Source of the DNA: Paraburkholderia sp. BL25I1N1
GTDB lineage: Bacteria; Pseudomonadota; Gammaproteobacteria; Burkholderiales; Burkholderiaceae
Assembly: GCF_003002025.1 (NCBI RefSeq)
Contig: NZ_PVZB01000002.1
Coordinates: 1 to 64,000 of the forward strand
Direction of reading: 5' to 3'
Length of the DNA stretch: 64,000 bases
Part shown: piece by piece, positions 1-64,000 of the stretch
How the letters are laid out: every line of letters begins with the position of its first letter
How positions within the stretch are numbered: the stretch's first letter is position 1
The notes under the pieces: model-generated
Seen by the model: the letters and a program-made list of their open reading frames with translations, nothing else
Database searches by the model: none
Told to the model about the DNA's origin: nothing
Translations under genes and position numbers: made by a program

Positions 1-80
1 GATACTTTCGCTTCATCCGGCAGATCCCGAAGGGCCCGCCGGCGCGTCGCGCATCAAGCGCCCACACTTATCGGCTGTTA

Positions 81-223
81 ATTTTTAAAGATCGATTACG
101 CATTCACCACCGAACCCGCACCGCCAGTCGTCAACATCACAACCACCCGGTACCGCTTCGTTCTGCGTCGCTGCATCAGCAGCAGAGAAACGAGATTATG
201 GAGAGCGAGCGACAGGTCGTCAA
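81..223 (-). promoter_or_regulatory. Probable rRNA operon promoter and leader (boxA), reading off the left edge
   Basis: On the minus strand there is a near-consensus sigma70 promoter: TTGACG (218-223), a 17-base spacer and CATAAT (195-200). An A/T-rich UP-like stretch lies just upstream at about 234-245. About 100 bases downstream, at 81-93, is GATCTTTAAAAAT, which resembles the boxA antitermination element. It is followed by the spacer sequence I associate with Burkholderia rRNA leaders. The rRNA genes themselves would lie left of position 1 and are not visible. The remaining 224-541 stretch before the next gene shows no convincing coding sequence. Confidence 0.65.
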
Positions 224-541
224 CCCCTTCGCGCAATATTTTTCGGAAAGTTAAGAGGCACGGAAACAGACCGCTCCAACAACGCCGCCCAATTAGTTAG
301 CCATCCGATTTAATTGACTGCTCATGAGGCAATCGTACTTGCGACGGCCAGCCAGTCGATCAGCGGCCGCGCCTCCCCGCTGTCAAAACAGCCAACCGAG
401 CCTCCTCACTATATAGACACAAGGCGCACACCCGACAGCAGCGTCGAAACAACTGGAAAGCCGGCACCACCGCAAAAAACTAAAGTTTCGCAGTCGCCAG
501 CCGTCAATCAGGATACCCCGTCACTTAAATAGCCGCCGACC

Positions 542-1486
542 ATGGACAATCCAGTCGAGGAACACGTCGAGGAAGCCTCATCCGCAGCGCAGACGACAGC
601 GCTGAATCCGGAGCAGGTGCCAGTAGGCGCGCCCCTGGACTGGCCGATCGTCGACGCCGACGGCACGCTGCTGTTCGCCAGCGGCACCATCCTGGCGACC
701 ACGGACGAGCGCAAATTCCTGTTCGGGCACTTCCGTCCGCAGCGCGGCGACTTACTGGACGCGACCGCACAACCGCCACTGCCGGCAGAGCCGCAAGCGG
801 ATCCCAACGGCGAACTGACGCTCAAGGACATGCATCTGGAAATCGGCGCTTTGGTCGGTGTGCGCTCGCAGCTCGGCAGCGGCGCGCCCATGCACCCGTG
901 CCGCATCATCGGTTTCGCGCCGAATCATTCGCTCTTCGTCACTCCGCCGATGCACGCAGGCCGCATCTTCCCGCTCAGCATCGGCGAAAACATCGAGATC
1001 GTCGCGATCGCCAGCCATGCGGTGTTCCGTTTCGTCTGCACGATTGAAGCGATCTGCCGCACGCCGTTCGACTACGTCGTGCTGTCGAAGCCCGGCGTGA
1101 TCCGCCGCCTGCGCGAACGCAAATCGATCCGCGTCCGCGCGCACCTGGCGGTACGTTTCGGCATCGGTCAAAGCGGGGAATCGTATGAGGGCCTTGGACT
1201 CGCGAAAGGCATCAGCGCGCTCGGCATGTCGCTGGACGCCTCGTGGACTCTCGGCGCCGTCGGCGACCGGTTGTGCGTGGCGTTCCGCCTGAAGTCGAAG
1301 GATCTCGACATGGAGATCGAAACCACGGCGCTGATCCGCAACGTGCAGAAAGGCCGCGGCCCCGGCGAGCCTTCAACGCATGGGCTCGAACTCGATCAAC
1401 TCGATGCAGCCCAGCAGATGGCAATGAAAGTCTTCGTATTCGACCGTCAGGACGATGTGGTGTATTGGTCGAACGGCCTGAAATAA
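542..1486 (+). CDS. PilZ-domain flagellar brake protein (YcgR-like)
   Basis: A 314-residue cytoplasmic protein of the YcgR type. These proteins bind cyclic di-GMP and slow the flagellar motor. The first ~95 residues are low-complexity and acidic. A YcgR N-terminal (PilZN) domain covers roughly 98-165, and the PilZ domain follows. The c-di-GMP arginine motif is visible as R173-K-S-I-R177. The second motif reads G203-I-S205-A-L-G208, so the usual first Asp/Asn is Gly here. The gene stands alone between the rRNA leader and the convergent chlD end, with no flagellar neighbours. I chose the ATG at 542 as the first good start. The family is clear, but the motor partner is inferred. Confidence 0.8.
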   Translation: MDNPVEEHVEEASSAAQTTALNPEQVPVGAPLDWPIVDADGTLLFASGTILATTDERKFLFGHFRPQRGDLLDATAQPPLPAEPQADPNGELTLKDMHLEIGALVGVRSQLGSGAPMHPCRIIGFAPNHSLFVTPPMHAGRIFPLSIGENIEIVAIASHAVFRFVCTIEAICRTPFDYVVLSKPGVIRRLRERKSIRVRAHLAVRFGIGQSGESYEGLGLAKGISALGMSLDASWTLGAVGDRLCVAFRLKSKDLDMEIETTALIRNVQKGRGPGEPSTHGLELDQLDAAQQMAMKVFVFDRQDDVVYWSNGLK

Positions 1487-1519
1487 GCGCTCGCCCGCGA
1501 GCAACACGGCCCGCGCCGC

Positions 1520-2203
1520 TCAGCTCATCAGCATCAGTTCTTCCGGTGTCAAACGCCGCGCGCCCCAGGCATCGGCGAGCATTTCGCAGCGGCCCAGCCG
1601 GATCGCTTCGCGCTCGAAATCGACGAACACCACCTCGTCCGCATCCGGCGGCCGCGCCGGCATGTCACGCGTGCGGCCGTCGGTCAGAATCCACAACCAG
1701 CGTTGCTGCCCGGGCTTGCGGCGCGCGCTGCGATCCAGCAGCCGGGATGCACGCTGAACGCCTGCCGTCAGCGGCGTGCCGCCTCCGCCGCCCACTGGAC
1801 TCAGCCACCGCTCGTTCCACCAGCGCGGCACAGCGGGGCCGAAACGCACATCCGCACCGGCGCCGCCGAAACAGACCAACGCCGCCTCGGCTCGCGCCGC
1901 GCTTGCATGGTCGAACAAGGCGATCAGCAATCCCTTGGCGAGCGCGAGGCGCTGCCCGGCCAGCATGGAACCCGAGCAATCGAGTACGAAGCAGTGCAGC
2001 ACGCCGCCGCGCGGCGCCTCGCGCACGAAATGCAGATGCCCGGCGCGCAGCGCATCCTGGCGCTTCGCGCCGAGCGTGGCCGGCCAGTCGATGCGCTTGC
2101 CCGGTTGCCCGCGCAAGCGCCCGCGCGGACCGCCGCCCGCGCCTTGCAGCCATCGAAAACCGCTGCGCAAGTCAGCGGCGGCGCCCTTCCGATGGCTCAG
2201 CGT
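1520..2203 (-). CDS. chlD: ChlD C-terminal half (VWA domain), reached by -1 frameshift from chlI
   Basis: This frame encodes a von Willebrand A domain like the C-terminal half of magnesium/cobalt chelatase subunit D. The MIDAS motif D-C-S-G-S lies about 64-68 residues after position 2170. No ATG or GTG start exists: the only in-frame candidates are TTG at 2170 and CTG at 2200. The frame stays open upstream to the A7 run at 2203-2209 in the chlI gene. A -1 slip there joins 355 residues of the ChlI frame to about 227 residues of this frame. The resulting protein of about 582 residues has a normal ChlD size. The inferred role is as the medium subunit of the cobaltochelatase with CobN. Confidence 0.75.
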   Translation of the reverse strand, partial: TLSHRKGAAADLRSGFRWLQGAGGGPRGRLRGQPGKRIDWPATLGAKRQDALRAGHLHFVREAPRGGVLHCFVLDCSGSMLAGQRLALAKGLLIALFDHASAARAEAALVCFGGAGADVRFGPAVPRWWNERWLSPVGGGGGTPLTAGVQRASRLLDRSARRKPGQQRWLWILTDGRTRDMPARPPDADEVVFVDFEREAIRLGRCEMLADAWGARRLTPEELMLMS

Positions 2204-2209
2204 TTTTTT
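2148..2209 (-). promoter_or_regulatory. Programmed -1 ribosomal frameshift signal in chlI/chlD
   Basis: On the minus strand the zero frame reads GTA AAA AAA CGC TGA, which gives the ideal heptamer A_AAA_AAA (T7 at 2203-2209 on the plus strand). Five bases later a stem begins. AGCCATCG (2190-2197) pairs perfectly with CGATGGCT (2148-2155). Nested inside is a second perfect 6-bp stem (2173-2178 with 2160-2165). The zero-frame stop is only one codon past the slip site. Slipping back one base enters the VWA frame directly (ACG CTG AGC...). Frameshifting in cobN-linked chlD genes has been reported; its use here is inferred from the sequence. Confidence 0.8.
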
Positions 2210-3267
2210 ACGTTAAGCGGAATGACGCCCTTGACGTGCGTGGTCGCGGCCGGCTCGGGCGCGAGGTAGCCCCAGTCACTATCGCCGGTCGCGGCGGCCG
2301 GCTGCGCATTGCCTTGCGCGGATGAAGAGCGGCTCCCGGCAGGCGCCTCCCATTCGCCGTCACTCTCACGCGCCTCACCCGCCGCCGGCGACTCGCGAAC
2401 ATGCCGCCGATGAGCCAACACCGCCTCGGCCACCCGATCGACATGCTCCGCCGTCACCGCGGCCGCTTGTTCGAGCGCCGCCAACGCACGCGCCGCGCGC
2501 AGCATCACGAGATCGGCGCGCAAACCGTCCACGGCGGCGTCGATACACAGCGCGCTCACATGCGCATGCACGGCGTCGTCGAATGCGAGCTGCGGCAGCG
2601 CTTCGCGCGCCATTCGAATCCGCTCGACATAAGCCGCCTGCTGCTGCGCATAGCCCGCACGAAAACCCTGCGGATCGAGGTCGAACGCCAGCCGCGCTTT
2701 CACGATCGCCTGACGCACGAGCGGCTCGAAACAGTTCTGCAACTCGACCATCAAGCCGAAACGGTCGATCAATTGCGGCCGCAGTTCGCCTTCTTCGGGA
2801 TTCATCGTGCCGATCAGCACGAAGCTAGCGTCGTGGCTATGCGATACGCCATCGCGTTCGACGGTATTCACGCCGCTCGCGGCCGCGTCGAGCAATGCGT
2901 CGACAAGCGCGTCGGGCAGCAGATTGACTTCATCCACATACAGCACGCCGCGATGCGCTTTCGCAAGAAGGCCGGGCGAGAAGCGCACCGAACCGTCGCG
3001 CAACACGGTTTCGATATCGAGCGTGCCGATCAGACGATCTTCGCTGGCGCCAAGCGGCAGATTCACCAGTTGCCCTTCCGGCAGCAACTCAGCCAGCGCG
3101 CGCGCCGCGGTCGACTTCGCCGTGCCACGCGGCCCGGTCACCAGCACGCCGCCCAACCCCGGATCGATGGCGGCTAACAGCAGCGCCTGCTGCAACGGCG
3201 TCTGGCCGATCAGCGCGGCAAAGGGAAAAACGGGCCGCGCGGCCGCCGCGCTCATCGCTGGATTCAT
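2197..3267 (-). CDS. chlI: ChlI-like AAA+ ATPase subunit of cobaltochelatase (zero-frame product of chlD)
   Basis: A 356-residue AAA+ ATPase of the magnesium-chelatase ChlI family. Walker A is G45-P-R-G-T-A-K-S52 and Walker B includes D112-E113. The C-terminal ~60 residues are a Ser/Pro/Ala-rich linker, as found between the AAA+ and VWA domains of ChlD. The ATG at 3267 overlaps the cobN stop as ATGA and shows translational coupling; a longer reading to 3348 would run into cobN. With CobN it would form the ATP-dependent motor that inserts cobalt into hydrogenobyrinic acid a,c-diamide, in place of CobS. The same start also yields full ChlD when ribosomes slip at 2203-2209. Confidence 0.85.
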   Translation of the reverse strand: MNPAMSAAAARPVFPFAALIGQTPLQQALLLAAIDPGLGGVLVTGPRGTAKSTAARALAELLPEGQLVNLPLGASEDRLIGTLDIETVLRDGSVRFSPGLLAKAHRGVLYVDEVNLLPDALVDALLDAAASGVNTVERDGVSHSHDASFVLIGTMNPEEGELRPQLIDRFGLMVELQNCFEPLVRQAIVKARLAFDLDPQGFRAGYAQQQAAYVERIRMAREALPQLAFDDAVHAHVSALCIDAAVDGLRADLVMLRAARALAALEQAAAVTAEHVDRVAEAVLAHRRHVRESPAAGEARESDGEWEAPAGSRSSSAQGNAQPAAATGDSDWGYLAPEPAATTHVKGVIPLNVKKR

Positions 3268-6200
3268 GTTTGCATTCCTTCGATCTGCTGCTCGCTCGCA
3301 AGCAGATGCTGTTCGACTTGCGCGCGATAGTCGCCGGGCGCCTGCCACAAACCGCGCTGCATGGCTTCGAGCAGGCGCTCGCAGACCGACTGCAACGCGT
3401 GCGGGTTATGCCGTTGCAAAAATTCGCGGGTATCTGTGTCGTTCAGATAAGCATCGGTCACGAGCGCATATTGATGATCCGCGATCACGCGCGCGGTCGC
3501 ATCGTAGCCATACAGATAGTCGACGGTCGCGGCGATTTCGGCCGCACCCTTGTACCCATGACGCTTCACGCCATCCAGCCATTTCGGGTTGACCACGCGC
3601 GAGCGGATCACGCGCGCAATCTCCTCATGCAGCGTGCGCACGCGCGGCGCCGCCGGATTGCTGTGGTCGGCGTGATACACGCTCGGCTGATCGCCGGCCA
3701 GATGCCGCACCGCGGCGACCATGCCGCCCTGGAACTGGTAGTAATCGTTCGAATCGAGCAGGTCGTGCTCGCGGTTGTCCTGGTTCTGCAGCACCACGTC
3801 CATTGCGGCGAGACGTGCGCCGAACGCGTGACGCGCTTCTTCGCCCGCGCTCTTTTGCGTGTACGCATAACCGCCCCACGCCTGATACGCGTTCGCGAGA
3901 TCAGCGTCGGTTTGCCATTGCCGCGAGTCGATCATGTCCTGCAGGCCCGCGCCGTAGGCGCCGGGCCGCGCGCTGAACACGCGCCAGCCGGCGCGCTTGC
4001 GCGCTTCGGCGGCGTCCATGCCGTGCGCGATCAGCGCATCGCGTTCGCGCAGCACGCGCGCGCGAATCGGATTCAGGTCCTCGGGTTCGTCGAGTTCGGC
4101 GACGGCTTGCACGGCGGCGTCGAATAAATGCATGACGTTGGCGAAGGCATCGCGGAAGAAACCGGACACCCGCAACGTGACGTCGATTCGCGGCCGGTCG
4201 AATGCCTCGATCGGCATGATTTCAAAATCGGTCACGCGATGGCTGCCCGGCGCCCACTTCGGCCGCACGCCGAGCAACGCGAGCGCCTGGGCGATATCGT
4301 CGCCACCCGTGCGCATGGTCGCGGTGCCCCAAACGGAAAGACCGATGGCGCGCGGATAGTCGCCCTTCTCCTGCAAATGCCGTTCGATCAGTTGCTGGGC
4401 GGATTTCAAGCCGAGCGACCAGGCAGCCTGCGTGGGAACCGCGCGCGTGTCGACGGAATAGAAGTTGCGGCCGGTGGGCAGCACGTCGGGCCGGCCACGC
4501 GACGGCGAACCGCTCGGCCCGGGCGGCACGAAACGGCCTTCGAGGCCGCGCTTTAGCTGAAGCATTTCCTGCGGACCGCAGGCGTCGAGCCGCGGCAGCA
4601 CGTCGTTACGCAGACGCTCGATCACTTGCCCCGCTTGCGGCAATCCGGCGGCCATCGTGGTTACCGATGCTTGCGTTCGATCTCCGCACACGTCTCGCAG
4701 CAACTCAGCCGCCAGCAACTCCAGCCGCTCACGCGTATCGCCGCAGTGCCGCCACGGCGCATCGCTCACACGCTGAAGTACATCGGGACGCGGACCGTCC
4801 CACACCGCCGCCCAATCCACCGACAACGGATCGAACAGATGATCCATCTGCAGATCACGCGCCAGTGCGTCGATCAAGCCGGCCTTGCCGCCTTGCCCGT
4901 CGCCGACAGGAAAACGCCCCAATGCCAGCAACGTATCGCGTCGCTGCACGCCATCGGGCGATTGCCCGAACGTATGCAAACCATCGCGAATCTGCGCTTC
5001 CTTCAACTCGCACAGCCACGCATCGACGCGCGTGAGCAGCGCGTCTTCGTCGTCCTGTCCGTTCGGTGCGGCGAGACTCAGTTCCTCATGCAGCTTATGG
5101 TCGACGATGGTCGCCAGAATCGTGCGCCGCAACAGCTTCGAGCGGCGCGGATCGACCATCAGCGCTTCATAATATTCGTCGACCTGGCGCTCCAGGTCCT
5201 GCAAAGGCCCGTAGCTTTCGGCGCGCGTGAGCGGCGGCATCAAATGATCGATGATGACAGCCTGTGCGCGGCGTTTCGCCTGGCTGCCCTCGCCCGGATC
5301 GTTGACGATGAACGGATACAGATGCGGCATCGGCCCGAGAATCAGATCGGGCCAGCAGGTGTCGCTCAACGCGACGCTTTTGCCGGGCAGCCATTCGAGA
5401 TTGCCGTGCTTGCCGACATGCACGATTGCATCGATACCAAAGTGGTGACGCAACCAGAAATAGAACGCCAGATACGCATGCGGCGGCACGAGTTCGGCGT
5501 CGTGATAGCTCGCGTAGTCGCCCTGCTCGCGCGAACGCGACGGTTGAATGCCGACGAACACCTGTCCGCAACGCCAGCCCGCGATCATGAAGCGGCCGCG
5601 TCGCAGCGTCGGGTCCTGGTCTGGCGTGCCCCAACGCGCGTTCAACGCCTGGCGGGTTTCGGCGGGCAAGGCGTTGAAGTGCGCGAGATAGTCGTCGAGT
5701 GCGAGGCTTTGCAGCGCGGGACGCAGATCGCGCACGACCGGATCGTTGGTCACGCCTTCGGTGAGTTTTTTCAGCAGCGCGTCGCCGCCCGAGGGTAAAT
5801 CGGCGAGACGATAACCTTCGTCGCCCAGCATCGACAGAATGGCGACTACCGAGGCCGGCGTATCGAGTCCCACGCCATTGCCGATACGCCCTTCGCTCAT
5901 CGGATAGTTGGCGAGGATCAGCGCGAGTTTCTTGTCCGCGTTATCGAGTGAACGCAAACGGCACCAGCGGCGGCTCAGTTCGGCGAGAAAACCCACGCGC
6001 TCAAGGTCCGGCTGATAACGCACCACGTCGACCTGAGTATGCGCACAGCGGTACGCGAGTCCCTTGAAACTGATCGCGCGCGTGATGATGCGGCCGTCCA
6101 CTTCCGGCAGCGCGATATGCATGGCGATATCGCGCGAATTGAGACCCTGATTGTCCTTGACCCAATCGTCGCGATTGCCGCCGCTCAGGATCACCTGGAG

Positions 6201-7067
6201 CACCGGCGCGTCGCCGGCGAGCGCGAGCGGCTCGGGGTCGTCGATCGCGGACGCGGCGAACGCGGTCATATTCAGCACCAGCGCCACCTCGTGCTGCGCG
6301 CACAGCGATTGCACGACGTCGCGGCTCATCGCATCTTTCAGCGAGGTAATCGCGATCGGCAGCGGATTCAGACCTTGCGATTCGAGTGCGTCGATCAGCG
6401 CGTCGAACACCGCCGTGTTGGCGGCCTGCAGATGCGCCTTGTAGAACAGGATCGCCGCGACCGGCGCCCCCTGTTTCCAGCGCGCCTGCCAGTCGGCCAT
6501 GGTCGGCGTATCGCGCTCGGCATGGTAGAGCGTGGCGGCGGGCAACGCTCGCGGCGGCGCAGGCTCGCGTCCCCAGCCGAACGCGCGGTGGGCGATACAG
6601 CGCAGGAACGCCTCGGCATTTTGCGGGCCGCCTTCACGCAGATAGCGCCACAGTTGATGGCACAGATCCGCGCTTGCCGTGCTGCGCGCGAGCAGGTTCG
6701 GATCCTCCTGCAGATCGCCGGAGAACATCGCGAGCGTCTGCTGCTTGCGCTCGGCGAGCGCCACCACCTGCTCGATGCCGTAGGGCCAATACGCTTCGCC
6801 GCCCAGATGATCGACCACCACCACGCGCGCATGCTGCAAGACGTCTTCGAGATAAAAATCCACCGACGCCGGTTGCCGCAAATACGTGACGTTCGCGAGC
6901 CGCACGCTCGGGAAGCCTTCGCCCAGCCGCGGAAAAACGCTCGCCAGCAGCGACAGCGTGGTATCGGCGGAGCTGAGCACCACGATATCCGCGGGCTGCT
7001 GATCGATCCGGATCACGCCTTGCGTGTCGTCGACAAAACCGCCCGGCGTGGTGCGCAGCAGATGCAT
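3264..7067 (-). CDS. cobN: Cobaltochelatase subunit CobN
   Basis: A 1267-residue protein, the normal length for CobN, the large H-type subunit of the aerobic cobaltochelatase. It binds the corrin substrate and cobalt in the late-cobalt B12 pathway. The segment HVGKHGNLEW, near residue 550, is highly typical of CobN/ChlH/BchH proteins. The gene lies six bases downstream of cobW. Its stop overlaps the chlI start, so the three genes are one transcription unit under the minus-strand cobalamin riboswitch. The linked motor subunits are ChlI/ChlD-like rather than CobS/CobT. Confidence 0.95.
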   Translation of the reverse strand: MHLLRTTPGGFVDDTQGVIRIDQQPADIVVLSSADTTLSLLASVFPRLGEGFPSVRLANVTYLRQPASVDFYLEDVLQHARVVVVDHLGGEAYWPYGIEQVVALAERKQQTLAMFSGDLQEDPNLLARSTASADLCHQLWRYLREGGPQNAEAFLRCIAHRAFGWGREPAPPRALPAATLYHAERDTPTMADWQARWKQGAPVAAILFYKAHLQAANTAVFDALIDALESQGLNPLPIAITSLKDAMSRDVVQSLCAQHEVALVLNMTAFAASAIDDPEPLALAGDAPVLQVILSGGNRDDWVKDNQGLNSRDIAMHIALPEVDGRIITRAISFKGLAYRCAHTQVDVVRYQPDLERVGFLAELSRRWCRLRSLDNADKKLALILANYPMSEGRIGNGVGLDTPASVVAILSMLGDEGYRLADLPSGGDALLKKLTEGVTNDPVVRDLRPALQSLALDDYLAHFNALPAETRQALNARWGTPDQDPTLRRGRFMIAGWRCGQVFVGIQPSRSREQGDYASYHDAELVPPHAYLAFYFWLRHHFGIDAIVHVGKHGNLEWLPGKSVALSDTCWPDLILGPMPHLYPFIVNDPGEGSQAKRRAQAVIIDHLMPPLTRAESYGPLQDLERQVDEYYEALMVDPRRSKLLRRTILATIVDHKLHEELSLAAPNGQDDEDALLTRVDAWLCELKEAQIRDGLHTFGQSPDGVQRRDTLLALGRFPVGDGQGGKAGLIDALARDLQMDHLFDPLSVDWAAVWDGPRPDVLQRVSDAPWRHCGDTRERLELLAAELLRDVCGDRTQASVTTMAAGLPQAGQVIERLRNDVLPRLDACGPQEMLQLKRGLEGRFVPPGPSGSPSRGRPDVLPTGRNFYSVDTRAVPTQAAWSLGLKSAQQLIERHLQEKGDYPRAIGLSVWGTATMRTGGDDIAQALALLGVRPKWAPGSHRVTDFEIMPIEAFDRPRIDVTLRVSGFFRDAFANVMHLFDAAVQAVAELDEPEDLNPIRARVLRERDALIAHGMDAAEARKRAGWRVFSARPGAYGAGLQDMIDSRQWQTDADLANAYQAWGGYAYTQKSAGEEARHAFGARLAAMDVVLQNQDNREHDLLDSNDYYQFQGGMVAAVRHLAGDQPSVYHADHSNPAAPRVRTLHEEIARVIRSRVVNPKWLDGVKRHGYKGAAEIAATVDYLYGYDATARVIADHQYALVTDAYLNDTDTREFLQRHNPHALQSVCERLLEAMQRGLWQAPGDYRAQVEQHLLASEQQIEGMQT

Positions 7068-7073
7068 ATGCGC

Positions 7074-8165
7074 TTACGCCTGTTGCGATTCGATGCTCGA
7101 CGGCACGCCCAGCGCCGCGTCGAACGCACGTTGCAACGCCGGCTGATCGAGGTCTTCACCGATCAGCACGAAGCGGCTCGGGCCGCTTTCGCCGGCCTGC
7201 CAGCGTCGATCGAAATAGCTGTCGAAGCGCCGCCCAACGCCTTGAATCACCAGACGCATCGCCGCGCCCGGCAGCGCCGCGAAGCCTTTGACGCGATAGA
7301 TGGTGTTGGTTTCGACCAGCTGTTGCAACGCGGCGATCACCGCCTCGCGCGACCACGCATTCGCCTGCACGACCACGGAGTCGAACTCGTCGTGATGGTG
7401 GTCGGCGTCGTCGGCGGAGCCGTGGTGATCGTGGCGCAAGTGGATCGTGTCTTCCGACGCCGCTTCGAGGCCCAGCAACGTATGCAGATCGAGCTGGCCC
7501 ATGTGCGCGCGAACGATCTTCACTTGCGGCGGAATTTCCTCGCGGATCGAAACTTCTACCGCGCTTTGCTGCGCGTCGTCGAGCAAGTCCGTTTTGTTCA
7601 GAATCACCAGATCGGCCGCGGACAACTGGTCTTCGAACAGTTCGTGCAGCGGCGACTCGTGATCGAGATTCGGATCGGCCTTCCGCTGCGCATCCACGGC
7701 GACCGGATTATCCGCAAACTGACCGCTTGCCGCAGCCGGGCCGTCAACCACGGTGACCACGGCATCCACCGTGAAGCTGTTCTTGATTTGCGGCCAGTTG
7801 AACGCCTGCACCAAGGGCTTCGGCAACGCGAGACCCGACGTCTCGATCAGCACGTGATCGATCTGATCGCGGCGCTCCACGAGCTTTTCCATCACCGGGA
7901 AAAACTCTTCCTGCACGGTGCAGCACAAGCAGCCGTTCGCCAGTTCATACAGTTGGCCTTCGGTCTCGACGCCGTTTTCATCGCAACCGATGCCGCAACC
8001 CTTGAGGATTTCCCCGTCGATACCGAGTTCGCCGAATTCGTTGACGATCACCGCGATGCGCTTGCCGCCCGCATGCTGAAGAATATGCCGCAGCAGCGTG
8101 GTCTTGCCGCTGCCGAGAAAGCCCGTGACGATGGTGACGGGGATCTTGCGCATTTGAGTTTGCAT
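7074..8165 (-). CDS. cobW: CobW family GTPase, metal chaperone of the B12 pathway
   Basis: A COG0523 P-loop GTPase. From the ATG at 8165, Walker A is G15-F-L-G-S-G-K-T-T23, and the metal-binding motif C79-L-C-C82 follows. A His/Asp-rich loop near residue 250 is typical of members that handle divalent metals. Position directly upstream of cobN and downstream of a B12 riboswitch points to cobalt delivery to the chelatase, though the exact CobW role is not proven. In-frame starts also exist at 8177 (ATG) and 8198 (GTG). None has a strong ribosome binding site, so the start is uncertain by up to 11 codons. Confidence 0.92.
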
Positions 8166-8370
8166 CGTGAGGTCCATCCGTAGGAGTTGCACGTGCACGC
8201 CGGCGTGTTTTCAGCGCATGCCGAGGCAAACGGAGCACACGCCCGGCCAGCCACGACCATAACAAAACACGGGGACGAAAGCCGGCGTTGCCGCGACAAC
8301 AGAAAACAGAAAGCGGGAATGAGTCATGAACGCAGCGCCGCATCCCCGCGGCGTTCGTCCTTCGTTATCT

Positions 8371-8632
8371 GGCCGGTATCCGGGCTGGCGAAAGCGCCGC
8401 TTCCCCTTCCCGGACGAGTGATTTCTCGCCCAGTGGTGATATGCCGACGCGGCCTTGCGCGTGGACATCGAAGCCGGCTCCGCGGCGCTAACCGACTGCG
8501 TTTAACACTGCAGTTAGCACCACATTTCGCTTACCGTTGCGGGGGCAGCACAGGTTGGCCCGATCCATGGCAGGTGGGCACCCTGTTTCCCGTTTAACTG
8601 CATGCGCACGAGCGCGCACACGAGCACCAAAG
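8371..8632 (-). ncRNA. Cobalamin riboswitch controlling cobW-cobN-chlI/chlD
   Basis: On the minus strand the RNA opens with TTTGGTGC (about 8625-8632), continues with AAACGGGAAACAGGG, and contains the B12 box GCTGCCCCCGCAACGGTAAG (about 8530-8549). It closes with CGCCAGCCCGGATACCGGCC (8371-8390). All of these are conserved AdoCbl riboswitch segments in the expected order and spacing. About 200 bases separate it from cobW. By family knowledge, adenosylcobalamin binding should repress the downstream operon. Confidence 0.92.
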
Positions 8633-8640
8633 TGCGTGCG

Positions 8641-8669
8641 AGTGTAGGCCCGCGGCCCGGTGCCGTCAA
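8641..8669 (-). promoter_or_regulatory. Promoter of the leftward cob operon
   Basis: Minus strand: TTGACG (8664-8669), a 17-base spacer and TACACT (8641-8646). The riboswitch begins about ten bases downstream, the right distance for a transcription start at its 5' end. Confidence 0.65.
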
Positions 8670-8691
8670 GGAAACCCCAGGCCGCAAGTGC

Positions 8692-8720
8692 TTATCGGGC
8701 GGGGCGCCATGTGCTATCGT
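8692..8720 (+). promoter_or_regulatory. Possible promoter of the rightward cob operon
   Basis: Plus strand: TTATCG (8692-8697), a 17-base spacer and TATCGT (8715-8720). The riboswitch starts ten bases later. It is a weaker match than the opposing promoter, but its placement mirrors it. Confidence 0.4.
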
Positions 8721-8729
8721 ATGCGCGCG

Positions 8730-8947
8730 TTTGGTGCCCGCACATGCATTCGCGTGTGCAGTTAAACGGGAAACAGGCAGCGCGCCATGCGCTTAACCTA
8801 TGCTGTCCCCGCAACGGTAAGCGACCTGCGGCGCGATGTTGAATCGACTCGCGCCGCGCATGCGTTTTTTAAGCCACTGTCCGGCAATTTCCAGCGAATG
8901 CGGACGGGAAGGCAAAGCGCGTGAGGCCGCCAGCCCGGATACCGGCC
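8730..8947 (+). ncRNA. Cobalamin riboswitch controlling cobA-cobE-cobO-cobB-bluB
   Basis: The plus strand carries TTTGGTGC (8730-8737), GTTAAACGGGAAACAGG (from 8761), the B12 box GCTGTCCCCGCAACGGTAAG (8802-8821) and the closing CGCCAGCCCGGATACCGGCC (about 8928-8947). Order and spacing match the AdoCbl riboswitch. Several stretches are identical to the opposite-strand copy only ~100 bases away, which suggests duplication by inversion or strong shared constraint. The cobA reading frame starts 150-250 bases downstream. Confidence 0.92.
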
Positions 8948-9095
8948 AGACGCGGAGGCGGCGAACCTCAGGGCAACATGCGCCGCCGGACGCCGGAATC
9001 CGCGAGGGACGGATGCGAAGGCGCTAAAAGCACGACGCAGCGTGTCCGCGTAGGCGAGTTTCGTGTGAAACTCGCTACGAACCGCGCATTGCGCC

Positions 9096-9980
9096 ATGCC
9101 TGAATCCGTAGCACCGCATGACCCCAACGTCCGCCGTCTGGCGACCCTTCGCGCTTTACCCTTTCCCGCTTGTCACGACATGGCGCCCGCCGTGCACGCC
9201 GCGATGACCCGCGCCTGGCTGATCGGCGCCGGCCCCGGCGACGTCGAACTCATGACCATCAAGGCCACCCGTGCATTGGCGCAAGCCGACGTGGTGCTGG
9301 TCGACGATCTGGTGAACCCCGAGGTGCTGCAATTCGCGCGCGCTGACGCGCTGGTCGTCTACGTGGGTAAACGCGGCGGTCATCCGTCCACACCGCAGGA
9401 AGGCATCGTCGCGCAGATGCTCGAACATGTGCGGGCCGGGCGCAGCGTCGCGCGTTTGAAAGGCGGCGACCCGTTCGTGTTCGGCCGGGGCGGCGAAGAA
9501 CAGCAGGCGCTGCACGCGGCGGGTATCGAGGTGGAAGTCATCAACGGCATCACGGCGGGAATCGCGGCGCCCGCGGCGATCGGGATTCCAGTCACGCATC
9601 GCGATCACGCGCAGGGCGTCGTGTTCGTCACCGGGCACGGCGCGGGCAGCGGCGAGCCCGACTGGGCCGCGCTCGTGGCCACGCGCATGACGCTCGTGAT
9701 CTACATGGGCATGCGGCGGCTCAACGATATCGTCGACGCGTTGCTCGCGGCCGGCATGAGCGCCGACACGCCGTGCGCGGCGATCGAATCGGCCACGCGT
9801 CCCGAGCAACGCCATGCGCTGGCGCGGCTTGGTGAATTTGCCGAGACCGTTGCGCGTACTGGACTTGGGTCGCCGGCGATCGTGGTGATCGGCGGGGTGG
9901 CGTCGCTCGCGTTGGCGCGTGAGGCGGCTCATGCGGAACGCGCTGCAACGCCGCTCGCGGACGGAACGGATTCGCGATGA
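9096..9980 (+). CDS. cobA: Uroporphyrinogen-III C-methyltransferase (SUMT)
   Basis: It methylates uroporphyrinogen III at C2 and C7 with S-adenosylmethionine to give precorrin-2, the entry step of the corrin branch. The SAM-binding loop G44-A-G-P-G-D49 and the later GGDPFVFGRGGEE motif are the SUMT signatures. The catalytic region begins at about residue 40. ATGs at 9180 or 9204 would give a more usual length of about 260 residues, and no start has a clear ribosome binding site. The stop overlaps cobE as ATGA. The gene is first in the riboswitch-controlled rightward operon. Confidence 0.92.
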   Translation: MPESVAPHDPNVRRLATLRALPFPACHDMAPAVHAAMTRAWLIGAGPGDVELMTIKATRALAQADVVLVDDLVNPEVLQFARADALVVYVGKRGGHPSTPQEGIVAQMLEHVRAGRSVARLKGGDPFVFGRGGEEQQALHAAGIEVEVINGITAGIAAPAAIGIPVTHRDHAQGVVFVTGHGAGSGEPDWAALVATRMTLVIYMGMRRLNDIVDALLAAGMSADTPCAAIESATRPEQRHALARLGEFAETVARTGLGSPAIVVIGGVASLALAREAAHAERAATPLADGTDSR

Positions 9981-10450
9981 AAACGCTCAGCGTCGGCATC
10001 GGTTGCCGTTTGCACAGCTCGGCCGAGGAGATCGAAGCCGCGGTGCGCGCCGCGCTCAACGCGCATTCGTTCGACGAAATCCGCACCGTAGCCACGCTCG
10101 ATACCAAAGCCCGCGAAGCGGGCCTCCTCGAATTCTGCGCTCGCCATGCGCTGCCGCTGACGTTCTTCAGTCTTGAACAGATCGCGGCGATGCCTGTCGC
10201 GGTGCCTTCGGCGGCAGTGCGCGAGCATCTCGGCGTGGACGGCGTCTGCGAGCCGTGCGCGCTGCTTGGCGCGGCGGCCGACGTCGCAGCCGGGCTCGGT
10301 GAATCCGTCATAGGCAATGCGCCTCGCGCCACGCTCCTCGTGCGCAAAACCGTTTATGCCGGCGTCACCGTGGCGATCGCCTCAACCACCGCTCACGCCG
10401 CTCACGCCGAACACCCAGACAACGACACACAACAACAGGACCTGCCATGA
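9977..10450 (+). CDS. cobE: Cobalamin biosynthesis protein CobE (CbiG C-terminal domain type)
   Basis: A 157-residue protein matching the small CobE / CbiG C-terminal family, with the opening VGIGCR and the central ATLDTKA-x5-LLEF region. In CbiG this domain accompanies ring contraction and lactone opening. The precise role of CobE in aerobic pathways is not settled. Overlaps on both sides (ATGA with cobA and with cobO) show tight translational coupling. The last ~25 residues are His/Ala/Gln-rich and look like an unstructured tail. Confidence 0.8.
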   Translation: MKTLSVGIGCRLHSSAEEIEAAVRAALNAHSFDEIRTVATLDTKAREAGLLEFCARHALPLTFFSLEQIAAMPVAVPSAAVREHLGVDGVCEPCALLGAAADVAAGLGESVIGNAPRATLLVRKTVYAGVTVAIASTTAHAAHAEHPDNDTQQQDLP

Positions 10451-11049
10451 AGACCGACCCCGAATCGCATCAACGCATGACCGAGCGCCGCCGCGAAGGC
10501 CACGAGAAAAAACAGGCCCACGCCACCGTCGAAAAAGGTCTGCTGATCGTCAACACCGGCACGGGCAAAGGCAAAACTACTGCCGCATTCGGCATGGCCG
10601 TGCGCGTGCTGGGCCACGGCATGCGTCTTGGCGTCGTGCAGTTCATCAAGGGCGCGCTGCACACCTCGGAGCGCGACTTTCTCGGCGCGATCGCCAACTG
10701 CGATTTCGTCACGATGGGCGACGGCTACACCTGGAACACGCAGAACCGCGACGCCGATATCGCGACCGCGCGCAAAGGCTGGGACGAAGCGCGCCGCATG
10801 ATCGAAAGCGGCGAGTACCAGATGGTGATCCTCGACGAGCTGAACACGGTGCTCAAGTACGAATACCTGCCGCTCGACGAAGTCCTGTCAGTGCTCAACG
10901 CGCGCGCGCCGATGCTGCATGTGGTGGTCACGGGCCGTCACGCGCCGGACGCGCTGATCGAAGCCGCAGACCTCGTCACCGAAATGCGCATCGTCAAGCA
11001 TCCGTATCGTGAGCAAGGCGTGAAAGCGCAGCGCGGCGTGGAGTTCTAA
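10447..11049 (+). CDS. cobO: Cob(I)yrinic acid a,c-diamide adenosyltransferase
   Basis: A 200-residue CobA/CobO-type corrinoid adenosyltransferase that transfers the adenosyl group of ATP to cobalt. The P-loop G38-T-G-K-G-K-T-T45 and the VILDELN motif are characteristic. The first 30 residues form a charged helix, as in family members that cap the corrin site. It overlaps cobE by four bases, and cobB begins three bases after its stop. Confidence 0.94.
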   Translation: MKTDPESHQRMTERRREGHEKKQAHATVEKGLLIVNTGTGKGKTTAAFGMAVRVLGHGMRLGVVQFIKGALHTSERDFLGAIANCDFVTMGDGYTWNTQNRDADIATARKGWDEARRMIESGEYQMVILDELNTVLKYEYLPLDEVLSVLNARAPMLHVVVTGRHAPDALIEAADLVTEMRIVKHPYREQGVKAQRGVEF

Positions 11050-11052
11050 GCG

Positions 11053-12351
11053 ATGGCCGCGTGCCCCGCCCTGTTCATCAGCGCGCCTGCTTCGGGTCAA
11101 GGCAAGACCACGATCACGGCGGGTCTCGCGCGCTACCATCGGCGGCTGGGGCGACGCGTGCGCGTCTTCAAGACCGGACCGGACTTTCTCGACCCGATGA
11201 TTCTGGCGCGCGCGAGCGGCGCGCCGGTCCTCTCGCTCGATCTGTGGATGGTCGGCGAAGCCGCCTGCCGCACGTTGCTCGCGCAGGCCACCGCCGAAGC
11301 CGACCTGATCCTGATCGAAGGCGTGATGGGTCTGTTCGACGGCACGCCGAGCAGCGCCGATCTCGCCACCACGTTCGGCGTGCCGGTGCTCGCGGTGATT
11401 TCGGCGAAGGCGATGGCGCAGACCTTCGGCGCGGTCGCCTTCGGTCTCGCGCAATTCCGGCCACAGGTGCCGTTTTACGGCGTGCTCGCCAATCGCGTCG
11501 GCTCCGCGCGGCATGCGCAGATGCTCGAAGAAGCGTTGCCGCCGGATCTGCGCTGGTGCGGCCACATTGCCGCCAGCGATGAAATTGCACTGCCCGATCG
11601 TCACCTCGGCTTGCATCAGGCGGACGAAATCGACGACCTCGACGCGCGGCTGGATCACGCCGCTGACACTTTAGGCCGCACCGCGCTTGCCGAATTGCCG
11701 CCGCCTGTCGAGTTCGGCACGCCGACACCCGAGATTCTGCCGCGCCTGCTTGACGGCAAGACGATCGCCATTGCGCGCGATGCCGCGTTCTCGTTCATCT
11801 ATCCGGCGAACGTCGCGCTGCTGGAAACGCTCGGCGCGCAAGTCGCTTTCTTCTCGCCGCTGTCCGACGAAGCGCTGCCGGAACACACCGACGCTCTGTA
11901 TCTTCCAGGTGGCTACCCTGAACTGCACGCCGCCAGGCTGGCCAGCAACACGCGCAGCGCGGTGAGCATCCACGCGCACGCGGCGGCCGGCAAACCGCTC
12001 GTCGCCGAATGCGGCGGCATGCTGTATCTGCTCGACCAACTCACCGACACGCACGGCGTAACCACACCGATGCTCGGCCTGCTACCCGGCCACGCGACCA
12101 TGCAAACCCGCTTCACCGCGCTCGGCATGCAGCAGATCGACAGCCTGCATGGGCCCATGACCGGCCACACGTTTCACTACTCGAAGCTGAACACGCCGCT
12201 CACGCCGCTGCGCTCGGCCACCAGGCCGCAGGGCGACGCGCCCGGCGAGGCCCTTTATCGCGCCGGCTCGATCGTGGCGACTTACATGCACGCTTACTGG
12301 CCCTCCAACCCGGCCTTCACGGCCGCCCTGTTCCATGGCGAAGCCTTTTAA
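11053..12351 (+). CDS. cobB: Cobyrinic/hydrogenobyrinic acid a,c-diamide synthase
   Basis: A 432-residue amidotransferase that amidates the a and c carboxylates of the corrin ring using glutamine and ATP. The N-terminal dethiobiotin-synthetase-like domain has the P-loop SAPASGQGKTT near residues 10-20. The C-terminal class I-type GATase domain contains LPGGYPE and the nucleophile Cys320 in AECGGM. Its product is the substrate of the CobN chelatase encoded on the opposite wing. The 3' end overlaps bluB by 17 bases. Confidence 0.94.
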   Translation: MAACPALFISAPASGQGKTTITAGLARYHRRLGRRVRVFKTGPDFLDPMILARASGAPVLSLDLWMVGEAACRTLLAQATAEADLILIEGVMGLFDGTPSSADLATTFGVPVLAVISAKAMAQTFGAVAFGLAQFRPQVPFYGVLANRVGSARHAQMLEEALPPDLRWCGHIAASDEIALPDRHLGLHQADEIDDLDARLDHAADTLGRTALAELPPPVEFGTPTPEILPRLLDGKTIAIARDAAFSFIYPANVALLETLGAQVAFFSPLSDEALPEHTDALYLPGGYPELHAARLASNTRSAVSIHAHAAAGKPLVAECGGMLYLLDQLTDTHGVTTPMLGLLPGHATMQTRFTALGMQQIDSLHGPMTGHTFHYSKLNTPLTPLRSATRPQGDAPGEALYRAGSIVATYMHAYWPSNPAFTAALFHGEAF

Positions 12352-12994
12352 CGATTCCGAGCGCGACGCCGTCTACCGCGCAATCTACGAACGCCGCGAC
12401 ATGCGCCATTTCGTGCGCGATCCGGTCGATCCGGCCGTGCTGCAGCGCCTGCTCGACGCCGCGCATCACGCGCCGAGCGTCGGCTTCATGCAGCCGTGGC
12501 GGATCGCGCGGATCACCGATCCCGCGCTGCGCACGGCTTTGCACGATGCGGTGGAAAGCGAACGGCTCGCCACCGCCGATGCGCTCGGCCAACGCCGCGA
12601 AGAGTTCATGAAGCTGAAAGTGGAAGGCATGCTGGACTGCGGGGAACTGCTGGTGATGGCGCTGATGGACGGCCGTGAGCGCCACATCTTTGGCCGGCGC
12701 ACGCTTCCGGAGATGGACCTTGCGTCGGTGGCCTGCGCGATCCAGAACATGTGGCTGGCCGCGCGCGCCGAGGGTCTCGGCATGGGCTGGGTGTCGCTGT
12801 TCGACGTCGACGCGGTTCGCCAACTGCTGCGCATGCCCGAGGGCGCGCGTCCCGTGGCGATTCTATGCCTGGGTCACGTCGACCGGTTTTATAGCGAGCC
12901 GATGCTGGAAACTGAACGCTGGGCGAGCCGCGTGCCGCTCGCCGATTGCGTGTTCGAAAACCGCTGGCCGGAAGACAGCGATGCGCCGGAATGA
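12335..12994 (+). CDS. bluB: 5,6-dimethylbenzimidazole synthase
   Basis: A 219-residue nitroreductase-fold protein. BluB cleaves reduced FMN with oxygen to make dimethylbenzimidazole, the lower ligand of B12. The opening RRDMRHFVRDPV, the following AHHAPSVGFMQPW and the later GLGMGWVSLFD are BluB signatures. It ends the rightward cob operon and overlaps cobB, so its product is made with the adenosylation and amidation enzymes. Its presence implies aerobic B12 synthesis. The gene converges with the lipoprotein gene at 13016. Confidence 0.94.
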   Translation: MAKPFNDSERDAVYRAIYERRDMRHFVRDPVDPAVLQRLLDAAHHAPSVGFMQPWRIARITDPALRTALHDAVESERLATADALGQRREEFMKLKVEGMLDCGELLVMALMDGRERHIFGRRTLPEMDLASVACAIQNMWLAARAEGLGMGWVSLFDVDAVRQLLRMPEGARPVAILCLGHVDRFYSEPMLETERWASRVPLADCVFENRWPEDSDAPE

Positions 12995-13015
12995 GCTCGC
13001 CGCGTGTTATAACCC

Positions 13016-13624
13016 TTACGGCTGAAGCGGCTTCACCGACATCACGGCCGGCACGCCGCCGGCTTCGTCGGCGCGCAATTTCACGCGCCAATTGGGTGGC
13101 GCATCGAAGGGAAACTTGGCGAGCGCACTTTTGACGAGCGTCGGCATGGCATGCAGCGGATCGGCGTCGCGGTCGCTGCTCACCGCGCTGACTTTATAGA
13201 CCTCCTGTCCGCTCGCGCGCTCGAAAAACCGCAGCGTCAGCGCATGCTGGTACGCGGGACCGCCGAACAGAGAGAACGGCGCAGCGGGGCCGCGCCGGCA
13301 GTCGCCTGACGTACAGCCGTTTTCATTGACGCCGATGGTCGCCGGCCGCGTGTCGTAGGCAACCGAGAGTAGATAACGCGCGGGCTCGCCCTTCGTTTCG
13401 ACAAAGCCCTGCTTCGCCAACTCGTCCACCAACAGGCGCTCGAATTGCGGATGATCCGCGCTGACTTCTTGCGACGGCATGCGCGCAATCGTGTAAGTCC
13501 GCTCGCCTTGCAGCGCGGCGGCCGCGTTCCCGGCACCGGCGGTATGCACGTCGGCGCTCAGACCCGTGCAACCGGTGAGACTCGTCGCGGCCAGCGCGGC
13601 ACAGATCAGGAGTGCTTTCACCAT
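13016..13624 (-). CDS. Putative DUF4136-type outer-membrane lipoprotein
   Basis: A 202-residue protein with a lipoprotein signal peptide; the lipobox is L-T-G-C19. Its body resembles DUF4136 proteins, with the pattern of an N-terminal TYTIARMPSQ segment, a LLVDELAKQGF helix and YLLSVAYDTRP. The function of this family is unknown. I chose the ATG at 13624, which follows GAAGCGAGAAG and starts the signal peptide. An ATG at 13660 would add twelve non-signal residues and overlap the kinase stop. It lies 32 bases downstream of the kinase gene and is probably the last gene of that operon. Confidence 0.65.
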   Translation of the reverse strand: MVKALLICAALAATSLTGCTGLSADVHTAGAGNAAAALQGERTYTIARMPSQEVSADHPQFERLLVDELAKQGFVETKGEPARYLLSVAYDTRPATIGVNENGCTSGDCRRGPAAPFSLFGGPAYQHALTLRFFERASGQEVYKVSAVSSDRDADPLHAMPTLVKSALAKFPFDAPPNWRVKLRADEAGGVPAVMSVKPLQP

Positions 13625-13656
13625 CTTCTCGCTTCGATAAGGTGTGTGTTCATATG

Positions 13657-16143
13657 TCATGGGCGCGGCGTGAACGAGGCACTCGATTGTGCGTCTTCGA
13701 GCACCGGCAGGCAGATCGTGAATGCCGTGCCCTGGCCGGGCTCGCTTGCCACCTCGACATCGCCGCCGTGGCGCGTGACGACCGTCTTCACGAAGGCCAT
13801 GCCGAGCCCGGCGCCGCCCACTTCCGGCCGCTCGGTTTCGTGAAACCGCCGGAAGCGCTCGAACAACCCGGCCTGCTGCTCTTTCGGAATGCCGTAGCCC
13901 TGATCGCGAATCGTGCACGACACGCGCCTGACAGTCGCCGGCACGCCCTTCGGCGTCAGGCTCGCAATGCTGCACACAATCCGCGTATCCGGCGGGCTGT
14001 ACTTGACCGCGTTGTTCAGAATATTGACGAGCGCGCGCGTCATCAGCGAACGGTCGGCGCAGATCCAATGGCCGTCGTCGGGAGCGCCCGTCTCCGTGTG
14101 CAGCGTGATGCGCCTGGCGTGGGCCTGCGGCCAGACTTCGTCGCTCGCGTCGATCAGCAACTCGGCGAGACTCACCGGTTCGAGCACATAAGTTTGCGAT
14201 TCGGCGCGCGCCAGTTGCACGAAGTCGTCGGCCAGCGTCAGCGCGCGCTGCGCGTAGCGTTCGATGCGCTCGAGCACGCCGCGCGCGAGTACCGGCTCGC
14301 GGCGGGCACGTTCGATCTCCACCAGCGCGAGAATCGACGCCTGCGGCGAACGCATGTCGTGAGAGAGCAGCCGCAGCGCGTCTTCCCGCTGACGCTCGGC
14401 TGCATGCAAGGCCGACACGTCGACGAGGCCCGCAATCCAGCCGGTCGTCTCGCCCTGCTCGTTGGTGCAGTTCGCATAGCGCAGCAAATGATCGCGCTCG
14501 TGGGCGTCGCGCACCTCGACGCCGTGCGCCATCAGCGCGGCGAATTCGTGGCGCGTGGGATCGAGCGGCGCCGGCCAGTGCGTGCGGGCGAGCAGATTGT
14601 TTTCGGCATCGGAGGCCGCATCGGTGTCGATCGTCTTTACGAGGGTCAAGCCGCCCAGCACGTCCTGCATCGGCCGGCCTTCGGGCAGCGGCGCGCCGAG
14701 CCGCGCGAAATGCGCCTTGGCGGCATGGTTGGCGATCAGCACGACGCCGCGCACGTCGCTCACGAGGATCGGCTCGGGCATGCTGTCGAGGCTGTCCCAT
14801 ACGAAACGCTTCATGTCCTGCACGCGCTGCGCGGCCTGCGCCATCAGCGCCATGTGCTGCTCCAGCACGTCGCCGCCGAACTCGCGCCGGCGCTGCGGCG
14901 TTTCCGGCAGCAGATGGGGTTCGTCGGCGAGCCGCTGCAGTTCTCCGCGCAAATACGCCATGGTCATTTCGAGGCGCCGCCAGTTCCAGATCGGATACAC
15001 GGCCACCAGACCGACGATTGCCGGCACCGGCGACATCCAGAGCCGCGCGCCGTACAGCAGGGCGGCGCTACCGGCCGCCGCGAGCAGACACAGTGCGCCG
15101 GTCAGCAACAACGAACGGCGGGGCGACAGTACGAGAAATCCGGCCAGCAGCGCGGCAAGCGGCGCGAGCGACACCGCGAACAGCATCCACGGATAGACCG
15201 GCTCGATCTCGCGGCCGGTGAGCAGCGTGTCGAGCACGTTGGCGTGGATATACACGCCGGGCAGCGGACCGAGTTCACCGGAGACGGGCGTCGCGAAGCG
15301 GTCGTACAAGCCGGACGCGGTCACGCCGATCAGCACGATGCGGCCGCGCAACTGCTCCGGCGTCACATTGCCGGCCAGCACGCGCGCGAAACTCAGCTTC
15401 GTGTAGTTCTGCGCGTTGTGACCGAACGGGATCAGGAAACGGCCTTCGCCGGCGCCGTCGGTTGCGAGGTCGGTTTCGGCTGCGAGCAAAACGGGGCCGC
15501 GCCGCGAGCCTGTCAGATGGAGCGAGCCGTGCTCCACCGCCCGGGCGACCGGCACCATCAGTTGCGGCCAGCGTGAATCGGCATCGCCCTCGTAGCGCGC
15601 GACGCTGCGCACGATGCCGTCGCTGTCGACTTCGAGATTGATATGGCCGAGCCCCGCCGCCGCATGCGCGAGCGGCGCCACCGGCTCGACCACGACGCGT
15701 CGGCCGCTGTCATCGGGCGCGGTGAGCAAGATCGGCAGATAGGTCGGACTCAGCGCGATCGCGCGGGCGAGGTCGGCGTCTTGCGGATTGGCTTCGGTGA
15801 ACAGCACGTCGTAGATCACCGCGGCGGGTTTCGCGCCGGCGATCTGTTCAAGCAGCTTCGCGTGAACACTGCGCGGCCATGGCCAGCGGCCGAGTTGCGC
15901 GATGCTTGCGTTGTCGATTTCGACCACCACGATATCGCGCAGCAAAGGCGGCGCATGCAGGCTCAGAAAGCGGTCATAGACCAGATGATCGACGCTCGCG
16001 CTCATGCGGCCGAGCGAACTGAGCAGAATCACCACGATGCCGAGACAGCCGATACCCACCCATTCGATCAGGAAGCGGCGGCCGGCGCGCCGTCCGAGAC
16101 GGGCGCGCGGATCGAGGCTCAGGCGCGTAGGAGTGGTCGGCAA
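13657..16143 (-). CDS. CHASE2-domain sensor histidine kinase
   Basis: An 828-residue membrane kinase. A first membrane helix lies at about 27-45, and an extracytoplasmic CHASE2 sensor at about 45-300. Three closely spaced helices follow (about 318-385), then a PAS-like segment near 450-560. The phosphoacceptor is His595 in LSHDMRSPQ. The HATPase domain has the N box NNAVKYSP, then DQGYGIP and GGAGLGMAFVK. The gene follows the LysM-FecR protein and the OmpR-type regulator in the same direction, so these three likely form one sensing pathway. The ligand is unknown. Confidence 0.9.
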   Translation of the reverse strand: MPTTPTRLSLDPRARLGRRAGRRFLIEWVGIGCLGIVVILLSSLGRMSASVDHLVYDRFLSLHAPPLLRDIVVVEIDNASIAQLGRWPWPRSVHAKLLEQIAGAKPAAVIYDVLFTEANPQDADLARAIALSPTYLPILLTAPDDSGRRVVVEPVAPLAHAAAGLGHINLEVDSDGIVRSVARYEGDADSRWPQLMVPVARAVEHGSLHLTGSRRGPVLLAAETDLATDGAGEGRFLIPFGHNAQNYTKLSFARVLAGNVTPEQLRGRIVLIGVTASGLYDRFATPVSGELGPLPGVYIHANVLDTLLTGREIEPVYPWMLFAVSLAPLAALLAGFLVLSPRRSLLLTGALCLLAAAGSAALLYGARLWMSPVPAIVGLVAVYPIWNWRRLEMTMAYLRGELQRLADEPHLLPETPQRRREFGGDVLEQHMALMAQAAQRVQDMKRFVWDSLDSMPEPILVSDVRGVVLIANHAAKAHFARLGAPLPEGRPMQDVLGGLTLVKTIDTDAASDAENNLLARTHWPAPLDPTRHEFAALMAHGVEVRDAHERDHLLRYANCTNEQGETTGWIAGLVDVSALHAAERQREDALRLLSHDMRSPQASILALVEIERARREPVLARGVLERIERYAQRALTLADDFVQLARAESQTYVLEPVSLAELLIDASDEVWPQAHARRITLHTETGAPDDGHWICADRSLMTRALVNILNNAVKYSPPDTRIVCSIASLTPKGVPATVRRVSCTIRDQGYGIPKEQQAGLFERFRRFHETERPEVGGAGLGMAFVKTVVTRHGGDVEVASEPGQGTAFTICLPVLEDAQSSASFTPRP

Positions 16144-16209
16144 AGGGTTGCTTGGTTCGAAACCAGGAAGCGGGCTGGTGCATGGCTCAGCCCAGTGAAT
16201 CTACCAGCG

Positions 16210-17673
16210 TCAGCGCGCAAGCGTAAACGAGCGCACCGCACTGCTCTTTTCATAGAAGCGGCCGTTCTCGAACTGCTCGGCGACGATCGTCCAGTAATAG
16301 ACGCCCGGCGGCAGATCGCTCACGCTCAGTTGTCCGCCCGACAGATCGGTGCGGTCCACGAGCGGATGGCGCAGATCGGCCGTGCTTGCCAGCACGAAAC
16401 GGAAGCGTGTCTGGACCGTGGCGCGGCTGACGAACCAGCGGAATTCGTAGTCCCGGCTGCCGGCCCGCTGCGTCGCCGACGCAGCCAATCCGAGCTGGCG
16501 GCGTTCGAACGCATACACCTGCGGCAAGCCTTCGAGGCCGTGAGCGTCGATCGCGGCAATGCGTACGAAATAGGTGCCGTCGGCCAGGTCGCCGAAATCC
16601 GCGTGCGGCTCGCTCAAGCGCCGGTCGCGGATCAGGTCGAGCTGGTCCGCGTCGCGCGCGATCTGCACGCGGTAGGCCACCGCGCGGTCGGCCGGCACGA
16701 GGTCGAACGCGACTGTTTTGCCGTCCTGCACCTTGGCCGGCTGCGTGAGCGCCGGCGCGGGCAGCAATTCGACCGGGCCGCCGATCGCGCCGCCCGCCTG
16801 CGTCACACTCCCGAAGCGTGCCTTCACGAGTTGCGCGGAGGCCTGCAGCGGCATGCCGGGCGGCGGCGCAAAAGCGCGAGCGCCGAGCGCGGCCGGGTCG
16901 ACGCCGACCGCGCCGTCCAGCACTTGCACTGCGGTGGTTTGCGCGCCGCCGTCGTAGGCGACCTTGAAGCGCGTGCCGCGCACGCCGGCCACAACGGACG
17001 GCGAGCGGATCTGGAAGCGGTCGTCCTTTTTGGTCGCGTGCGTGACCTGGCTTTCGACTTCGCCGTTGCGCAGTTCGAGCAGGCGATCGCCGGCGCCGGT
17101 CAGCGTGGTGCGCCTCAGCGTGCCGATATCCAGCAAGCCGTTCTGCCCCACCGTGACGTGCGAGCCGTCCGGCAATTCCAGCGTCACAAAACCGTTGTCT
17201 CCCGTGCGCACGCGGTCGCCTTCGCCGAGCGTCGTGCCTTCAGCGAGCGGCACGTAGGGGTTCTTGCCGAACGCGTGCTCGGCCGGCCCGCTGGTCGCGA
17301 TCACGCGAGCGGATTCCTGTTCCTGTTTGAGCTTGTCGGCGGGCAGAAGCAGCGCGATACCGGCCGGCATGCGGCGCGGCGCGGGCACATGATTCAGACG
17401 GCTCAGCACGGCCCAATCGCTCGGGTCGCGCAGATAGCGGCCGGCGATCTCGTAGAGCGTGTCGCCTGCGTGGGTCAGATACGAGACATAGGCCGGCGCG
17501 GCGGCTTTCGCACGCGGCTTGGGCGCGCGCGGCGCGTGCGATGCTTGCGCGGACGCCGACACCGGCGCGAAACAGGTCATGGCGAGCAGGCCGGCCGCCG
17601 CGAGCCATGCGCCGCTGCGGCGGCCCGGCGAAACCAGGCTGCCGCGTGCCACCCCAGCGACGGCAACCGTCAC
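16210..17673 (-). CDS. Exported LysM-FecR domain protein
   Basis: A 487-residue protein starting at GTG 17673, which overlaps the regulator stop as GTGA. A signal peptide ends near residue 43 (SASAQ). A LysM peptidoglycan-binding domain follows at about 60-110 (THAGDTLYEIAGRYL). A FecR domain spans about 150-270 (RTGDNGFVTLELPDG, VVAGVRGTRFKV). The last 200 residues contain two Fn3-like segments. The layout suggests a wall-bound periplasmic partner of the CHASE2 kinase, but this is inferred from operon position only. No TonB receptor or FecI gene is linked. Confidence 0.82.
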   Translation of the reverse strand: MTVAVAGVARGSLVSPGRRSGAWLAAAGLLAMTCFAPVSASAQASHAPRAPKPRAKAAAPAYVSYLTHAGDTLYEIAGRYLRDPSDWAVLSRLNHVPAPRRMPAGIALLLPADKLKQEQESARVIATSGPAEHAFGKNPYVPLAEGTTLGEGDRVRTGDNGFVTLELPDGSHVTVGQNGLLDIGTLRRTTLTGAGDRLLELRNGEVESQVTHATKKDDRFQIRSPSVVAGVRGTRFKVAYDGGAQTTAVQVLDGAVGVDPAALGARAFAPPPGMPLQASAQLVKARFGSVTQAGGAIGGPVELLPAPALTQPAKVQDGKTVAFDLVPADRAVAYRVQIARDADQLDLIRDRRLSEPHADFGDLADGTYFVRIAAIDAHGLEGLPQVYAFERRQLGLAASATQRAGSRDYEFRWFVSRATVQTRFRFVLASTADLRHPLVDRTDLSGGQLSVSDLPPGVYYWTIVAEQFENGRFYEKSSAVRSFTLAR

Positions 17674-18407
17674 GCCTCCCCCTCTTCAGGGCGTTCGCCG
17701 GGCGCTGCCGGCGGCGTGGCGGAATCGATTCGTTCCAGCCGGTAGCCATAGCCGTAAATCGGCGTCAGCCGATAGCCCTGCTCCGGGCGCAGGCCGAGCT
17801 TGCTGCGCAGCATCGACACGTGGGTGTCCATGGTGCGCGACGGAATGTCGGTCGCCTGCTTCCAGATCACGTCGAGAATATGCGCGCGCGACAGCGGCCG
17901 GCTCAGATGCTGGAACAGCAGCAGCGCGAGTTCGAACTCTTTCTGCGTGACGGCGACCGTCGTGCCGCGCACCACCACGTGCTTGGCGCCCAGATCGAAT
18001 TCGAATTCGCCGAAGACTTCCTTCGCCGCGGGCGGCTTGAGGTGGTACGCGCGGCGCAGCAGCGAACCGACGCGCGCCAGCAAGACCGCGGCGGACACCG
18101 GTTTGACGACATAGTCGTCCGCGCCCGTGTTGAGAATCGACGTGATGTCGGTTTCGCGGCCGCGGCTTGTCATGAACAGAACCGGCAAGCGCTCGGAGAG
18201 GCTTTCGCGCACCCAGCGCAGCACCTCTTCGCCCGACAAGTCGGGCACGTTCCAGTCGAGCACCAGCAGATCGAACGTCTGGCGCCGCAGTTGCCGCACC
18301 AGTTCACGGCCCGCGCCGAATGCGTGACAAATATGGCCCGCCGCCGACAGTGTCTGGCAAACCAGGTCGGCCTGAGCCGAATCGTCATCCAGGACAGCAA
18401 TTCTCAT
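17670..18407 (-). CDS. OmpR/PhoB-type response regulator
   Basis: A 245-residue regulator. The receiver domain has the acidic pocket D7-D-D9 and the phosphorylation site Asp51 in LLVLDWNVP. A winged-helix output domain follows, ending with RSKLGLRPEQGYRLTPIYGYGYRLE. I chose ATG 18407 over the TTG at 18419. It is first in the operon with the LysM-FecR protein and the CHASE2 kinase, which is very probably its cognate kinase. Targets are unknown; the long upstream gap carries two palindromes that are candidate sites. Confidence 0.9.
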   Translation of the reverse strand: MRIAVLDDDSAQADLVCQTLSAAGHICHAFGAGRELVRQLRRQTFDLLVLDWNVPDLSGEEVLRWVRESLSERLPVLFMTSRGRETDITSILNTGADDYVVKPVSAAVLLARVGSLLRRAYHLKPPAAKEVFGEFEFDLGAKHVVVRGTTVAVTQKEFELALLLFQHLSRPLSRAHILDVIWKQATDIPSRTMDTHVSMLRSKLGLRPEQGYRLTPIYGYGYRLERIDSATPPAAPGERPEEGEA

Positions 18408-18859
18408 AACACCCCGCAACGCGACATTCTTCGTAACTGGTGGCCGGTTAGCCGGCAGATGACCGGGATGACGGCGTAAGCACCGACGATCCGGCTTCCA
18501 ATTTCATCTTCGGCTGCCAATTTTTCGACTTATGGTCCCTTGCCTTGCGCCCTTTCAGGCCTGCCCGCCGCCATCTCGGTATTAGGACGCGCGATTCGCT
18601 TTATCGCGCCGGGTATCGAGGGGAAGGTCATCATAATCGAAAAACGACCGCTCTTTTCGGATGCGATTAAGCCGCTATCCGGTCCGGCTATGCGACGCCA
18701 TTATTGGTATCGACCGCTTGGGTCGTGGTTCGGGTCGGCTGGTCTCGCTCGCGCGGTGATTGGCCCCGTTCGCCGTTGTCGTTTCACGCCGCGTCCTGAA
18801 TTCCGCTCGTGGCGATTTGACAATTTGCGAGTCAGTATAGGAACAGTCTCAAAATAAAT

Positions 18860-18879
18860 CGTTTAAGAATTGTTAAACG
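18860..18879. promoter_or_regulatory. Inverted repeat CGTTTAA-N6-TTAAACG
   Basis: A perfect 7-bp inverted repeat (18860-18866 and 18873-18879) around GAATTG, in an A/T-rich patch of a G/C-rich gap. It lies about 450 bases upstream of the response-regulator start. The protein that reads it, if any, is unknown. Confidence 0.4.
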
Positions 18880-18899
18880 GCAGGACTCGCCGTCCGGAC

Positions 18900-18979
18900 A
18901 AAAAAATGCGGCGCGCCTCAATCCGAAGGCCGACGCCGCCCAAAACATCACACGCTCGCCGGGGTCAAGCCGCACGAGT
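18900..18979 (-). ncRNA. Candidate small RNA with its own promoter and terminator
   Basis: On the minus strand there is TTGAGC (19009-19014), a 17-base spacer and TAATTT (18986-18991), predicting a start near 18979. About 40 bases later a G/C-rich hairpin (about 18908-18940, GCGGCG pairing with CGCCGC) is followed by seven Ts (18900-18906), a rho-independent terminator. The predicted transcript is about 80 nt and has no coding frame of note. It lies between rlpA and the response-regulator operon. I do not recognise the RNA. The alternative is that the terminator simply ends a long rlpA 3' tail. Confidence 0.5.
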
Positions 18980-19053
18980 GAAGTTAAATTAGCCTGTCAG
19001 AAAATTGCGCTCAAGATGAAAGAACTGCCTTTGTAACTGGCCGTGAGGTAGTT

Positions 19054-19070
19054 ATTACGTCGGACGTAAT
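19054..19070. promoter_or_regulatory. 17-bp perfect palindrome ATTACGTC-G-GACGTAAT
   Basis: Two 8-base half-sites around a single G, located 40 bases upstream of the putative small-RNA -35 box (minus strand) and 180 bases beyond the rlpA stop. It has operator-like geometry. The regulator is unknown. Confidence 0.4.
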
Positions 19071-19253
19071 TCTTGCGGAGGAGAGAGCTTGCGCCCTATG
19101 CGCTGAAAATAGTATGAATTGAAGCGCTCGCGCCGGCGAATTTACATACCCAGCGGTTTTGTTACAGTTGCGCGATTGTCGGAGTCTTACGGTTGTCTTT
19201 AATCGATCGGGTCATATGTTCAACCGTAACCCTTTCGTCATCGCGATTCGGCT

Positions 19254-19895
19254 TCAGGCGCCGGCTTCCTGGCAGCGGCGTGTTGTCACGACGCGTTCCA
19301 GCGTGACCTGCGCATTGCCCGCCGCGCCCATACCGAGCGCCTGCGCGGCGGCATACGATAGATCGACGATCCGGCCACGCACGAACGGTCCGCGATCGTT
19401 GATACGAACGATCACCGAACGCGCACCGCCGAGCGCCGTCACCCGCACGCATGCGCCCAGCGGAAAGGTGCGATGCGCCGCCGTAAGCGCGTGCATGTCG
19501 TAGCGCTCGCCGCTCGCGGTGCGGCGTCCCTGAAACTGCTTGCCGTACCACGTTGCCATGCCGGTTTGCCGGAAGCTGTTGCCGCAGGCGCAGGCGTGTG
19601 TGGACGATGCGGCATCTCCGTTCGCCGCTTGATCGGGCGTCGACGCGTCGCTCGCAGTGTCGGATGCGTCGGTGTCGCCGCTGTCGCCCGTTTGAGCTGC
19701 GTGCCACGTTGCGTCGTAACCGAGGCGATCGACGGCAGCGCGGCCGCTCAGCGAATCGCGCCCCGCGCCCGGTTGCGCGCACCCGGCGAGCGCGAGCAGC
19801 ACGCCGAGCAGCAGAACTGCCGGCGCGCGCCGGCCTGGCGCGAAGCACTGTAGATAGAAAGTCATAGGCATTACGTCGCGCGACGCGCTGGCCAT
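19254..19895 (-). CDS. rlpA: RlpA-like septal ring lytic transglycosylase lipoprotein
   Basis: A double-psi beta-barrel RlpA protein. RlpA enzymes cleave denuded glycan strands at the division septum. A lipoprotein signal ends in L-A-G-C39. An Asp/Ser/Thr-rich linker follows, then the catalytic domain from about residue 112: TGMATWYGKQFQGRRTASGE, AAHRTFPLG and RINDRGPF contain the conserved His and Asp residues. There is no C-terminal SPOR domain, so septal targeting must use another route. Possible shorter starts are ATG 19871 or 19865; none has a clear ribosome binding site. Confidence 0.85.
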   Translation of the reverse strand: MASASRDVMPMTFYLQCFAPGRRAPAVLLLGVLLALAGCAQPGAGRDSLSGRAAVDRLGYDATWHAAQTGDSGDTDASDTASDASTPDQAANGDAASSTHACACGNSFRQTGMATWYGKQFQGRRTASGERYDMHALTAAHRTFPLGACVRVTALGGARSVIVRINDRGPFVRGRIVDLSYAAAQALGMGAAGNAQVTLERVVTTRRCQEAGA

Positions 19896-19964
19896 GGCGG
19901 GCGCCGCGTCGCGTTCGAGTTCGAGGTCACTACGGATGAGCGGCGAGGCCGCGAGCGCGCCGCG

Positions 19965-20762
19965 TTACTGGCGCTTCGGGAGGTACTTGAGCGGATCGAC
20001 GGGTTTGCCACCCGCGCGCACTTCGAAGCGCAGCGACGCCTGGCCTTTGTCGTCGGCGCCCATTTCGGCGATCACGTCGCCTGCCTTGACGGCCGTGCCT
20101 TCCTTGACGAGCAACGCGCGGTTGTTGCCGTACGCCGTCAACAGATCGGTGTCGTGCTTGATGATGATCAGCTTGCCGTACGCCGCGATGCGCCCGCCCG
20201 CGTAGACAACCCGGCCGCCGGACGCCGCCCGCACGGATTCGCCGACGCGCCCGCCTATCACGATCCCCTTCGTCTTGCCCGCCACGAACGGCGTGCTCAC
20301 GAGACCGCTCACCGGCCACGCGAGTCGCGCCTTTGCGGACGCAGGCTCGCTCGAGCTATCCGCGAAGATGGCTCGCGCTTGTGCGAGCGAATTCGATGGA
20401 GCGCCGGTTATGCCCGGTGCGCTGGCCACAGGCGGTGGCGCGACGCGCAGCACCTGATCGACGCGCAGGCCATCCGCCGGCGACAAATGATTCCACTGCG
20501 CGAGCGCCGAAGGCTCGCGGCCGAACGCCTTGGCGACGCCGATCTGCGTGTCGCCGGGGTTGACGCGGTAGAAGCCCGCCGGGACTTGCGAAGTGGTCAC
20601 CGGCGCAGGCAAAGGCGCAGGCGCGAGCGGCGCTGCATCGTCAACATAGGTCGACCGCGCCGGCGACACGGGCAGCGCGCAACTTGTCAACAACGCGGCG
20701 AGCAACAACGCGAACAGCATGGAAGAGCCCGATCTGGCAAAGCGGGACGTACAGGTTTTCAT
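19965..20762 (-). CDS. NlpD-like LysM/LytM lipoprotein, catalytically degenerate
   Basis: A 265-residue lipoprotein (lipobox L-T-S-C near residue 28) with a LysM domain (YRVNPGDTQIGVAKAFG) and a C-terminal M23/LytM domain. The zinc ligands are missing: the HxxxD site reads KGIVIGG and the HxH site reads SLRFEVR. This resembles E. coli NlpD, which activates the amidase AmiC instead of cutting peptidoglycan, so an amidase-activator role is inferred. ATG 20762 fits the signal peptide; a TTG lies 18 bases upstream. It precedes rlpA in the same direction with a 69-base gap. Confidence 0.85.
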   Translation of the reverse strand: MKTCTSRFARSGSSMLFALLLAALLTSCALPVSPARSTYVDDAAPLAPAPLPAPVTTSQVPAGFYRVNPGDTQIGVAKAFGREPSALAQWNHLSPADGLRVDQVLRVAPPPVASAPGITGAPSNSLAQARAIFADSSSEPASAKARLAWPVSGLVSTPFVAGKTKGIVIGGRVGESVRAASGGRVVYAGGRIAAYGKLIIIKHDTDLLTAYGNNRALLVKEGTAVKAGDVIAEMGADDKGQASLRFEVRAGGKPVDPLKYLPKRQ

Positions 20763-20835
20763 CGGGGAGATCCGGGTCAATCGATGCGGGCCGGCGACTC
20801 GCGCCGGCCCGCATCGTCACATCGTCGGGCGATGC

Positions 20836-21084
20836 TTACGGCTTAGCCGGCGCCGCGTCGTCATTCGACGGCGCGTTTTGCGCGCCGCCGGCCGCCGAAG
20901 CAGCCTGATGGTGATGCGCGTGCTTGTGATGCTTTTTCTTGTGGTGATGCTTCGCAGCCGGCGCGGAGGCCTCCTGCGTAGCCACACCGGCTTGCGACGA
21001 GACGCCGACCGGCGTGGATGCCTGGGCGAATGCGCCGATCGAGAACAAACCCGCGACGGTGACGGCGAAAATGTGCTTCTTCAT
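20836..21084 (-). CDS. Small exported histidine/lysine-rich protein
   Basis: An 82-residue protein with a clear signal peptide (MKKHIFAVTVAGLFSIGAFAQA). The mature part has a dense His/Lys run near residues 45-60, flanked by Ala/Ser/Gln-rich sequence. The run could bind Ni, Cu or Zn, but no family is recognised. An AAGGAAATAAC sequence upstream serves as ribosome binding site. It lies 70 bases upstream of the NlpD-like gene in the same direction and may share its transcript. Confidence 0.65.
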   Translation of the reverse strand: MKKHIFAVTVAGLFSIGAFAQASTPVGVSSQAGVATQEASAPAAKHHHKKKHHKHAHHHQAASAAGGAQNAPSNDDAAPAKP

Positions 21085-21324
21085 GGACGTTATTTCCTTA
21101 ACGAACTGCGTTGACTGACCGCTTCACGGTCGCGTGTTCAACGAGTGTCAGGACAAAGCGTTGACGGTGGCGCCGGGAACAGGGCATTCCTTGACGATTT
21201 GTCACGCTTGCGCTTATGGCAGCGTCAAATGTGGAGATATTTGAGCGCCCGCGAACGGGCGCGACGTCGCGCGGCGCGGCATGCGCGCCGGACGTTTCGA
21301 GATGGTTTTCCGGCTTGCCGGTTC

Positions 21325-24300
21325 CTACCGGCCGCCTTCGATTTCCGGCATCGGCGCGAACAGCGCGTCGAGGTCGTCGTCCGAGAACTTGGCGGCCCCG
21401 GCGGCGTCTTCGGAAAGAATGCTGTCGGCGAGCCCGGCCTTCTGCTCCTGCAACTCGACGATCTTTTCCTCGATGCTGCCCGCCGCGATCAGCTTGTAGA
21501 CGAACACCGGCTTGTCCTGGCCCAGCCGATGCGCGCGATCGGTCGCCTGATTCTCGGCGGCCGGGTTCCACCACGGGTCGTAGTGGATCACCGTGTCGGC
21601 GGCGGTCAGGTTCAGGCCGACGCCGCCCGCCTTCAGGCTGATCAGAAACAGCGGCACCTCGCCCTTCTGAAAACGCTCGACCGGCGTGACGCGATCCGTC
21701 GTGTCGCCGGTGAGCATCACATAGGGAATCGCGGCTTCTTCGAGCGCTTGTGCAATCAGCGACAACATGCCGGTGAACTGTGAGAACAGCAGCACGCGGC
21801 GGCCTTCCTCGATCAGTTCGGGCAGCATCGACAGAAGCAGGTCGAGCTTGGCCGACCGCATGGCGCGCGCGCCCTTCTCGACCTTGCTCGTCCTGTCGGC
21901 TTTTTCAGGCACGTCGCCCGCGTCGCCGGCTGCCTTCAGCGTTCTGACAAGTCGGGGGTCGCAGCACACCTGGCGCAGCTTCAGCAAAGCGTCGAGCACG
22001 ATGATGTGACTGCGCGCGAGACCCTGCGCGCTGACAGCGGCGCGCACTTTCTCCTGCATCGCCGTGCGCACGGTTTCGTAGAGATCGCGCTGCGCGCCTT
22101 CGAGATCCACCGAGCACAGGATCGTGGTCTTGGCCGGCAACTCCTTGGCGACCTCGTCCTTGCGACGGCGCAGCATGAACGGCCGGATACGGCGCGCGAG
22201 CAACGAGCGGCGCACGCCGTCGCCGTTCTTTTCGATCGGATTGCGCCAGCGCCTGGTGAAGTCTTTCTGGCTGCCGAGAAAACCCGGCAACAGAAAGTCG
22301 AACTGCGACCACAGCTCGCCGAGATGATTCTCCAGCGGCGTGCCCGTCAAACACAGCCGATGCCGCGCGCGCAGCCCGCGTATCGCCTGCGCAGCTTTGG
22401 TGGTGGCGTTCTTCACGTACTGCGCTTCGTCGAGAATCAGCAAGTGATACTCATGCTCGGCGAGCACCTTCTGATCGCGCCACAGCAGCGCGTACGTGGT
22501 CAGAATCAGTTCGTGTTCGCCGATCTGCTCGAAGCGCTCCTTGCGCTGCGGTCCGTTCAACACCAGCACTTTCAGTTCGGGCGCGAAGCGGCGCGCTTCC
22601 TCGCGCCAGTTGTGCACGAGCGTGGTCGGCACCACGATCAGCGCCGGCTGTGTCAGACGCCCCGCTTCTTTTTCCGCGAGGATATGCGCGAGCGTCTGCA
22701 CGGTCTTGCCCAGACCCATGTCGTCGGCGAGCACGCCGGCGAGATTCTGTTCGCGCAGAAACTGCATCCAGTTCAGGCCTTGCTGCTGATAGGTCCGCAG
22801 TTCGGCCTTCAGCCCACGCGGCACCTGGACTTCACGCAGGCCCGGCCCGGCTTGCAGACGCTGCGCGAGCTGGCGGATCGAATCGTCGCCGCGGAATTGC
22901 CAGCGGCCGGTGCCGTTCAGCGCTTCCAGGCGGCCGGCGTCGACGGATGCCACGCGCAGCGGCGCACCGTCCGCGAGCGAGCCGCCGAGCGTGTCGAACA
23001 GATCGACGAGCACGCGCACCACCGGCTTCAGACGATCGGCGCGCAAACGCAGACGCTTGTTCTCCTCGGTCTTCAGCTCGATTGGCTCGTCGTCGGCGAT
23101 GGCTTCGAGCGCGCCGCCCAGCCAGCGCCGGTCGCGCCGGAACAGGTCGGCGAGCAACGGTTCGAGCCGCACGTTGCGCTCGCCGATGCGAATGCCCATC
23201 TCCAGATCGAACCAGCCGTCGCCGGCTTGATGCGCAGTGCCTTCGATCGCATCGATCTCGATCACGTTGTAGCGGAACTCGGGCGCCATCGTCACACGCC
23301 AGCCTTTGCTCACGAGTTCCGGCACGGCGTCGTTGACGAACGCCGACCACGCCTCGGCATCGGGCAGGCCGAGCATGGTGTCGGGCAGCAACCGCGAGGC
23401 GTAGACCCGGCTGGTCGGCACCTTCTGCAAACCGGTCTTGCGCAGTTCGAGCAGACGTTTTTTCTCGGCCTCGTAACGGCGGCGGATATGAATGACATCG
23501 CCGCCCGGCATCGGCACGAGCGTCACGCTGCTGTCCACGTTGATGCTCACGCCGTCGTAATCGAAACTCACGCCGGCCAGTTCGACCGCCGCGGTTTGCC
23601 GCAACCCCGCCTTGCCCGCCGACGACGGCAGCGCGTGACTATTGAGCGAGAGCACCGGCACGGGCTCGACGTCGATCACGCGAATCGCGGACGCGTCTTG
23701 CGTGGGCGGCAGCGGCAATTCGGGCGCGATCTCGCGCAGCACCGAGGCGACCAGCGGCGCTTCGGCGAGCGAGATCGGCGGCATGGCCAGATAATCGGGC
23801 AACTGCTGAAACGGCAGCGACGACTGGACAATGCCCGCCTCATTCGCAACGCCGTCCACGTACCAGACCGGCTCGGTCGGCAGCACCATGCTGGCGCGCG
23901 GCTCGGTGCAGAGCACAGGCCGCAGACGTTCGTCAGCGAGCGGCTCCCATTCGATCCGGCCGGGCCGGTCGGCGCCACGCGACAGCGCGGTCGGTCCGGC
24001 CTCGCCGGGCGCGGGCTTGAAGTCGAAGAACAGCCGCCCCGTGGCGATCAGTTTTTGCAGCGTCTCCGCGCCGCTCGTGCCGCGCAGAATGAACTGGCCG
24101 AAATCCTCACGCGAGCGGCCGAGCCACAGACCGCGCAGGATCGACAGGTCTTCGTCGGAGACGAACTTGGGCTGTTTGAGCAGCGCCGCTTCCACATTGC
24201 CCCAGGCTTCGTCGACCGCGACGACCGCGCCGGCGGCATTGCAGCGTGCGCGGTGCAGCACCACCTCGTGGCGCTTGTGGAAGCTGGACCAGTTCAGCTG

Positions 24301-24792
24301 GTACGCGAGCGTCTGCGTGCGCGGGGCGCTCGCCTTCTGCGCGTCGGCATCCGCAGCCTCGGCCCGGGCGCGAAAACGTTCGAGCCAACTGACCAGTTCG
24401 GGCCGCACGCCTGACGGCTGTCCCATGTGCCCCATGTGTGCAATCCGCTTCGGCGGCAGATCGCCCGCGGCCTCGCCGTCGTCCAGTTCGACCTGGGTGA
24501 TATGGTCCATCTCGTCGTGATACTCGAGCTCGGCGAACAGCAGCGCGGCGACGTGCTTGCAGTTGCGGCCGACCGGGCAAGAGCAGTCGCCCTGCGCCCA
24601 GGGCGAACTGCCGTCGGTGCGGAATTGCACCCGCGTTTTGTACGGTATCGGCTGGGTGCCCTGCACGTCGCCGCTGAGGGTCGCCCCGTGCCATTTCACG
24701 TTGCTGACAGGGCCGACCGAGCGCGCCTTGGCGACGGTATGGTCCCCGAGCCACTCTGCAATCCGTTCCCGATCAAAGAAAATTGACGACAT
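21325..24792 (-). CDS. SNF2-family DEAD/DEAH helicase with SWIM zinc finger
   Basis: A 1155-residue Snf2/Rad54-like ATPase of the bacterial HepA-type group. An N-terminal SWIM zinc finger is visible as C70-S-C72...C78-K-H80. The helicase core starts near residue 690 with ADDMGLGKTVQTL. It continues with DEAQYVKN, LTGTPLENHLGELWS, LFSQFTGMLSLI and DPWWNPAAENQATDRAHRLGQ, so all seven motifs are present. These proteins translocate on DNA and remodel protein-DNA complexes; the target is unknown. It stands alone, with gaps on both sides. Confidence 0.92.
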   Translation of the reverse strand: MSSIFFDRERIAEWLGDHTVAKARSVGPVSNVKWHGATLSGDVQGTQPIPYKTRVQFRTDGSSPWAQGDCSCPVGRNCKHVAALLFAELEYHDEMDHITQVELDDGEAAGDLPPKRIAHMGHMGQPSGVRPELVSWLERFRARAEAADADAQKASAPRTQTLAYQLNWSSFHKRHEVVLHRARCNAAGAVVAVDEAWGNVEAALLKQPKFVSDEDLSILRGLWLGRSREDFGQFILRGTSGAETLQKLIATGRLFFDFKPAPGEAGPTALSRGADRPGRIEWEPLADERLRPVLCTEPRASMVLPTEPVWYVDGVANEAGIVQSSLPFQQLPDYLAMPPISLAEAPLVASVLREIAPELPLPPTQDASAIRVIDVEPVPVLSLNSHALPSSAGKAGLRQTAAVELAGVSFDYDGVSINVDSSVTLVPMPGGDVIHIRRRYEAEKKRLLELRKTGLQKVPTSRVYASRLLPDTMLGLPDAEAWSAFVNDAVPELVSKGWRVTMAPEFRYNVIEIDAIEGTAHQAGDGWFDLEMGIRIGERNVRLEPLLADLFRRDRRWLGGALEAIADDEPIELKTEENKRLRLRADRLKPVVRVLVDLFDTLGGSLADGAPLRVASVDAGRLEALNGTGRWQFRGDDSIRQLAQRLQAGPGLREVQVPRGLKAELRTYQQQGLNWMQFLREQNLAGVLADDMGLGKTVQTLAHILAEKEAGRLTQPALIVVPTTLVHNWREEARRFAPELKVLVLNGPQRKERFEQIGEHELILTTYALLWRDQKVLAEHEYHLLILDEAQYVKNATTKAAQAIRGLRARHRLCLTGTPLENHLGELWSQFDFLLPGFLGSQKDFTRRWRNPIEKNGDGVRRSLLARRIRPFMLRRRKDEVAKELPAKTTILCSVDLEGAQRDLYETVRTAMQEKVRAAVSAQGLARSHIIVLDALLKLRQVCCDPRLVRTLKAAGDAGDVPEKADRTSKVEKGARAMRSAKLDLLLSMLPELIEEGRRVLLFSQFTGMLSLIAQALEEAAIPYVMLTGDTTDRVTPVERFQKGEVPLFLISLKAGGVGLNLTAADTVIHYDPWWNPAAENQATDRAHRLGQDKPVFVYKLIAAGSIEEKIVELQEQKAGLADSILSEDAAGAAKFSDDDLDALFAPMPEIEGGR

Positions 24793-24916
24793 CAGCGTCC
24801 AATCCTATTCAAGCCGGCTTGGGCAAGCGCGCGGACAGAATCAGCCCGACAGCGCGCGAAGCGCGGCGGCCGGTGACTGTCTGTGCGGCATCGATTGCCT
24901 GTGGTAACCGGCCATT

Positions 24917-25699
24917 TTACGCGTTGGACGAAATTGCTTGTGTGCCCACCTCCACATCCACCCCCGCCGCCGCGAACACCTGAGCCAGTGCGGGCGCCGG
25001 CGCTTCATCCGTTACCAGCAGATCGACGGCCTCGGCGCCGAACGCATGCACCAGAGCGCTGTGGCCGAATTTCGCGTGATCCGCCGCGACCACGCGGCGT
25101 TCGGCCTGGGTGAAAGCCGCCTGCGAAAACGCAGCGTCGGCAGGCAGCGCGTCCATGAAACGCCCCTGCATGTCGATCGCGGTGACCGAGACGATCGCGT
25201 AGCGCACGTGAAACTGCCGTAGGAACGCCAGCGCGCTGTCGCCGACCGCGGCGCAATCGTCCGGCCGCAACTCGCCGCCCGTGATGAAAACCCGGTTGCC
25301 ATTGCGCGGCGCCAGCATGCGCGCGACTTCGATGGAAGGGGTCACGACGGTGAGCCGCGAGCGGGCGGCGAGTGCCTGCGCAATATGCAGACAGGTCGTG
25401 CCGCCCTCCAGGATCAGCGAATCGCCGTCCCGCACGAGTTCGCCGATGCGCGCGCCGATTGCCCGCTTGCCCTCCTGGCTCGCCGTCATGCGCCGCTGGA
25501 ACGGCGGCTCGTCGAGCCGCTCAGGCAGCATGACGCCGCCGTGGACTTTGATCAGCAGGCCGTCCGCGATCAGCGGTTTGATGTTGCGGCGGATGGTCTC
25601 GTCGGACACGTCGAAACGGCCGGCGAGATCCGTGATCGTGCAGGTGCGCTGTTCGCGGAGGAGTCGCAGGATTTCGGCTTGGCGCTGGTTGGAAAACAT
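24917..25699 (-). CDS. DeoR-family transcriptional regulator
   Basis: A 260-residue regulator. The N-terminal winged HTH (residues 1-57: QRQAEILRLLREQ, VSDETIRRNI) is followed by a DeoR sugar-phosphate-type sensor domain (EGGTTCLHIAQ, FITGGELRP). It is divergent from the dimethylglycine-dehydrogenase-like gene at 25973 across a 273-base gap, so that gene is its likely target. DeoR regulators usually sense phosphorylated sugars; the effector is unclear next to an amine-oxidising enzyme. Confidence 0.88.
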   Translation of the reverse strand: MFSNQRQAEILRLLREQRTCTITDLAGRFDVSDETIRRNIKPLIADGLLIKVHGGVMLPERLDEPPFQRRMTASQEGKRAIGARIGELVRDGDSLILEGGTTCLHIAQALAARSRLTVVTPSIEVARMLAPRNGNRVFITGGELRPDDCAAVGDSALAFLRQFHVRYAIVSVTAIDMQGRFMDALPADAAFSQAAFTQAERRVVAADHAKFGHSALVHAFGAEAVDLLVTDEAPAPALAQVFAAAGVDVEVGTQAISSNA

Positions 25700-25972
25700 G
25701 GCGATTGGGCGGTGACGGTTCAGTGGAGTCTAGCAAAAGACACAGTCCGCGCGGTTGGATAGCCACACGTTTCCAATCAAAACCACATCTTGGTCCTGAT
25801 AATGGCGAGTCCCGTGCTTCGGAAGCATGCCTTGGTGCCGCAGCTACGTTTTAAAAAGACGGTCGTGTGACCATTGCGTGACGCCGCTTCAATCACAACA
25901 AGGTTGCGCATTCGTTGCATTTCGTGTCCTTTTGCGGCAATCTACACGCATTCAATCCACGTATTTCCACAC

Positions 25973-28468
25973 ATGTCCACATCCATTCCTACTCACGCTC
26001 GCGTCGTCATCGTCGGCGGCGGGATCATCGGCTGCTCGGTCGCCTACCATCTGACAAAGCTGGGCTGGACCGATGTGGTGCTGCTCGAACAGGGGCAACT
26101 CTCGTGCGGGACGACCTGGCACGCGGCCGGTCTCGTCGGCCAGTTGCGCGCCCAGGAAAGCATGACGAAGCTGATCCGCTATTCGACCGCGCTCTATGCC
26201 GAACTCGAAGCCGATACGGGCCTCGCCACCGGCTGGAAGCAATGCGGCTCACTCTCGGTAGCGCGCACGGCCGAGCGCATGACACAACTGAAACGCACCG
26301 CCGCCGTTGCGCGCGCTTATGGCGTGGCCTGCGACGTGATCAGCCCGCGCGAAGCCGGCGACCTGTGGCCGGTCATGCGCACCGACGACCTGCTCGGCGC
26401 CGTCTGGCTGCCCGGCGACGGCAAGGCGAATCCCACCGATCTGACCCAGGCCCTCGCCCGCGGCGCCCGCCAGCGCGGCGCGCGCATCGTCGAAAATACC
26501 CGCGTTACGGCGATCCATACGCGCACCGCACAGGACGGCAAGGCGAACGGCGCGCGCGAAGTCAGCGGCCTCGCCTGGCGCAACAAGGACGGCGAGGAAG
26601 GCACGCTCGGCGCGGACATCGTCGTGAATTGCGCGGGCCAGTGGGCCAAGGCCGTCGGACGCCTGTGCGGCGTGACCGTGCCGCTGCACTCGGCCGAGCA
26701 CTACTACATCGTCACGGAACGGATTGCGGGCGTGCATCCGGACTTGCCGGTCATGCGCGACCCGGACGGCTTCATCTATTTCAAGGAGGAAGTGGGCGGT
26801 CTCGTGATGGGCGGCTTCGAGCCGGATGCGAAGCCGTGGGGCATGAACGGCATCCCCGAGAATTTCGAGTTTCAACTGCTGCCGGACGATTGGGATCAGT
26901 TCGAAATCCTGATGGAAAATGCATTGCAGCGCGTGCCCGCACTCGAAACGGCGCAGGTGAAGCAGTTCTACAACGGCCCCGAATCGTTCACGCCGGATAA
27001 CAACTTCATGCTGGGCGAAGCGCCCGAACTGCGGCGCTTTTTCGTCGGCGCGGGTTTTAATTCGATGGGGATCGCGTCGGCGGGCGGCGCCGGCATGGCG
27101 CTCGCGGAATGGATCGTCGCGGGCGAGCCGACCATGGATCTGTGGCCGGTCGATATTCGCCGCTTCGCGCGCTTCAACGGTAATGACACATGGCTGCACA
27201 ACCGCGTGAAGGAAACGCTCGGCCTGCACTACGCGATGCCATGGCCGAATCGCGAACTCGACAGCGCGCGGCCGTTTCGCCGCTCGCCGCTATATTCGCT
27301 GCTGCGCGACGAAGGCGCCTGTTTCGGCAGCAAGATGGGCTGGGAGCGCGCCAACTTTTTCGCGCCTTCGCCTGATGAGGCGAAGAACGAGTACGCCTTC
27401 GGCCAGCAGAACTGGCTGCCGTGGAGCGGCGCCGAACACCGCGCGTGCCGCGAAGGCGTCGCGCTGTTCGACATGACGTCGTTCTCCAAATTTCTCGTCA
27501 AGGGGCGCGACGCGCAAAGCGTGCTGCAAGGCATCGTCGCCAACAACGTAGCTGTTCCGACCGGCACCACGGTATACACCGCCATGCTCAACGAGCGCGG
27601 CGGTTACGAATCCGACTTCACGCTCACGCGGCTCGCGGACGATCAATACCTGCTCGTCACCGGCACGGCGCAAAGCACGCGCGACTTCGACGGCATCGAA
27701 AAATTGATTCCGCACGACAGGCACTGCACGCTCGTCGACGTGACCGGCCAATATGCGGTGCTCGCCGTGATGGGCCCGCGTTCGCGCGAACTGCTGCAAA
27801 GCGTGTCGAAAGCGGACTGGAGCAACGAAGCGTTCGGCTTCGGCCAGAGCCGCGAGGTCGACCTCGGCTATGCGACGGTGCGAGCCACGCGCCTCACGTA
27901 CGTGGGTGAACTCGGTTGGGAACTGTACGTGCCGGTGGAATTCGCGGTCGGGGTGTACGAAACGCTGCACGCAGCGGGTCAAGCATTCGGCCTCGTCAAC
28001 GCGGGCTACTACGCGATCGACTCCTTGCGCATCGAAAAAGGCTATCGCGCATGGGGCCGCGAACTCACGCCGGATACGAACCCGTTCGAAGCGGGCCTCT
28101 CGTTCGCGTGCAAGCTCGACAAGAACATTGCATTTCGCGGCCGCGACGCGCTATTTAAATTGCGCGCCGAACCGCTGCGCCGTCGCATGGTCGTGCTGAC
28201 CGCCGACGGCGCCGCGGATCGCATGCTGTGGGGCGGCGAGGCGATTCTGCGCGACGGCAAGCCGGTGGGCTTCGTGAGTTCGGCGGCGTTCGGCCACACG
28301 CTCGGCTGTCCGGTGGCAATGGGCTACGTGAACAATCCCGCCGGCGCTGCGGATGCGGCGTATCTGAACAGCGGCAGCTACGCAATCGACGTTGCCGGCG
28401 AACTGCTTCCGGCCACGCTGCATCTGAAGGCGCCTTACGATCCGCGCTCGGAACGCGTGAAGCGCTAA
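25973..28468 (+). CDS. FAD-dependent dimethylglycine/sarcosine dehydrogenase-like protein with GcvT domain
   Basis: An 831-residue protein. An N-terminal DAO-type FAD domain (G15-G-G-I-I-G20) is followed by a central FAO_M segment and a C-terminal GcvT aminomethyltransferase domain. His50 in TTWHAAGL matches the residue that links FAD covalently in dimethylglycine and sarcosine dehydrogenases. The family oxidatively demethylates N-methyl amines and passes formaldehyde to tetrahydrofolate in the GcvT part. The actual substrate cannot be read from sequence. ATG 25973 begins the FAD fold; an upstream in-frame extension to 25874 looks non-coding. Confidence 0.88.
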   Translation: MSTSIPTHARVVIVGGGIIGCSVAYHLTKLGWTDVVLLEQGQLSCGTTWHAAGLVGQLRAQESMTKLIRYSTALYAELEADTGLATGWKQCGSLSVARTAERMTQLKRTAAVARAYGVACDVISPREAGDLWPVMRTDDLLGAVWLPGDGKANPTDLTQALARGARQRGARIVENTRVTAIHTRTAQDGKANGAREVSGLAWRNKDGEEGTLGADIVVNCAGQWAKAVGRLCGVTVPLHSAEHYYIVTERIAGVHPDLPVMRDPDGFIYFKEEVGGLVMGGFEPDAKPWGMNGIPENFEFQLLPDDWDQFEILMENALQRVPALETAQVKQFYNGPESFTPDNNFMLGEAPELRRFFVGAGFNSMGIASAGGAGMALAEWIVAGEPTMDLWPVDIRRFARFNGNDTWLHNRVKETLGLHYAMPWPNRELDSARPFRRSPLYSLLRDEGACFGSKMGWERANFFAPSPDEAKNEYAFGQQNWLPWSGAEHRACREGVALFDMTSFSKFLVKGRDAQSVLQGIVANNVAVPTGTTVYTAMLNERGGYESDFTLTRLADDQYLLVTGTAQSTRDFDGIEKLIPHDRHCTLVDVTGQYAVLAVMGPRSRELLQSVSKADWSNEAFGFGQSREVDLGYATVRATRLTYVGELGWELYVPVEFAVGVYETLHAAGQAFGLVNAGYYAIDSLRIEKGYRAWGRELTPDTNPFEAGLSFACKLDKNIAFRGRDALFKLRAEPLRRRMVVLTADGAADRMLWGGEAILRDGKPVGFVSSAAFGHTLGCPVAMGYVNNPAGAADAAYLNSGSYAIDVAGELLPATLHLKAPYDPRSERVKR

Positions 28469-28475
28469 AAAAGCA

Positions 28476-29015
28476 CTAGCGCTCGCCGCGCGCCATGCTC
28501 GAAAACACACCGTCGCGCCGGATCAGCCCATGAAACAGCGCGGCCGCGAGATGCAGCAGCACGGTGGCGAACAACGCGAATGCGAGCCACGTGTGCAACG
28601 CGCGCAGCAACGCGAACAGTTCGACGTTTTGCGGCGCGATGGGCGGCAGATGCAGCGGACCGTAGAGCGTGACCGGATAACCCGCGGCGGACAGCATCGC
28701 CCAGCCGATCAACGGCATGGCGGCCATCAACACATACAGCAGCAGATGCGAAGCCTTCGCCGCGAACCGCTGCGGCGCGGGCATATCGTCGGGCAACGGC
28801 GGACTGCCGCGCGTGATGCGCGTGCCCGCGCGCAGCGCCACCAGCAGCAGCAACGCAATGCCGAGCGGTCGGTGAATCGCGATCAGCGTGTCGTGCGCGC
28901 GCGAGACGGTGGCGACCATGCCCGCGCCGATGAACAGCATCGCGATGATCAGCGGCGCCATTGTCCAATGCAACAGGCGCGCGAGCGGACTGAAATGGGT
29001 GCGCGTCGGACTCAT
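28476..29015 (-). CDS. Cytochrome b561 family protein
   Basis: A 179-residue inner-membrane dihaem cytochrome with four predicted helices and the His residues expected for haem ligation (H16 in RLLHWTM, then His in AIHRPLG, ALHTWLA and LLHLAAALFH). It would move electrons from ubiquinol to a periplasmic acceptor. The start overlaps the catalase-like gene as ATGA, so the two are coupled. The pairing suggests the cytochrome reduces the peroxidase, an inference supported by similar pairs in other proteobacteria. Confidence 0.9.
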   Translation of the reverse strand: MSPTRTHFSPLARLLHWTMAPLIIAMLFIGAGMVATVSRAHDTLIAIHRPLGIALLLLVALRAGTRITRGSPPLPDDMPAPQRFAAKASHLLLYVLMAAMPLIGWAMLSAAGYPVTLYGPLHLPPIAPQNVELFALLRALHTWLAFALFATVLLHLAAALFHGLIRRDGVFSSMARGER

Positions 29016-30103
29016 GAGTGATCTCCGTTTGTCTGGGTTTGATGAATCGCGGGATGCAAGGCTTCCTCGCGCGTGCGGCGCTTGTATGACAGCGCATACG
29101 CCGCCGAACGCGCGGCGAGCAAGGGATCGTCCGACGGCGCGATGCCCGCCGGCAGGATCGTCGGATCAAAGTTGACGTCGCGGCACGTGCCGTTTGCCTG
29201 CGAGGTCGTGTGATCGATCACGAGCGTGCCCGCGTCGATATGTTGACGATTGTCGGGCCATTGCAGCGTGGCGTCGTCGGTGGGGTCGCCGGGTTTCGCG
29301 ACGGTCAGAATCAGATGCCAGCGCAAAGGTCCGTTTTGCAGGCGCTGATCGAGGTCGGCTGCGAGGAAATTCTTTTCGGCTTTCTCGGCATCCGTGATCG
29401 GCGCATACGGCGTCTCGGGCACCATCGCCCAGCGCACTGCGCGCGTGTTGCCGGCGGCGTCGGTAAAACGGAATGCGTTGATGCTGTAGTACGCCGCATT
29501 CGCCAGACTCGACGATGGCGGATGCGCCTTCACCCACGCCTGAAACGGCTGCGTTTCGGGATTCGCGGCGTAGAACGCCTTGAGTTTCACAGGGTCCGGT
29601 TTGCCGGTCGCCGGATCGGGCTTCGCGGCGCTCAGTTGCTGATAGAACTGCTCGGGCGTGTGCACCGCGAACACCGGCGTCGAATTCATGCCGGTGCGCC
29701 ACTGTTCGCCGTTTTGCAACTGGAACAGCAACGCGAGGCTGCGCACGGGCGAACTGGTATCCGGCGCGGATGGATTGCCGCCGGGCACCGCGAAGCGTCC
29801 CGTGACCGGCGTGCGGCCGGCCGCGAAGACCTCCGCGTTGGACAGCGCCGCGCCCTCGCCGTTGCTGTCGAAATAACCTTCAATGCACAGACCCTTCGCA
29901 TGATTGCGCCGATAACCGGGATGCGGCTGCCCCGCCACCGATTCGAATGTATTGACGATGCGCGGTGCGGTGAGACGCGCCGGCGTCAGCCAGCCTGCTG
30001 TGTAAGCGAAGCCGCCGGCGAGCACCAGCACGGCCGCGCCGATCACGGCAAGTCGGCAAGGCACGCAGGCAGGCGCGGGATTGGGAACGGATGGTTTTGC
30101 CAC
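29012..30103 (-). CDS. Membrane-anchored catalase-family peroxidase (SrpA-like)
   Basis: A 363-residue minimal catalase-fold haem protein. An N-terminal helix (about residues 17-37) exports or anchors it in the periplasm. The distal His lies in RRNHAKG and is followed by the conserved N-A-E-V-F. The proximal haem Tyr is probably in AYALSYKRR near the C-terminus. Such short proteins usually act as peroxidases rather than true catalases. It sits upstream of cytochrome b561 and downstream of a DUF4148 gene, in a locus with an ECF sigma factor. Confidence 0.88.
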   Translation of the reverse strand: MAKPSVPNPAPACVPCRLAVIGAAVLVLAGGFAYTAGWLTPARLTAPRIVNTFESVAGQPHPGYRRNHAKGLCIEGYFDSNGEGAALSNAEVFAAGRTPVTGRFAVPGGNPSAPDTSSPVRSLALLFQLQNGEQWRTGMNSTPVFAVHTPEQFYQQLSAAKPDPATGKPDPVKLKAFYAANPETQPFQAWVKAHPPSSSLANAAYYSINAFRFTDAAGNTRAVRWAMVPETPYAPITDAEKAEKNFLAADLDQRLQNGPLRWHLILTVAKPGDPTDDATLQWPDNRQHIDAGTLVIDHTTSQANGTCRDVNFDPTILPAGIAPSDDPLLAARSAAYALSYKRRTREEALHPAIHQTQTNGDHS

Positions 30104-30214
30104 GAAAACTCCTCTGTCGGATAGATACGCTTACCGGGCAAACACACGATGCAGCGATCTATTCCATTCGATATCCGGCGCGCCCGTTCCGGTTGCGCGC
30201 CGGGTATCGCCACT

Positions 30215-30484
30215 TCAATTGACGCTGCCTGCCGGCGCGTCGTGATTCGCGGCGCGAGGGGTGGCTGCCGCTTCTTTCGCGAGTGCTTCCTTGTGCTGCG
30301 CGACCTGCTGTGCGAACACCGGGCTCACGTCGGGATACGAGGCATCGGTGACGTAGTTCAGGCCGTTCTGCTGGGCCTGGATCAATTCCTGGTACACCTC
30401 AGCACGCGTCTTGCCTTGCGCGAAAGCGCTCGACGAAGCGGCGAGAACGACAACGGACAATGCGGCGAAAGCGATCTTCTTCAT
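30215..30484 (-). CDS. DUF4148 small exported protein
   Basis: An 89-residue protein with a signal peptide ending near SSAFAQG and the DUF4148 pattern KTRAEVYQELIQAQQNGL. DUF4148 proteins are abundant in Burkholderia and of unknown function. ATG 30484 is preferred to an upstream codon at 30496. A candidate ECF promoter lies 40-67 bases upstream on the same strand. It may be co-transcribed with the catalase-like gene 111 bases downstream. Confidence 0.8.
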   Translation of the reverse strand: MKKIAFAALSVVVLAASSSAFAQGKTRAEVYQELIQAQQNGLNYVTDASYPDVSPVFAQQVAQHKEALAKEAAATPRAANHDAPAGSVN

Positions 30485-30523
30485 GATGAACTCCAATGAG
30501 TTTTGTGCGGGTTTGCATGAGGG

Positions 30524-30551
30524 AGAACCACGGGTCCGCGGCTTTTATTCC
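30524..30551 (-). promoter_or_regulatory. Candidate ECF sigma promoter upstream of the DUF4148 gene
   Basis: Minus strand: GGAATAAA (30544-30551), 11 bases, then CGTGGTTCT (30524-30532). The element matches those before the sigma and anti-sigma genes. The start would fall about 35 bases before the DUF4148 ATG. Confidence 0.5.
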
Positions 30552-30587
30552 TGCCTCGACGCGAGAGAAAAAACATATTCGAAAGCG

Positions 30588-30616
30588 GGAATAAACGGAC
30601 GTGCAACCGGGTTAGC
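30588..30616 (+). promoter_or_regulatory. Weak copy of the GGAATAAA element
   Basis: Plus strand: GGAATAAA (30588-30595), 12 bases, then CGGGTTAGC. It has the same -35-like octamer as the other copies but a poorer -10 part. It lies 110 bases upstream of the better plus-strand copy. Confidence 0.3.
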
Positions 30617-30700
30617 TCGCGTGCGGCCGGCGCGGTGCGGGCTGCACGAAGATGCGCTCGCGCGAGCGCCGGCGGCGTAGAAATTGGCGTGCAAACATAT

Positions 30701-30729
30701 GGAATAAACTGGGGTGTGTGCGTGTTCGC
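30701..30729 (+). promoter_or_regulatory. Candidate ECF promoter upstream of the first anti-sigma-like gene
   Basis: GGAATAAA (30701-30708), 12 bases, CGTGTTCGC (30721-30729), ending 35 bases before the ATG at 30765. It shares its octamer and the nine-base -10 block with the copy upstream of the sigma gene. Confidence 0.5.
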
Positions 30730-30764
30730 CCCTCGACAGCCGAACTCCGACGCACGCCGACACC

Positions 30765-31487
30765 ATGAACACTGACGCCCCTTCCGATTCGCCGCTTTCC
30801 GAAGCGGACATTCAGGCCTACGCCGACGGCACGCTGACGCCGGAGCGCGCCGCGTTTCTGCGGGAGTATCTGGGCAAGGATCCGGCGGAGGCGCGCCGCG
30901 TGGCGTTTTACGGCAGACTGAACGCGCAGATCCAGCAGGCTTTTCAAACAACTGACGAACCGGTGCCGGGCCGTGTCCAAGGGTGGCGCCGCGTGCTGGA
31001 GCGCATCGACATGTCAAAACGCACGCGGAAGTGGCTCAACGCGCTGGCGGCGCTCGCGCTGACGCTGGCGGTGGCGAGCGGCTGGCTCGCCGCCACCCAG
31101 GTGTCCGCCCAGGCGCTGAACAACGCCGCGGTGATGGCGCTCGCGGAAAGCGCCGCCGGCCAGCTTTCGGCTGCATCGCCCACGCGCGTCGATCCGTCCG
31201 CGCCGAATCTCTCGGCGATCGGCTTGCGCCTCGTGGACCGACGCGTGGTGGCGCTGGGACCGCTGCAGCGGGTCAGCGAATTCATCTATCTGAACGGCGA
31301 GAATCAACCGGTGGTGCTGCTGTCGGCTCTGGCGCTGTTCGCGCCGACCCAGGCGCAGTGGTCCGCCAGACGCATCGGCGCAATTCGCCTGTTGCTGTGG
31401 ACCGCGCAGCGGCAGCGTTTCGTGCTCGCCGGCGACGCCCGCACCCACGGCCTGATGCGCGCCGCCGACGCGATGACCATGCGATGA
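30765..31487 (+). CDS. Anti-sigma-like membrane protein
   Basis: A 240-residue protein. Its N-terminal ~60 residues (SEADIQAYADGTLTPERAAFL) match the anti-sigma helical domain, without the Cys/His of zinc-binding types. One membrane helix lies near residues 90-108 (ALAALALTLAVASGWLAA), with a periplasmic C-terminal part. It resembles the anti-sigma gene at 32163 in the N-terminal region only. The sigma gene starts 160 bases downstream but has its own putative promoter. A second anti-sigma or a sensor partner is the likely role. Confidence 0.65.
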   Translation: MNTDAPSDSPLSEADIQAYADGTLTPERAAFLREYLGKDPAEARRVAFYGRLNAQIQQAFQTTDEPVPGRVQGWRRVLERIDMSKRTRKWLNALAALALTLAVASGWLAATQVSAQALNNAAVMALAESAAGQLSAASPTRVDPSAPNLSAIGLRLVDRRVVALGPLQRVSEFIYLNGENQPVVLLSALALFAPTQAQWSARRIGAIRLLLWTAQRQRFVLAGDARTHGLMRAADAMTMR

Positions 31488-31545
31488 CTTTGCGATGACG
31501 ACGTGATGGATACAGCATGCAATTCACGACCTCAGACACGGCGGC

Positions 31546-31573
31546 GGAATAAAGTGCGCGCAACCGTGTTCGC
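31546..31573 (+). promoter_or_regulatory. Candidate autoregulated ECF promoter of the sigma/anti-sigma operon
   Basis: GGAATAAA (31546-31553), 11 bases, CGTGTTCGC (31565-31573), about 75 bases before the sigma gene ATG. Confidence 0.55.
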
Positions 31574-31647
31574 ATCTCAAATGCGTCTTTTCGCGCGACA
31601 GCAGTACACCTCCCTGCCCGCGGAAAACCCCACGATTGGGATAAAAA

Positions 31648-32166
31648 ATGGATGTCCGTGACGAGTTGATGGAACATGTGCCGCGATTGCGGCGCTACGC
31701 ACGAGCGCTGATCAACAATCGCGACCTCGCCGACGATCTGGTGCAGGACACGCTGGAGCGCGCGCTCGGCCGCACCGGCATGTTCCAGCCAGGCACCGAC
31801 CTGCGCGCGTGGCTGTTTACGATCATGCACAACGTGTTCGCCAATCAGGCGCGCAAGGCGTCGGCGCGCGCCGTCCACGTGGCCGTCGACGACGAAAGCG
31901 TGTCCGAGAGCGAATTCGCCGTGCCCTCCGAGCAGACCCGTTCGCTGGAAATGCGCGACCTCGACTACGCGTTGCAGCGCCTACCCATGGAGCAGCGCGA
32001 AGTGGTCCTGCTGGTGGGCCTCGAGGAAATGAGCTATGCCGACGTGGCGCTTGCGCTGAACATTCCCCTCGGCACGGTGATGTCGCGGCTGTCGCGCGGA
32101 CGCGAACGCTTGCGGGCGTTGATGGCGGGCACGCAGCCCGGTGCAAAATTACAGGTGGTGCGATGA
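31648..32166 (+). CDS. ECF-type RNA polymerase sigma factor
   Basis: A 172-residue sigma-70 family ECF factor. Region 2 is seen in LRRYARALINNRDLADDLVQDTLER-type sequence near residues 12-36. Region 4 lies near 110-160 (LQRLPMEQREVVLLVGLEEMSY, GTVMSRLSRGRERL). It has no extra C-terminal domain. The stop overlaps the following anti-sigma gene as ATGA. Its putative targets in the window are itself, the two anti-sigma-like genes and the DUF4148-catalase-cytochrome operon. Confidence 0.92.
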   Translation: MDVRDELMEHVPRLRRYARALINNRDLADDLVQDTLERALGRTGMFQPGTDLRAWLFTIMHNVFANQARKASARAVHVAVDDESVSESEFAVPSEQTRSLEMRDLDYALQRLPMEQREVVLLVGLEEMSYADVALALNIPLGTVMSRLSRGRERLRALMAGTQPGAKLQVVR

Positions 32167-32990
32167 GCGACCAGACTATGCCGATCGGCGAAGAAGAACT
32201 GCATGCGTACGTGGACGGCACGCTGTCCGAAGAACGCCGTGCCGATGTGGAGCGCGCGCTCGAACAGAATCCCGAGCTGGCCGCGCGCGTCAGCGATTAT
32301 TTTTCGCTGAACAGCATGTTCCATGAGCGCTACGACCGCGTGCTGAACGAGCCCGTGCCGAAGCGCCTGCAAGCACCCGCGCCGCGCCGCTGGCGGCTTG
32401 CCGCCAACTGGCCGCAATTCGCCGGGATGGCGGCGGCGCTGGTGATGGGCGTGGGCATCGGCGTGGGCACGCATATGGGCCAGGACGTGATTGCGCCGGT
32501 CGCGGGCGGCCACTCCGACACGCGCCCTGTCAGTGCGGACAGTTCGGAAATGTTCGCGCGCCAGGCGGCGGTGGCGCATGTGGTCTACATGCCCGCCGTC
32601 GACCGGCCGACCGAGTTGAGCACCGACGACCACGAACAGGATTTCGTGCAGTGGCTCGCCAACCGGCTCGGCACCAATGTGCATCCGCCGGTTCTCTCGA
32701 AGAGCGGCTTCAACCTCTCGGGCGGGCGCCTGCTGCCCGGTGCCGATGGACCGACCGCGCAATTCATGTATCGCGGGCCGAACGGCGAGCGCGTCACGCT
32801 GTGCATTTCGCGCCGCCAGCAGAACTCGAATACGACGGCGTTCAAGCTGTATCAGGACGGCTCGGTAAACGTGTTCTACTGGATTGACGGCGACTTCGGC
32901 TATGCGGTGTCGGGAGGAATCGACCGCAAGGAGTTGCTGCAACTTTCACATGACGTGTATTCGCAGTTGACGGGCGCGGCGCCGGGTTAA
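32163..32990 (+). CDS. Anti-sigma factor, membrane-bound
   Basis: A 275-residue protein translationally coupled to the sigma gene. The cytoplasmic part (EEELHAYVDGTLSEERRADV) is the anti-sigma domain and lacks zinc ligands. A membrane helix lies near residues 84-102 (FAGMAAALVMGVGIGVGTH). The periplasmic region is about 170 residues long and could sense a signal. It should hold the sigma factor inactive at the membrane. Confidence 0.85.
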   Translation: MSDQTMPIGEEELHAYVDGTLSEERRADVERALEQNPELAARVSDYFSLNSMFHERYDRVLNEPVPKRLQAPAPRRWRLAANWPQFAGMAAALVMGVGIGVGTHMGQDVIAPVAGGHSDTRPVSADSSEMFARQAAVAHVVYMPAVDRPTELSTDDHEQDFVQWLANRLGTNVHPPVLSKSGFNLSGGRLLPGADGPTAQFMYRGPNGERVTLCISRRQQNSNTTAFKLYQDGSVNVFYWIDGDFGYAVSGGIDRKELLQLSHDVYSQLTGAAPG

Positions 32991-33080
32991 TGGCCCGGCT
33001 GCACTGCGGTTTGCGTTTCCGCTTCTGCGGCGCGCGGCCTCGAACGTGTGGGGCCGTGCGCATCGCATCGTTTTTAAGCT

Positions 33081-34019
33081 CTATCGCGGTATGGCGATGC
33101 TGCGGACCTGGTTCGATTCGAACTCGACAACGCTGCTTGCATTTGCCGTTGAGCGGATCAGCTCGCGCGGCGTCATGCCCAACAGGCGACCCATCCAATG
33201 CGCCATGTGACTCTGATGCGCGAAGCCCGTATCCAGCGCGATCTGGCTCGCGCTGAGCTTGCCTTGCAGCAGCAGCGTTCGCGCGCGCTCCACGCGCCGC
33301 TGCACCACATATTGATGCACCGGCATGCCGAGCGTCTCGCGAAACAGCACCTTGAAATGCGGCACGCTCAACTCGACGAGCGCGGCCAGCTCACTTAGCG
33401 TGAGCCGCTGGTCCAGATGCGCTTCGATAAACTCGATCACGCGCGCGGCCGTTTTCGGCGCGAGCGGGCGCCGCTTGTTGTCGAGCATCGGCGCGCCGCC
33501 GATCAGGCGCACCACCATCGCCGTACACAGGCTTTCGGCGTAAAGTGGATCGGATGTTTCGTCCGCTTCCAGCTCGGCGCGCAAGGCCCAGGCGAGATGC
33601 TGGAAGCGCGGATCGCGCATCTGGAATTGCGGACGCAATTGCGCATCGCCCGATTTCAACGACAGTTGCTCGACGGTCCGCTGCGCAAACGCCTCGCTGA
33701 TCCACACGCTGAAAATCGTGCAGGCGGTTTCGTCGCTCCACTGCCCGTCGAGTCCGGCGGGGATCATGTCGGCGTCGCCATGCGCCTGGATTCGCGAGTG
33801 GCGCCGCTCGTTGCACAGGCAGCGCGCCCTGACCGGCGCACCGACATGCACGCCCACCCGGTGATAATTGAAGGCGGGAATACGGTACAGCCCGGCCGAC
33901 ACGTTGACCAGTTCCGCGCCGAAGCCCTGCCAGCCGAGCAGCCTGCTCGAGCGCAACGCGAGGCGGGAACCGCTATGCGGCAACGGTTGCCCTACTGGTG
34001 TCGGTATCGCTGCATTCAT
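33081..34019 (-). CDS. AraC-family transcriptional regulator
   Basis: A 312-residue regulator with an N-terminal cupin-like sensing domain and a C-terminal pair of HTH motifs (RLTLSELAALVELSVPHFKVLF and SASQIALDTGFAHQSHMAHW). ATG 34019 follows GAGGGAAACA; longer frames to 34154 are unlikely. It is divergent from the NmrA-like gene at 34227, which is a plausible target. Confidence 0.88.
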   Translation of the reverse strand: MNAAIPTPVGQPLPHSGSRLALRSSRLLGWQGFGAELVNVSAGLYRIPAFNYHRVGVHVGAPVRARCLCNERRHSRIQAHGDADMIPAGLDGQWSDETACTIFSVWISEAFAQRTVEQLSLKSGDAQLRPQFQMRDPRFQHLAWALRAELEADETSDPLYAESLCTAMVVRLIGGAPMLDNKRRPLAPKTAARVIEFIEAHLDQRLTLSELAALVELSVPHFKVLFRETLGMPVHQYVVQRRVERARTLLLQGKLSASQIALDTGFAHQSHMAHWMGRLLGMTPRELIRSTANASSVVEFESNQVRSIAIPR

Positions 34020-34226
34020 TGTTTCCCTCGTGGGTGACGGCGAGTGAGTCTGCATTGTGCGGCGTTTTGCGCGGCTTCGCTCGACTCTACGTGATTCAAC
34101 GCTTCCGCAGCGGTGCGGCATGCGAAAACCGTCATCCGAATCTGCGAGGCGCAATCCTTGCCCGCGCGCTTTCCGGCCGCTGCGTCCCTAAGATGAGCTC
34201 ATACCGAGTCAACCAGGGAGCGCAAC

Positions 34227-35138
34227 GTGTTCGTGATTTTTGGAGCCGCCGGCAATGTCGGCAAAGTAAGCGCGGCGGCATTGCGCCGGGCGGGCCGCGA
34301 CGTGCGCGCGGTGGTCCGCGATCAGCAACAGGGCGAATTCCTCGCCGGGCTCGGCTGCGAAGTCGTCGTGGCCGATCTGCTCGACGCCGCCACGGTGGCG
34401 CGCGCCATCGAAGGCGCGCATGCGGTGCAACTGCTATGTCCGCTGCCGCGTGGGCACGCCGACCCGGCGCAGGTGATGCGGCGCATGATCGACGTGAGCG
34501 TCGCGGCATTGCGTGCCGATCCGCCGCCGCGCATTGTCGCGCTCTCCGACTACGGCGCGGAACATCCGGCCGGCACGGGCATCACCACGCTGTTTCACGA
34601 GCTTGAAACGCAATTGCGAACGGTCGATTCGCGGTTGACGTTTCTGCGCGCCGCCGAACATATGCACAACTGGGCGCGTGTGCTGCCGCTCGCGCTCGCG
34701 AGCGGCGCGCTGCCGAGTTTGCATCATCCGTTGAGCAAGCGCTTTCCGACTGTCGCCGCACAGGACGTGGGCACGCTCGCCGCCGAGCTGTTGCTCGACG
34801 ATGGCGCGCAGCCGGTCTCGCCGCGCGTGGTGAGTATAGAAAGCGCCGAGCGCGCCAGCGCATCGGACGTGGCGCGCACGCTCAGCGAACTGGCGGGGCG
34901 TGCCGTCGTCGCACGCGAGGTGCCGCGCGGCGAATGGGCCGCGATGCTGCAAGGCGCGGGGCTCGGCGAACACCATGCGCGTTTGATCACCGAACTTTAT
35001 GACGCGCACAACGCGGGCCGTATCGACGTTGAAGCCGGGATCAGCGAGCGGCGTTTCGGCGCGACGACGCTGGCGGAGGTATTCGCGGCGATTCTGCCGC
35101 GCGTGGCCGCGGCGACTGCCGACGGCACCGGTCGCTGA
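34227..35138 (+). CDS. NmrA-like NAD(P)-binding protein
   Basis: A 303-residue atypical short-chain dehydrogenase. The Rossmann motif is G6-A-A-G-N-V-G at the N-terminus. The central part contains ALSDYGAEH and FLRAAEHMHNW, as in NmrA/QOR2-type proteins. Such proteins either sense the NADP redox state or reduce quinones. It lies divergent from the AraC regulator and 14 bases before a small frame. Confidence 0.82.
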   Translation: MFVIFGAAGNVGKVSAAALRRAGRDVRAVVRDQQQGEFLAGLGCEVVVADLLDAATVARAIEGAHAVQLLCPLPRGHADPAQVMRRMIDVSVAALRADPPPRIVALSDYGAEHPAGTGITTLFHELETQLRTVDSRLTFLRAAEHMHNWARVLPLALASGALPSLHHPLSKRFPTVAAQDVGTLAAELLLDDGAQPVSPRVVSIESAERASASDVARTLSELAGRAVVAREVPRGEWAAMLQGAGLGEHHARLITELYDAHNAGRIDVEAGISERRFGATTLAEVFAAILPRVAAATADGTGR

Positions 35139-35152
35139 GAAGGAGACACTGC

Positions 35153-35356
35153 ATGCCTACCTGCCCGTTGCTCCGTGCCTCGCTCGACGCGCGCAAGGTC
35201 GAATCCCACCATCGAGCGCCGACGACGCGCACGAGCACGCACGCGTCGCGCTGGCTGGCGATGTCGGCGAATCTTGCGGGATGGTTCGGCTGGCGCGCGC
35301 TGCGGGATGTGCTTAACGCCATCCCCGATAGCAACGACGACTTCAGCCTGTTCTGA
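35153..35356 (+). CDS. Small hypothetical protein
   Basis: A 67-residue frame with a strong ribosome binding site (AAGGAGA, seven bases before ATG), 14 bases after the NmrA-like gene. The C-terminal half (SRWLAMSANLAGWFGWRALR) may form an amphipathic or membrane-associated helix and is followed by an acidic tail. No family is recognised. The good start and operon position are the only support for it. Confidence 0.45.
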   Translation: MPTCPLLRASLDARKVESHHRAPTTRTSTHASRWLAMSANLAGWFGWRALRDVLNAIPDSNDDFSLF

Positions 35357-35404
35357 CCCACGGCGCTTCGCCGATTCGGCGCCTTGGCGATTCGATATCG
35401 CGAA

Positions 35405-35437
35405 GCCACAAAGCAAAGCGCCCGGCATGCCGGGCGC
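35405..35437 (-). terminator. Terminator of the MHS transporter operon
   Basis: A perfect 20-base palindrome (35418-35437, a G/C stem around CATG) is followed on the minus strand by TTTGCTTTG. It lies 120 bases after the transporter stop. It could also slow transcripts coming from the small frame on the plus strand. Confidence 0.5.
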
Positions 35438-35559
35438 AAGCTACTTCGAATCCGCCGCTACAGCGCGGGCCGCCATGCAATAAGGCGGTCTTCGCGTGCG
35501 CGGGCCTGTACGATCCCGGCCCGCTCTGCATGGAGCAGAGCAGCCGGATCGATTTGCGC

Positions 35560-36945
35560 TCAGCGCGGCAGAGGATGCGGCGAGTGTGCGGACGTACGTG
35601 CGCTGAGAGCAGCGGCCGCCTCATCTTCCGGCTCTGCCGACAGATCCCGCCTGAAAGTCTCGGCGAGGAAAAACGCGCACACGAGACTCAGCAATCCCGT
35701 CGCCGCGATATAGATCGAAATGGGCAGCGTCTGGCCATACGTGGCGAACAGATAGGTGGCGATCAATGGCGTCGGTCCCGACGTGATGATGCCGGCAATC
35801 TGATACGGCAGCGAGGCACCCGTATAACGCACCCGCGTACCGAACAGTTCGGCAAACCACGTCGATTGCACGCCGTACACCGACGCCTGGCTCAACGCGA
35901 TACCGCAAACGTACGCCACGAAAATCAAGGTCGGATTGCGTGTCTCAAGCAGCGGAAAGAACGCGAATCCATAGATCGCCACGAACACCGCGCCGAGCAT
36001 GAAGACGGTCCGGCGTCCGATCACGTCCGACAGTTTGCCGAACAGCGGCAGCGTGATCAGCGCAAACGTGCAGCCCAGGATGATGGCGTTCAGCAGTAGT
36101 CCACGCGACAAGCCGAGCCGCGTCGTTCCATAGACCAGCACGAACACGTTGATCACGTTGAAAGTGATGTCGACCGCGAAGCGCGTGCCGATCGTCAGCA
36201 TGAGATCTTTCGGATGCCGGCGCAGCAATTCGATCAGCGGCGCCTTTACGACCTGCTTGCTCGCCTTGATCTGTTCGAATACCGGCGACTCCATCACGCG
36301 CAAGCGGATGAACAGGCCGATCGCGATCAGCGCCACACTCAGCAGGAACGGCAGGCGCCATCCCCATGAATAGAACGCGTCTGACGGCAGACTCGAAACG
36401 GCTTTGAACACCGCGGTCGAAAGCATCAATCCGAGCGGCACGCCCAATTGCGGGAACGCGCCGAAGAAGCCGCGTTTGCTGGCCGGCGCCGTTTCGACCA
36501 CCATCAGCACCGCGCCGCCCCACTCGCCGCCGACGCCGAGCCCTTGCAGGAAGCGCATCGCCACCAGCAGGATCGGCGCCCAGACGCCGATCGAGGCGTA
36601 AGTCGGCAGCAGGCCGATGACGAAGGTGCCGACGCCCATGATTGTCAGCGTCGCGACGAGCGTCGCCTTGCGTCCGATGCGATCGCCAAAGTGCCCGAAG
36701 AACACGGCGCCGAAGGGCCGTGCGAGATAGCCGACCGCAAAACTGCCGAACGCCGCGATGGTGCCGACCACCGGATCGAACGAGGGGAAGAACAGCTTGG
36801 CGAAGACCAGCGCCGAAGCGGTGGCATACAGAAAAAAGTCGTACCACTCGATGGCGGTCCCGACCACCGAAGCAACCAGCACACGGTTGACGGCCGACCG
36901 GCTGATAACCGGCGCGTTGCCGGATGAAATGGGCGATGTGTTCAT
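35560..36945 (-). CDS. MHS-family MFS metabolite:proton symporter
   Basis: A 461-residue transporter with 12 predicted helices. The opening GTAIEWYDFFLYATASALVF and the loop GHFGDRIGRKATL place it in the metabolite:H+ symporter group (ShiA, KgtP and ProP relatives), which carries organic acids and zwitterions. It follows the M24 hydrolase gene by 89 bases in the same direction, so it probably imports that enzyme's substrate. The substrate is not readable from sequence. Confidence 0.88.
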   Translation of the reverse strand: MNTSPISSGNAPVISRSAVNRVLVASVVGTAIEWYDFFLYATASALVFAKLFFPSFDPVVGTIAAFGSFAVGYLARPFGAVFFGHFGDRIGRKATLVATLTIMGVGTFVIGLLPTYASIGVWAPILLVAMRFLQGLGVGGEWGGAVLMVVETAPASKRGFFGAFPQLGVPLGLMLSTAVFKAVSSLPSDAFYSWGWRLPFLLSVALIAIGLFIRLRVMESPVFEQIKASKQVVKAPLIELLRRHPKDLMLTIGTRFAVDITFNVINVFVLVYGTTRLGLSRGLLLNAIILGCTFALITLPLFGKLSDVIGRRTVFMLGAVFVAIYGFAFFPLLETRNPTLIFVAYVCGIALSQASVYGVQSTWFAELFGTRVRYTGASLPYQIAGIITSGPTPLIATYLFATYGQTLPISIYIAATGLLSLVCAFFLAETFRRDLSAEPEDEAAAALSARTSAHSPHPLPR

Positions 36946-37034
36946 GTCTCCTCCCTTCTCTGGGAATCTATGTCTTGCACTGCTGCGTGACGGCGGCGCG
37001 GGTCCGCCGGCACGTTACGGTAAATTCGCTGCAC

Positions 37035-38201
37035 TCACCAGTGCAGTTCCATCGGGAACTGGTCGAGCGTTTCGACGCCGCCCGAGGTCAACCGCACGAT
37101 ACGTTCCGTGCGCAGACCGCCGACGTTCGGCACCGTGATTGTCGCCTTCAGGGTAAAGACCATGTTTTCCTGCAACACGGTCTTGTTGCCCGGCCCGATC
37201 CACGGCGCTTCTTCTTCCGGGTCCATGCCGGTGCCGTGACCGGTGCCATGGCCGCGCGCTTCGCTCGAGTATTGCTCGTAGTTCGATTTCACCAGCGCCT
37301 GCTGGATCACCGCGTTCAGTTCCATGGCCGCCATGCCGGGACGCGCGGCGGCAAGCCCCGCTTCAACCGCGCGCGCCGCTGCCGCGACGATCGCCATCTT
37401 CTCCGGATTCGCCGGACCGTAGGTAAAACCGCGTCCGCCATCGGCTACGTACCCACGATAACGCGCACCGATGTCGGTCATGATCAGGTCGCCCGATTGC
37501 AGGATGCGGTCGGTGGGGCGCGCCAGGTTATACGCCGAGCGCGGACCGGATTGCACCATCGAATCGAACGCAGTCCGGTCAGCCCCTCCCGCGAGCATCG
37601 CGCGGTCGGCGATCAAAGCGAGTTCACGCTCGGTGTAGGGACGGCCGTCGGCGAGCGCGTCGCGAATCGCGGCCATCGCCGAATCGGTCAGGGCGGCGGC
37701 TTTGCGCATCAGCGCCACTTCGGCGTCGCTCTTGATCGCCTTGATTTCGGCCAGCACCATTGTCGGTTCGAGCTTCAGTTCGCCGAGACCGGCGTTCAGG
37801 CGCTGCAACAGATCCGCCGGGATATAGGCGGCGCCGGCAAGCCCGACCGTGCCGCTGCGGTGCCGTGCCGAGAATGCCTGCACCTGCTGCGTGACGTCCC
37901 GCAGGCTGCGCACCTCGAAGGCGGTCACGCTGGTCGCGTAGTCGAAGCATTGATCGGACACGAACAGCACGGGGTCGCCGTCCACGGGCAGCAGCAGGAT
38001 CGCATTGGCGATGTCCGATACGCCGTCGAGCGGACGGAACTCGGTAAAGTAGCCGATATTCGCGCCACGCCAGCAATCGCCGAAGGCGAGCAGACCGACC
38101 AGGCCCGCCTTGTCGAGTGCGCTGCGGACCTTGGCGACGCGGCCGAGGAACTCGTCGGTAGTGATGCCTTCCGACGGGATGTCTGCGGTACGGGTGTTCA
38201 T
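37035..38201 (-). CDS. M24 pita-bread hydrolase, creatinase/ectoine-hydrolase-like
   Basis: A 388-residue protein: a creatinase N-like domain (about 15-145), then the M24 catalytic fold. The Asp pair in TDIGARYRGYVAD and the His in GHGTGHGTG are present, as is the last Glu (RTERIV). However, the usual metal ligand Glu of the VFTxEPG motif is Lys in VFTLKAT. A dinuclear aminopeptidase is therefore unlikely. Non-peptidase C-N hydrolases of this fold (creatinase, ectoine hydrolase) also lose ligands. It lies in a uronate-type locus and shares an upstream element with the uxuA operon. Confidence 0.82.
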   Translation of the reverse strand: MNTRTADIPSEGITTDEFLGRVAKVRSALDKAGLVGLLAFGDCWRGANIGYFTEFRPLDGVSDIANAILLLPVDGDPVLFVSDQCFDYATSVTAFEVRSLRDVTQQVQAFSARHRSGTVGLAGAAYIPADLLQRLNAGLGELKLEPTMVLAEIKAIKSDAEVALMRKAAALTDSAMAAIRDALADGRPYTERELALIADRAMLAGGADRTAFDSMVQSGPRSAYNLARPTDRILQSGDLIMTDIGARYRGYVADGGRGFTYGPANPEKMAIVAAAARAVEAGLAAARPGMAAMELNAVIQQALVKSNYEQYSSEARGHGTGHGTGMDPEEEAPWIGPGNKTVLQENMVFTLKATITVPNVGGLRTERIVRLTSGGVETLDQFPMELHW

Positions 38202-38324
38202 TGCGTCTTCGTCTCCTGTGCGGCTGCCTGCGCGAATGCCGGATGCAGCCGGTCTCGATGCCCATGATGGAATCCGCCCCGCATCGGAATGCGAGACGTC
38301 ATCTGCATAGTAGAATCGATCGAT

Positions 38325-38378
38325 ATTCTTTTATAATGAAAAATAACTCAAAATCTATATCGATACGGAATACATGGA
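38325..38378. promoter_or_regulatory. 54-bp A/T-rich element shared with the uxuA upstream region (copy 1)
   Basis: It lies between the divergent M24 and LysR genes. About 38 of 54 positions match 42989-43042 without gaps. Both contain a TCTTT-AAA-TGAA near-palindrome at the left and GGAATACAT at the right. Each copy lies 125-170 bases upstream of a leftward operon. It is a probable binding or promoter region for the adjacent LysR protein. Confidence 0.5.
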
Positions 38379-38387
38379 GACGACATC

Positions 38388-39383
38388 GTGACCTCGGCCA
38401 TTCATCCTGATAAGGGCGTGGGCGCCACCGCGACGGGACGCTTCGACCCCACGCGTCTAAAGACGCGCCAATTAGCCCTGATCGTTCAGTTGGACATCCA
38501 TCGCTCGGTTTTGCGCGCGGCGGAAGCCGCATACATGACGCAGCCCGGGGCGACCAAGTTACTGCGTGAATTGGAAGAGACCATGGGGGTGCAATTGTTC
38601 GAACGGCATCCGCGCGGTGTCGAGCCCACCTGGTACGGCGAGGTGCTGATCCGCCACGCGCGCAGCGTGCTGGCGGAGTTGCAGCACGCGTACGACGAAG
38701 TGTCCGCGCTCAAAGCCGGCCTGACCGGGCAGGCGATGATCGGCACCGAAGTTACCGCGGCCACCAACCTCGTGCCGAAGGCCGTGGCGCTGCTCAAGAA
38801 GCGCTTCCCGCAGATTCGCGTCAACATTGAAATGGAGTTCAGCGAGGTGCTGGTGCAGCGTCTGCAGGAAGGCAAGCTGGATATGATCGTCGCGCGAATC
38901 CGCAATCCGGACGACCTGGCGGAACTGCACTACGCCCCGCTCGCAGAAGCACAGCACGCGCTGTTCGCACGCGTTGGCCATCCGCTCGCCAAGCGCAAGA
39001 CTCTGAGCTGGAACGAACTCGCGCCGCAAACGTGGATCCTGCCGCCTAAAGGCAACGTCATGCGCAATCAGTTCACGCAACTTTTTCTCGAACGGCAACT
39101 CGCGTTGCCCACGGATGTGGTCGAGAGCTCATCACTGCCTGTCATCACGAGTCTGCTGCAAATGAGCGATATGATCGCGCCGCTTGCGCGTGAACCAGTG
39201 CGGCCGTATTGCATTGCCGGCGCGCTCGAACCGCTACCGTTCGAACTCGATCTGAAGCTCGGACCAGCGGGCATCGTCACACGGCGCGGCGACAGGCTCT
39301 CACCGGGTGCGCGGGCGATGCTGCAAGCGCTGCGCGAGGCTGCCGGGTTCGATACCCTAGGCACCGACGCCGACAGCGACTGA
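38388..39383 (+). CDS. LysR-family transcriptional regulator of the uronate-type locus
   Basis: A 331-residue LysR protein starting at GTG 38388 after GGAGACGAC. The HTH (VLRAAEAAYMTQPGATKLL) is preceded by a ~25-residue extension. The C-terminal type 2 periplasmic-binding fold shows GTEVTAATNLVPKAVALLKKRF. The sequence is nearest to the GbpR-like group that responds to sugars or sugar acids. It is divergent from the M24 gene and is the obvious candidate for binding the shared 54-bp element. Confidence 0.88.
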   Translation: MTSAIHPDKGVGATATGRFDPTRLKTRQLALIVQLDIHRSVLRAAEAAYMTQPGATKLLRELEETMGVQLFERHPRGVEPTWYGEVLIRHARSVLAELQHAYDEVSALKAGLTGQAMIGTEVTAATNLVPKAVALLKKRFPQIRVNIEMEFSEVLVQRLQEGKLDMIVARIRNPDDLAELHYAPLAEAQHALFARVGHPLAKRKTLSWNELAPQTWILPPKGNVMRNQFTQLFLERQLALPTDVVESSSLPVITSLLQMSDMIAPLAREPVRPYCIAGALEPLPFELDLKLGPAGIVTRRGDRLSPGARAMLQALREAAGFDTLGTDADSD

Positions 39384-39399
39384 CTTATCGCAACGGGAC

Positions 39400-40230
39400 T
39401 CAGCGCGCGCCGTCCACCGCAGCGCTTGCGCCTGGCTGTAGTAACCATTCATGCGCCGGCTCGTTGTGTACGTGCCAGGTGCGACGCGGACCTGCCATCA
39501 CATTCAGGTAATAGAGGTCGTAGCCGTGCGCCGCGGCAACCGGATGATAGCCGCGCGGCACCAGCACGACATGCTTGTCGTACGCCGCAAGCGTTTCGTC
39601 CAGACTGCGGTCGTCGGTGTAGACGCGCTGAATCGCGAAGCCCTGCGGCGGCGAGACGCGATGGTAATAGGTTTCCTCGAGATAGGTCTGCTGCTCGCCA
39701 TCGTCGGTATCGTGGCGATGCGGCGGATAGCTCGACCAGTTGCCCGCAGGTGTCACGGATTCCACCACCAGCAAGCTTTCCGCCGGCTCGGTTTCCGGCA
39801 GGATGTGGCGCACGTGACGCAGGTTGGCGCCAGTACCGCGGGTTTCCTGCTTGACCTCGTCAGGTGTAATGAAGCGCGGCGGCAGGCCGCCCTCCGCGGG
39901 CGCGGAACAGATGCCGAGTTCGACATCGTCCACGGCCACGATCGTGTAGCGCGTATGCGGCGGCACGTACATGGACCACGGCGCGCCATCGAATGGCGAG
40001 AGCCGCCCGCCTATTGCGCGGTTCGCGAGCCCTTCACAACCGACCGTTGCGTGCCCCTTGACGAGCACGACCACGACTTCGCGATCGCCCGTCTCACGAG
40101 TAACGGTCGCGCCAGGCTTCAGGTCGAACACGTCGAAGCCGACGTATTTCCAGCCGGCGTTCGCCGGCGTGATATGGATGATCTGACCGTCTTCGGCAGG
40201 CATTGACGGTTTGACGAGCAGGTCGCTCAT
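39400..40230 (-). CDS. iolB: 5-deoxy-glucuronate isomerase-like cupin (IolB family)
   Basis: A 276-residue bicupin of the KduI/IolB family. IolB isomerises 5-deoxy-glucuronate to 2-deoxy-5-keto-gluconate in inositol breakdown. The metal-binding His residues are seen around YPPHRHDTDDGEQQTYLEE. ATG 40230 has a strong GGAGGAAAAC site; the longer frame to 40404 runs into uxuB. It is 32 bases after uxuB, in an operon with uxuA, and no other inositol gene is nearby. The true substrate may therefore be a hexuronate. Confidence 0.85.
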   Translation of the reverse strand: MSDLLVKPSMPAEDGQIIHITPANAGWKYVGFDVFDLKPGATVTRETGDREVVVVLVKGHATVGCEGLANRAIGGRLSPFDGAPWSMYVPPHTRYTIVAVDDVELGICSAPAEGGLPPRFITPDEVKQETRGTGANLRHVRHILPETEPAESLLVVESVTPAGNWSSYPPHRHDTDDGEQQTYLEETYYHRVSPPQGFAIQRVYTDDRSLDETLAAYDKHVVLVPRGYHPVAAAHGYDLYYLNVMAGPRRTWHVHNEPAHEWLLQPGASAAVDGAR

Positions 40231-40262
40231 GTTTTCCTCCATTTGTGCAGGATTGCCGACCG

Positions 40263-41777
40263 TCAGAAAACGGCGGTCGTTGCGGCTATGTGAATGGCTT
40301 GAAGCGGTAAAGCGTTCATTGCTTCGACGACGCCCTGCGTGCGAATCGCATCCAGATGGCGTGCGACTTGCGCGACGAAACGCGGGTGCGCGCGCAGATC
40401 GCAACCAAAGATCGACTCGATTCCGAGCAGTGTTCGTACCGCATCGACTGCATCCGCGAGCAAGGTCGAGCGGACCGCTTCGGTCAGTATGTCGGCGAGC
40501 GGATCCGCGATCGCGTAGGTGCGGCCTGTCTCGTCCACGCCGCCGAGGTACGCGATCCAGCCGGCCAGCGCAAAGGCGAGACGTTCGGTCGGCGCGCCGC
40601 TTTTCAGGTTGGCGCGCACGCTTTCCAGCCAGCGCTGCGGCAGTTTCTGTGAGCCGTCGGTCGCGATCTGCTGCAAGCGGTGATCGAGCGCAGTGTTCCG
40701 AAAACGCGTGAACAGTTCAGCGCGATAGGTAGCCAAAGCGGGTCGCGACAGCGTCGGCTCCACCTCGTCGCGCAACATGCTTTCGACGAAGTTCAGCACC
40801 GCTGGCGCGCCGATCGCCTGATCGACGGTGTCATAGCCGATCAACGACCCGAGATAGGCGAGCGCCGAATGCGCGCCGTTCAACATCCGCAATTTGGCCT
40901 GCTCATAGGGACGCGCGTCATCCACGAGCGTCGCGCCTGCGTGCTCCCACGCCGGCCGCGGCCCCGCGAAGCGGTCTTCGATCACCCACTGCGAAAATGG
41001 CTCGGTCATCACCGGCCACGCATCGCCGGCACCGAGTTGCTTTGCTACGCGCGTGCGATCGGCGTCGGTGGTGAGCGGCACGATCCGATCCACCATCGTG
41101 TTGGGAAATGCGCCTTTTTGCTCGATCCAGTCGGCCAGCGCAGGATCCGCTTCGCGCGCGAACGCCAGCGTCAACGCGCGCATCGTGTCGCCGTTGGACG
41201 GCAGGTTGTCGCACGACAGCACGGTAAACGGGCCCAAACCGGCCGCGCGGCGCAACGCCAGCGCACGCACGACGAAACCGATCGCGCTACGCGGCGCGGC
41301 GGCCTCGCGCAGATCATGTGCAATGTCGGGATGATCGAATTGCAATGCGTCACTCGCCGGATTGCGGCAATAACCTTTCTCGGTAATCGTCAAGCTAACG
41401 ATATGGCAGCGAGAATCGGTCATCGCATCGAGGACGGCGGCGGGCGACCGCGGCGCGACCAGCGAAGTCATCAGCGCACCGATCACCTGGAACGAATCCG
41501 CGGATCCGTCGCGCACATCCACCGCATAGAGATGATCCTGCGGAGTGAGCGCCTCCGACGTATCCGCACGCCGCAACGACACGCCGACGATGCCCCAGCG
41601 GTGATCGCCAGCGCGCAACGCGTGCTCGGTGTACACGGCCTGATGCGCACGATGAAACGCCCCGAGACCCAGATGGACAATGCCCGGCGCAAGGCTTGCG
41701 CGATCGTAGGCAGGAACGACGACTTCGCCGGCGGCGCGCGCGGCTAGCGTTGCGAGAGCAGCATTACTCAGCCGCAT
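40263..41777 (-). CDS. uxuB: Fructuronate reductase / mannitol dehydrogenase family
   Basis: A 504-residue polyol-specific long-chain dehydrogenase. The N-terminal [15 protein letters not shown] motif and [11 protein letters not shown] are typical; the catalytic Lys region is near [15 protein letters not shown]. Next to a mannonate dehydratase, its likely reaction is NADH-dependent reduction of fructuronate to mannonate. Mannitol or arabinitol dehydrogenation is the family alternative. The start overlaps the uxuA stop by 14 bases. Confidence 0.88.
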
Positions 41778-42822
41778 GATCGCCCGGATGTTTGGCGAGG
41801 CCTTCCCAAATGCCGTTCAGGTAGACCGCGCCTAGCGCGCGGTCGAATAGCCCGTAGCCGGCGCGGCCCGTTTCGCCCCAGATCATTCGTCCATGGTCCG
41901 GCCTTGCATAGCCTTCGAAGCCGGTTTCGAAGTAGGCTTTGACGATTTCCGCCATGTCGAGCGAGCCATCGGCCGAGCGATGCGAGGTCTCGTGAAAGTC
42001 GCCCGCCGTATTGACTTGCACGTTACGAAGGTGTGCAAAATGGATTCGGCCACGCGCGCCGAACTCGCGCACGAGTTCCGGAATATCGTTTTGCAGGTCG
42101 GCGCCCAGCGACCCCGAACACAGGGTCAGGCCGTTAGCGGGATCGTCGACGATAGCCAGCGCGCGCTGCAAATCCGCGCGATTCTTGACGATGCGAGGCA
42201 GCCCGAAAATCGGCCGCGGCGGATCGTCGGGGTGGATCGCCATCTTGATGCCGGCTTCTTTGGCCACAGGAATGATCGCGCGCAGGAAGTAGTCGAGGTT
42301 GGCCCACAGACCGGCTTCGTCAAGCGCTTCGTAGTCGCGCAATAGAGCTTTCAATTGCTCGGGCCGATAGCTCGCGTCCCAGCCGGGCAACTGGATTCCC
42401 TGGCTGACGTCGAGTTCGCGGATCGCTTGCGTGTCGAACGCGAGCGTCGTCGATCCATTGGGCAGCGGCATTTCCAGCGAGGTGCGGGTCCAGTCGAACA
42501 CCGGCATGAAGTTGTAGCAGACCACCTTCACACCGCAGGCGCCGAGGTTACGCAGCGTCTGGCCGTAGTTGGCGATGAGCGAGTCGCGCGTCGGTTTGCC
42601 GAGCTTGATGTCCTCGTGCACCGGCACGCTTTCGATTACTTCCAGTGTCAGCCCGTGAGCCTCTACCTTCACTTTCAGCGCCAGGATCTTGTCGATCGGC
42701 CACACGTCGCCCACAGGCACGTCGTAGATCGCCGAGACAACCCCCACCATGCCGGGGATCTGGCGGATATAGGCCAGCGGCACGGGGTCGGTGTCGCCGT
42801 ACCAGCGGAAGGTCATTTTCAC
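41764..42822 (-). CDS. uxuA: Mannonate dehydratase
   Basis: A 352-residue TIM-barrel enzyme that dehydrates D-mannonate to 2-keto-3-deoxygluconate. The opening [21 protein letters not shown], the [16 protein letters not shown] segment and the metal-site region [18 protein letters not shown] are signatures. The GTG at 42822 is placed seven bases after AGGAGA; ATG 42816 is possible. It is first in the leftward operon uxuA-uxuB-iolB. Confidence 0.93.
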
Positions 42823-42988
42823 GTTCGGGTCTCCTCGCAGACGCTCGCCTCGCCGTCGACGTCGCTGCGCACAATGAATGGTTGAACCGGCGCTTACGCA
42901 TCGGCCCGGCGCGGCGGGCTATGGGCGCCGGCCGCCCCCGGCGCGCCACGCGGCGCGACCAGGAGTCTGAATACTAGCGGCGATTGAC

Positions 42989-43042
42989 ATATCTTTAAAA
43001 TGAAGAAAAACCACTCTTCTATACGATTATGGAATACATTGA
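42989..43042. promoter_or_regulatory. 54-bp A/T-rich element upstream of uxuA (copy 2)
   Basis: It resembles 38325-38378 in sequence and in position relative to a leftward operon, and contains TCTTTA-AAA-TGAAGA, a near-perfect palindrome, and GGAATACAT. It lies about 165 bases upstream of uxuA. The rest of the 42823-43258 gap shows no credible gene; a 72-residue frame at 43000-43218 has no recognisable content. Confidence 0.5.
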
Positions 43043-43258
43043 GGTGGCTGATTTTTTCTCGCGGCTTGTTCTGGCAGGTTAGACGATCGCCGGGATCGGG
43101 CAGATCGACGTGCTCGACGTGCTTTATTCCGCTTACGCAATCCGACATCATCGCGACGCGGTGCATGCAGCATGTACTCGCCGAAACTGACCGCTATATT
43201 GAGGAAGGCAAGGTATGAAGGCCGTCCACGACAGCACCTCGTCCTTGCGTAGCTGACG

Positions 43259-44302
43259 TCACGGAATGTAGCGCTGCTCCCTGAGGTCCGTCAGCATCTC
43301 TATATACATTTCTTCTGAATCGATGCAATCGTGGAAGCCGTGCTTGCGCGCCTTTATCGTGCTGGTGATGTTGTCGAAGGTCGTTTTGAAAATCATGTCG
43401 CCAAACCTCCACGATACGATTTGCTCGTACGGGTAGTCTCGAAGGTTGTGCTTCCCGACCAGGCTATTCCATAGTTCTGCCTTGTCGGCCATCATCTGCT
43501 CTAGCGACATGGGGAACGGCTCACCGACCGGCACATCAAAAAACGCCGCCAGTCGCGGCCAAACACGGGACCACCTAAAGTAGTCGCCATTCGTGATGTT
43601 GTAGACCTCGCCTCGGCATGCGTCGGTCTCGCCCGCCCAATCGACAGCACTCGCGAGAATTCGAGTGTCGGTAATCTGATAGAGCGCGTCGTACGCGGCG
43701 CGCGGGCCGGGAAATGACATTGGAACGCCCAAGGCCTTCGCCACCGTTCCATAGACAGCAATCACCATCAGCAGATTCATGGGATTGCCCACGGCAACGC
43801 CTGCGACGCCCTCGGGACGAAGTGCAGTCCAGGACCATGATTTGCCGAGTGAACTTTCCCGAAGAAAATCTTCCTGGTCGTAATAAAAGTTCGGCGGCAT
43901 ATGGCGCGGGTCGGTCTCCTTTGCGGGCGATGGGATCGGGCCGATATGCACGCCGTACGCCTTGCCTCCCTGCATCAGCGTGATGTGCCGCAGGTTCGGC
44001 GCGTGCTTCTCCATGACCTCCACCATGTTCGTCAGCATCCGCAGATTCACCTCGACCAGTTCCGCAGGCGTCGGCTTCTCCTGATAGGCCGCGAACACGA
44101 GATGCGTCGCTTCCGGCACTTGCGCAAGCAACGCCTCGCAGGAATCTCTGTCCACTAGGTCAACCGCCAAATGCCTGGCGCGAGTCGGGAAATCAGGTGC
44201 GCGCCGGGAAACGGCGACCAGATCGACGTCCTCGCTCTCATAGTGTGCGAGTACTCCGCGTCCGATGACTCCGACCGCGCCTGCGACGACTACTGTTTTC
44301 AT
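43259..44302 (-). CDS. PRISE-type NAD(P)H-dependent reductase (progesterone 5-beta-reductase/iridoid synthase-like)
   Basis: A 347-residue SDR protein. The Rossmann start is GAVGVIGRGVL. Further features are VFAAYQEKPTPAELVEVNLRM, the LMQGGKAYGVH region in place of the SDR catalytic Ser, and NFYYDQEDFL with the Tyr. The last 100 residues (VYNITNGDYFRWSRVWPRLA) fit the PRISE family, which reduces activated C=C bonds in enones. Bacterial members exist but substrates are mostly unknown. It stands 120 bases from a DJ-1-like gene, in a stretch with atypical composition. Confidence 0.8.
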   Translation of the reverse strand: MKTVVVAGAVGVIGRGVLAHYESEDVDLVAVSRRAPDFPTRARHLAVDLVDRDSCEALLAQVPEATHLVFAAYQEKPTPAELVEVNLRMLTNMVEVMEKHAPNLRHITLMQGGKAYGVHIGPIPSPAKETDPRHMPPNFYYDQEDFLRESSLGKSWSWTALRPEGVAGVAVGNPMNLLMVIAVYGTVAKALGVPMSFPGPRAAYDALYQITDTRILASAVDWAGETDACRGEVYNITNGDYFRWSRVWPRLAAFFDVPVGEPFPMSLEQMMADKAELWNSLVGKHNLRDYPYEQIVSWRFGDMIFKTTFDNITSTIKARKHGFHDCIDSEEMYIEMLTDLREQRYIP

Positions 44303-44425
44303 GTTCGTCTGCTCTCCAACGATTCGCGAATAGAATGTCAGTCCATCACGCCGATTACCGCGACATCGCGCATCGTGGAACCGAACCGGCGCCCTTCCAT
44401 GTTCTCGCTTGCGCTCCCTGCGATA

Positions 44426-44992
44426 TCAAGCATCGTGGCGCCGCCCGCGCGCAGTGCTGAACAGCTTGATCATTTCCCGATTGAATGCGGGAATATCGTC
44501 GGGGCTGCGGCTCGTGACCAGGTTTTGGTCGACGACGACCTCCTGATCCATCCAGTCCGCTCCGGCATTCTTAAGGTCGGTTTTGAGCGATGCCCACGAG
44601 GTCATGCGCCGGCCGCGCGCCGCGCCAGTCTCGATGATGGTCCACGGGCCGTGGCAGATCGCTGCCACCGGTTTGCCGTCGTCGAAAAAAGCCTTTGCGA
44701 AAGCCACCGCTTTCGGCTCCGTCCGAAGCACATCCGGGTTCAAGACGCCGCCCGGCAGGAGGAGCGCGTCGAAATCTTGCGGCTTGGCCTGGTCGAGGGC
44801 GAGGTCGACCGCGAACTCGTCTCCCCATTTCGTGAAGTTCCAGGCGCGCACGTGCTTATCCCTGGGCGAGACGATGCGCGTCTCGGCGCCGGCCTGGTCG
44901 AGCGCCTGACGAGGCTCGACCAATTCGACCTGCTCAAATCCTTCCTCGATCAGGATCGCGATCTTCAGTCCCTTGAGAGTGTCATTCGTCAT
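44426..44992 (-). CDS. DJ-1/PfpI family protein
   Basis: A 188-residue class I glutamine-amidotransferase-fold protein of the PfpI type. The nucleophile Cys sits in VAAICHGPW (about residue 115) and the conserved Glu in LIEEGFEQVEL. Such proteins act as peptidases, glyoxalases or deglycases. ATG 44992 begins the domain; the longer frame to 45139 lacks similarity. A role in aldehyde stress would fit the nearby formaldehyde dehydrogenase, by context only. The 44993-45297 gap shows nothing clear. Confidence 0.85.
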   Translation of the reverse strand: MTNDTLKGLKIAILIEEGFEQVELVEPRQALDQAGAETRIVSPRDKHVRAWNFTKWGDEFAVDLALDQAKPQDFDALLLPGGVLNPDVLRTEPKAVAFAKAFFDDGKPVAAICHGPWTIIETGAARGRRMTSWASLKTDLKNAGADWMDQEVVVDQNLVTSRSPDDIPAFNREMIKLFSTARGRRHDA

Positions 44993-45297
44993 GTTTCGAT
45001 CTCCAATGATGAGGGTCCAATAGACTTTCAGGATGACCCCGTGATCGTGCTTGCGCGCGAGCGGGGTCTGGCATTGCGGGCGGGAGGGTCTCGACGGCGA
45101 CTTTGCCCGGACCTCCGATAGACGACGCCGCAATTGCATGCCACGACTTCCTGCTCGATGTTCCAGCGTGATGTCGCGGATCTATCTCCGGCGCCCTCGT
45201 GAGGCGAAGACCCGTTCGCTTATCTCACTCGCCTCATGTGACGGCTGGGGTGCCTGAAGGAGAGGAGCAGTCGAGCGTCCCGTATCGTCTGCAGGCT

Positions 45298-46504
45298 CTA
45301 TGCGGCTTTCTTCACGCTGCCGTGCGGATCGATGACGAATTTCTTCGGCGAGCCGTCGCTGAACGTCTTATAGGCGTCAGGGGCCTGCTCCAGCGTGATG
45401 ATCTCGGTGTTCAGCATGGCGCCTAGATAGGGCATCCGATCCCACAGGATCGCCATCATCAGATCGCGGTTGTAGTGCATTGATCGGTGCCTGCCCCCCC
45501 GTTAGTTTCGGCGATTTGATCCAGGCCTTGCCGAAGTCGATCGGAAGCTTGCCCTTCTTCGTCAGATCGGTGCTGGCCTTGGGGTCGGCGTCGGTATAGA
45601 TGCCGGGAATGCCCATTGCTCCACCGGCCCGCACCACTTCGATAAGCGTGTTGATTACTGCCTCGGAGTGCTCGCTGTTCGCCTCCGGACCCGAGCCGTG
45701 CGCCTCGAGCCCGACGCAATCCACGCCGCAATCCACCTCGCGCTTGCCCAGGATCGCTTCGATCTGGTCGGGCACCGGCGTGTCGCTGGTGAGATCGACC
45801 ACCTCGCAACCATTATTTTTCAGCAGGTCCAGCCGGGCTCGGTTCGTATCGGCCACGATGATGCAGGACGCGCCGATCAGGCGGGCGCCCGCCGCGGCAC
45901 ACCGGCCCACCGGCCCTGCCCCGGCGATATAGACCGTGGAACCCACCTTGGCCCCGGCTTCCATCAGGCCATGAAAGCCGGTCGGCAGAATGTCCGACAA
46001 CAGCGTGAGATCGCGGATCTTCTCCATCGCCTGGTCCTTGTCCGGGAACGACAGCAGGTTCCAATCGGCGTAAGGCACCATGAGGTAGTCGGACTGGCCG
46101 CCCTGCCAGCCACCGAGATTGAAACCATAGGCGCCGCAATCGACGGTGTCATTGACGTTCATGCAGACATCGGTATGCCGCTCCTTGCAATTGCGGCAGC
46201 GCCCGCAAGAGACGTTGAACGGAACCGAACATATGTCGCCCACCTTGATGAACTCGACGTCCGGCCCGACCTCGATGACTTCCCCGGTCATCTCGTGTCC
46301 CATCACCATTCCCTTGGGCGCGGCAAAGCGGCCGTGGTAGATGTGCTGGTCACTGCCACAGATATTCGTCGTCACGATCTTGAGAATGGCGCCGTGATTC
46401 GCTTTCTTGCCTGTCGGTGTGACAAGCTTCGGGTAGTCGAAAGTCTGCAACTCCATCTTCATGGGACCCATGAACGTTACAACGCGATTGCCACTCGCAG
46501 CCAT
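45298..46504 (-). pseudogene. fdhA: Glutathione-independent formaldehyde dehydrogenase, frameshifted at a G7 run
   Basis: A zinc alcohol-dehydrogenase-family gene. The N-terminal part (from ATG 46504) has the catalytic zinc residues in ICGSDQH and GHEMTGE, the structural zinc Cys cluster CGRCRNCKERHTDVC and the NAD motif GAGPVG. At 45494-45500 a run of seven C (G7 on the coding strand) breaks the frame. The conserved C-terminus (MHYNRDLMMAILWDR... ending KKFVIDPHG) continues in the +1 frame to 45298. Removing one G restores a full-length protein of about 400 residues. A real indel or an assembly error are both possible. Confidence 0.8.
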
Positions 46505-46839
46505 GATATTTCTCCGTGTTGGGTGTGTGAGCTGTTGTGCGCGCCAGACTCGCGCGATTCCGGCGGCCGCCACGCGCTGCTTGCGCGCAGCGAACAAAGC
46601 GGTGCCCACTTCGACGATTGCCTGATCCTGCCGACCCAAGCGGCTGCCCGCGACGGCGCGAACCGTCGCGAAACTCGCTGGGGCGGTGGGGATAGCTTCG
46701 GGATCGATACGTCCAGCCGAGGCCGCGTGATGATCTTCGCCTGCGGCATCTCTCTTTACCGGGAAGACATGGCGTGACCGATCTCGTCGGCCTTCGCTTC
46801 CGCCGCGGCAATGATTGAACGTGTGTGGTTCAGAGGGAG

Positions 46840-46878
46840 TATAGGAGCTTTATAGGATGTTCCTAGGCGATCTTAGGA
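46840..46878. repeat. Four TAGG(A) direct repeats at helical spacing
   Basis: TAGG occurs at 46842, 46853, 46864 and 46874, in contexts TATAGGA, TATAGGA, CCTAGGC and TTAGGA. Spacing is 11, 11 and 10 bases, about one helical turn each, so the repeats face one side of the DNA. They lie about 340 bases upstream of the formaldehyde dehydrogenase gene and could be an activator array or the border of a lost element. Confidence 0.4.
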
Positions 46879-47049
46879 GAGCCGAACAAATTAGCGGCTG
46901 GAAGCTGTGTCCCTGAATGTTTGTAAACTTGCGTCGTCATGGATGAAGAACTGCGCGCCGTGATTTGTCGGCTCCCAGTATGGCTTCGCGAGATAAGGTC
47001 AAGTCTGGTGTACGGGCAGTTGATAGCCGGCGACGTCGAGCGGCACGGT

Positions 47050-47430
47050 TTCTGCTGAACCGGTTGATCGCTTTGTACCGTCTCGCCGTTCTTGAAGGCG
47101 CTGCACTTCAGCAACAGCTTGATCTGTTCGGGCCCGTTGATGCGGCGCCAGGTTTTCCCCGGCGTACTCGATCAGCTTGAATGCAAGACTCAGGAAGGTC
47201 GGTCATGACACACAGTTGCGCGTACGCGTCGTACGATGGCGCACCGTCACCAACCTCCACTCGATCGCATCCGTCGTTCGCAGATGCTGGCAGTGGTCGG
47301 CCGGGAAGTCATAGAAGGCAAGCAGGCTGCGCGATCCTTCTTTAACGTCTCGGCGGCCTTCGAATACTTCGGGACTTTCACAGGAATCGGCTCGCCTGCC
47401 GTAAAAACTTCGCACTCCGGATATGTTGCC
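47050..47430 (-). mobile_element. Decayed IS256 (Mutator) family transposase remnant
   Basis: Three pieces of the C-terminal part of a Mutator transposase lie in order on the minus strand but in three frames. The first is RSLLAFYDFPADHCQHLRTT with VRHRTTRTRNC (about 47205-47335). The second is FLSLAFKLIEYAG (about 47160-47200). The third is RINGPEQIKLLLK with KNGETVQSDQPVQQK (about 47050-47150). At least two frameshifts and loss of the catalytic N-terminal half make it non-functional. The rest of 46505-47991 holds no gene I can support. Confidence 0.6.
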
Positions 47431-47991
47431 GCAATCTTTTCCGGGTGATGTGACAGTTTCGTGAACCGCTCGCGCCGTTCTCTGTCGTAGGCTGGTTGGT
47501 TAGAGATACCAATGATTCCAGGCTGGAAATGACCGAGGACTGCCTCGGCTATTTCGTTCGGATAACCAGGCGTTTCAAGCGGTGTGCGGGTGGCGCGTGG
47601 AAGATCGTGAGCGGATCAATGCGTTGCAGGGAATCGCGGGCGATTATGATTCTGTGCGATTTTCGCTTTCTTCCGCGATCTCGATCCTCTCCATAGCGAA
47701 AATTGCAACGATACGTTCACAATTTCCGGTTCGTAGGCGCTTGCAAGCGCAGTCCGGGAAATCCATCTACGTTCATGTGATCGCCGCTGGCAGGTTGGCT
47801 GCGGCACGCGGCGTAGGTTTCCTCGGCAACGCCGGGAAAACCGACGCCTACGTTGCAAGTTCAGACACACGGAGACGAGCGTCGATGTGCCGGCCGGAGC
47901 GGCCAGCACGGACACTTTCCGTTTTATTTTCAACCGCTTGCGGACTGTTTTGGCTCGCCTTGAGAGACCGCAGACCGATTCCGGATTCGCG

Positions 47992-48666
47992 CTACTCGTT
48001 CTCGTCGAAGTAATGCCCGAACTTCACCTGCTTGGTGCGGATATAGCGCTCGTTTTCCTCGCGCATCGGAATCGCCAGCGCGACCCGCTCGCACACCGGA
48101 ATGCCGTGCTTGGACAGCGTGTCGAACTTCTCCGGATTGTTGCTCATCAGACGCACCGACGTGACCTTCAGCGTGCGCAGAATGCCCGCTGCCGAATCGT
48201 ATTCGCGCGAGTCGTCCGGCAAGCCGAGATCGAGATTGGCCTCGACGGTGTCGCGCCCTTGCTCCTGCAGCGCGTATGCGCGAATCTTGTTCGACAGGCC
48301 GATGCCGCGCCCTTCGTGGCCGCGCAGATACAGCAGCACGCCGCAGCCTTCCGCCGCGATGTAGCGCAGCGCGAGGTCGAGTTGTTCGCCGCAGTCGCAG
48401 CGGTACGAGCCGAGTACGTCGCCGGTTAGACATTCGGAATGCAGGCGCGTCAACACGGACGACTGATTGGCGACGTCGCCCATCACGAGCGCGAGATGTT
48501 CGGCGCCGCTTTCGCATACGCGGAACACGTAAGAAGTGAACGTGCCGTAGCGCGTGGGTAGCGTGGCGGTGGCGTCGAGAATGACGCATTCGCCGTTGGG
48601 TGCGCCGTCTATTGCGGGCGACGGATCGTGAGACGTGAGCATGGCGTTAGACAATGGTGCTGACAT
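47992..48666 (-). CDS. ribA: GTP cyclohydrolase II
   Basis: A 224-residue enzyme that opens GTP to 2,5-diamino-6-ribosylamino-4-pyrimidinone phosphate, the first step of riboflavin synthesis. The zinc Cys cluster [18 protein letters not shown] and the [10 protein letters not shown] nucleotide-binding motif are present. ATG 48666 is preferred over the TTG at 48678. It is a stand-alone RibA without a fused DHBP synthase. No FMN riboswitch is visible upstream. Confidence 0.94.
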
Positions 48667-48912
48667 GAACCCGATCAAACCGGGAATAAGATACGGACTG
48701 GGAGTTTACCGCTAATCGGCGTCCCGCACCCGCATGCCCTTGCTTGGAGCACGGAACCGCCGTCGCGTCGTGACGCTACTCGAGTTAAACGGCCGCCGCG
48801 CCACAGGTATTCCCGAAGTACCTCGGTGCCGCGTCACGCCTATACTGGAATGGCCTGTCCCTCACGACAGCGCGCCGCGCCGGCGTGCTGCACTGCGAAA
48901 CGGAGCCGCTCC

Positions 48913-49356
48913 ATGACAAGCGTCGCACAGCTTCTTAAAACGAAACCGAACAACACCACCGTTTTTACCGTCGGGGCCGACGATTCGGTCTATGAGGCAA
49001 TCAAGCTGATGGCCGAAAAGGGCATCGGCGCGCTGGTCGTGACAGACGGCGACAGCATCGCCGGAATCGTCACTGAGCGCGATTACGCGCGCAAGGTCGT
49101 GCTGATGGACCGTTCGTCGAAGGCCACGCCGGTGCGCGACATCATGAGCAAGGCGGTGCGCTTCGTGCGTCCCGATCAGACCACCGACGACTGCATGGCC
49201 CTGATGACGGAGCGGCGCATGCGCCACTTGCCGGTAATCGAGAATGACCGGCTGGTCGGCATGGTATCGATCGGCGACCTGGTGAAGAACATCATCGCCG
49301 AACAGCAGTTCACCATTCAACAGCTCGAGTTCTATATTCACGGCGAGCGGCCCTGA
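48913..49356 (+). CDS. Two-CBS-domain protein
   Basis: A 147-residue protein consisting of two CBS domains (about 10-65 and 75-135), with VYEAIKLMAEKGIGALVV and DDCMALMTERRMRHLPVIE as the paired helices and strands. CBS pairs bind adenine nucleotides or SAM and regulate partners. With no fused enzyme domain its partner is unknown. ATG 48913 begins the first domain. Confidence 0.88.
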   Translation: MTSVAQLLKTKPNNTTVFTVGADDSVYEAIKLMAEKGIGALVVTDGDSIAGIVTERDYARKVVLMDRSSKATPVRDIMSKAVRFVRPDQTTDDCMALMTERRMRHLPVIENDRLVGMVSIGDLVKNIIAEQQFTIQQLEFYIHGERP

Positions 49357-49387
49357 CGCACGGCCCACGCCGCGGAACCGGACGCGC

Positions 49388-49417
49388 AAAAAAGCCCAAT
49401 CGGTCAACCGGTTGGGC
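49388..49417 (-). terminator. Rho-independent terminator on the minus strand
   Basis: Read on the minus strand, a hairpin (49394-49417, GCCCAAC... pairing with one G-T mismatch) is followed by six Ts (49388-49393). The nearest upstream minus-strand gene is the DUF4148 gene ending at 49748, so either its mRNA has a ~330-base tail or an unannotated RNA ends here. No convincing gene is seen in 49418-49747. Confidence 0.65.
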
Positions 49418-49747
49418 GAAGCTACCTTGCGGCAGCGGAGGTTCCTTGATGGATTGGCCGCGACACGCGCGACGCGCGTGGCACGGCGGTCTTGCTGCGC
49501 TCGCGGCGCAACTGCGCGAGGCGCGCTCAAGCAATTTAACGTTCGCAGTCGCGCCCGCCGTGACGGGGCGCGCACGTTGTTGTTCTTAACTTCGAATTGC
49601 TTGCTGCGGTTTCAATTTCGATTTCAGGCGACAAAATGCTCGTCGGAGCACGGCTCCATTGTTCCGCAGGGCTCTGTGCCCTTCGGCGCCCGGCCGGCCG
49701 TGCAAGCCAGCCACTGAGCGCCGAATCCGCGTGCCCGCCTACCTCGC

Positions 49748-50092
49748 TTAATTACCGAAGTACACCGACCTCGGGCCCGACGTCGGCTGAACCACGCCAC
49801 CGGCTTGCGACGAACCACTCTTCGCGCCACCGTAGCCGCTGGTATCGGCGACCGGTTCCTGCGTCTGGGCAACAGCCGGGTTTTGCGCCTGGACGCGCTG
49901 TTCAGCAGCCTGAATGTCCGCCGGATAAGTCGGATCGTTCGACGCGCCCGGGTTATAACCCGCTTGTTCAACCCGGATCAGATCGGCGCGAACTTCCGCG
50001 CGGGTCACCGGTTGCTGGCTCGATTGAGCGAACGAAGCGATCGGAGCGGCGAGAACGGCTGCAATGGCGAGTGCCTTGATAAGCGATTTCAT
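49748..50092 (-). CDS. DUF4148 small exported protein
   Basis: A 114-residue protein with a signal peptide (cleavage near SFAQS) and the DUF4148 pattern TRAEVRADLIRVEQAGYNP. The C-terminal half is Gln/Ser/Gly-rich. Its function is unknown. It is a second member of the family represented at 30215. It is preceded by a long A/T-rich gap with no obvious operon partner. Confidence 0.82.
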   Translation of the reverse strand: MKSLIKALAIAAVLAAPIASFAQSSQQPVTRAEVRADLIRVEQAGYNPGASNDPTYPADIQAAEQRVQAQNPAVAQTQEPVADTSGYGGAKSGSSQAGGVVQPTSGPRSVYFGN

Positions 50093-50374
50093 GATGATTT
50101 ACCTCCAGACCTGGTTTTATTTGCGACGCTTGCCACACCATGTGAGAAGCGAGTGAATCCAGTCTAGTCATCAGATCGTCAAGGGAAAACCCTTGATTGT
50201 GAGATAGATAATTGTTCGAATCGCAAAAATGGTCCGGAAATTACCGTCAGCTCCGATTCAAATCGCATCGTCGGCGTAATAATTGTCGGGATCGTAACCC
50301 TTTGTGTCTGAAGTTTGCAAACTACATCTGATCCGGGCGTCTTCTACCGTCTCGCGCGGTGTTGGCGGGCAAAT

Positions 50375-51016
50375 TTACGCCCCTTTGGGCGCACAGGGCT
50401 GGGGCAGCAGCAGGAGCTTGCGCGGCCCGCTGACAAAGGCGCTGCCGGGTTCAAAGAATCTGAGCGGCTGATGCATTTCGCGCGACAAGCCAATGCGCGT
50501 CGTCACACCGACCGGCACTTCGCCCCGCTCGATGACGCCGATCCACAAGCCCTGCCCCGAGCATAGATCCCAGCCGTCGAACGAAGGGCCGACGCCGAAC
50601 GCCATCGTGAGCCGGCCGGGCCCGCGCGCAAGGTCGCGCAGCGGCACGCCGGGACGCCGCGCTTCGATCAACGGCAGGCCTTCGAGCGGCTCGATCGCGC
50701 GCAACAGAATGCCGGCGCCGACTTCCTCTGCTTCGGCGGACATATTGAGCATGTACGAAAGCCCGTAAGTCAGGCGCACATACGCGTGCCCCGGCGCGAG
50801 AAACATCGAACCGTTATGCGGCCGACGGCCCATGAACGCATGACTGGTCGAATCGCCAAGCGGATACGCCTCGGTTTCGACGATTCGTCCGCTCACGCGG
50901 CCTTCGGGCAAATCATGCACGAGGTATTTGCCGATCATGAAACGCGCGAGTTCGACGGTATCCAGCGGTAAATCGTCACGAAACAATGGCACGATGGGGA
51001 GTTGATGTTTGCGCAT
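50375..51016 (-). CDS. 3-methyladenine DNA glycosylase (AAG/MPG family)
   Basis: A 213-residue DNA repair glycosylase that removes alkylated purines. The core sequence [14 protein letters not shown], the catalytic Glu in RIVETEAY and the later [13 protein letters not shown] and ARGPGRL motifs are family hallmarks. It is a single gene. It is the mammalian AAG type, not the AlkA or Tag type. Confidence 0.92.
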
Positions 51017-51427
51017 GCGTCAGGCCTTATTTTTAAAGCGCGTGGCGTGGAACTGAACAGAAATGCGGACGGCATGAAATGCGTGCGATCGGCCCGCCGC
51101 CCGAGCCCTCAACGACGCGATGCGCGCCTCGGTTCCAGCGATTGCGCGCCATCGGCCAGTTTTCATCGGCCCATTCGTTGTACCAAAACCTCACTTCTGT
51201 GCAGCGCCGGCATCACCATGGCACTAATTGGAGTATCGTGTGTTTCCGGCCTGCAGCACAGCCTTTGCCGGCTCGCGTGTGTTTCGGCCCGCCCGAATCA
51301 GCACAGATAGAAAGCATTCGCACGTCCGCAGCACCGTTCCATTCAGTTTTGATCCCGATGTACCTGCTGGTGTAGCGCACTGCCTCATTCGGGGGCGGTT
51401 GTACCCATGACAATAGGAGAGAGTTGA

Positions 51428-51778
51428 ATGAAAGCATTCCCGGCAATCAAGATGATCGGCGGCGCGCTGATCGTCCTCGCGTCCCTCAACGTGTATGCAC
51501 AGAGCAGCGACGCCTCAGCCCCGGCAGCGGCAGCGCCGACGGCCAAGCAGACCAAAGCGGCCGACCGCGCTTTGGGACGCAAGGTCCGTTCGGCCCTGTC
51601 GAAGACGAAAGGCCTGAGCGTGGCGAACATCACCGTACGCGCACGCGGCGGCGCAGTGACGCTGGCCGGCTCCGTGCCCGAACAACCGCAGGTCGATCTG
51701 GCCACCCAGGCTGCTCAAGGCGTGGCAGGCGTGACGTCAGTCAAGAACGCGCTGACGATTCGCCCGGTCGGCCAGTAA
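51428..51778 (+). CDS. BON-domain exported protein
   Basis: A 116-residue protein with a signal peptide (about 1-24, ending VYAQS) and one BON domain (about 48-112: RKVRSALSKTKGLSVANITVRARGGAVTLAGSV). BON domains are thought to bind phospholipid or the outer-membrane surface, often in osmotic-stress proteins. AGGAGAGAGTTG gives a good ribosome binding site. The gaps on both sides (410 and 480 bases) show no further genes. Confidence 0.85.
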   Translation: MKAFPAIKMIGGALIVLASLNVYAQSSDASAPAAAAPTAKQTKAADRALGRKVRSALSKTKGLSVANITVRARGGAVTLAGSVPEQPQVDLATQAAQGVAGVTSVKNALTIRPVGQ

Positions 51779-52261
51779 TCGAGTGAACGTGCTGTAGCAA
51801 TGTAGCCGGACGCCAATGCCTTCTCGCAGGGCATTGGCGGCACCGGAGCGGTTTCGCGCAGTTTCGCCGGGCGTTGCGCACCCGTAATATGCTCGGCACA
51901 CCGAGCTTTGCCCTGCATCCCGCGTTCAGCCAGCGGAACCTCAATGCATACCGGTCGCCATCGCCGCCGCGTTAACCACGCACCAGCCAGCGTCCGCCGC
52001 GCGTTGTCCGCGCAATTCTGCGTGACCCAATCCCTTTCGCCAGCAGTCGCCGTTTGCGCTACAGCATGCCGCATGACGCCGTCGTCATGCGGCCCTGAAA
52101 ATCGACAAAGCCTCTTACACGAACAATTATCCTTTATAATTTAATGCGTTAGACCGTGTTGTTTAGAAGTTGCATGAACATGCGCGCTCGCTTCAAGCCA
52201 CGGCGGACGCCATTCGGCCCCCGCCGGGCCATTCACGACAAGCGTTAAAAAGGAAGCCCGG

Positions 52262-53344
52262 ATGACCACGCCCGCGATCGTTCTGCCCCGCTGGACCATT
52301 GCCGCGCCATTTGTCGCGTGGATCGTTCTCGGCATCTCGTATGCCATGCCGGGCAATGGACTGCTGCTTGTGCTGGTGGGCGTGGCGTTGTGCGCGGCGG
52401 TCTTCACCGCCGTGCATCACGCGGAAGTGGTCGCGCATCGCGTCGGCGAACCGTTCGGCACCCTGGTGCTGGCGGTGGCCGTCACCGTGATCGAAGTCGC
52501 ACTGATCGTCTCGGTCATGCTCACATCCGGTCCAGAAAAAGCCGGCCTCGCGCGCGACACGGTTTTCGCCGCGGTCATGATCGTCTGCAATGGCATTGTC
52601 GGGATTTGCCTGCTGGTCGGCGGCATTCGCCATCGCGAGCAGGATTTTCAAAGCCGCGGCGCCGCTGCGGCGCTGGCTGTGCTGGCGTCGCTGTCCGTGC
52701 TGACGCTGGTCATGCCGAACTACACGACCACCCGCGTCGGTCCGGTCCTGTCGCCTTCACAGTTGGCGTTTGCCGGGGTGTCGTCGCTGGTGCTGTACGG
52801 CGTGTTCGTGTTCGTGCAAACCGTACGTCATCGCGATTACTTCCTGGCTGCCACGCCGGATGAAGACGTCCACGCCGCGCCGCCGAGCGCCGGCCAGGCG
52901 CTCGCGGCCGGCGGTTTGCTGCTGGTGTGCCTCGTCGCGGTGGTGTTGCTGGCGAAAGTGCTCTCGCCGGTGGTCGAAACCGCGGTCAAGAATGCGGGCG
53001 CGCCGCCCGCCGTGGTCGGCATTGTGATCGCCGCGCTGGTGCTGCTGCCTGAAGGGCTGGCCGCCGTGCGCGCGGCGCGCGCCGACCGGCTGCAGAACAG
53101 CCTGAATCTTGCGCTCGGCTCGGCGCTGGCCAGTATCGGCCTGACCATTCCGACTGTCGCCTGCGTCTTCCTGTATACCGCGCAGCCGCTGGTGCTCGGC
53201 ATCGACGGCAAGGAAACCGTGCTGCTCGTTCTCACGTTGATCGTCGGCACGCTCACGCTCAGCTCGGGCCGCACCACGATTCTTCAAGGCGCCGTGCATC
53301 TGTCGCTGTTCGCGGCGTATCTGTTTCTGTCGTTCGCGCCTTGA
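52262..53344 (+). CDS. Ca2+(Na+)/H+ antiporter, ChaA-like
   Basis: A 360-residue membrane protein with about eleven helices in two related halves. The acidic motifs GTLVLAVAVTVIEVALI and VLLPEGLAAVRAARADRLQNSLNLALGSALASIGLT match the paired alpha repeats of the CaCA superfamily, ChaA group. It exports Ca2+ or Na+/K+ in exchange for protons. The 480-base upstream gap has an A/T-rich patch (52115-52145), but I see no yybP-type riboswitch. Confidence 0.9.
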   Translation: MTTPAIVLPRWTIAAPFVAWIVLGISYAMPGNGLLLVLVGVALCAAVFTAVHHAEVVAHRVGEPFGTLVLAVAVTVIEVALIVSVMLTSGPEKAGLARDTVFAAVMIVCNGIVGICLLVGGIRHREQDFQSRGAAAALAVLASLSVLTLVMPNYTTTRVGPVLSPSQLAFAGVSSLVLYGVFVFVQTVRHRDYFLAATPDEDVHAAPPSAGQALAAGGLLLVCLVAVVLLAKVLSPVVETAVKNAGAPPAVVGIVIAALVLLPEGLAAVRAARADRLQNSLNLALGSALASIGLTIPTVACVFLYTAQPLVLGIDGKETVLLVLTLIVGTLTLSSGRTTILQGAVHLSLFAAYLFLSFAP

Positions 53345-53400
53345 GCGTGAAGGCCTGATGGTTAAAGAGAGCATCACGCCGGCGGCCCCACGCCGCCCGC

Positions 53401-54294
53401 CTACTCTTCCCAGTGCGCCGCGATCCAGTCGCGGAACAGATTCAGCTTCTGCTGATGCGCGACCGAGTCCGGATAGACGAAGTAATAGCGCCAACCGGTC
53501 TTGAGCACCGTATCGAACGGCCGCACCAGACGCTTGGCCGCCACGTCCTCGTCGATCAGCGCGAGGTCGCTGATCGCAACGCCGAAGCCTTGCAGCGCGG
53601 CGTTGGTCGCCATATCGAGCGTATCGAAACTCGGGCCGTGCCCGGCGTCGATCGCCGCGCCGTTCGCGGCATCGATCTCGGTCACCTTGGCGAGCCACAT
53701 CTTCCAGTCGCGATGATCGCGGGTGGGATGCAGCAGCGTATGGCGCGCGAGGTCGGCCACCTCGGCAAGCGGCTTGTCTTTCAGCAGATCGGGCGCGCAA
53801 ACGGGCGTCAGACGTTCCTCGAACAAGGGCACCGCCTGCACGCCCGCGCCCGGCGACGAACCGTAGATGATCGCGGCGTCGAACGGTTCGAGCTGGAAAT
53901 CGACGTCGTGCTGCCACGTGGTCGTGATCTGCACGTGCAGCTCGGGATATTCGGCCTGGAAACGCATGATCTTCGGCAACATCCAGCGCATCACGCAGGT
54001 CGGCACTTTCAGCGCGAGATCGGTGCGCTGCCGTGTGAGACGCAGCGAAATCTCCTCGATGCGCGCGAAGCTTTCCTTGACGGCCGGCAGCAGCAGTTCC
54101 CCTTCGGCGGTGAGCGTCAGGCCTTTCGCATGGCGCTTGAAGAGCGGAAACTTGTAGTAATCCTCGAGCGCGATGATTTGCCGGCTGACCGCGCCCTGCG
54201 TCAGGCACAGATGATCGGCGGCACGCGTGAAACTGCGATGCCGCGCCACGGTTTCGAAAATCTGCAGCGCGTTCAGCGGCGGTAGGCGTCGCAT
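53401..54294 (-). CDS. LysR-family regulator, GcvA-like
   Basis: A 297-residue LysR protein with the GcvA-type opening RRLPPLNALQIFETVARHRSFTRAADHL and the HTH LTQGAVSRQI. The C-terminal domain shows ALKVPTCVMRWMLPKIMRF. It is divergent from the transporter operon starting at 54828 and probably controls it. The 533-base intergenic stretch holds no recognisable gene. Confidence 0.88.
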   Translation of the reverse strand: MRRLPPLNALQIFETVARHRSFTRAADHLCLTQGAVSRQIIALEDYYKFPLFKRHAKGLTLTAEGELLLPAVKESFARIEEISLRLTRQRTDLALKVPTCVMRWMLPKIMRFQAEYPELHVQITTTWQHDVDFQLEPFDAAIIYGSSPGAGVQAVPLFEERLTPVCAPDLLKDKPLAEVADLARHTLLHPTRDHRDWKMWLAKVTEIDAANGAAIDAGHGPSFDTLDMATNAALQGFGVAISDLALIDEDVAAKRLVRPFDTVLKTGWRYYFVYPDSVAHQQKLNLFRDWIAAHWEE

Positions 54295-54827
54295 CGTGAG
54301 TGTCCAGTACGATCAGGAAAAGTCATTGCGTGAGCGTGGCGGCGCGACTCGTCGCATGCCGCCCGGATGCCGCGCACGGGCCTACAGGATACGCGATCAC
54401 AAATCTCCGCACGAGGATCGTGCTACGCGCCCTCATGCATTCGGCTCATGCCGCCGTCAAATCGTGCGGCCCGGCAAGCCGCCATGCACCGTCACAGGGC
54501 AAAACGCGTCCACGATCGCACCAGAACCGAGCTTTCCTCATACCTCCTGAAGGGCTTAAAGCGTCGACGAAATATGGACGTTAACCCGCATGCGTTACTG
54601 CCTCGGCACTCCCGCCGTCTGACGGGTCCACGCCATCGCAATTGCGCGATGGCGGCCGCATGAGCTTATGTCATACCGTCCATGCGCATATTTCGTTTGT
54701 TGAGGGATTTTGGCAAACCTAGAGTGCTTCAACACGCAGCGCAGGCGGACAACGCCAATCAGCGAGGCGACGGCGGCAATCACAGCGGCATCATCGGGCA
54801 ACAAGGCGTTCAACACAGGAGACCGCC

Positions 54828-55922
54828 ATGCAAGAGATCAAACGGGGTAGAAGGCAGGCCATCAAGACGCTCGGCGCCGCACTTGCGGCATCCACCTTGC
54901 CCATGCCGTTCATCAACCTGCGCGCGCAGGAACACAACTTCAGCGGCAAGACGCTGCGCCTGTTGACCTGGTCGGACGGCACGGGCGCGGCCGCGTTGCG
55001 CAATATCGCCGCCACCTTCACCGCGAAAACCGGCGCCAAAGTGATCGCCGACCGCGCCGACGGCACCTCCGGCATGGTCGCAAAGGTCAAGGCCGCGGGC
55101 GATCGCCCGACCTACGACGTCATCACCCTGGCCGGCGTCGGCGCGTCGGGTCTCGGCGACGCCGGCCTGCTGATGAAGCCCGATCTGGACAAACTGCCGA
55201 ACCTGAAAGACGTCGCGCCGCAGTACCGCACGGGCGCGAACGGCTTCGGCGTCGGTTATCTGCTGTGGTCGGACGGCTTGATCTACAACACATCGACGGT
55301 CAAGACCGCGCCCGCATCGTACGAAGCATTGTGGGACCCCAAGTACGCCGGACGCCTGTTCCTGCCGCCGCCCGAGTGGGCCGAAGCGGTGGACCTCGCG
55401 ATCATCGCCGCGAAGATGAACGGCGGCTCGCAGCAGAACATCGAGCCGGGCTTCAAGAAACTGATGCAGTTGAAAGATCGCGTGATGACACTCGGCGAGA
55501 ACCCGAATCAGGTGGCCGATCTGTTCCGCACCGGCTCGCTCGATATCGGCGGCATCTATTCGCCGGCGTTCTTCCCCGACCAGATACGCAAGCCCGAGTA
55601 CAAGATGGGCGTGACCTACGGCATGAAAGAAGGCTTCGCCACGCAACTGATGTTCACTGTGATCCCCAAGTCGCATCCGGGTGACAGCGATCTGATCCAC
55701 GCCTTCATCAACCATTCGCTCGACGCCGGCGTGCAAGGCCGCATGGCCGCCGACGTGCTGAACGGCCCGGTGAATTCGAAAGCGGTGATTCCCGCCGAAA
55801 GCCGCGCGTTCGTGCCGAGCCCGCAGCAGATCGCCGAGAAAGCCGTACTGCACGACGACAAGGCGCTCGCCGTGGTGCAGCCGGCGTGGATCAAGCGTTA
55901 CACCGAAATCTTCGCGGCATGA
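54828..55922 (+). CDS. ABC transporter substrate-binding protein, polyamine-type (PotD-like)
   Basis: A 364-residue periplasmic binding protein. The leader has twin arginines (KRGRRQAIKTLGAALAAS) and suggests Tat export. The mature part (KTLRLLTWSDGTG, YDVITLAGVGASG, GVGYLLWSDGLIYN) resembles spermidine/putrescine and related extracellular family 1 proteins. The exact ligand is unknown. It is first of a seven-gene operon and overlaps the next gene as ATGA. Confidence 0.87.
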   Translation: MQEIKRGRRQAIKTLGAALAASTLPMPFINLRAQEHNFSGKTLRLLTWSDGTGAAALRNIAATFTAKTGAKVIADRADGTSGMVAKVKAAGDRPTYDVITLAGVGASGLGDAGLLMKPDLDKLPNLKDVAPQYRTGANGFGVGYLLWSDGLIYNTSTVKTAPASYEALWDPKYAGRLFLPPPEWAEAVDLAIIAAKMNGGSQQNIEPGFKKLMQLKDRVMTLGENPNQVADLFRTGSLDIGGIYSPAFFPDQIRKPEYKMGVTYGMKEGFATQLMFTVIPKSHPGDSDLIHAFINHSLDAGVQGRMAADVLNGPVNSKAVIPAESRAFVPSPQQIAEKAVLHDDKALAVVQPAWIKRYTEIFAA

Positions 55923-56878
55923 CGACAATGCTTGCACGCTTCTCGCGGCGTGTTACTTCGTCCGGTCCGGCCTGGGACCCGGCGGCGGGTGCGTCCGGTC
56001 TCGGACCGGACACGCCTGCCGCCACCGCGCTGGCAAAGGCGCGGCCGTGGCTGCTGCTCGCGCCGATCCTGCTGTTTCTCGCCATCCTCGGCGCGGCCGC
56101 GCTGGTCGTGCTGCGCATGAGCTTCGGCACGCAGGGCAACGAGTGGCACGGCTTCACGCTGCAAAACTACGCGGACCTGCTCGACGGTTATTTCTTGAAG
56201 TCGTTGTGGCTGACATTGAAGCTCGCGTTCCAGAGCATGATTTGCGCGGTGCTGCTGGCGATTCCGGTCGCACTGGCGATGGCGCGCACGAAGTCGCGGC
56301 TCGCGCGGCGGCTTCTGCTTGCCGGCGTGCTGCTGCCGCTGCTCGTCAATCTGCTGCTGCAAGGCTATGGCTGGCTGATCATTCTCGGGCCGGCCGGTCT
56401 GCTCAATCACGCGCTGCTCGGCAGCGGCCTCGTGCAACGTCCGTTGATGTGGCTGTACCGCGAAAACGGCGTGCTGCTCGGACTGATCCAGACGGCGTTT
56501 CCGCTTGCCGTGCTGCCGCTCTCGAGCGCGATGCGCGCGGTCTCGAGTTCCTACGAAGAAGCCGCCGCCACGCTCGGCGCGACACGCTGGCAAACGCTGC
56601 GTCACGTGCTATTGCCTTTGGCGATGCCCGGCCTCGTATCCGGCGCGCTGCTCGTGTTCGCGTACAACGCGAGCGCGTTTGCCGTGCCGCTCCTGCTCGG
56701 CGGACGCCGCGTGCCGATGCTCGCCGTGCTGGTCCACGATCAGGTCGCGCCCTTGCTGAACTGGCCGGCGGCCTCCGCGTCGGGTGTCGTATTGATGATC
56801 GCCACGTTGACGGTGATGGCGCTGTCGCAGCGCCTCGTGCGCCGCACGCAAAAACTTGCCGAGGAGCCGCACGCATGA
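55919..56878 (+). CDS. ABC transporter permease (PotB-like)
   Basis: A 319-residue inner-membrane permease. The ATPase-contact EAA loop reads YEEAAATLGATRWQTLRHVLLPLAMPG. About six helices follow a 50-residue cytoplasmic N-terminal stretch. ATG 55919 overlaps the binding-protein stop; the frame to 55886 is not needed. It overlaps the next permease as ATGA. Confidence 0.9.
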   Translation: MTTMLARFSRRVTSSGPAWDPAAGASGLGPDTPAATALAKARPWLLLAPILLFLAILGAAALVVLRMSFGTQGNEWHGFTLQNYADLLDGYFLKSLWLTLKLAFQSMICAVLLAIPVALAMARTKSRLARRLLLAGVLLPLLVNLLLQGYGWLIILGPAGLLNHALLGSGLVQRPLMWLYRENGVLLGLIQTAFPLAVLPLSSAMRAVSSSYEEAAATLGATRWQTLRHVLLPLAMPGLVSGALLVFAYNASAFAVPLLLGGRRVPMLAVLVHDQVAPLLNWPAASASGVVLMIATLTVMALSQRLVRRTQKLAEEPHA

Positions 56879-57762
56879 GCACGCCTGTTCAAACCGCGCC
56901 GCCGCGTATGCCAGGCGCACCACGCTCTTCACGACTAACGGCCGTCATGCCCGGTCAGTTAGGCAAAGCGACCGCCCTGCTCGCGGCGATCGTGCTGTTC
57001 CTCGCCGCGCTGCCGATCCTCACGATGATCACCATGTCGTTCAGCGCCGCCGACACGCTCGAATTCCCGCCGCACGCCTACGGCCTGCACTGGTATCGCG
57101 CCGCGTGGCACAGCTTCGCGTCGCCGGACGCGAGCGACTCGCTCTCGATGGGCGCCGCCTTGAGCACGAGCCTGATCGTCGCGCTGTCTACCATGGTGAT
57201 CGCCACGCTGGTCTCGGTGCCCGCCGCTTATGCGCTGAGCCGCTACCGCTTTCGCGGCAAGCCCGCGGTCGAACAACTGGTCGCGTTGCCGCTCGTCTAT
57301 CCGCTCGTGATGCTCGGCCTGTCGCTGCTGCTGGTGTTCAACGTGCTGCCGGTCGAACTCGGCGTGTTCCGCCTGATCATCGCGCACGTGATTCTCGCGC
57401 TGCCGTTCACCGTGAAGAATTGCGCGGCGTCAGTCGCCTCGATCGGTCCTGAGTTCGAAGAGGCCGCGTGCGTGATGGGCGCGAGTCCCGGCCGTGCGCT
57501 TATCGACGTGATCCTGCCGCTGATGCGCCCCGGCATTCTCGCCGGCATGCTGTTCGCGTTCATCATCTCGTTCAACGAATTCACGGTCACGTTCTTTCTT
57601 TACGGCATCGATACGATGACGCTGCCGGTGTGGCTCTACAGCCGCACGGTGTCGTCGCTCGATCCGACCGTGTTCTGTTTCGCCGTGTTCATCGTCGCGA
57701 TCGACTTCGCGCTGATCTGGCTGCTCGAAAAGCTGATCGGCGACGAAGGCGTTGCCTTGTGA
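56875..57762 (+). CDS. ABC transporter permease (PotC-like)
   Basis: A 295-residue permease. The EAA loop is FEEAACVMGASPGRALIDVILPLMRPG, followed by FAFIISFNEFTVTFFLYG as in PotC proteins. It pairs with the preceding permease to form the membrane channel. A 38-base gap separates it from the ATPase gene. Confidence 0.9.
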   Translation: MSTPVQTAPPRMPGAPRSSRLTAVMPGQLGKATALLAAIVLFLAALPILTMITMSFSAADTLEFPPHAYGLHWYRAAWHSFASPDASDSLSMGAALSTSLIVALSTMVIATLVSVPAAYALSRYRFRGKPAVEQLVALPLVYPLVMLGLSLLLVFNVLPVELGVFRLIIAHVILALPFTVKNCAASVASIGPEFEEAACVMGASPGRALIDVILPLMRPGILAGMLFAFIISFNEFTVTFFLYGIDTMTLPVWLYSRTVSSLDPTVFCFAVFIVAIDFALIWLLEKLIGDEGVAL

Positions 57763-57800
57763 ACGGACGCGCTTGTAGCGCTTGATTGCTGGAGCATTCG

Positions 57801-58874
57801 ATGACCCATTTAACGTTGCAGGCCGTGACCCGGCGTTTCGGCGCGGCCCATGCCGTCGACAATGTCGATCTGAGCGTGCCCGACGGCAAGCTGGTGTGCT
57901 TTCTCGGTCCGTCCGGCTGCGGCAAGACCACGCTGCTGCGCATGATCGCCGGGCTGGAAACGCCGACCTCGGGCACGATCCATTTCGCCGGGCGCGACAT
58001 CACGCGGCTGCCCGCAAACCAGCGCGACTTCGGCATGGTGTTTCAGTCGCTCGCGCTGTTTCCGCACATGACGGTCGCGCAGAACATCGCGTATCCGCTG
58101 AAGTTGCGCAAGACCGCGAAGGACCAGCAGACGCGCCGCGTGACGGAATTGCTGGAACTGATCCAGTTGCCGCACATGGCGAACCGGCCGGTCACGCAAC
58201 TCTCCGGCGGCCAGCGCCAGCGCGTGGCGATTGCGCGCGCGATCGCATCGCAGCCGAAACTGCTGCTGCTCGACGAGCCGCTCTCCGCCCTCGACGCCAA
58301 GCTGCGTGAAGCCATGCAGGTGGAAATCCGCCTGCTGCAGCAGCGCCTCGGCATCACGACGATCATGGTCACGCACGACCAGCGCGAAGCGATGACAATG
58401 GCCGACGAAATCGTCGTGATGGAAAAAGGCCGCATTGCCCAAGTCGGCAAGCCGCTCGATATTTATCGCGATCCGGTCAGCGAGTTTGTCGCCGACTTCA
58501 TCGGCCTCGGCAATATCCTGCCGGTCACCTACGACGGCGGAGGCGTCGTCAGCTTGCCGGGCGGCCGGCGCATCAGCGTCGCGCAACCGGCGCGCGTGCC
58601 GGAGTCGAGCAGCGATATCCGTTTGCTGATCCGCCCGGAAGACGTGTGCGTGAAAGCGGCGTCCGACGCGGCGGGTCCGAACCGGCTGCTAGGCACTGTG
58701 ACGTTTATCCGCGACGTGGGTGCGTCGCTCGAAGCGACCATCGATTGCGCCGGCTTCACGTTGACGGCCGCCACCACGCCGCGCGAAACACCGGGGCTCG
58801 CGCTCGGCACGCCGGTGCTCGCGGAATTGCCACCGCACGCGTGCAAACTGATCGCCGCGCGCGCGCCGCATTGA
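57801..58874 (+). CDS. ABC transporter ATP-binding protein (PotA-like, TOBE domain)
   Basis: A 357-residue ATPase. Walker A is G36-P-S-G-C-G-K-T-T44, the signature is QLSGGQRQRVAIARAIA, and Walker B with the catalytic Glu is LLLLDEPLSALD. The C-terminal ~120 residues form a TOBE regulatory domain (RLLIRPEDVCVKA). ATG 57801 is used; a TTG lies five codons upstream. It is the only ATPase in a run of two transport systems. Confidence 0.92.
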   Translation: MTHLTLQAVTRRFGAAHAVDNVDLSVPDGKLVCFLGPSGCGKTTLLRMIAGLETPTSGTIHFAGRDITRLPANQRDFGMVFQSLALFPHMTVAQNIAYPLKLRKTAKDQQTRRVTELLELIQLPHMANRPVTQLSGGQRQRVAIARAIASQPKLLLLDEPLSALDAKLREAMQVEIRLLQQRLGITTIMVTHDQREAMTMADEIVVMEKGRIAQVGKPLDIYRDPVSEFVADFIGLGNILPVTYDGGGVVSLPGGRRISVAQPARVPESSSDIRLLIRPEDVCVKAASDAAGPNRLLGTVTFIRDVGASLEATIDCAGFTLTAATTPRETPGLALGTPVLAELPPHACKLIAARAPH

Positions 58875-58941
58875 GCCGCACGCCACCGACCCACGCAAAC
58901 TCGCCCATTCCAATACCGACATTTTCGACAGAGGACAGACC

Positions 58942-59766
58942 ATGAACCACCGCCCCGCTACCCCGACCCGCACCCGCCGCGTGTTCGCCACGCTCGCCGC
59001 GACGCTGGCCTTCACCGCTCTCGGCGCGCTGTGCGCGTTGCCGTCGGCTGCGCATGCGGACGCGCTCGACAACATCGCCAAATCGGGCACGGTACGCATT
59101 GGCGTGTTCGAGGACTATCCGCCGTTCGGCTCGATCGGCCCGGACATGCAGCCGATGGGTTACGACATCGACGTCGCCAACCTGATCGGCAAGGCGCTCA
59201 ACGCCAAGGTCGAACTCGTGCAGGTGACGGGCGACAACCGCATGGCCTATCTCGCCGACCACAAGGCGGACATGCTGCTGTCAGTCGGCCAGACGCCGGA
59301 ACGCGAAAAGGTGATCGATTTTTCGCAACCGTACGCGCCGTACTATCTCGCCGTGTTCGGCCCGAAAGCCCTGCCGGTTAAGAACGCCGCCGACCTCGCC
59401 GGCAAATCCATTTCGGTCGCGCGCGGCACGCTGGAAGACCTGAGCGTGACCAAGATCGCGCCGCCCTCGGCGAACATCAAAAGATTCGACGATCCTAACG
59501 GCGCAATTTCGGCGTTCCTTTCTGGTCAGGTACAGTTGATGGTAGTCGGCAACGACGTCGGCGCCACGATTCTCGCGCGTCATCCGGCCAACGATCCCGA
59601 GCAGAAATTCTCGCTGTTCAGCTCGCCCGATCACGTCGGTTTGAACAAGAACGAGCCGCGTCTGAAGCAGAAGGTCGACGAAACGATTGCCAAGGCCCGC
59701 AAGGACGGCACCATGAACGCGATTTCGCAGAAGTGGCTGCGTGCGCCGCTGCCGGCCGACCTCTGA
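58942..59766 (+). CDS. Amino-acid ABC transporter substrate-binding protein (family 3)
   Basis: A 274-residue periplasmic protein with a long signal peptide (about 1-42) and the family 3 pattern GTVRIGVFEDYPPFGSIGPD...GYDIDVANLIGKAL. The ADMLLSVGQTPEREKVIDFSQPY segment forms the ligand cleft. The ligand is probably a polar amino acid or opine. It lies 67 bases downstream of the PotA-like gene. Confidence 0.88.
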   Translation: MNHRPATPTRTRRVFATLAATLAFTALGALCALPSAAHADALDNIAKSGTVRIGVFEDYPPFGSIGPDMQPMGYDIDVANLIGKALNAKVELVQVTGDNRMAYLADHKADMLLSVGQTPEREKVIDFSQPYAPYYLAVFGPKALPVKNAADLAGKSISVARGTLEDLSVTKIAPPSANIKRFDDPNGAISAFLSGQVQLMVVGNDVGATILARHPANDPEQKFSLFSSPDHVGLNKNEPRLKQKVDETIAKARKDGTMNAISQKWLRAPLPADL

Positions 59767-59776
59767 ACCTTTTTGT

Positions 59777-59799
59777 GCGGACCACGCAGCGTGGTCCGC
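59777..59799 (+). promoter_or_regulatory. Intercistronic hairpin between binding protein and permease genes
   Basis: A perfect 10-11-bp stem (GCGGACCACG with CGTGGTCCGC) begins ten bases after the stop. It lacks a T-tract after it, so it is more likely an mRNA stabiliser or partial terminator than a full stop. This would favour more binding protein than permease. Confidence 0.5.
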
Positions 59800-59832
59800 G
59801 CCGGAGTTTGACCTCACGATGAGCGCCACGCC

Positions 59833-60579
59833 ATGACCTATGCGTTCGATTTCAGCGGCTTCGGCCTCTATGCGGGGATGCTCGCGCGCGGCGTCGCCGT
59901 GACTTTGGGGCTGACGGCGGTCTCGACCGTGCTCGGCGGGATCGTCGGCATCGCGGGCGCTAGCGTGGCGGTGGCCGGGCCGAAATGGGCGCGCTGGGTG
60001 GTGGCGAGTTATGTGGAATTGATCCGCAACACCCCGTTCATCGTGCAGTTGTTCTTCGTGTTCTTCGGCTTGCCGAGCCTCGGCATTCATATCGATGAAG
60101 TGCAGGCCGCGATTCTGGCCATGACCGTCAATCTCGGCGCTTATGCCATCGAGATCGTGCGCGCCGGCATCGATTCGATTTCGCGCGGCCAGGTGCAGGC
60201 GGCGCAGGCGCTCGGTCTGCATGGGCGGCAAGTGTTTCGCTTCATCGTGCTGCCGCAGGCCATCGCCAATGTGTTTCCGGCGCTGCTGAGCCAGGTGCTG
60301 ATCGTCATGCTCGGCTCGGCGGTAGTCTCGCAGATCTCCGTGCCCGATCTGACTTACGCCGCCAACTTCATCCAGTCGCGCAACTTCCGCTCGTTCGAGA
60401 GCTACCTGATCATCACCGCGACGTATCTGGTGCTGTCGATCGTATTGCGGCAAATCCTCAACCGGCTCGGCCGCGGTCTGTTCGCGGGCCGTGCGGCGCG
60501 CGGCAACGAGAGCGCGCCGCGTAACTGGCGCAATCGCCTGATGTGGCGCGGCGCCCGCACTCTGCCCACGGAGCGCTGA
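59833..60579 (+). CDS. Amino-acid ABC transporter permease
   Basis: A 248-residue HisM/GlnP-type permease. Motifs: YVELIRNTPFIVQLFFVFFGLPSLG and the EAA loop SRGQVQAAQALGLHGRQVFRFIVLPQA. About five helices are predicted. It is followed two bases later by a second permease; together they would form the heterodimeric channel. Confidence 0.92.
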   Translation: MTYAFDFSGFGLYAGMLARGVAVTLGLTAVSTVLGGIVGIAGASVAVAGPKWARWVVASYVELIRNTPFIVQLFFVFFGLPSLGIHIDEVQAAILAMTVNLGAYAIEIVRAGIDSISRGQVQAAQALGLHGRQVFRFIVLPQAIANVFPALLSQVLIVMLGSAVVSQISVPDLTYAANFIQSRNFRSFESYLIITATYLVLSIVLRQILNRLGRGLFAGRAARGNESAPRNWRNRLMWRGARTLPTER

Positions 60580-60581
60580 TC

Positions 60582-61238
60582 ATGGTCGAATTCACGCTGT
60601 GGGACATCGCCCGCAATCTGTTGCTTGCCGCGCGCTGGACGGTGTTGCTGTCGCTGATCGCGTTTGTCGGCGGCGGCGTTGTCGGGCTGATTCTGCTCGC
60701 AATGCGCGTGTCGCCGATCGCCTGGCTGCGCCGCATCGTCGTGCTGTATGTAGAGGTGTTTCAGGGCACGCCGCTGCTGATGCAGCTCTTTCTGACGTTT
60801 TTCGGCTTGCCGCTGCTCGGTGTCGATGTGTCGCCGTGGGTCGCAGCCACCGTCACCTTGACGCTCTACACGAGTGCGTATCTGGTCGATATCTGGCGCG
60901 GCTGTGTCGAAGCCGTGCCGCGCGGCCAGTGGGCCGCGGGCGCGAGTCTCGGCATGACGTTCGGCCAGCAGTTACGCTATATCGTGTGGCCGCAGGCGCG
61001 CAAAATCGCGGTGGCGCCGACGGTCGGTTTTCTCGTGCAGGTGGTGAAAAGCACCGCGCTCGCGTCGATCATCGGCTTCACCGAATTGACCAAGACCGGC
61101 ACCATGATCACCAACGCCGCGTTCCGCCCGTTCCCGATTTACGGCATGGTCGCGATGATTTACTTCGCCATGTGCTTCCCGCTGACGTGGTACGCGCGAG
61201 TGCTGGAAAAACGGCAGAAGGTGGGGCAACATCGTTGA
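60582..61238 (+). CDS. Amino-acid ABC transporter permease
   Basis: A 218-residue HisQ/GlnP-type permease. Motifs: YVEVFQGTPLLMQLFLTFFGLPLLG and the EAA-like loop PRGQWAAGASLGMTFGQQLRYIVWPQA. It is the last gene of the operon. No GlnQ-type ATPase gene follows; the next gene is convergent hpnJ. Confidence 0.92.
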   Translation: MVEFTLWDIARNLLLAARWTVLLSLIAFVGGGVVGLILLAMRVSPIAWLRRIVVLYVEVFQGTPLLMQLFLTFFGLPLLGVDVSPWVAATVTLTLYTSAYLVDIWRGCVEAVPRGQWAAGASLGMTFGQQLRYIVWPQARKIAVAPTVGFLVQVVKSTALASIIGFTELTKTGTMITNAAFRPFPIYGMVAMIYFAMCFPLTWYARVLEKRQKVGQHR

Positions 61239-61420
61239 TGCCTCGCTCCCGCGCATGAACAAAAAGCGGCAAGCAAATGAAGCGGCACCCTCTTTTCAAC
61301 CGACATGCTCAGTCATCTGGTTACGATTACCCGCGTCCGCATGAGTTTTCGATCACCCGCGATGCCGGCTGCCGCTTTGAGAAACACGCGAGGCGTTGCT
61401 TATCGCCGCACGCCCGCGCT

Positions 61421-62842
61421 TCATGCCCTGCGCGAATGAAGATATCTGAAAAACTCTACGCCTTCCTGCAGGCGCCGTTTCATCATCTCCCAACTTATCA
61501 GCATCTCACGGACGATTTCCCAGATCTTTGTTGGTCTGAAATAAAAGCGTTTGTAGAATTCCTCAACGCCAAGGTAGATCTCTTCGCGCGACAGGTGCGG
61601 ATAGCCGATAGTGGAAGCTTGAGTGCCTGTCGAATTGATGAGGGCGATGACCTTCCCTTCATTCAACCATCCGTTCTCGACCGCCTGCTTATGAAGGACG
61701 GTTCCCGGATAGGGCGCAGCGAGTGACACCTGAATCGTGTGGGGATTGATCTCTTTCGCGTATTCGATCGTCTTCTGGATCGTTTCGCGCGTCTCGCCGG
61801 GAAGCCCGAGAATGAACGTGCCGTGGATCTTGATGCCGAGTTTGCGGCAATCGTCACTGAACTGGCGAGCCATATCGGTCCGCAGGCCCTTTTTGACGTT
61901 CACGAGAATCTGGTCGTCGCCGGATTCGTACCCGACGAGCAGGAGCCGTAGCCCATTTTCTTTCATGACCTTGAGGGTTGAATACGGCACGTTCGCCTTC
62001 GCGTTGCACGACCACGTCACCCCTAACTTGCCAAGACCACGAGCGATCTCTTCGGCTCTCGGTCTGAGATCCGTAAAGGTATCGTCGTCGAACATGATCT
62101 CCCTGATTTCGGGCATGTTGTCCCTGATCCATTTCACTTCTGCGAGGACGTTCTCAACCGAACGCGTGCGGTAGCGATGCCCCCCGACCGTATGCGGCCA
62201 GAGGCAAAAGGTACACCTGGATTTGCAGCCTCGCCCTGTGTAGAGCGACAGATACGGATGCTTGAGATAGCCACTGAAGTAGTTCTCGGGCGTCAGGTCG
62301 CGCTTGTAGATCGGCGAGACGAACGGTAACTGGTCCATGTCTTCGAGAATCGGCCGGGCCTCGTTATGCGTGATCCCGCCGTCGGCCAGGCGATAGCTGA
62401 GACCGAGAATCGATGCGAACGGGAGGCCCTGTGCGATCTCGCGACAAGTGAAGTCGAATTCTTCACGGCACACGAAGTCGAGTGCGTCGCTCGCGGCTAA
62501 TGAGCCCTGAGGATCGACGGCGACTTTTGCCCCGATCATCCCGATGAGGATTGAGGGCTTGCGCTGCTTTAAGTGCTCTGCGAATTGAACATCAGTCTGG
62601 AACGATGGGGAGCTTGTGTGAATGATGACCAGTTCGTATTGCTGAGCAATATCGAGTGTCGTTTCCAGCGACAGGCCGTCCGCGGGAGCATCCACGACGC
62701 GGCTATCCTCAATCAGCGCAGCGGGCTGGACTAGCCACGTTGGGTACCAGAATGATCGAATCTCGCGCTTCGTCTGGAAGCGTGAGCCCGCTCCGCCATC
62801 GAAGCCTTCATATGAAGGTGCCTGCAGAAACAGCGTTTTCAT
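61421..62842 (-). CDS. hpnJ: Hopanoid biosynthesis radical SAM protein HpnJ
   Basis: A 473-residue B12-binding-type radical SAM protein matching HpnJ. The Fe-S cluster motif is C206-K-S-R-C210-T-F-C213, within TGRGCKSRCTFCLWPHTVGG. The N-terminal ~190 residues form a cobalamin-binding-like Rossmann domain. HpnJ is needed for the cyclitol ether head group of bacteriohopanetetrol. Other hpn genes are not in the window, so this is an orphan copy. Confidence 0.9.
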   Translation of the reverse strand: MKTLFLQAPSYEGFDGGAGSRFQTKREIRSFWYPTWLVQPAALIEDSRVVDAPADGLSLETTLDIAQQYELVIIHTSSPSFQTDVQFAEHLKQRKPSILIGMIGAKVAVDPQGSLAASDALDFVCREEFDFTCREIAQGLPFASILGLSYRLADGGITHNEARPILEDMDQLPFVSPIYKRDLTPENYFSGYLKHPYLSLYTGRGCKSRCTFCLWPHTVGGHRYRTRSVENVLAEVKWIRDNMPEIREIMFDDDTFTDLRPRAEEIARGLGKLGVTWSCNAKANVPYSTLKVMKENGLRLLLVGYESGDDQILVNVKKGLRTDMARQFSDDCRKLGIKIHGTFILGLPGETRETIQKTIEYAKEINPHTIQVSLAAPYPGTVLHKQAVENGWLNEGKVIALINSTGTQASTIGYPHLSREEIYLGVEEFYKRFYFRPTKIWEIVREMLISWEMMKRRLQEGVEFFRYLHSRRA

Positions 62843-63463
62843 GAATGCCCTCGAAGAGAATAGTCTGCGTGGCCGGGATCAGTCACCCGCACGGACTCGC
62901 CAGGCCTCGGCGATGTTCGCCAAGTGTTTCGAAGCCTTCAAAAAGATGACAATGACTGGAGTTGCTTTGGACGTTGTCGTCTCCTGTGGGCCCCAAGGGA
63001 ACTGGCGTGCAGCGATTCGCCGCACCATCATATTCTCAGAGCCGCACGACAGTCGACGCGAAGTAGTGAGGCAGCGGCTAAAGCTGGGGAGCAGGAGGCG
63101 GATCAAGAATACTACGACTTGGGATGTCGGCATGGCAAAAAATTTACCTGTTAACCTGCCGGCCGGCGCAGCGTGATTACGTTGGAATTGGAAAGGTCGT
63201 ATCAACTCGGTGTCGATGCCCAGCTTAGCGAAACACACACTTAAAAGACAACGCTGTGGCAATCCTAACCGCTTTTGACGGCATCGGCGATTCATCCTGT
63301 ACTAGACTATCTCTGGGCCGCCCGAGACTCACCCCAGACATCAGAGGGTCCGGCGCCGCGCAGCACCGGGCCGTCGTCGAATCCCCTACGGAACGGCCAG
63401 CGGCAATAGCGACACGGATTCGCGCAATCACAGCGCTTGCTGCTGCAAAGCCGGAGACGAACC
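62843..63463. other. Gene-free stretch upstream of hpnJ
   Basis: Two overlapping frames exist on opposite strands (62841-63176 plus, 62879-63295 minus). Neither has a good ribosome binding site, recognisable motif or typical codon use. The hpnJ promoter must lie here, but I cannot point to a clear one. Confidence 0.4.
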
Positions 63464-63805
63464 ATGATGCAAGATCGAGTCAATACCGACGGTGTTCCTC
63501 TTGGTAATGGCAAGCACATCAGCCCGACCGAATTTTTGCTGATGGCAGGCTTTCTTACCTATCGCGCTCCGCTGGCGCCGATTGCTGCCCGAGTTGCGGC
63601 CCGACGCGTTCTCGATGCCGTACTCGGGGCAGCGGCAGCTCACGGATTCGCAGATTCGGACGCGCTCGAGACGATGATGGCGCGCGCCGAAAAGTCAGCG
63701 TACATGCGGATGCTTGCGGAGCAGGCCGCCGCCGCCGTCGGGGATACGGTCGCTTACCTGCACGTGCTTCGATGCGCCGGCGTAACGCTGGAGGTGGACC
63801 CGTAG
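63464..63805 (+). CDS. Hypothetical protein
   Basis: A 113-residue frame from ATG 63464, with Ala-rich helical content and Burkholderia-like codon use. No signal peptide and no known family is recognised. Spaced acidic/basic residues suggest a soluble helical protein. The remaining 63806-64000 holds nothing I can assign. Confidence 0.45.
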   Translation: MMQDRVNTDGVPLGNGKHISPTEFLLMAGFLTYRAPLAPIAARVAARRVLDAVLGAAAAHGFADSDALETMMARAEKSAYMRMLAEQAAAAVGDTVAYLHVLRCAGVTLEVDP

Positions 63806-64000
63806 ACGCGCTCTTCGACGAACGTCCGCGCGTCGGCTCGATAAGCCATCCCATCCATAGCAAACAGTTTGTCAGTACGGGCTATTTGCGCATCAGCACC
63901 CGCCGCAGCAGCGATGCCGGCACTTCGAAGCAACCCGCCCCCCCGCATAGCCCGACTTATGCGCGCGAATCGCTTTTGCTTCATCAATCGATTACCCGTT

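Follow-up and report, generated by a model that had tools for sequence, protein, structure and literature searches.

The window analysed here, a 64-kb stretch of a Paraburkholderia genome, carries on its minus strand, in this order, a cobalamin riboswitch (8354–8646; RF00174, 49.6 bits against a gathering score of 31.5), cobW (7074–8198; TIGR02475, 491.4 bits, cut-off 332.1), cobN, encoding the large cobaltochelatase subunit (3264–7067; TIGR02257, 1597.9 bits, cut-off 822.05; PF02514), and a chlD-like gene. cobN lies directly upstream of the chlD-like gene, whose ATG (3265–3267) overlaps the cobN stop. A second cobalamin riboswitch (8715–8964, plus strand) is divergent from the first and precedes the genes from 9096 on; the C-terminal half of CbiG alone (PF01890) is encoded at 9977–10450 of the plus strand, beside CobA-like and CobO-like genes.

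The chlD-like gene is laid out in two frames. Its zero frame (2197–3267) runs from the ATG to a TGA at 2197–2199 and encodes a ChlI-like AAA+ protein of 356 residues with the C-terminus NVKKR. The −1 frame (1520–2203) extends for 227 codons from the slip site to a stop at 1520–1522 and encodes a linker and a VWA domain; the predicted −1 product has 582 residues, reading TLSHR past the slip site and then the VWA domain to position 1520. An earlier reading of the letters alone, hereafter the sequence-only reading, had expected one ChlI-sized product and one of about 582 residues, and both lengths are borne out as predictions. The best family for both gene halves is TIGR02442 (one-chain putative cobaltochelatase), with the halves, scored separately, at 389.6 and 74.7 bits, under the cut-off of 779.45; the zero frame also stays under the cut-off of TIGR02030 (BchI-ChlI; 331.5 against 466.95 bits). 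Other ChlI-like matches in the genome are weak (next best E 2.4e-4), and a CobS-like gene is present (528.8 bits, under its cut-off of 558.55).

Both the site and the frames can be read directly where the frames meet. An A7 run at 2203–2209 stands in phase as the slippery heptamer A_AAA_AAA (GTA_AAA_AAA, then CGC, then TGA), just as the sequence-only reading had described it, and the zero-frame stop falls inside the spacer, one codon past the heptamer. Because a TAA at 2213–2215 closes the −1 frame upstream, a −1 transition is possible solely within the 13 bases 2200–2212, which hold the A7. The plus strand of the window contains a single T7, namely this run; a lone A7 is unremarkable, with 1.2–1.4 expected per strand in 64 kb. 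The predicted stimulatory hairpin (2148–2197) follows, and the nested perfect stems of 8 and 6 bp claimed for it are present: the outer stem (2197–2187/2158–2148) has eight perfect pairs, extendable by a G-U and two A-U pairs (8–11 bp), and the inner stem (2178–2173/2165–2160) has 6 bp. The hairpin energy is modest (z −1.84), a value attained by 10 of 200 shuffles. Since the lone A7 and the hairpin energy are both weak against chance, relatives were used for the test; at the level of sequence, the evidence beyond chance is conservation and covariation, not the A7 or the hairpin energy by themselves. A terminator on the plus strand (hairpin plus T7) was also considered and rejected, as a scan of 1400–3400 gave one site, elsewhere and on the minus strand.

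Slip site and hairpin among relatives

The chlD-like gene was found in 132 of 144 genomes of the genus; in a sample of 299 genomes from the family, 155 have it. The locus sample (n = 190, nine genera) takes in every one of the 132 genus loci and, from the 120 matches in other genera, 58; low-scoring matches (about 45–53% identity) and some members of two large genera were excluded. L096, whose zero frame is broken upstream, and L162, with A6 and an interrupted frame, were removed ahead of the count; L107, which has a run of N further down, is counted among the 188 that remain. These readable loci are related, so that counts are inflated and conservation figures are not probabilities, and all 188 hold the heptamer (A_AAA_AAA in 185, A_AAA_AAG, or A6G, in 3), a stop one codon past it (TGA 179, TAG 5, TAA 4) and a −1 frame open for at least 217 codons. 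Identity to the VWA part of the window drops to about 44% among them. The codon before the two lysine codons varies (GCA, GTA, CTA, CCA, TCA, ACA, ATA, GAA, TTA) but ends in A at all 188 loci, against about 7% expected from upstream codon use in the same genes; an A kept whatever the amino acid indicates selection on the bases, beyond the amino acids. Upstream in these genes, the lysine codon is AAA in 365 of 840 cases.

A two-helix structure of 17 pairs was scored on a non-redundant subset, 94 of the 188 sequences. Paired cells make up 89.6% against 79.8% in shuffled data and double-change cells number 149 against 46.5, neither value being matched in 500 shuffles, which ignore relatedness; pairs with double changes number 12 against 9.1, a value reached by 10 of 500 shuffles. 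With the partner slid by 1–3 columns, 27–56% of cells are paired, a comparison in which the structure has the advantage of having been hand-drawn from the window sequence. Whole pairs are replaced, A-U by G-C in 14 sequences and U-A by C-G in 20, and these replacements speak for a two-helix RNA that covaries, despite the hand-drawn model and the kinship-blind shuffles. Of the 188 loci, 157 have an 8-bp stem immediately behind the stop; among control starts taken from these genes, 1520 of 21056 have one. The 5-base spacer of the sequence-only reading is correct for the window, but conserved pairing begins one base further on among relatives, which gives a conserved spacer of 6 bases with the stop codon at its end. 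Alignment of the site across relatives, the check which that reading had proposed, returns A7 or A6G at 188/188 readable loci and covarying stems. A Shine-Dalgarno stimulator was rejected for the Burkholderiaceae set, where a Shine-Dalgarno-like core 6–18 bases upstream occurs in 11 of 188 loci, with no excess over controls (406/3384, 12.0%); in a set of named records (mostly Pseudomonas, best 80 loci) it occurs in 18 of 71, against 132 of 1278 controls (10.3%).

This named-record scan covers the best 80 loci, in genomes partly shared with the 190-locus set. Among them, 71 have A7 (28) or A6G (43) with a stop one codon later; of the remainder, six are single-frame, L266 has its A6G abutting the stop, and L227 and L230 are ambiguous. 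Pseudomonas carries the A6G site, with a stem in the same place that is spelled differently, and an 8-bp stem immediately behind the stop is present at 39 of the 43 A6G loci in the best 80. The six single-frame genes belong to Motiliproteus, Marinomonas, two Psychromonas and two Neptuniibacter (L229, L236, L241, L244, L245, L279). They align with the predicted 582-residue product over nearly the full length at 38–41% identity, the junction falling in a variable linker. At E 1e-15 or better, each of the six genomes yields one ChlI-like match and no second; cobN is present in all six, elsewhere in the genome, and CobS at E 1e-60 is absent from five, Motiliproteus alone showing it. This single ChlI-like gene suggests that a separate small subunit is possibly dispensable in some lineages. 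The idea that these six use an inverted, dnaX-like shift was considered and rejected, as the slip motifs present there are not common to them.

Predicted products and their partner

These comparisons make it very probable that programmed −1 ribosomal frameshifting operates here, one chlD-like mRNA giving a ChlI-like protein of 356 residues and a ChlD-like protein of 582. The same proposal in the sequence-only reading is strongly supported by the heptamer in 188/188 loci, the third-base A and the covarying stem, and is further backed by the absence of a conserved VWA start among the 188 loci and by the colinearity of the 582-residue product with six single-frame relatives. In the proposed mechanism, the ribosome would be held at the hairpin while lysine tRNAs re-pair one base back on A_AAA_AAA. 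Termination at the TGA would give the small subunit and a −1 shift the medium subunit; both would share one identical AAA+ module, to which the long product would add the VWA domain, and the VWA-bearing product would connect the motor ring with CobN so that cobalt can be inserted. Because the AAA+ module would be identical in both, the shift rate would directly set the make-up of the ring. We infer from the conserved site and hairpin that shifting takes place in the Paraburkholderia host, at an efficiency that would govern the subunit ratio.

Genomic linkage bears on the partner of these products. In the genus, cobN is present in 134 of 144 genomes, and the chlD-like gene in 132 of the 134 with cobN and in none of the 10 without (Fisher p 9e-14). 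The two exceptions are G128, cut by the contig end, and G030, in which unrelated sequence comes after cobN (contig C203, L198) close to the end of the contig, a rearrangement or a mis-assembly. The source genome also encodes a CobS/CobT-like pair (G000 contig C1:129924-132568; L197:7895-10641), with the CobT-like gene directly after the CobS-like one; it adjoins amino acid permease and oxidoreductase genes. Of the 144 genus genomes, 54 hold such a pair (the source genome and 53 others), the same genomes in both searches and none over the curated cut-offs. Its presence in so many genomes, the source genome included, leaves an alternative in which the frameshift is real, the pair is the motor of CobN and the frameshift products serve something else. 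We consider this unlikely: the pair does not track cobN (51/134 with, 3/10 without; Fisher p 0.74), in contrast to the frameshift gene, and at the thresholds applied 83 genomes with cobN have no pair. This difference in tracking is the reason why the frameshift products are assigned to CobN, which they would probably partner. The cobaltochelatase role that the sequence-only reading gave to the products is supported by cobN linkage, short of proof given the CobS/CobT-like pair in the same genome; the shift may also set the ratio of small to medium subunits, as that reading proposed.

The VWA frame could instead be a separate gene, with its own start or reached by reinitiation past the stop. In the window the −1 frame offers TTG at its codons 12 and 30, both lacking an obvious Shine-Dalgarno sequence at the usual distance, and some ATG, GTG or TTG lies within 50 codons in 154 of 188 loci. 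The window has no ATG or GTG before codon 60, so the earlier observation of a VWA frame open to the slip site without such a start holds, with the two TTGs added. Across relatives the possible starts fall at different places: the most frequent, a TTG 87 bases in, is shared by 29 of 188 loci (offsets counted without gaps), and at 34 of 188 the first 50 codons contain none. A separate gene would also leave the heptamer, the third-base A and the hairpin unexplained, which makes it a very improbable reading.

Slippage of RNA polymerase on the A7, giving both products from a mixed mRNA pool, is likewise very improbable. Runs of A are known to provoke it, and the available text of PMC3711429 names An with n above 7; seven As are at or below that limit. 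Moreover, a G interrupts the run (A6G) at 3 of the 188 family loci and at 43 of the 71 named loci, with a tandem slip site kept, and a covarying hairpin 6 bases behind the site fits a ribosome. A broken gene or a homopolymer sequencing error, suggested by the error-prone nature of homopolymers and by L162 with its A6 and interrupted frame, is already refuted by conservation, the same layout recurring in 188 of 190 family loci and 71 of the best 80 named loci, from many assemblies in partly overlapping sets.

Heptamer type and lysine tRNAs

Heptamer type tracks the lysine tRNAs in part, in what is essentially one contrast between two lineages. Lysine tRNAs were detected by patterns and then by ARAGORN, the patterns missing some (the UUU gene of G421 was found by ARAGORN only). 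tRNA-Lys-CUU is present in 10 of 11 A7 genomes tested, the source genome included (pattern and ARAGORN); in the eleventh, Hydrogenophaga, the patterns find neither lysine tRNA. In five Pseudomonas A6G genomes tRNA-Lys-CUU was found in none and tRNA-Lys-UUU in all, and in Denitromonas (A6G) neither was found. Counter to the rule, three Burkholderiaceae A6G genomes possess tRNA-Lys-CUU. That a CUU tRNA lowers slippage on AAG is described for dnaX (in the part of PMC5009743 available) and, with many exceptions, for insertion sequences (likewise PMC4066793). Tentatively, and with the balance somewhat against it, the slip site may be tuned to the lysine tRNAs: tRNA-Lys-CUU should grip AAG tightly, so that the A7 lineages, Burkholderiaceae and other betaproteobacteria, would need A_AAA_AAA, while Pseudomonas, with UUU alone, would use A_AAA_AAG. 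If true, chlD would preserve a natural record of how a recoding site and the tRNA pool have co-evolved.

Comparison with known systems

Frameshifting in cobN-linked chlD genes, which the sequence-only reading had called already reported, is indeed established, the accessible text of Antonov et al. (2013, PMC3711429) describing a cluster of 23 genes that includes Burkholderia. In reporter tests in E. coli, chlD cassettes gave 63, 40 and 10%, the 10% belonging to A_AAA_AAA (same part of PMC3711429). A 2016 review, in the section available, describes the structure potential as strong and the structure's sequence as not strongly conserved (PMC5009743). Chelatase genes are covered by a database of more than 1200 genomes in a 2022 paper (Kuznetsov et al., PMC9227772, available in part). 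As far as the available texts go, the known frameshifted chlD genes share with this locus the same gene, the −1 direction, an A-rich slip site, a downstream structure and cobN linkage; a ChlI-like zero frame with a VWA frame, an in-phase conserved slip site and downstream RNA structure are all found here, and there is no difference in kind. Antonov 2020 (MBE) reportedly finds both subunits made from chlD where the small-subunit gene is missing, in agreement with the 2022 paper.

The dnaX cassette of E. coli likewise combines a tandem lysine slip site with a hairpin stimulator (PMC3711429 and PMC5009743, each in the part available). In dnaX, however, the shifted product is the short one, whereas the chlD-like gene would gain its long product by shifting; the slip site here is A7 and that of dnaX A6G; and the Burkholderiaceae chlD set shows no Shine-Dalgarno stimulator of the dnaX kind (11/188, controls 12.0%). 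The locus is a deeply conserved and clean case of probable bacterial frameshifting, with the covarying hairpin as its defined candidate stimulator.

Magnesium chelatase (ChlI/ChlD) and cobaltochelatase (CobS/CobT) pair an AAA+ small subunit with an AAA+/VWA medium subunit, as predicted here. Unlike these systems, in which the pair is encoded by two genes, the AAA+ modules of both subunits here would be identical by construction; for Synechocystis ChlD, ATP hydrolysis was not observed (PMC3789969, in the part available). The CobS/CobT-like pair, together with the single-frame relatives that show no second ChlI-like gene, bears on the subunit roles that are assumed. Among the best matches in the literature searched, the coverage of which leaves most subscription journals outside, no title concerns the Paraburkholderia instance and none links lysine tRNAs with chlD. 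The Paraburkholderia locus adds a member to the published chlD frameshift group, and what is added to that group here is the two-helix covariation in Burkholderiaceae, the comparison of heptamer and tRNA, and a CobS/CobT-like pair in the same genome.
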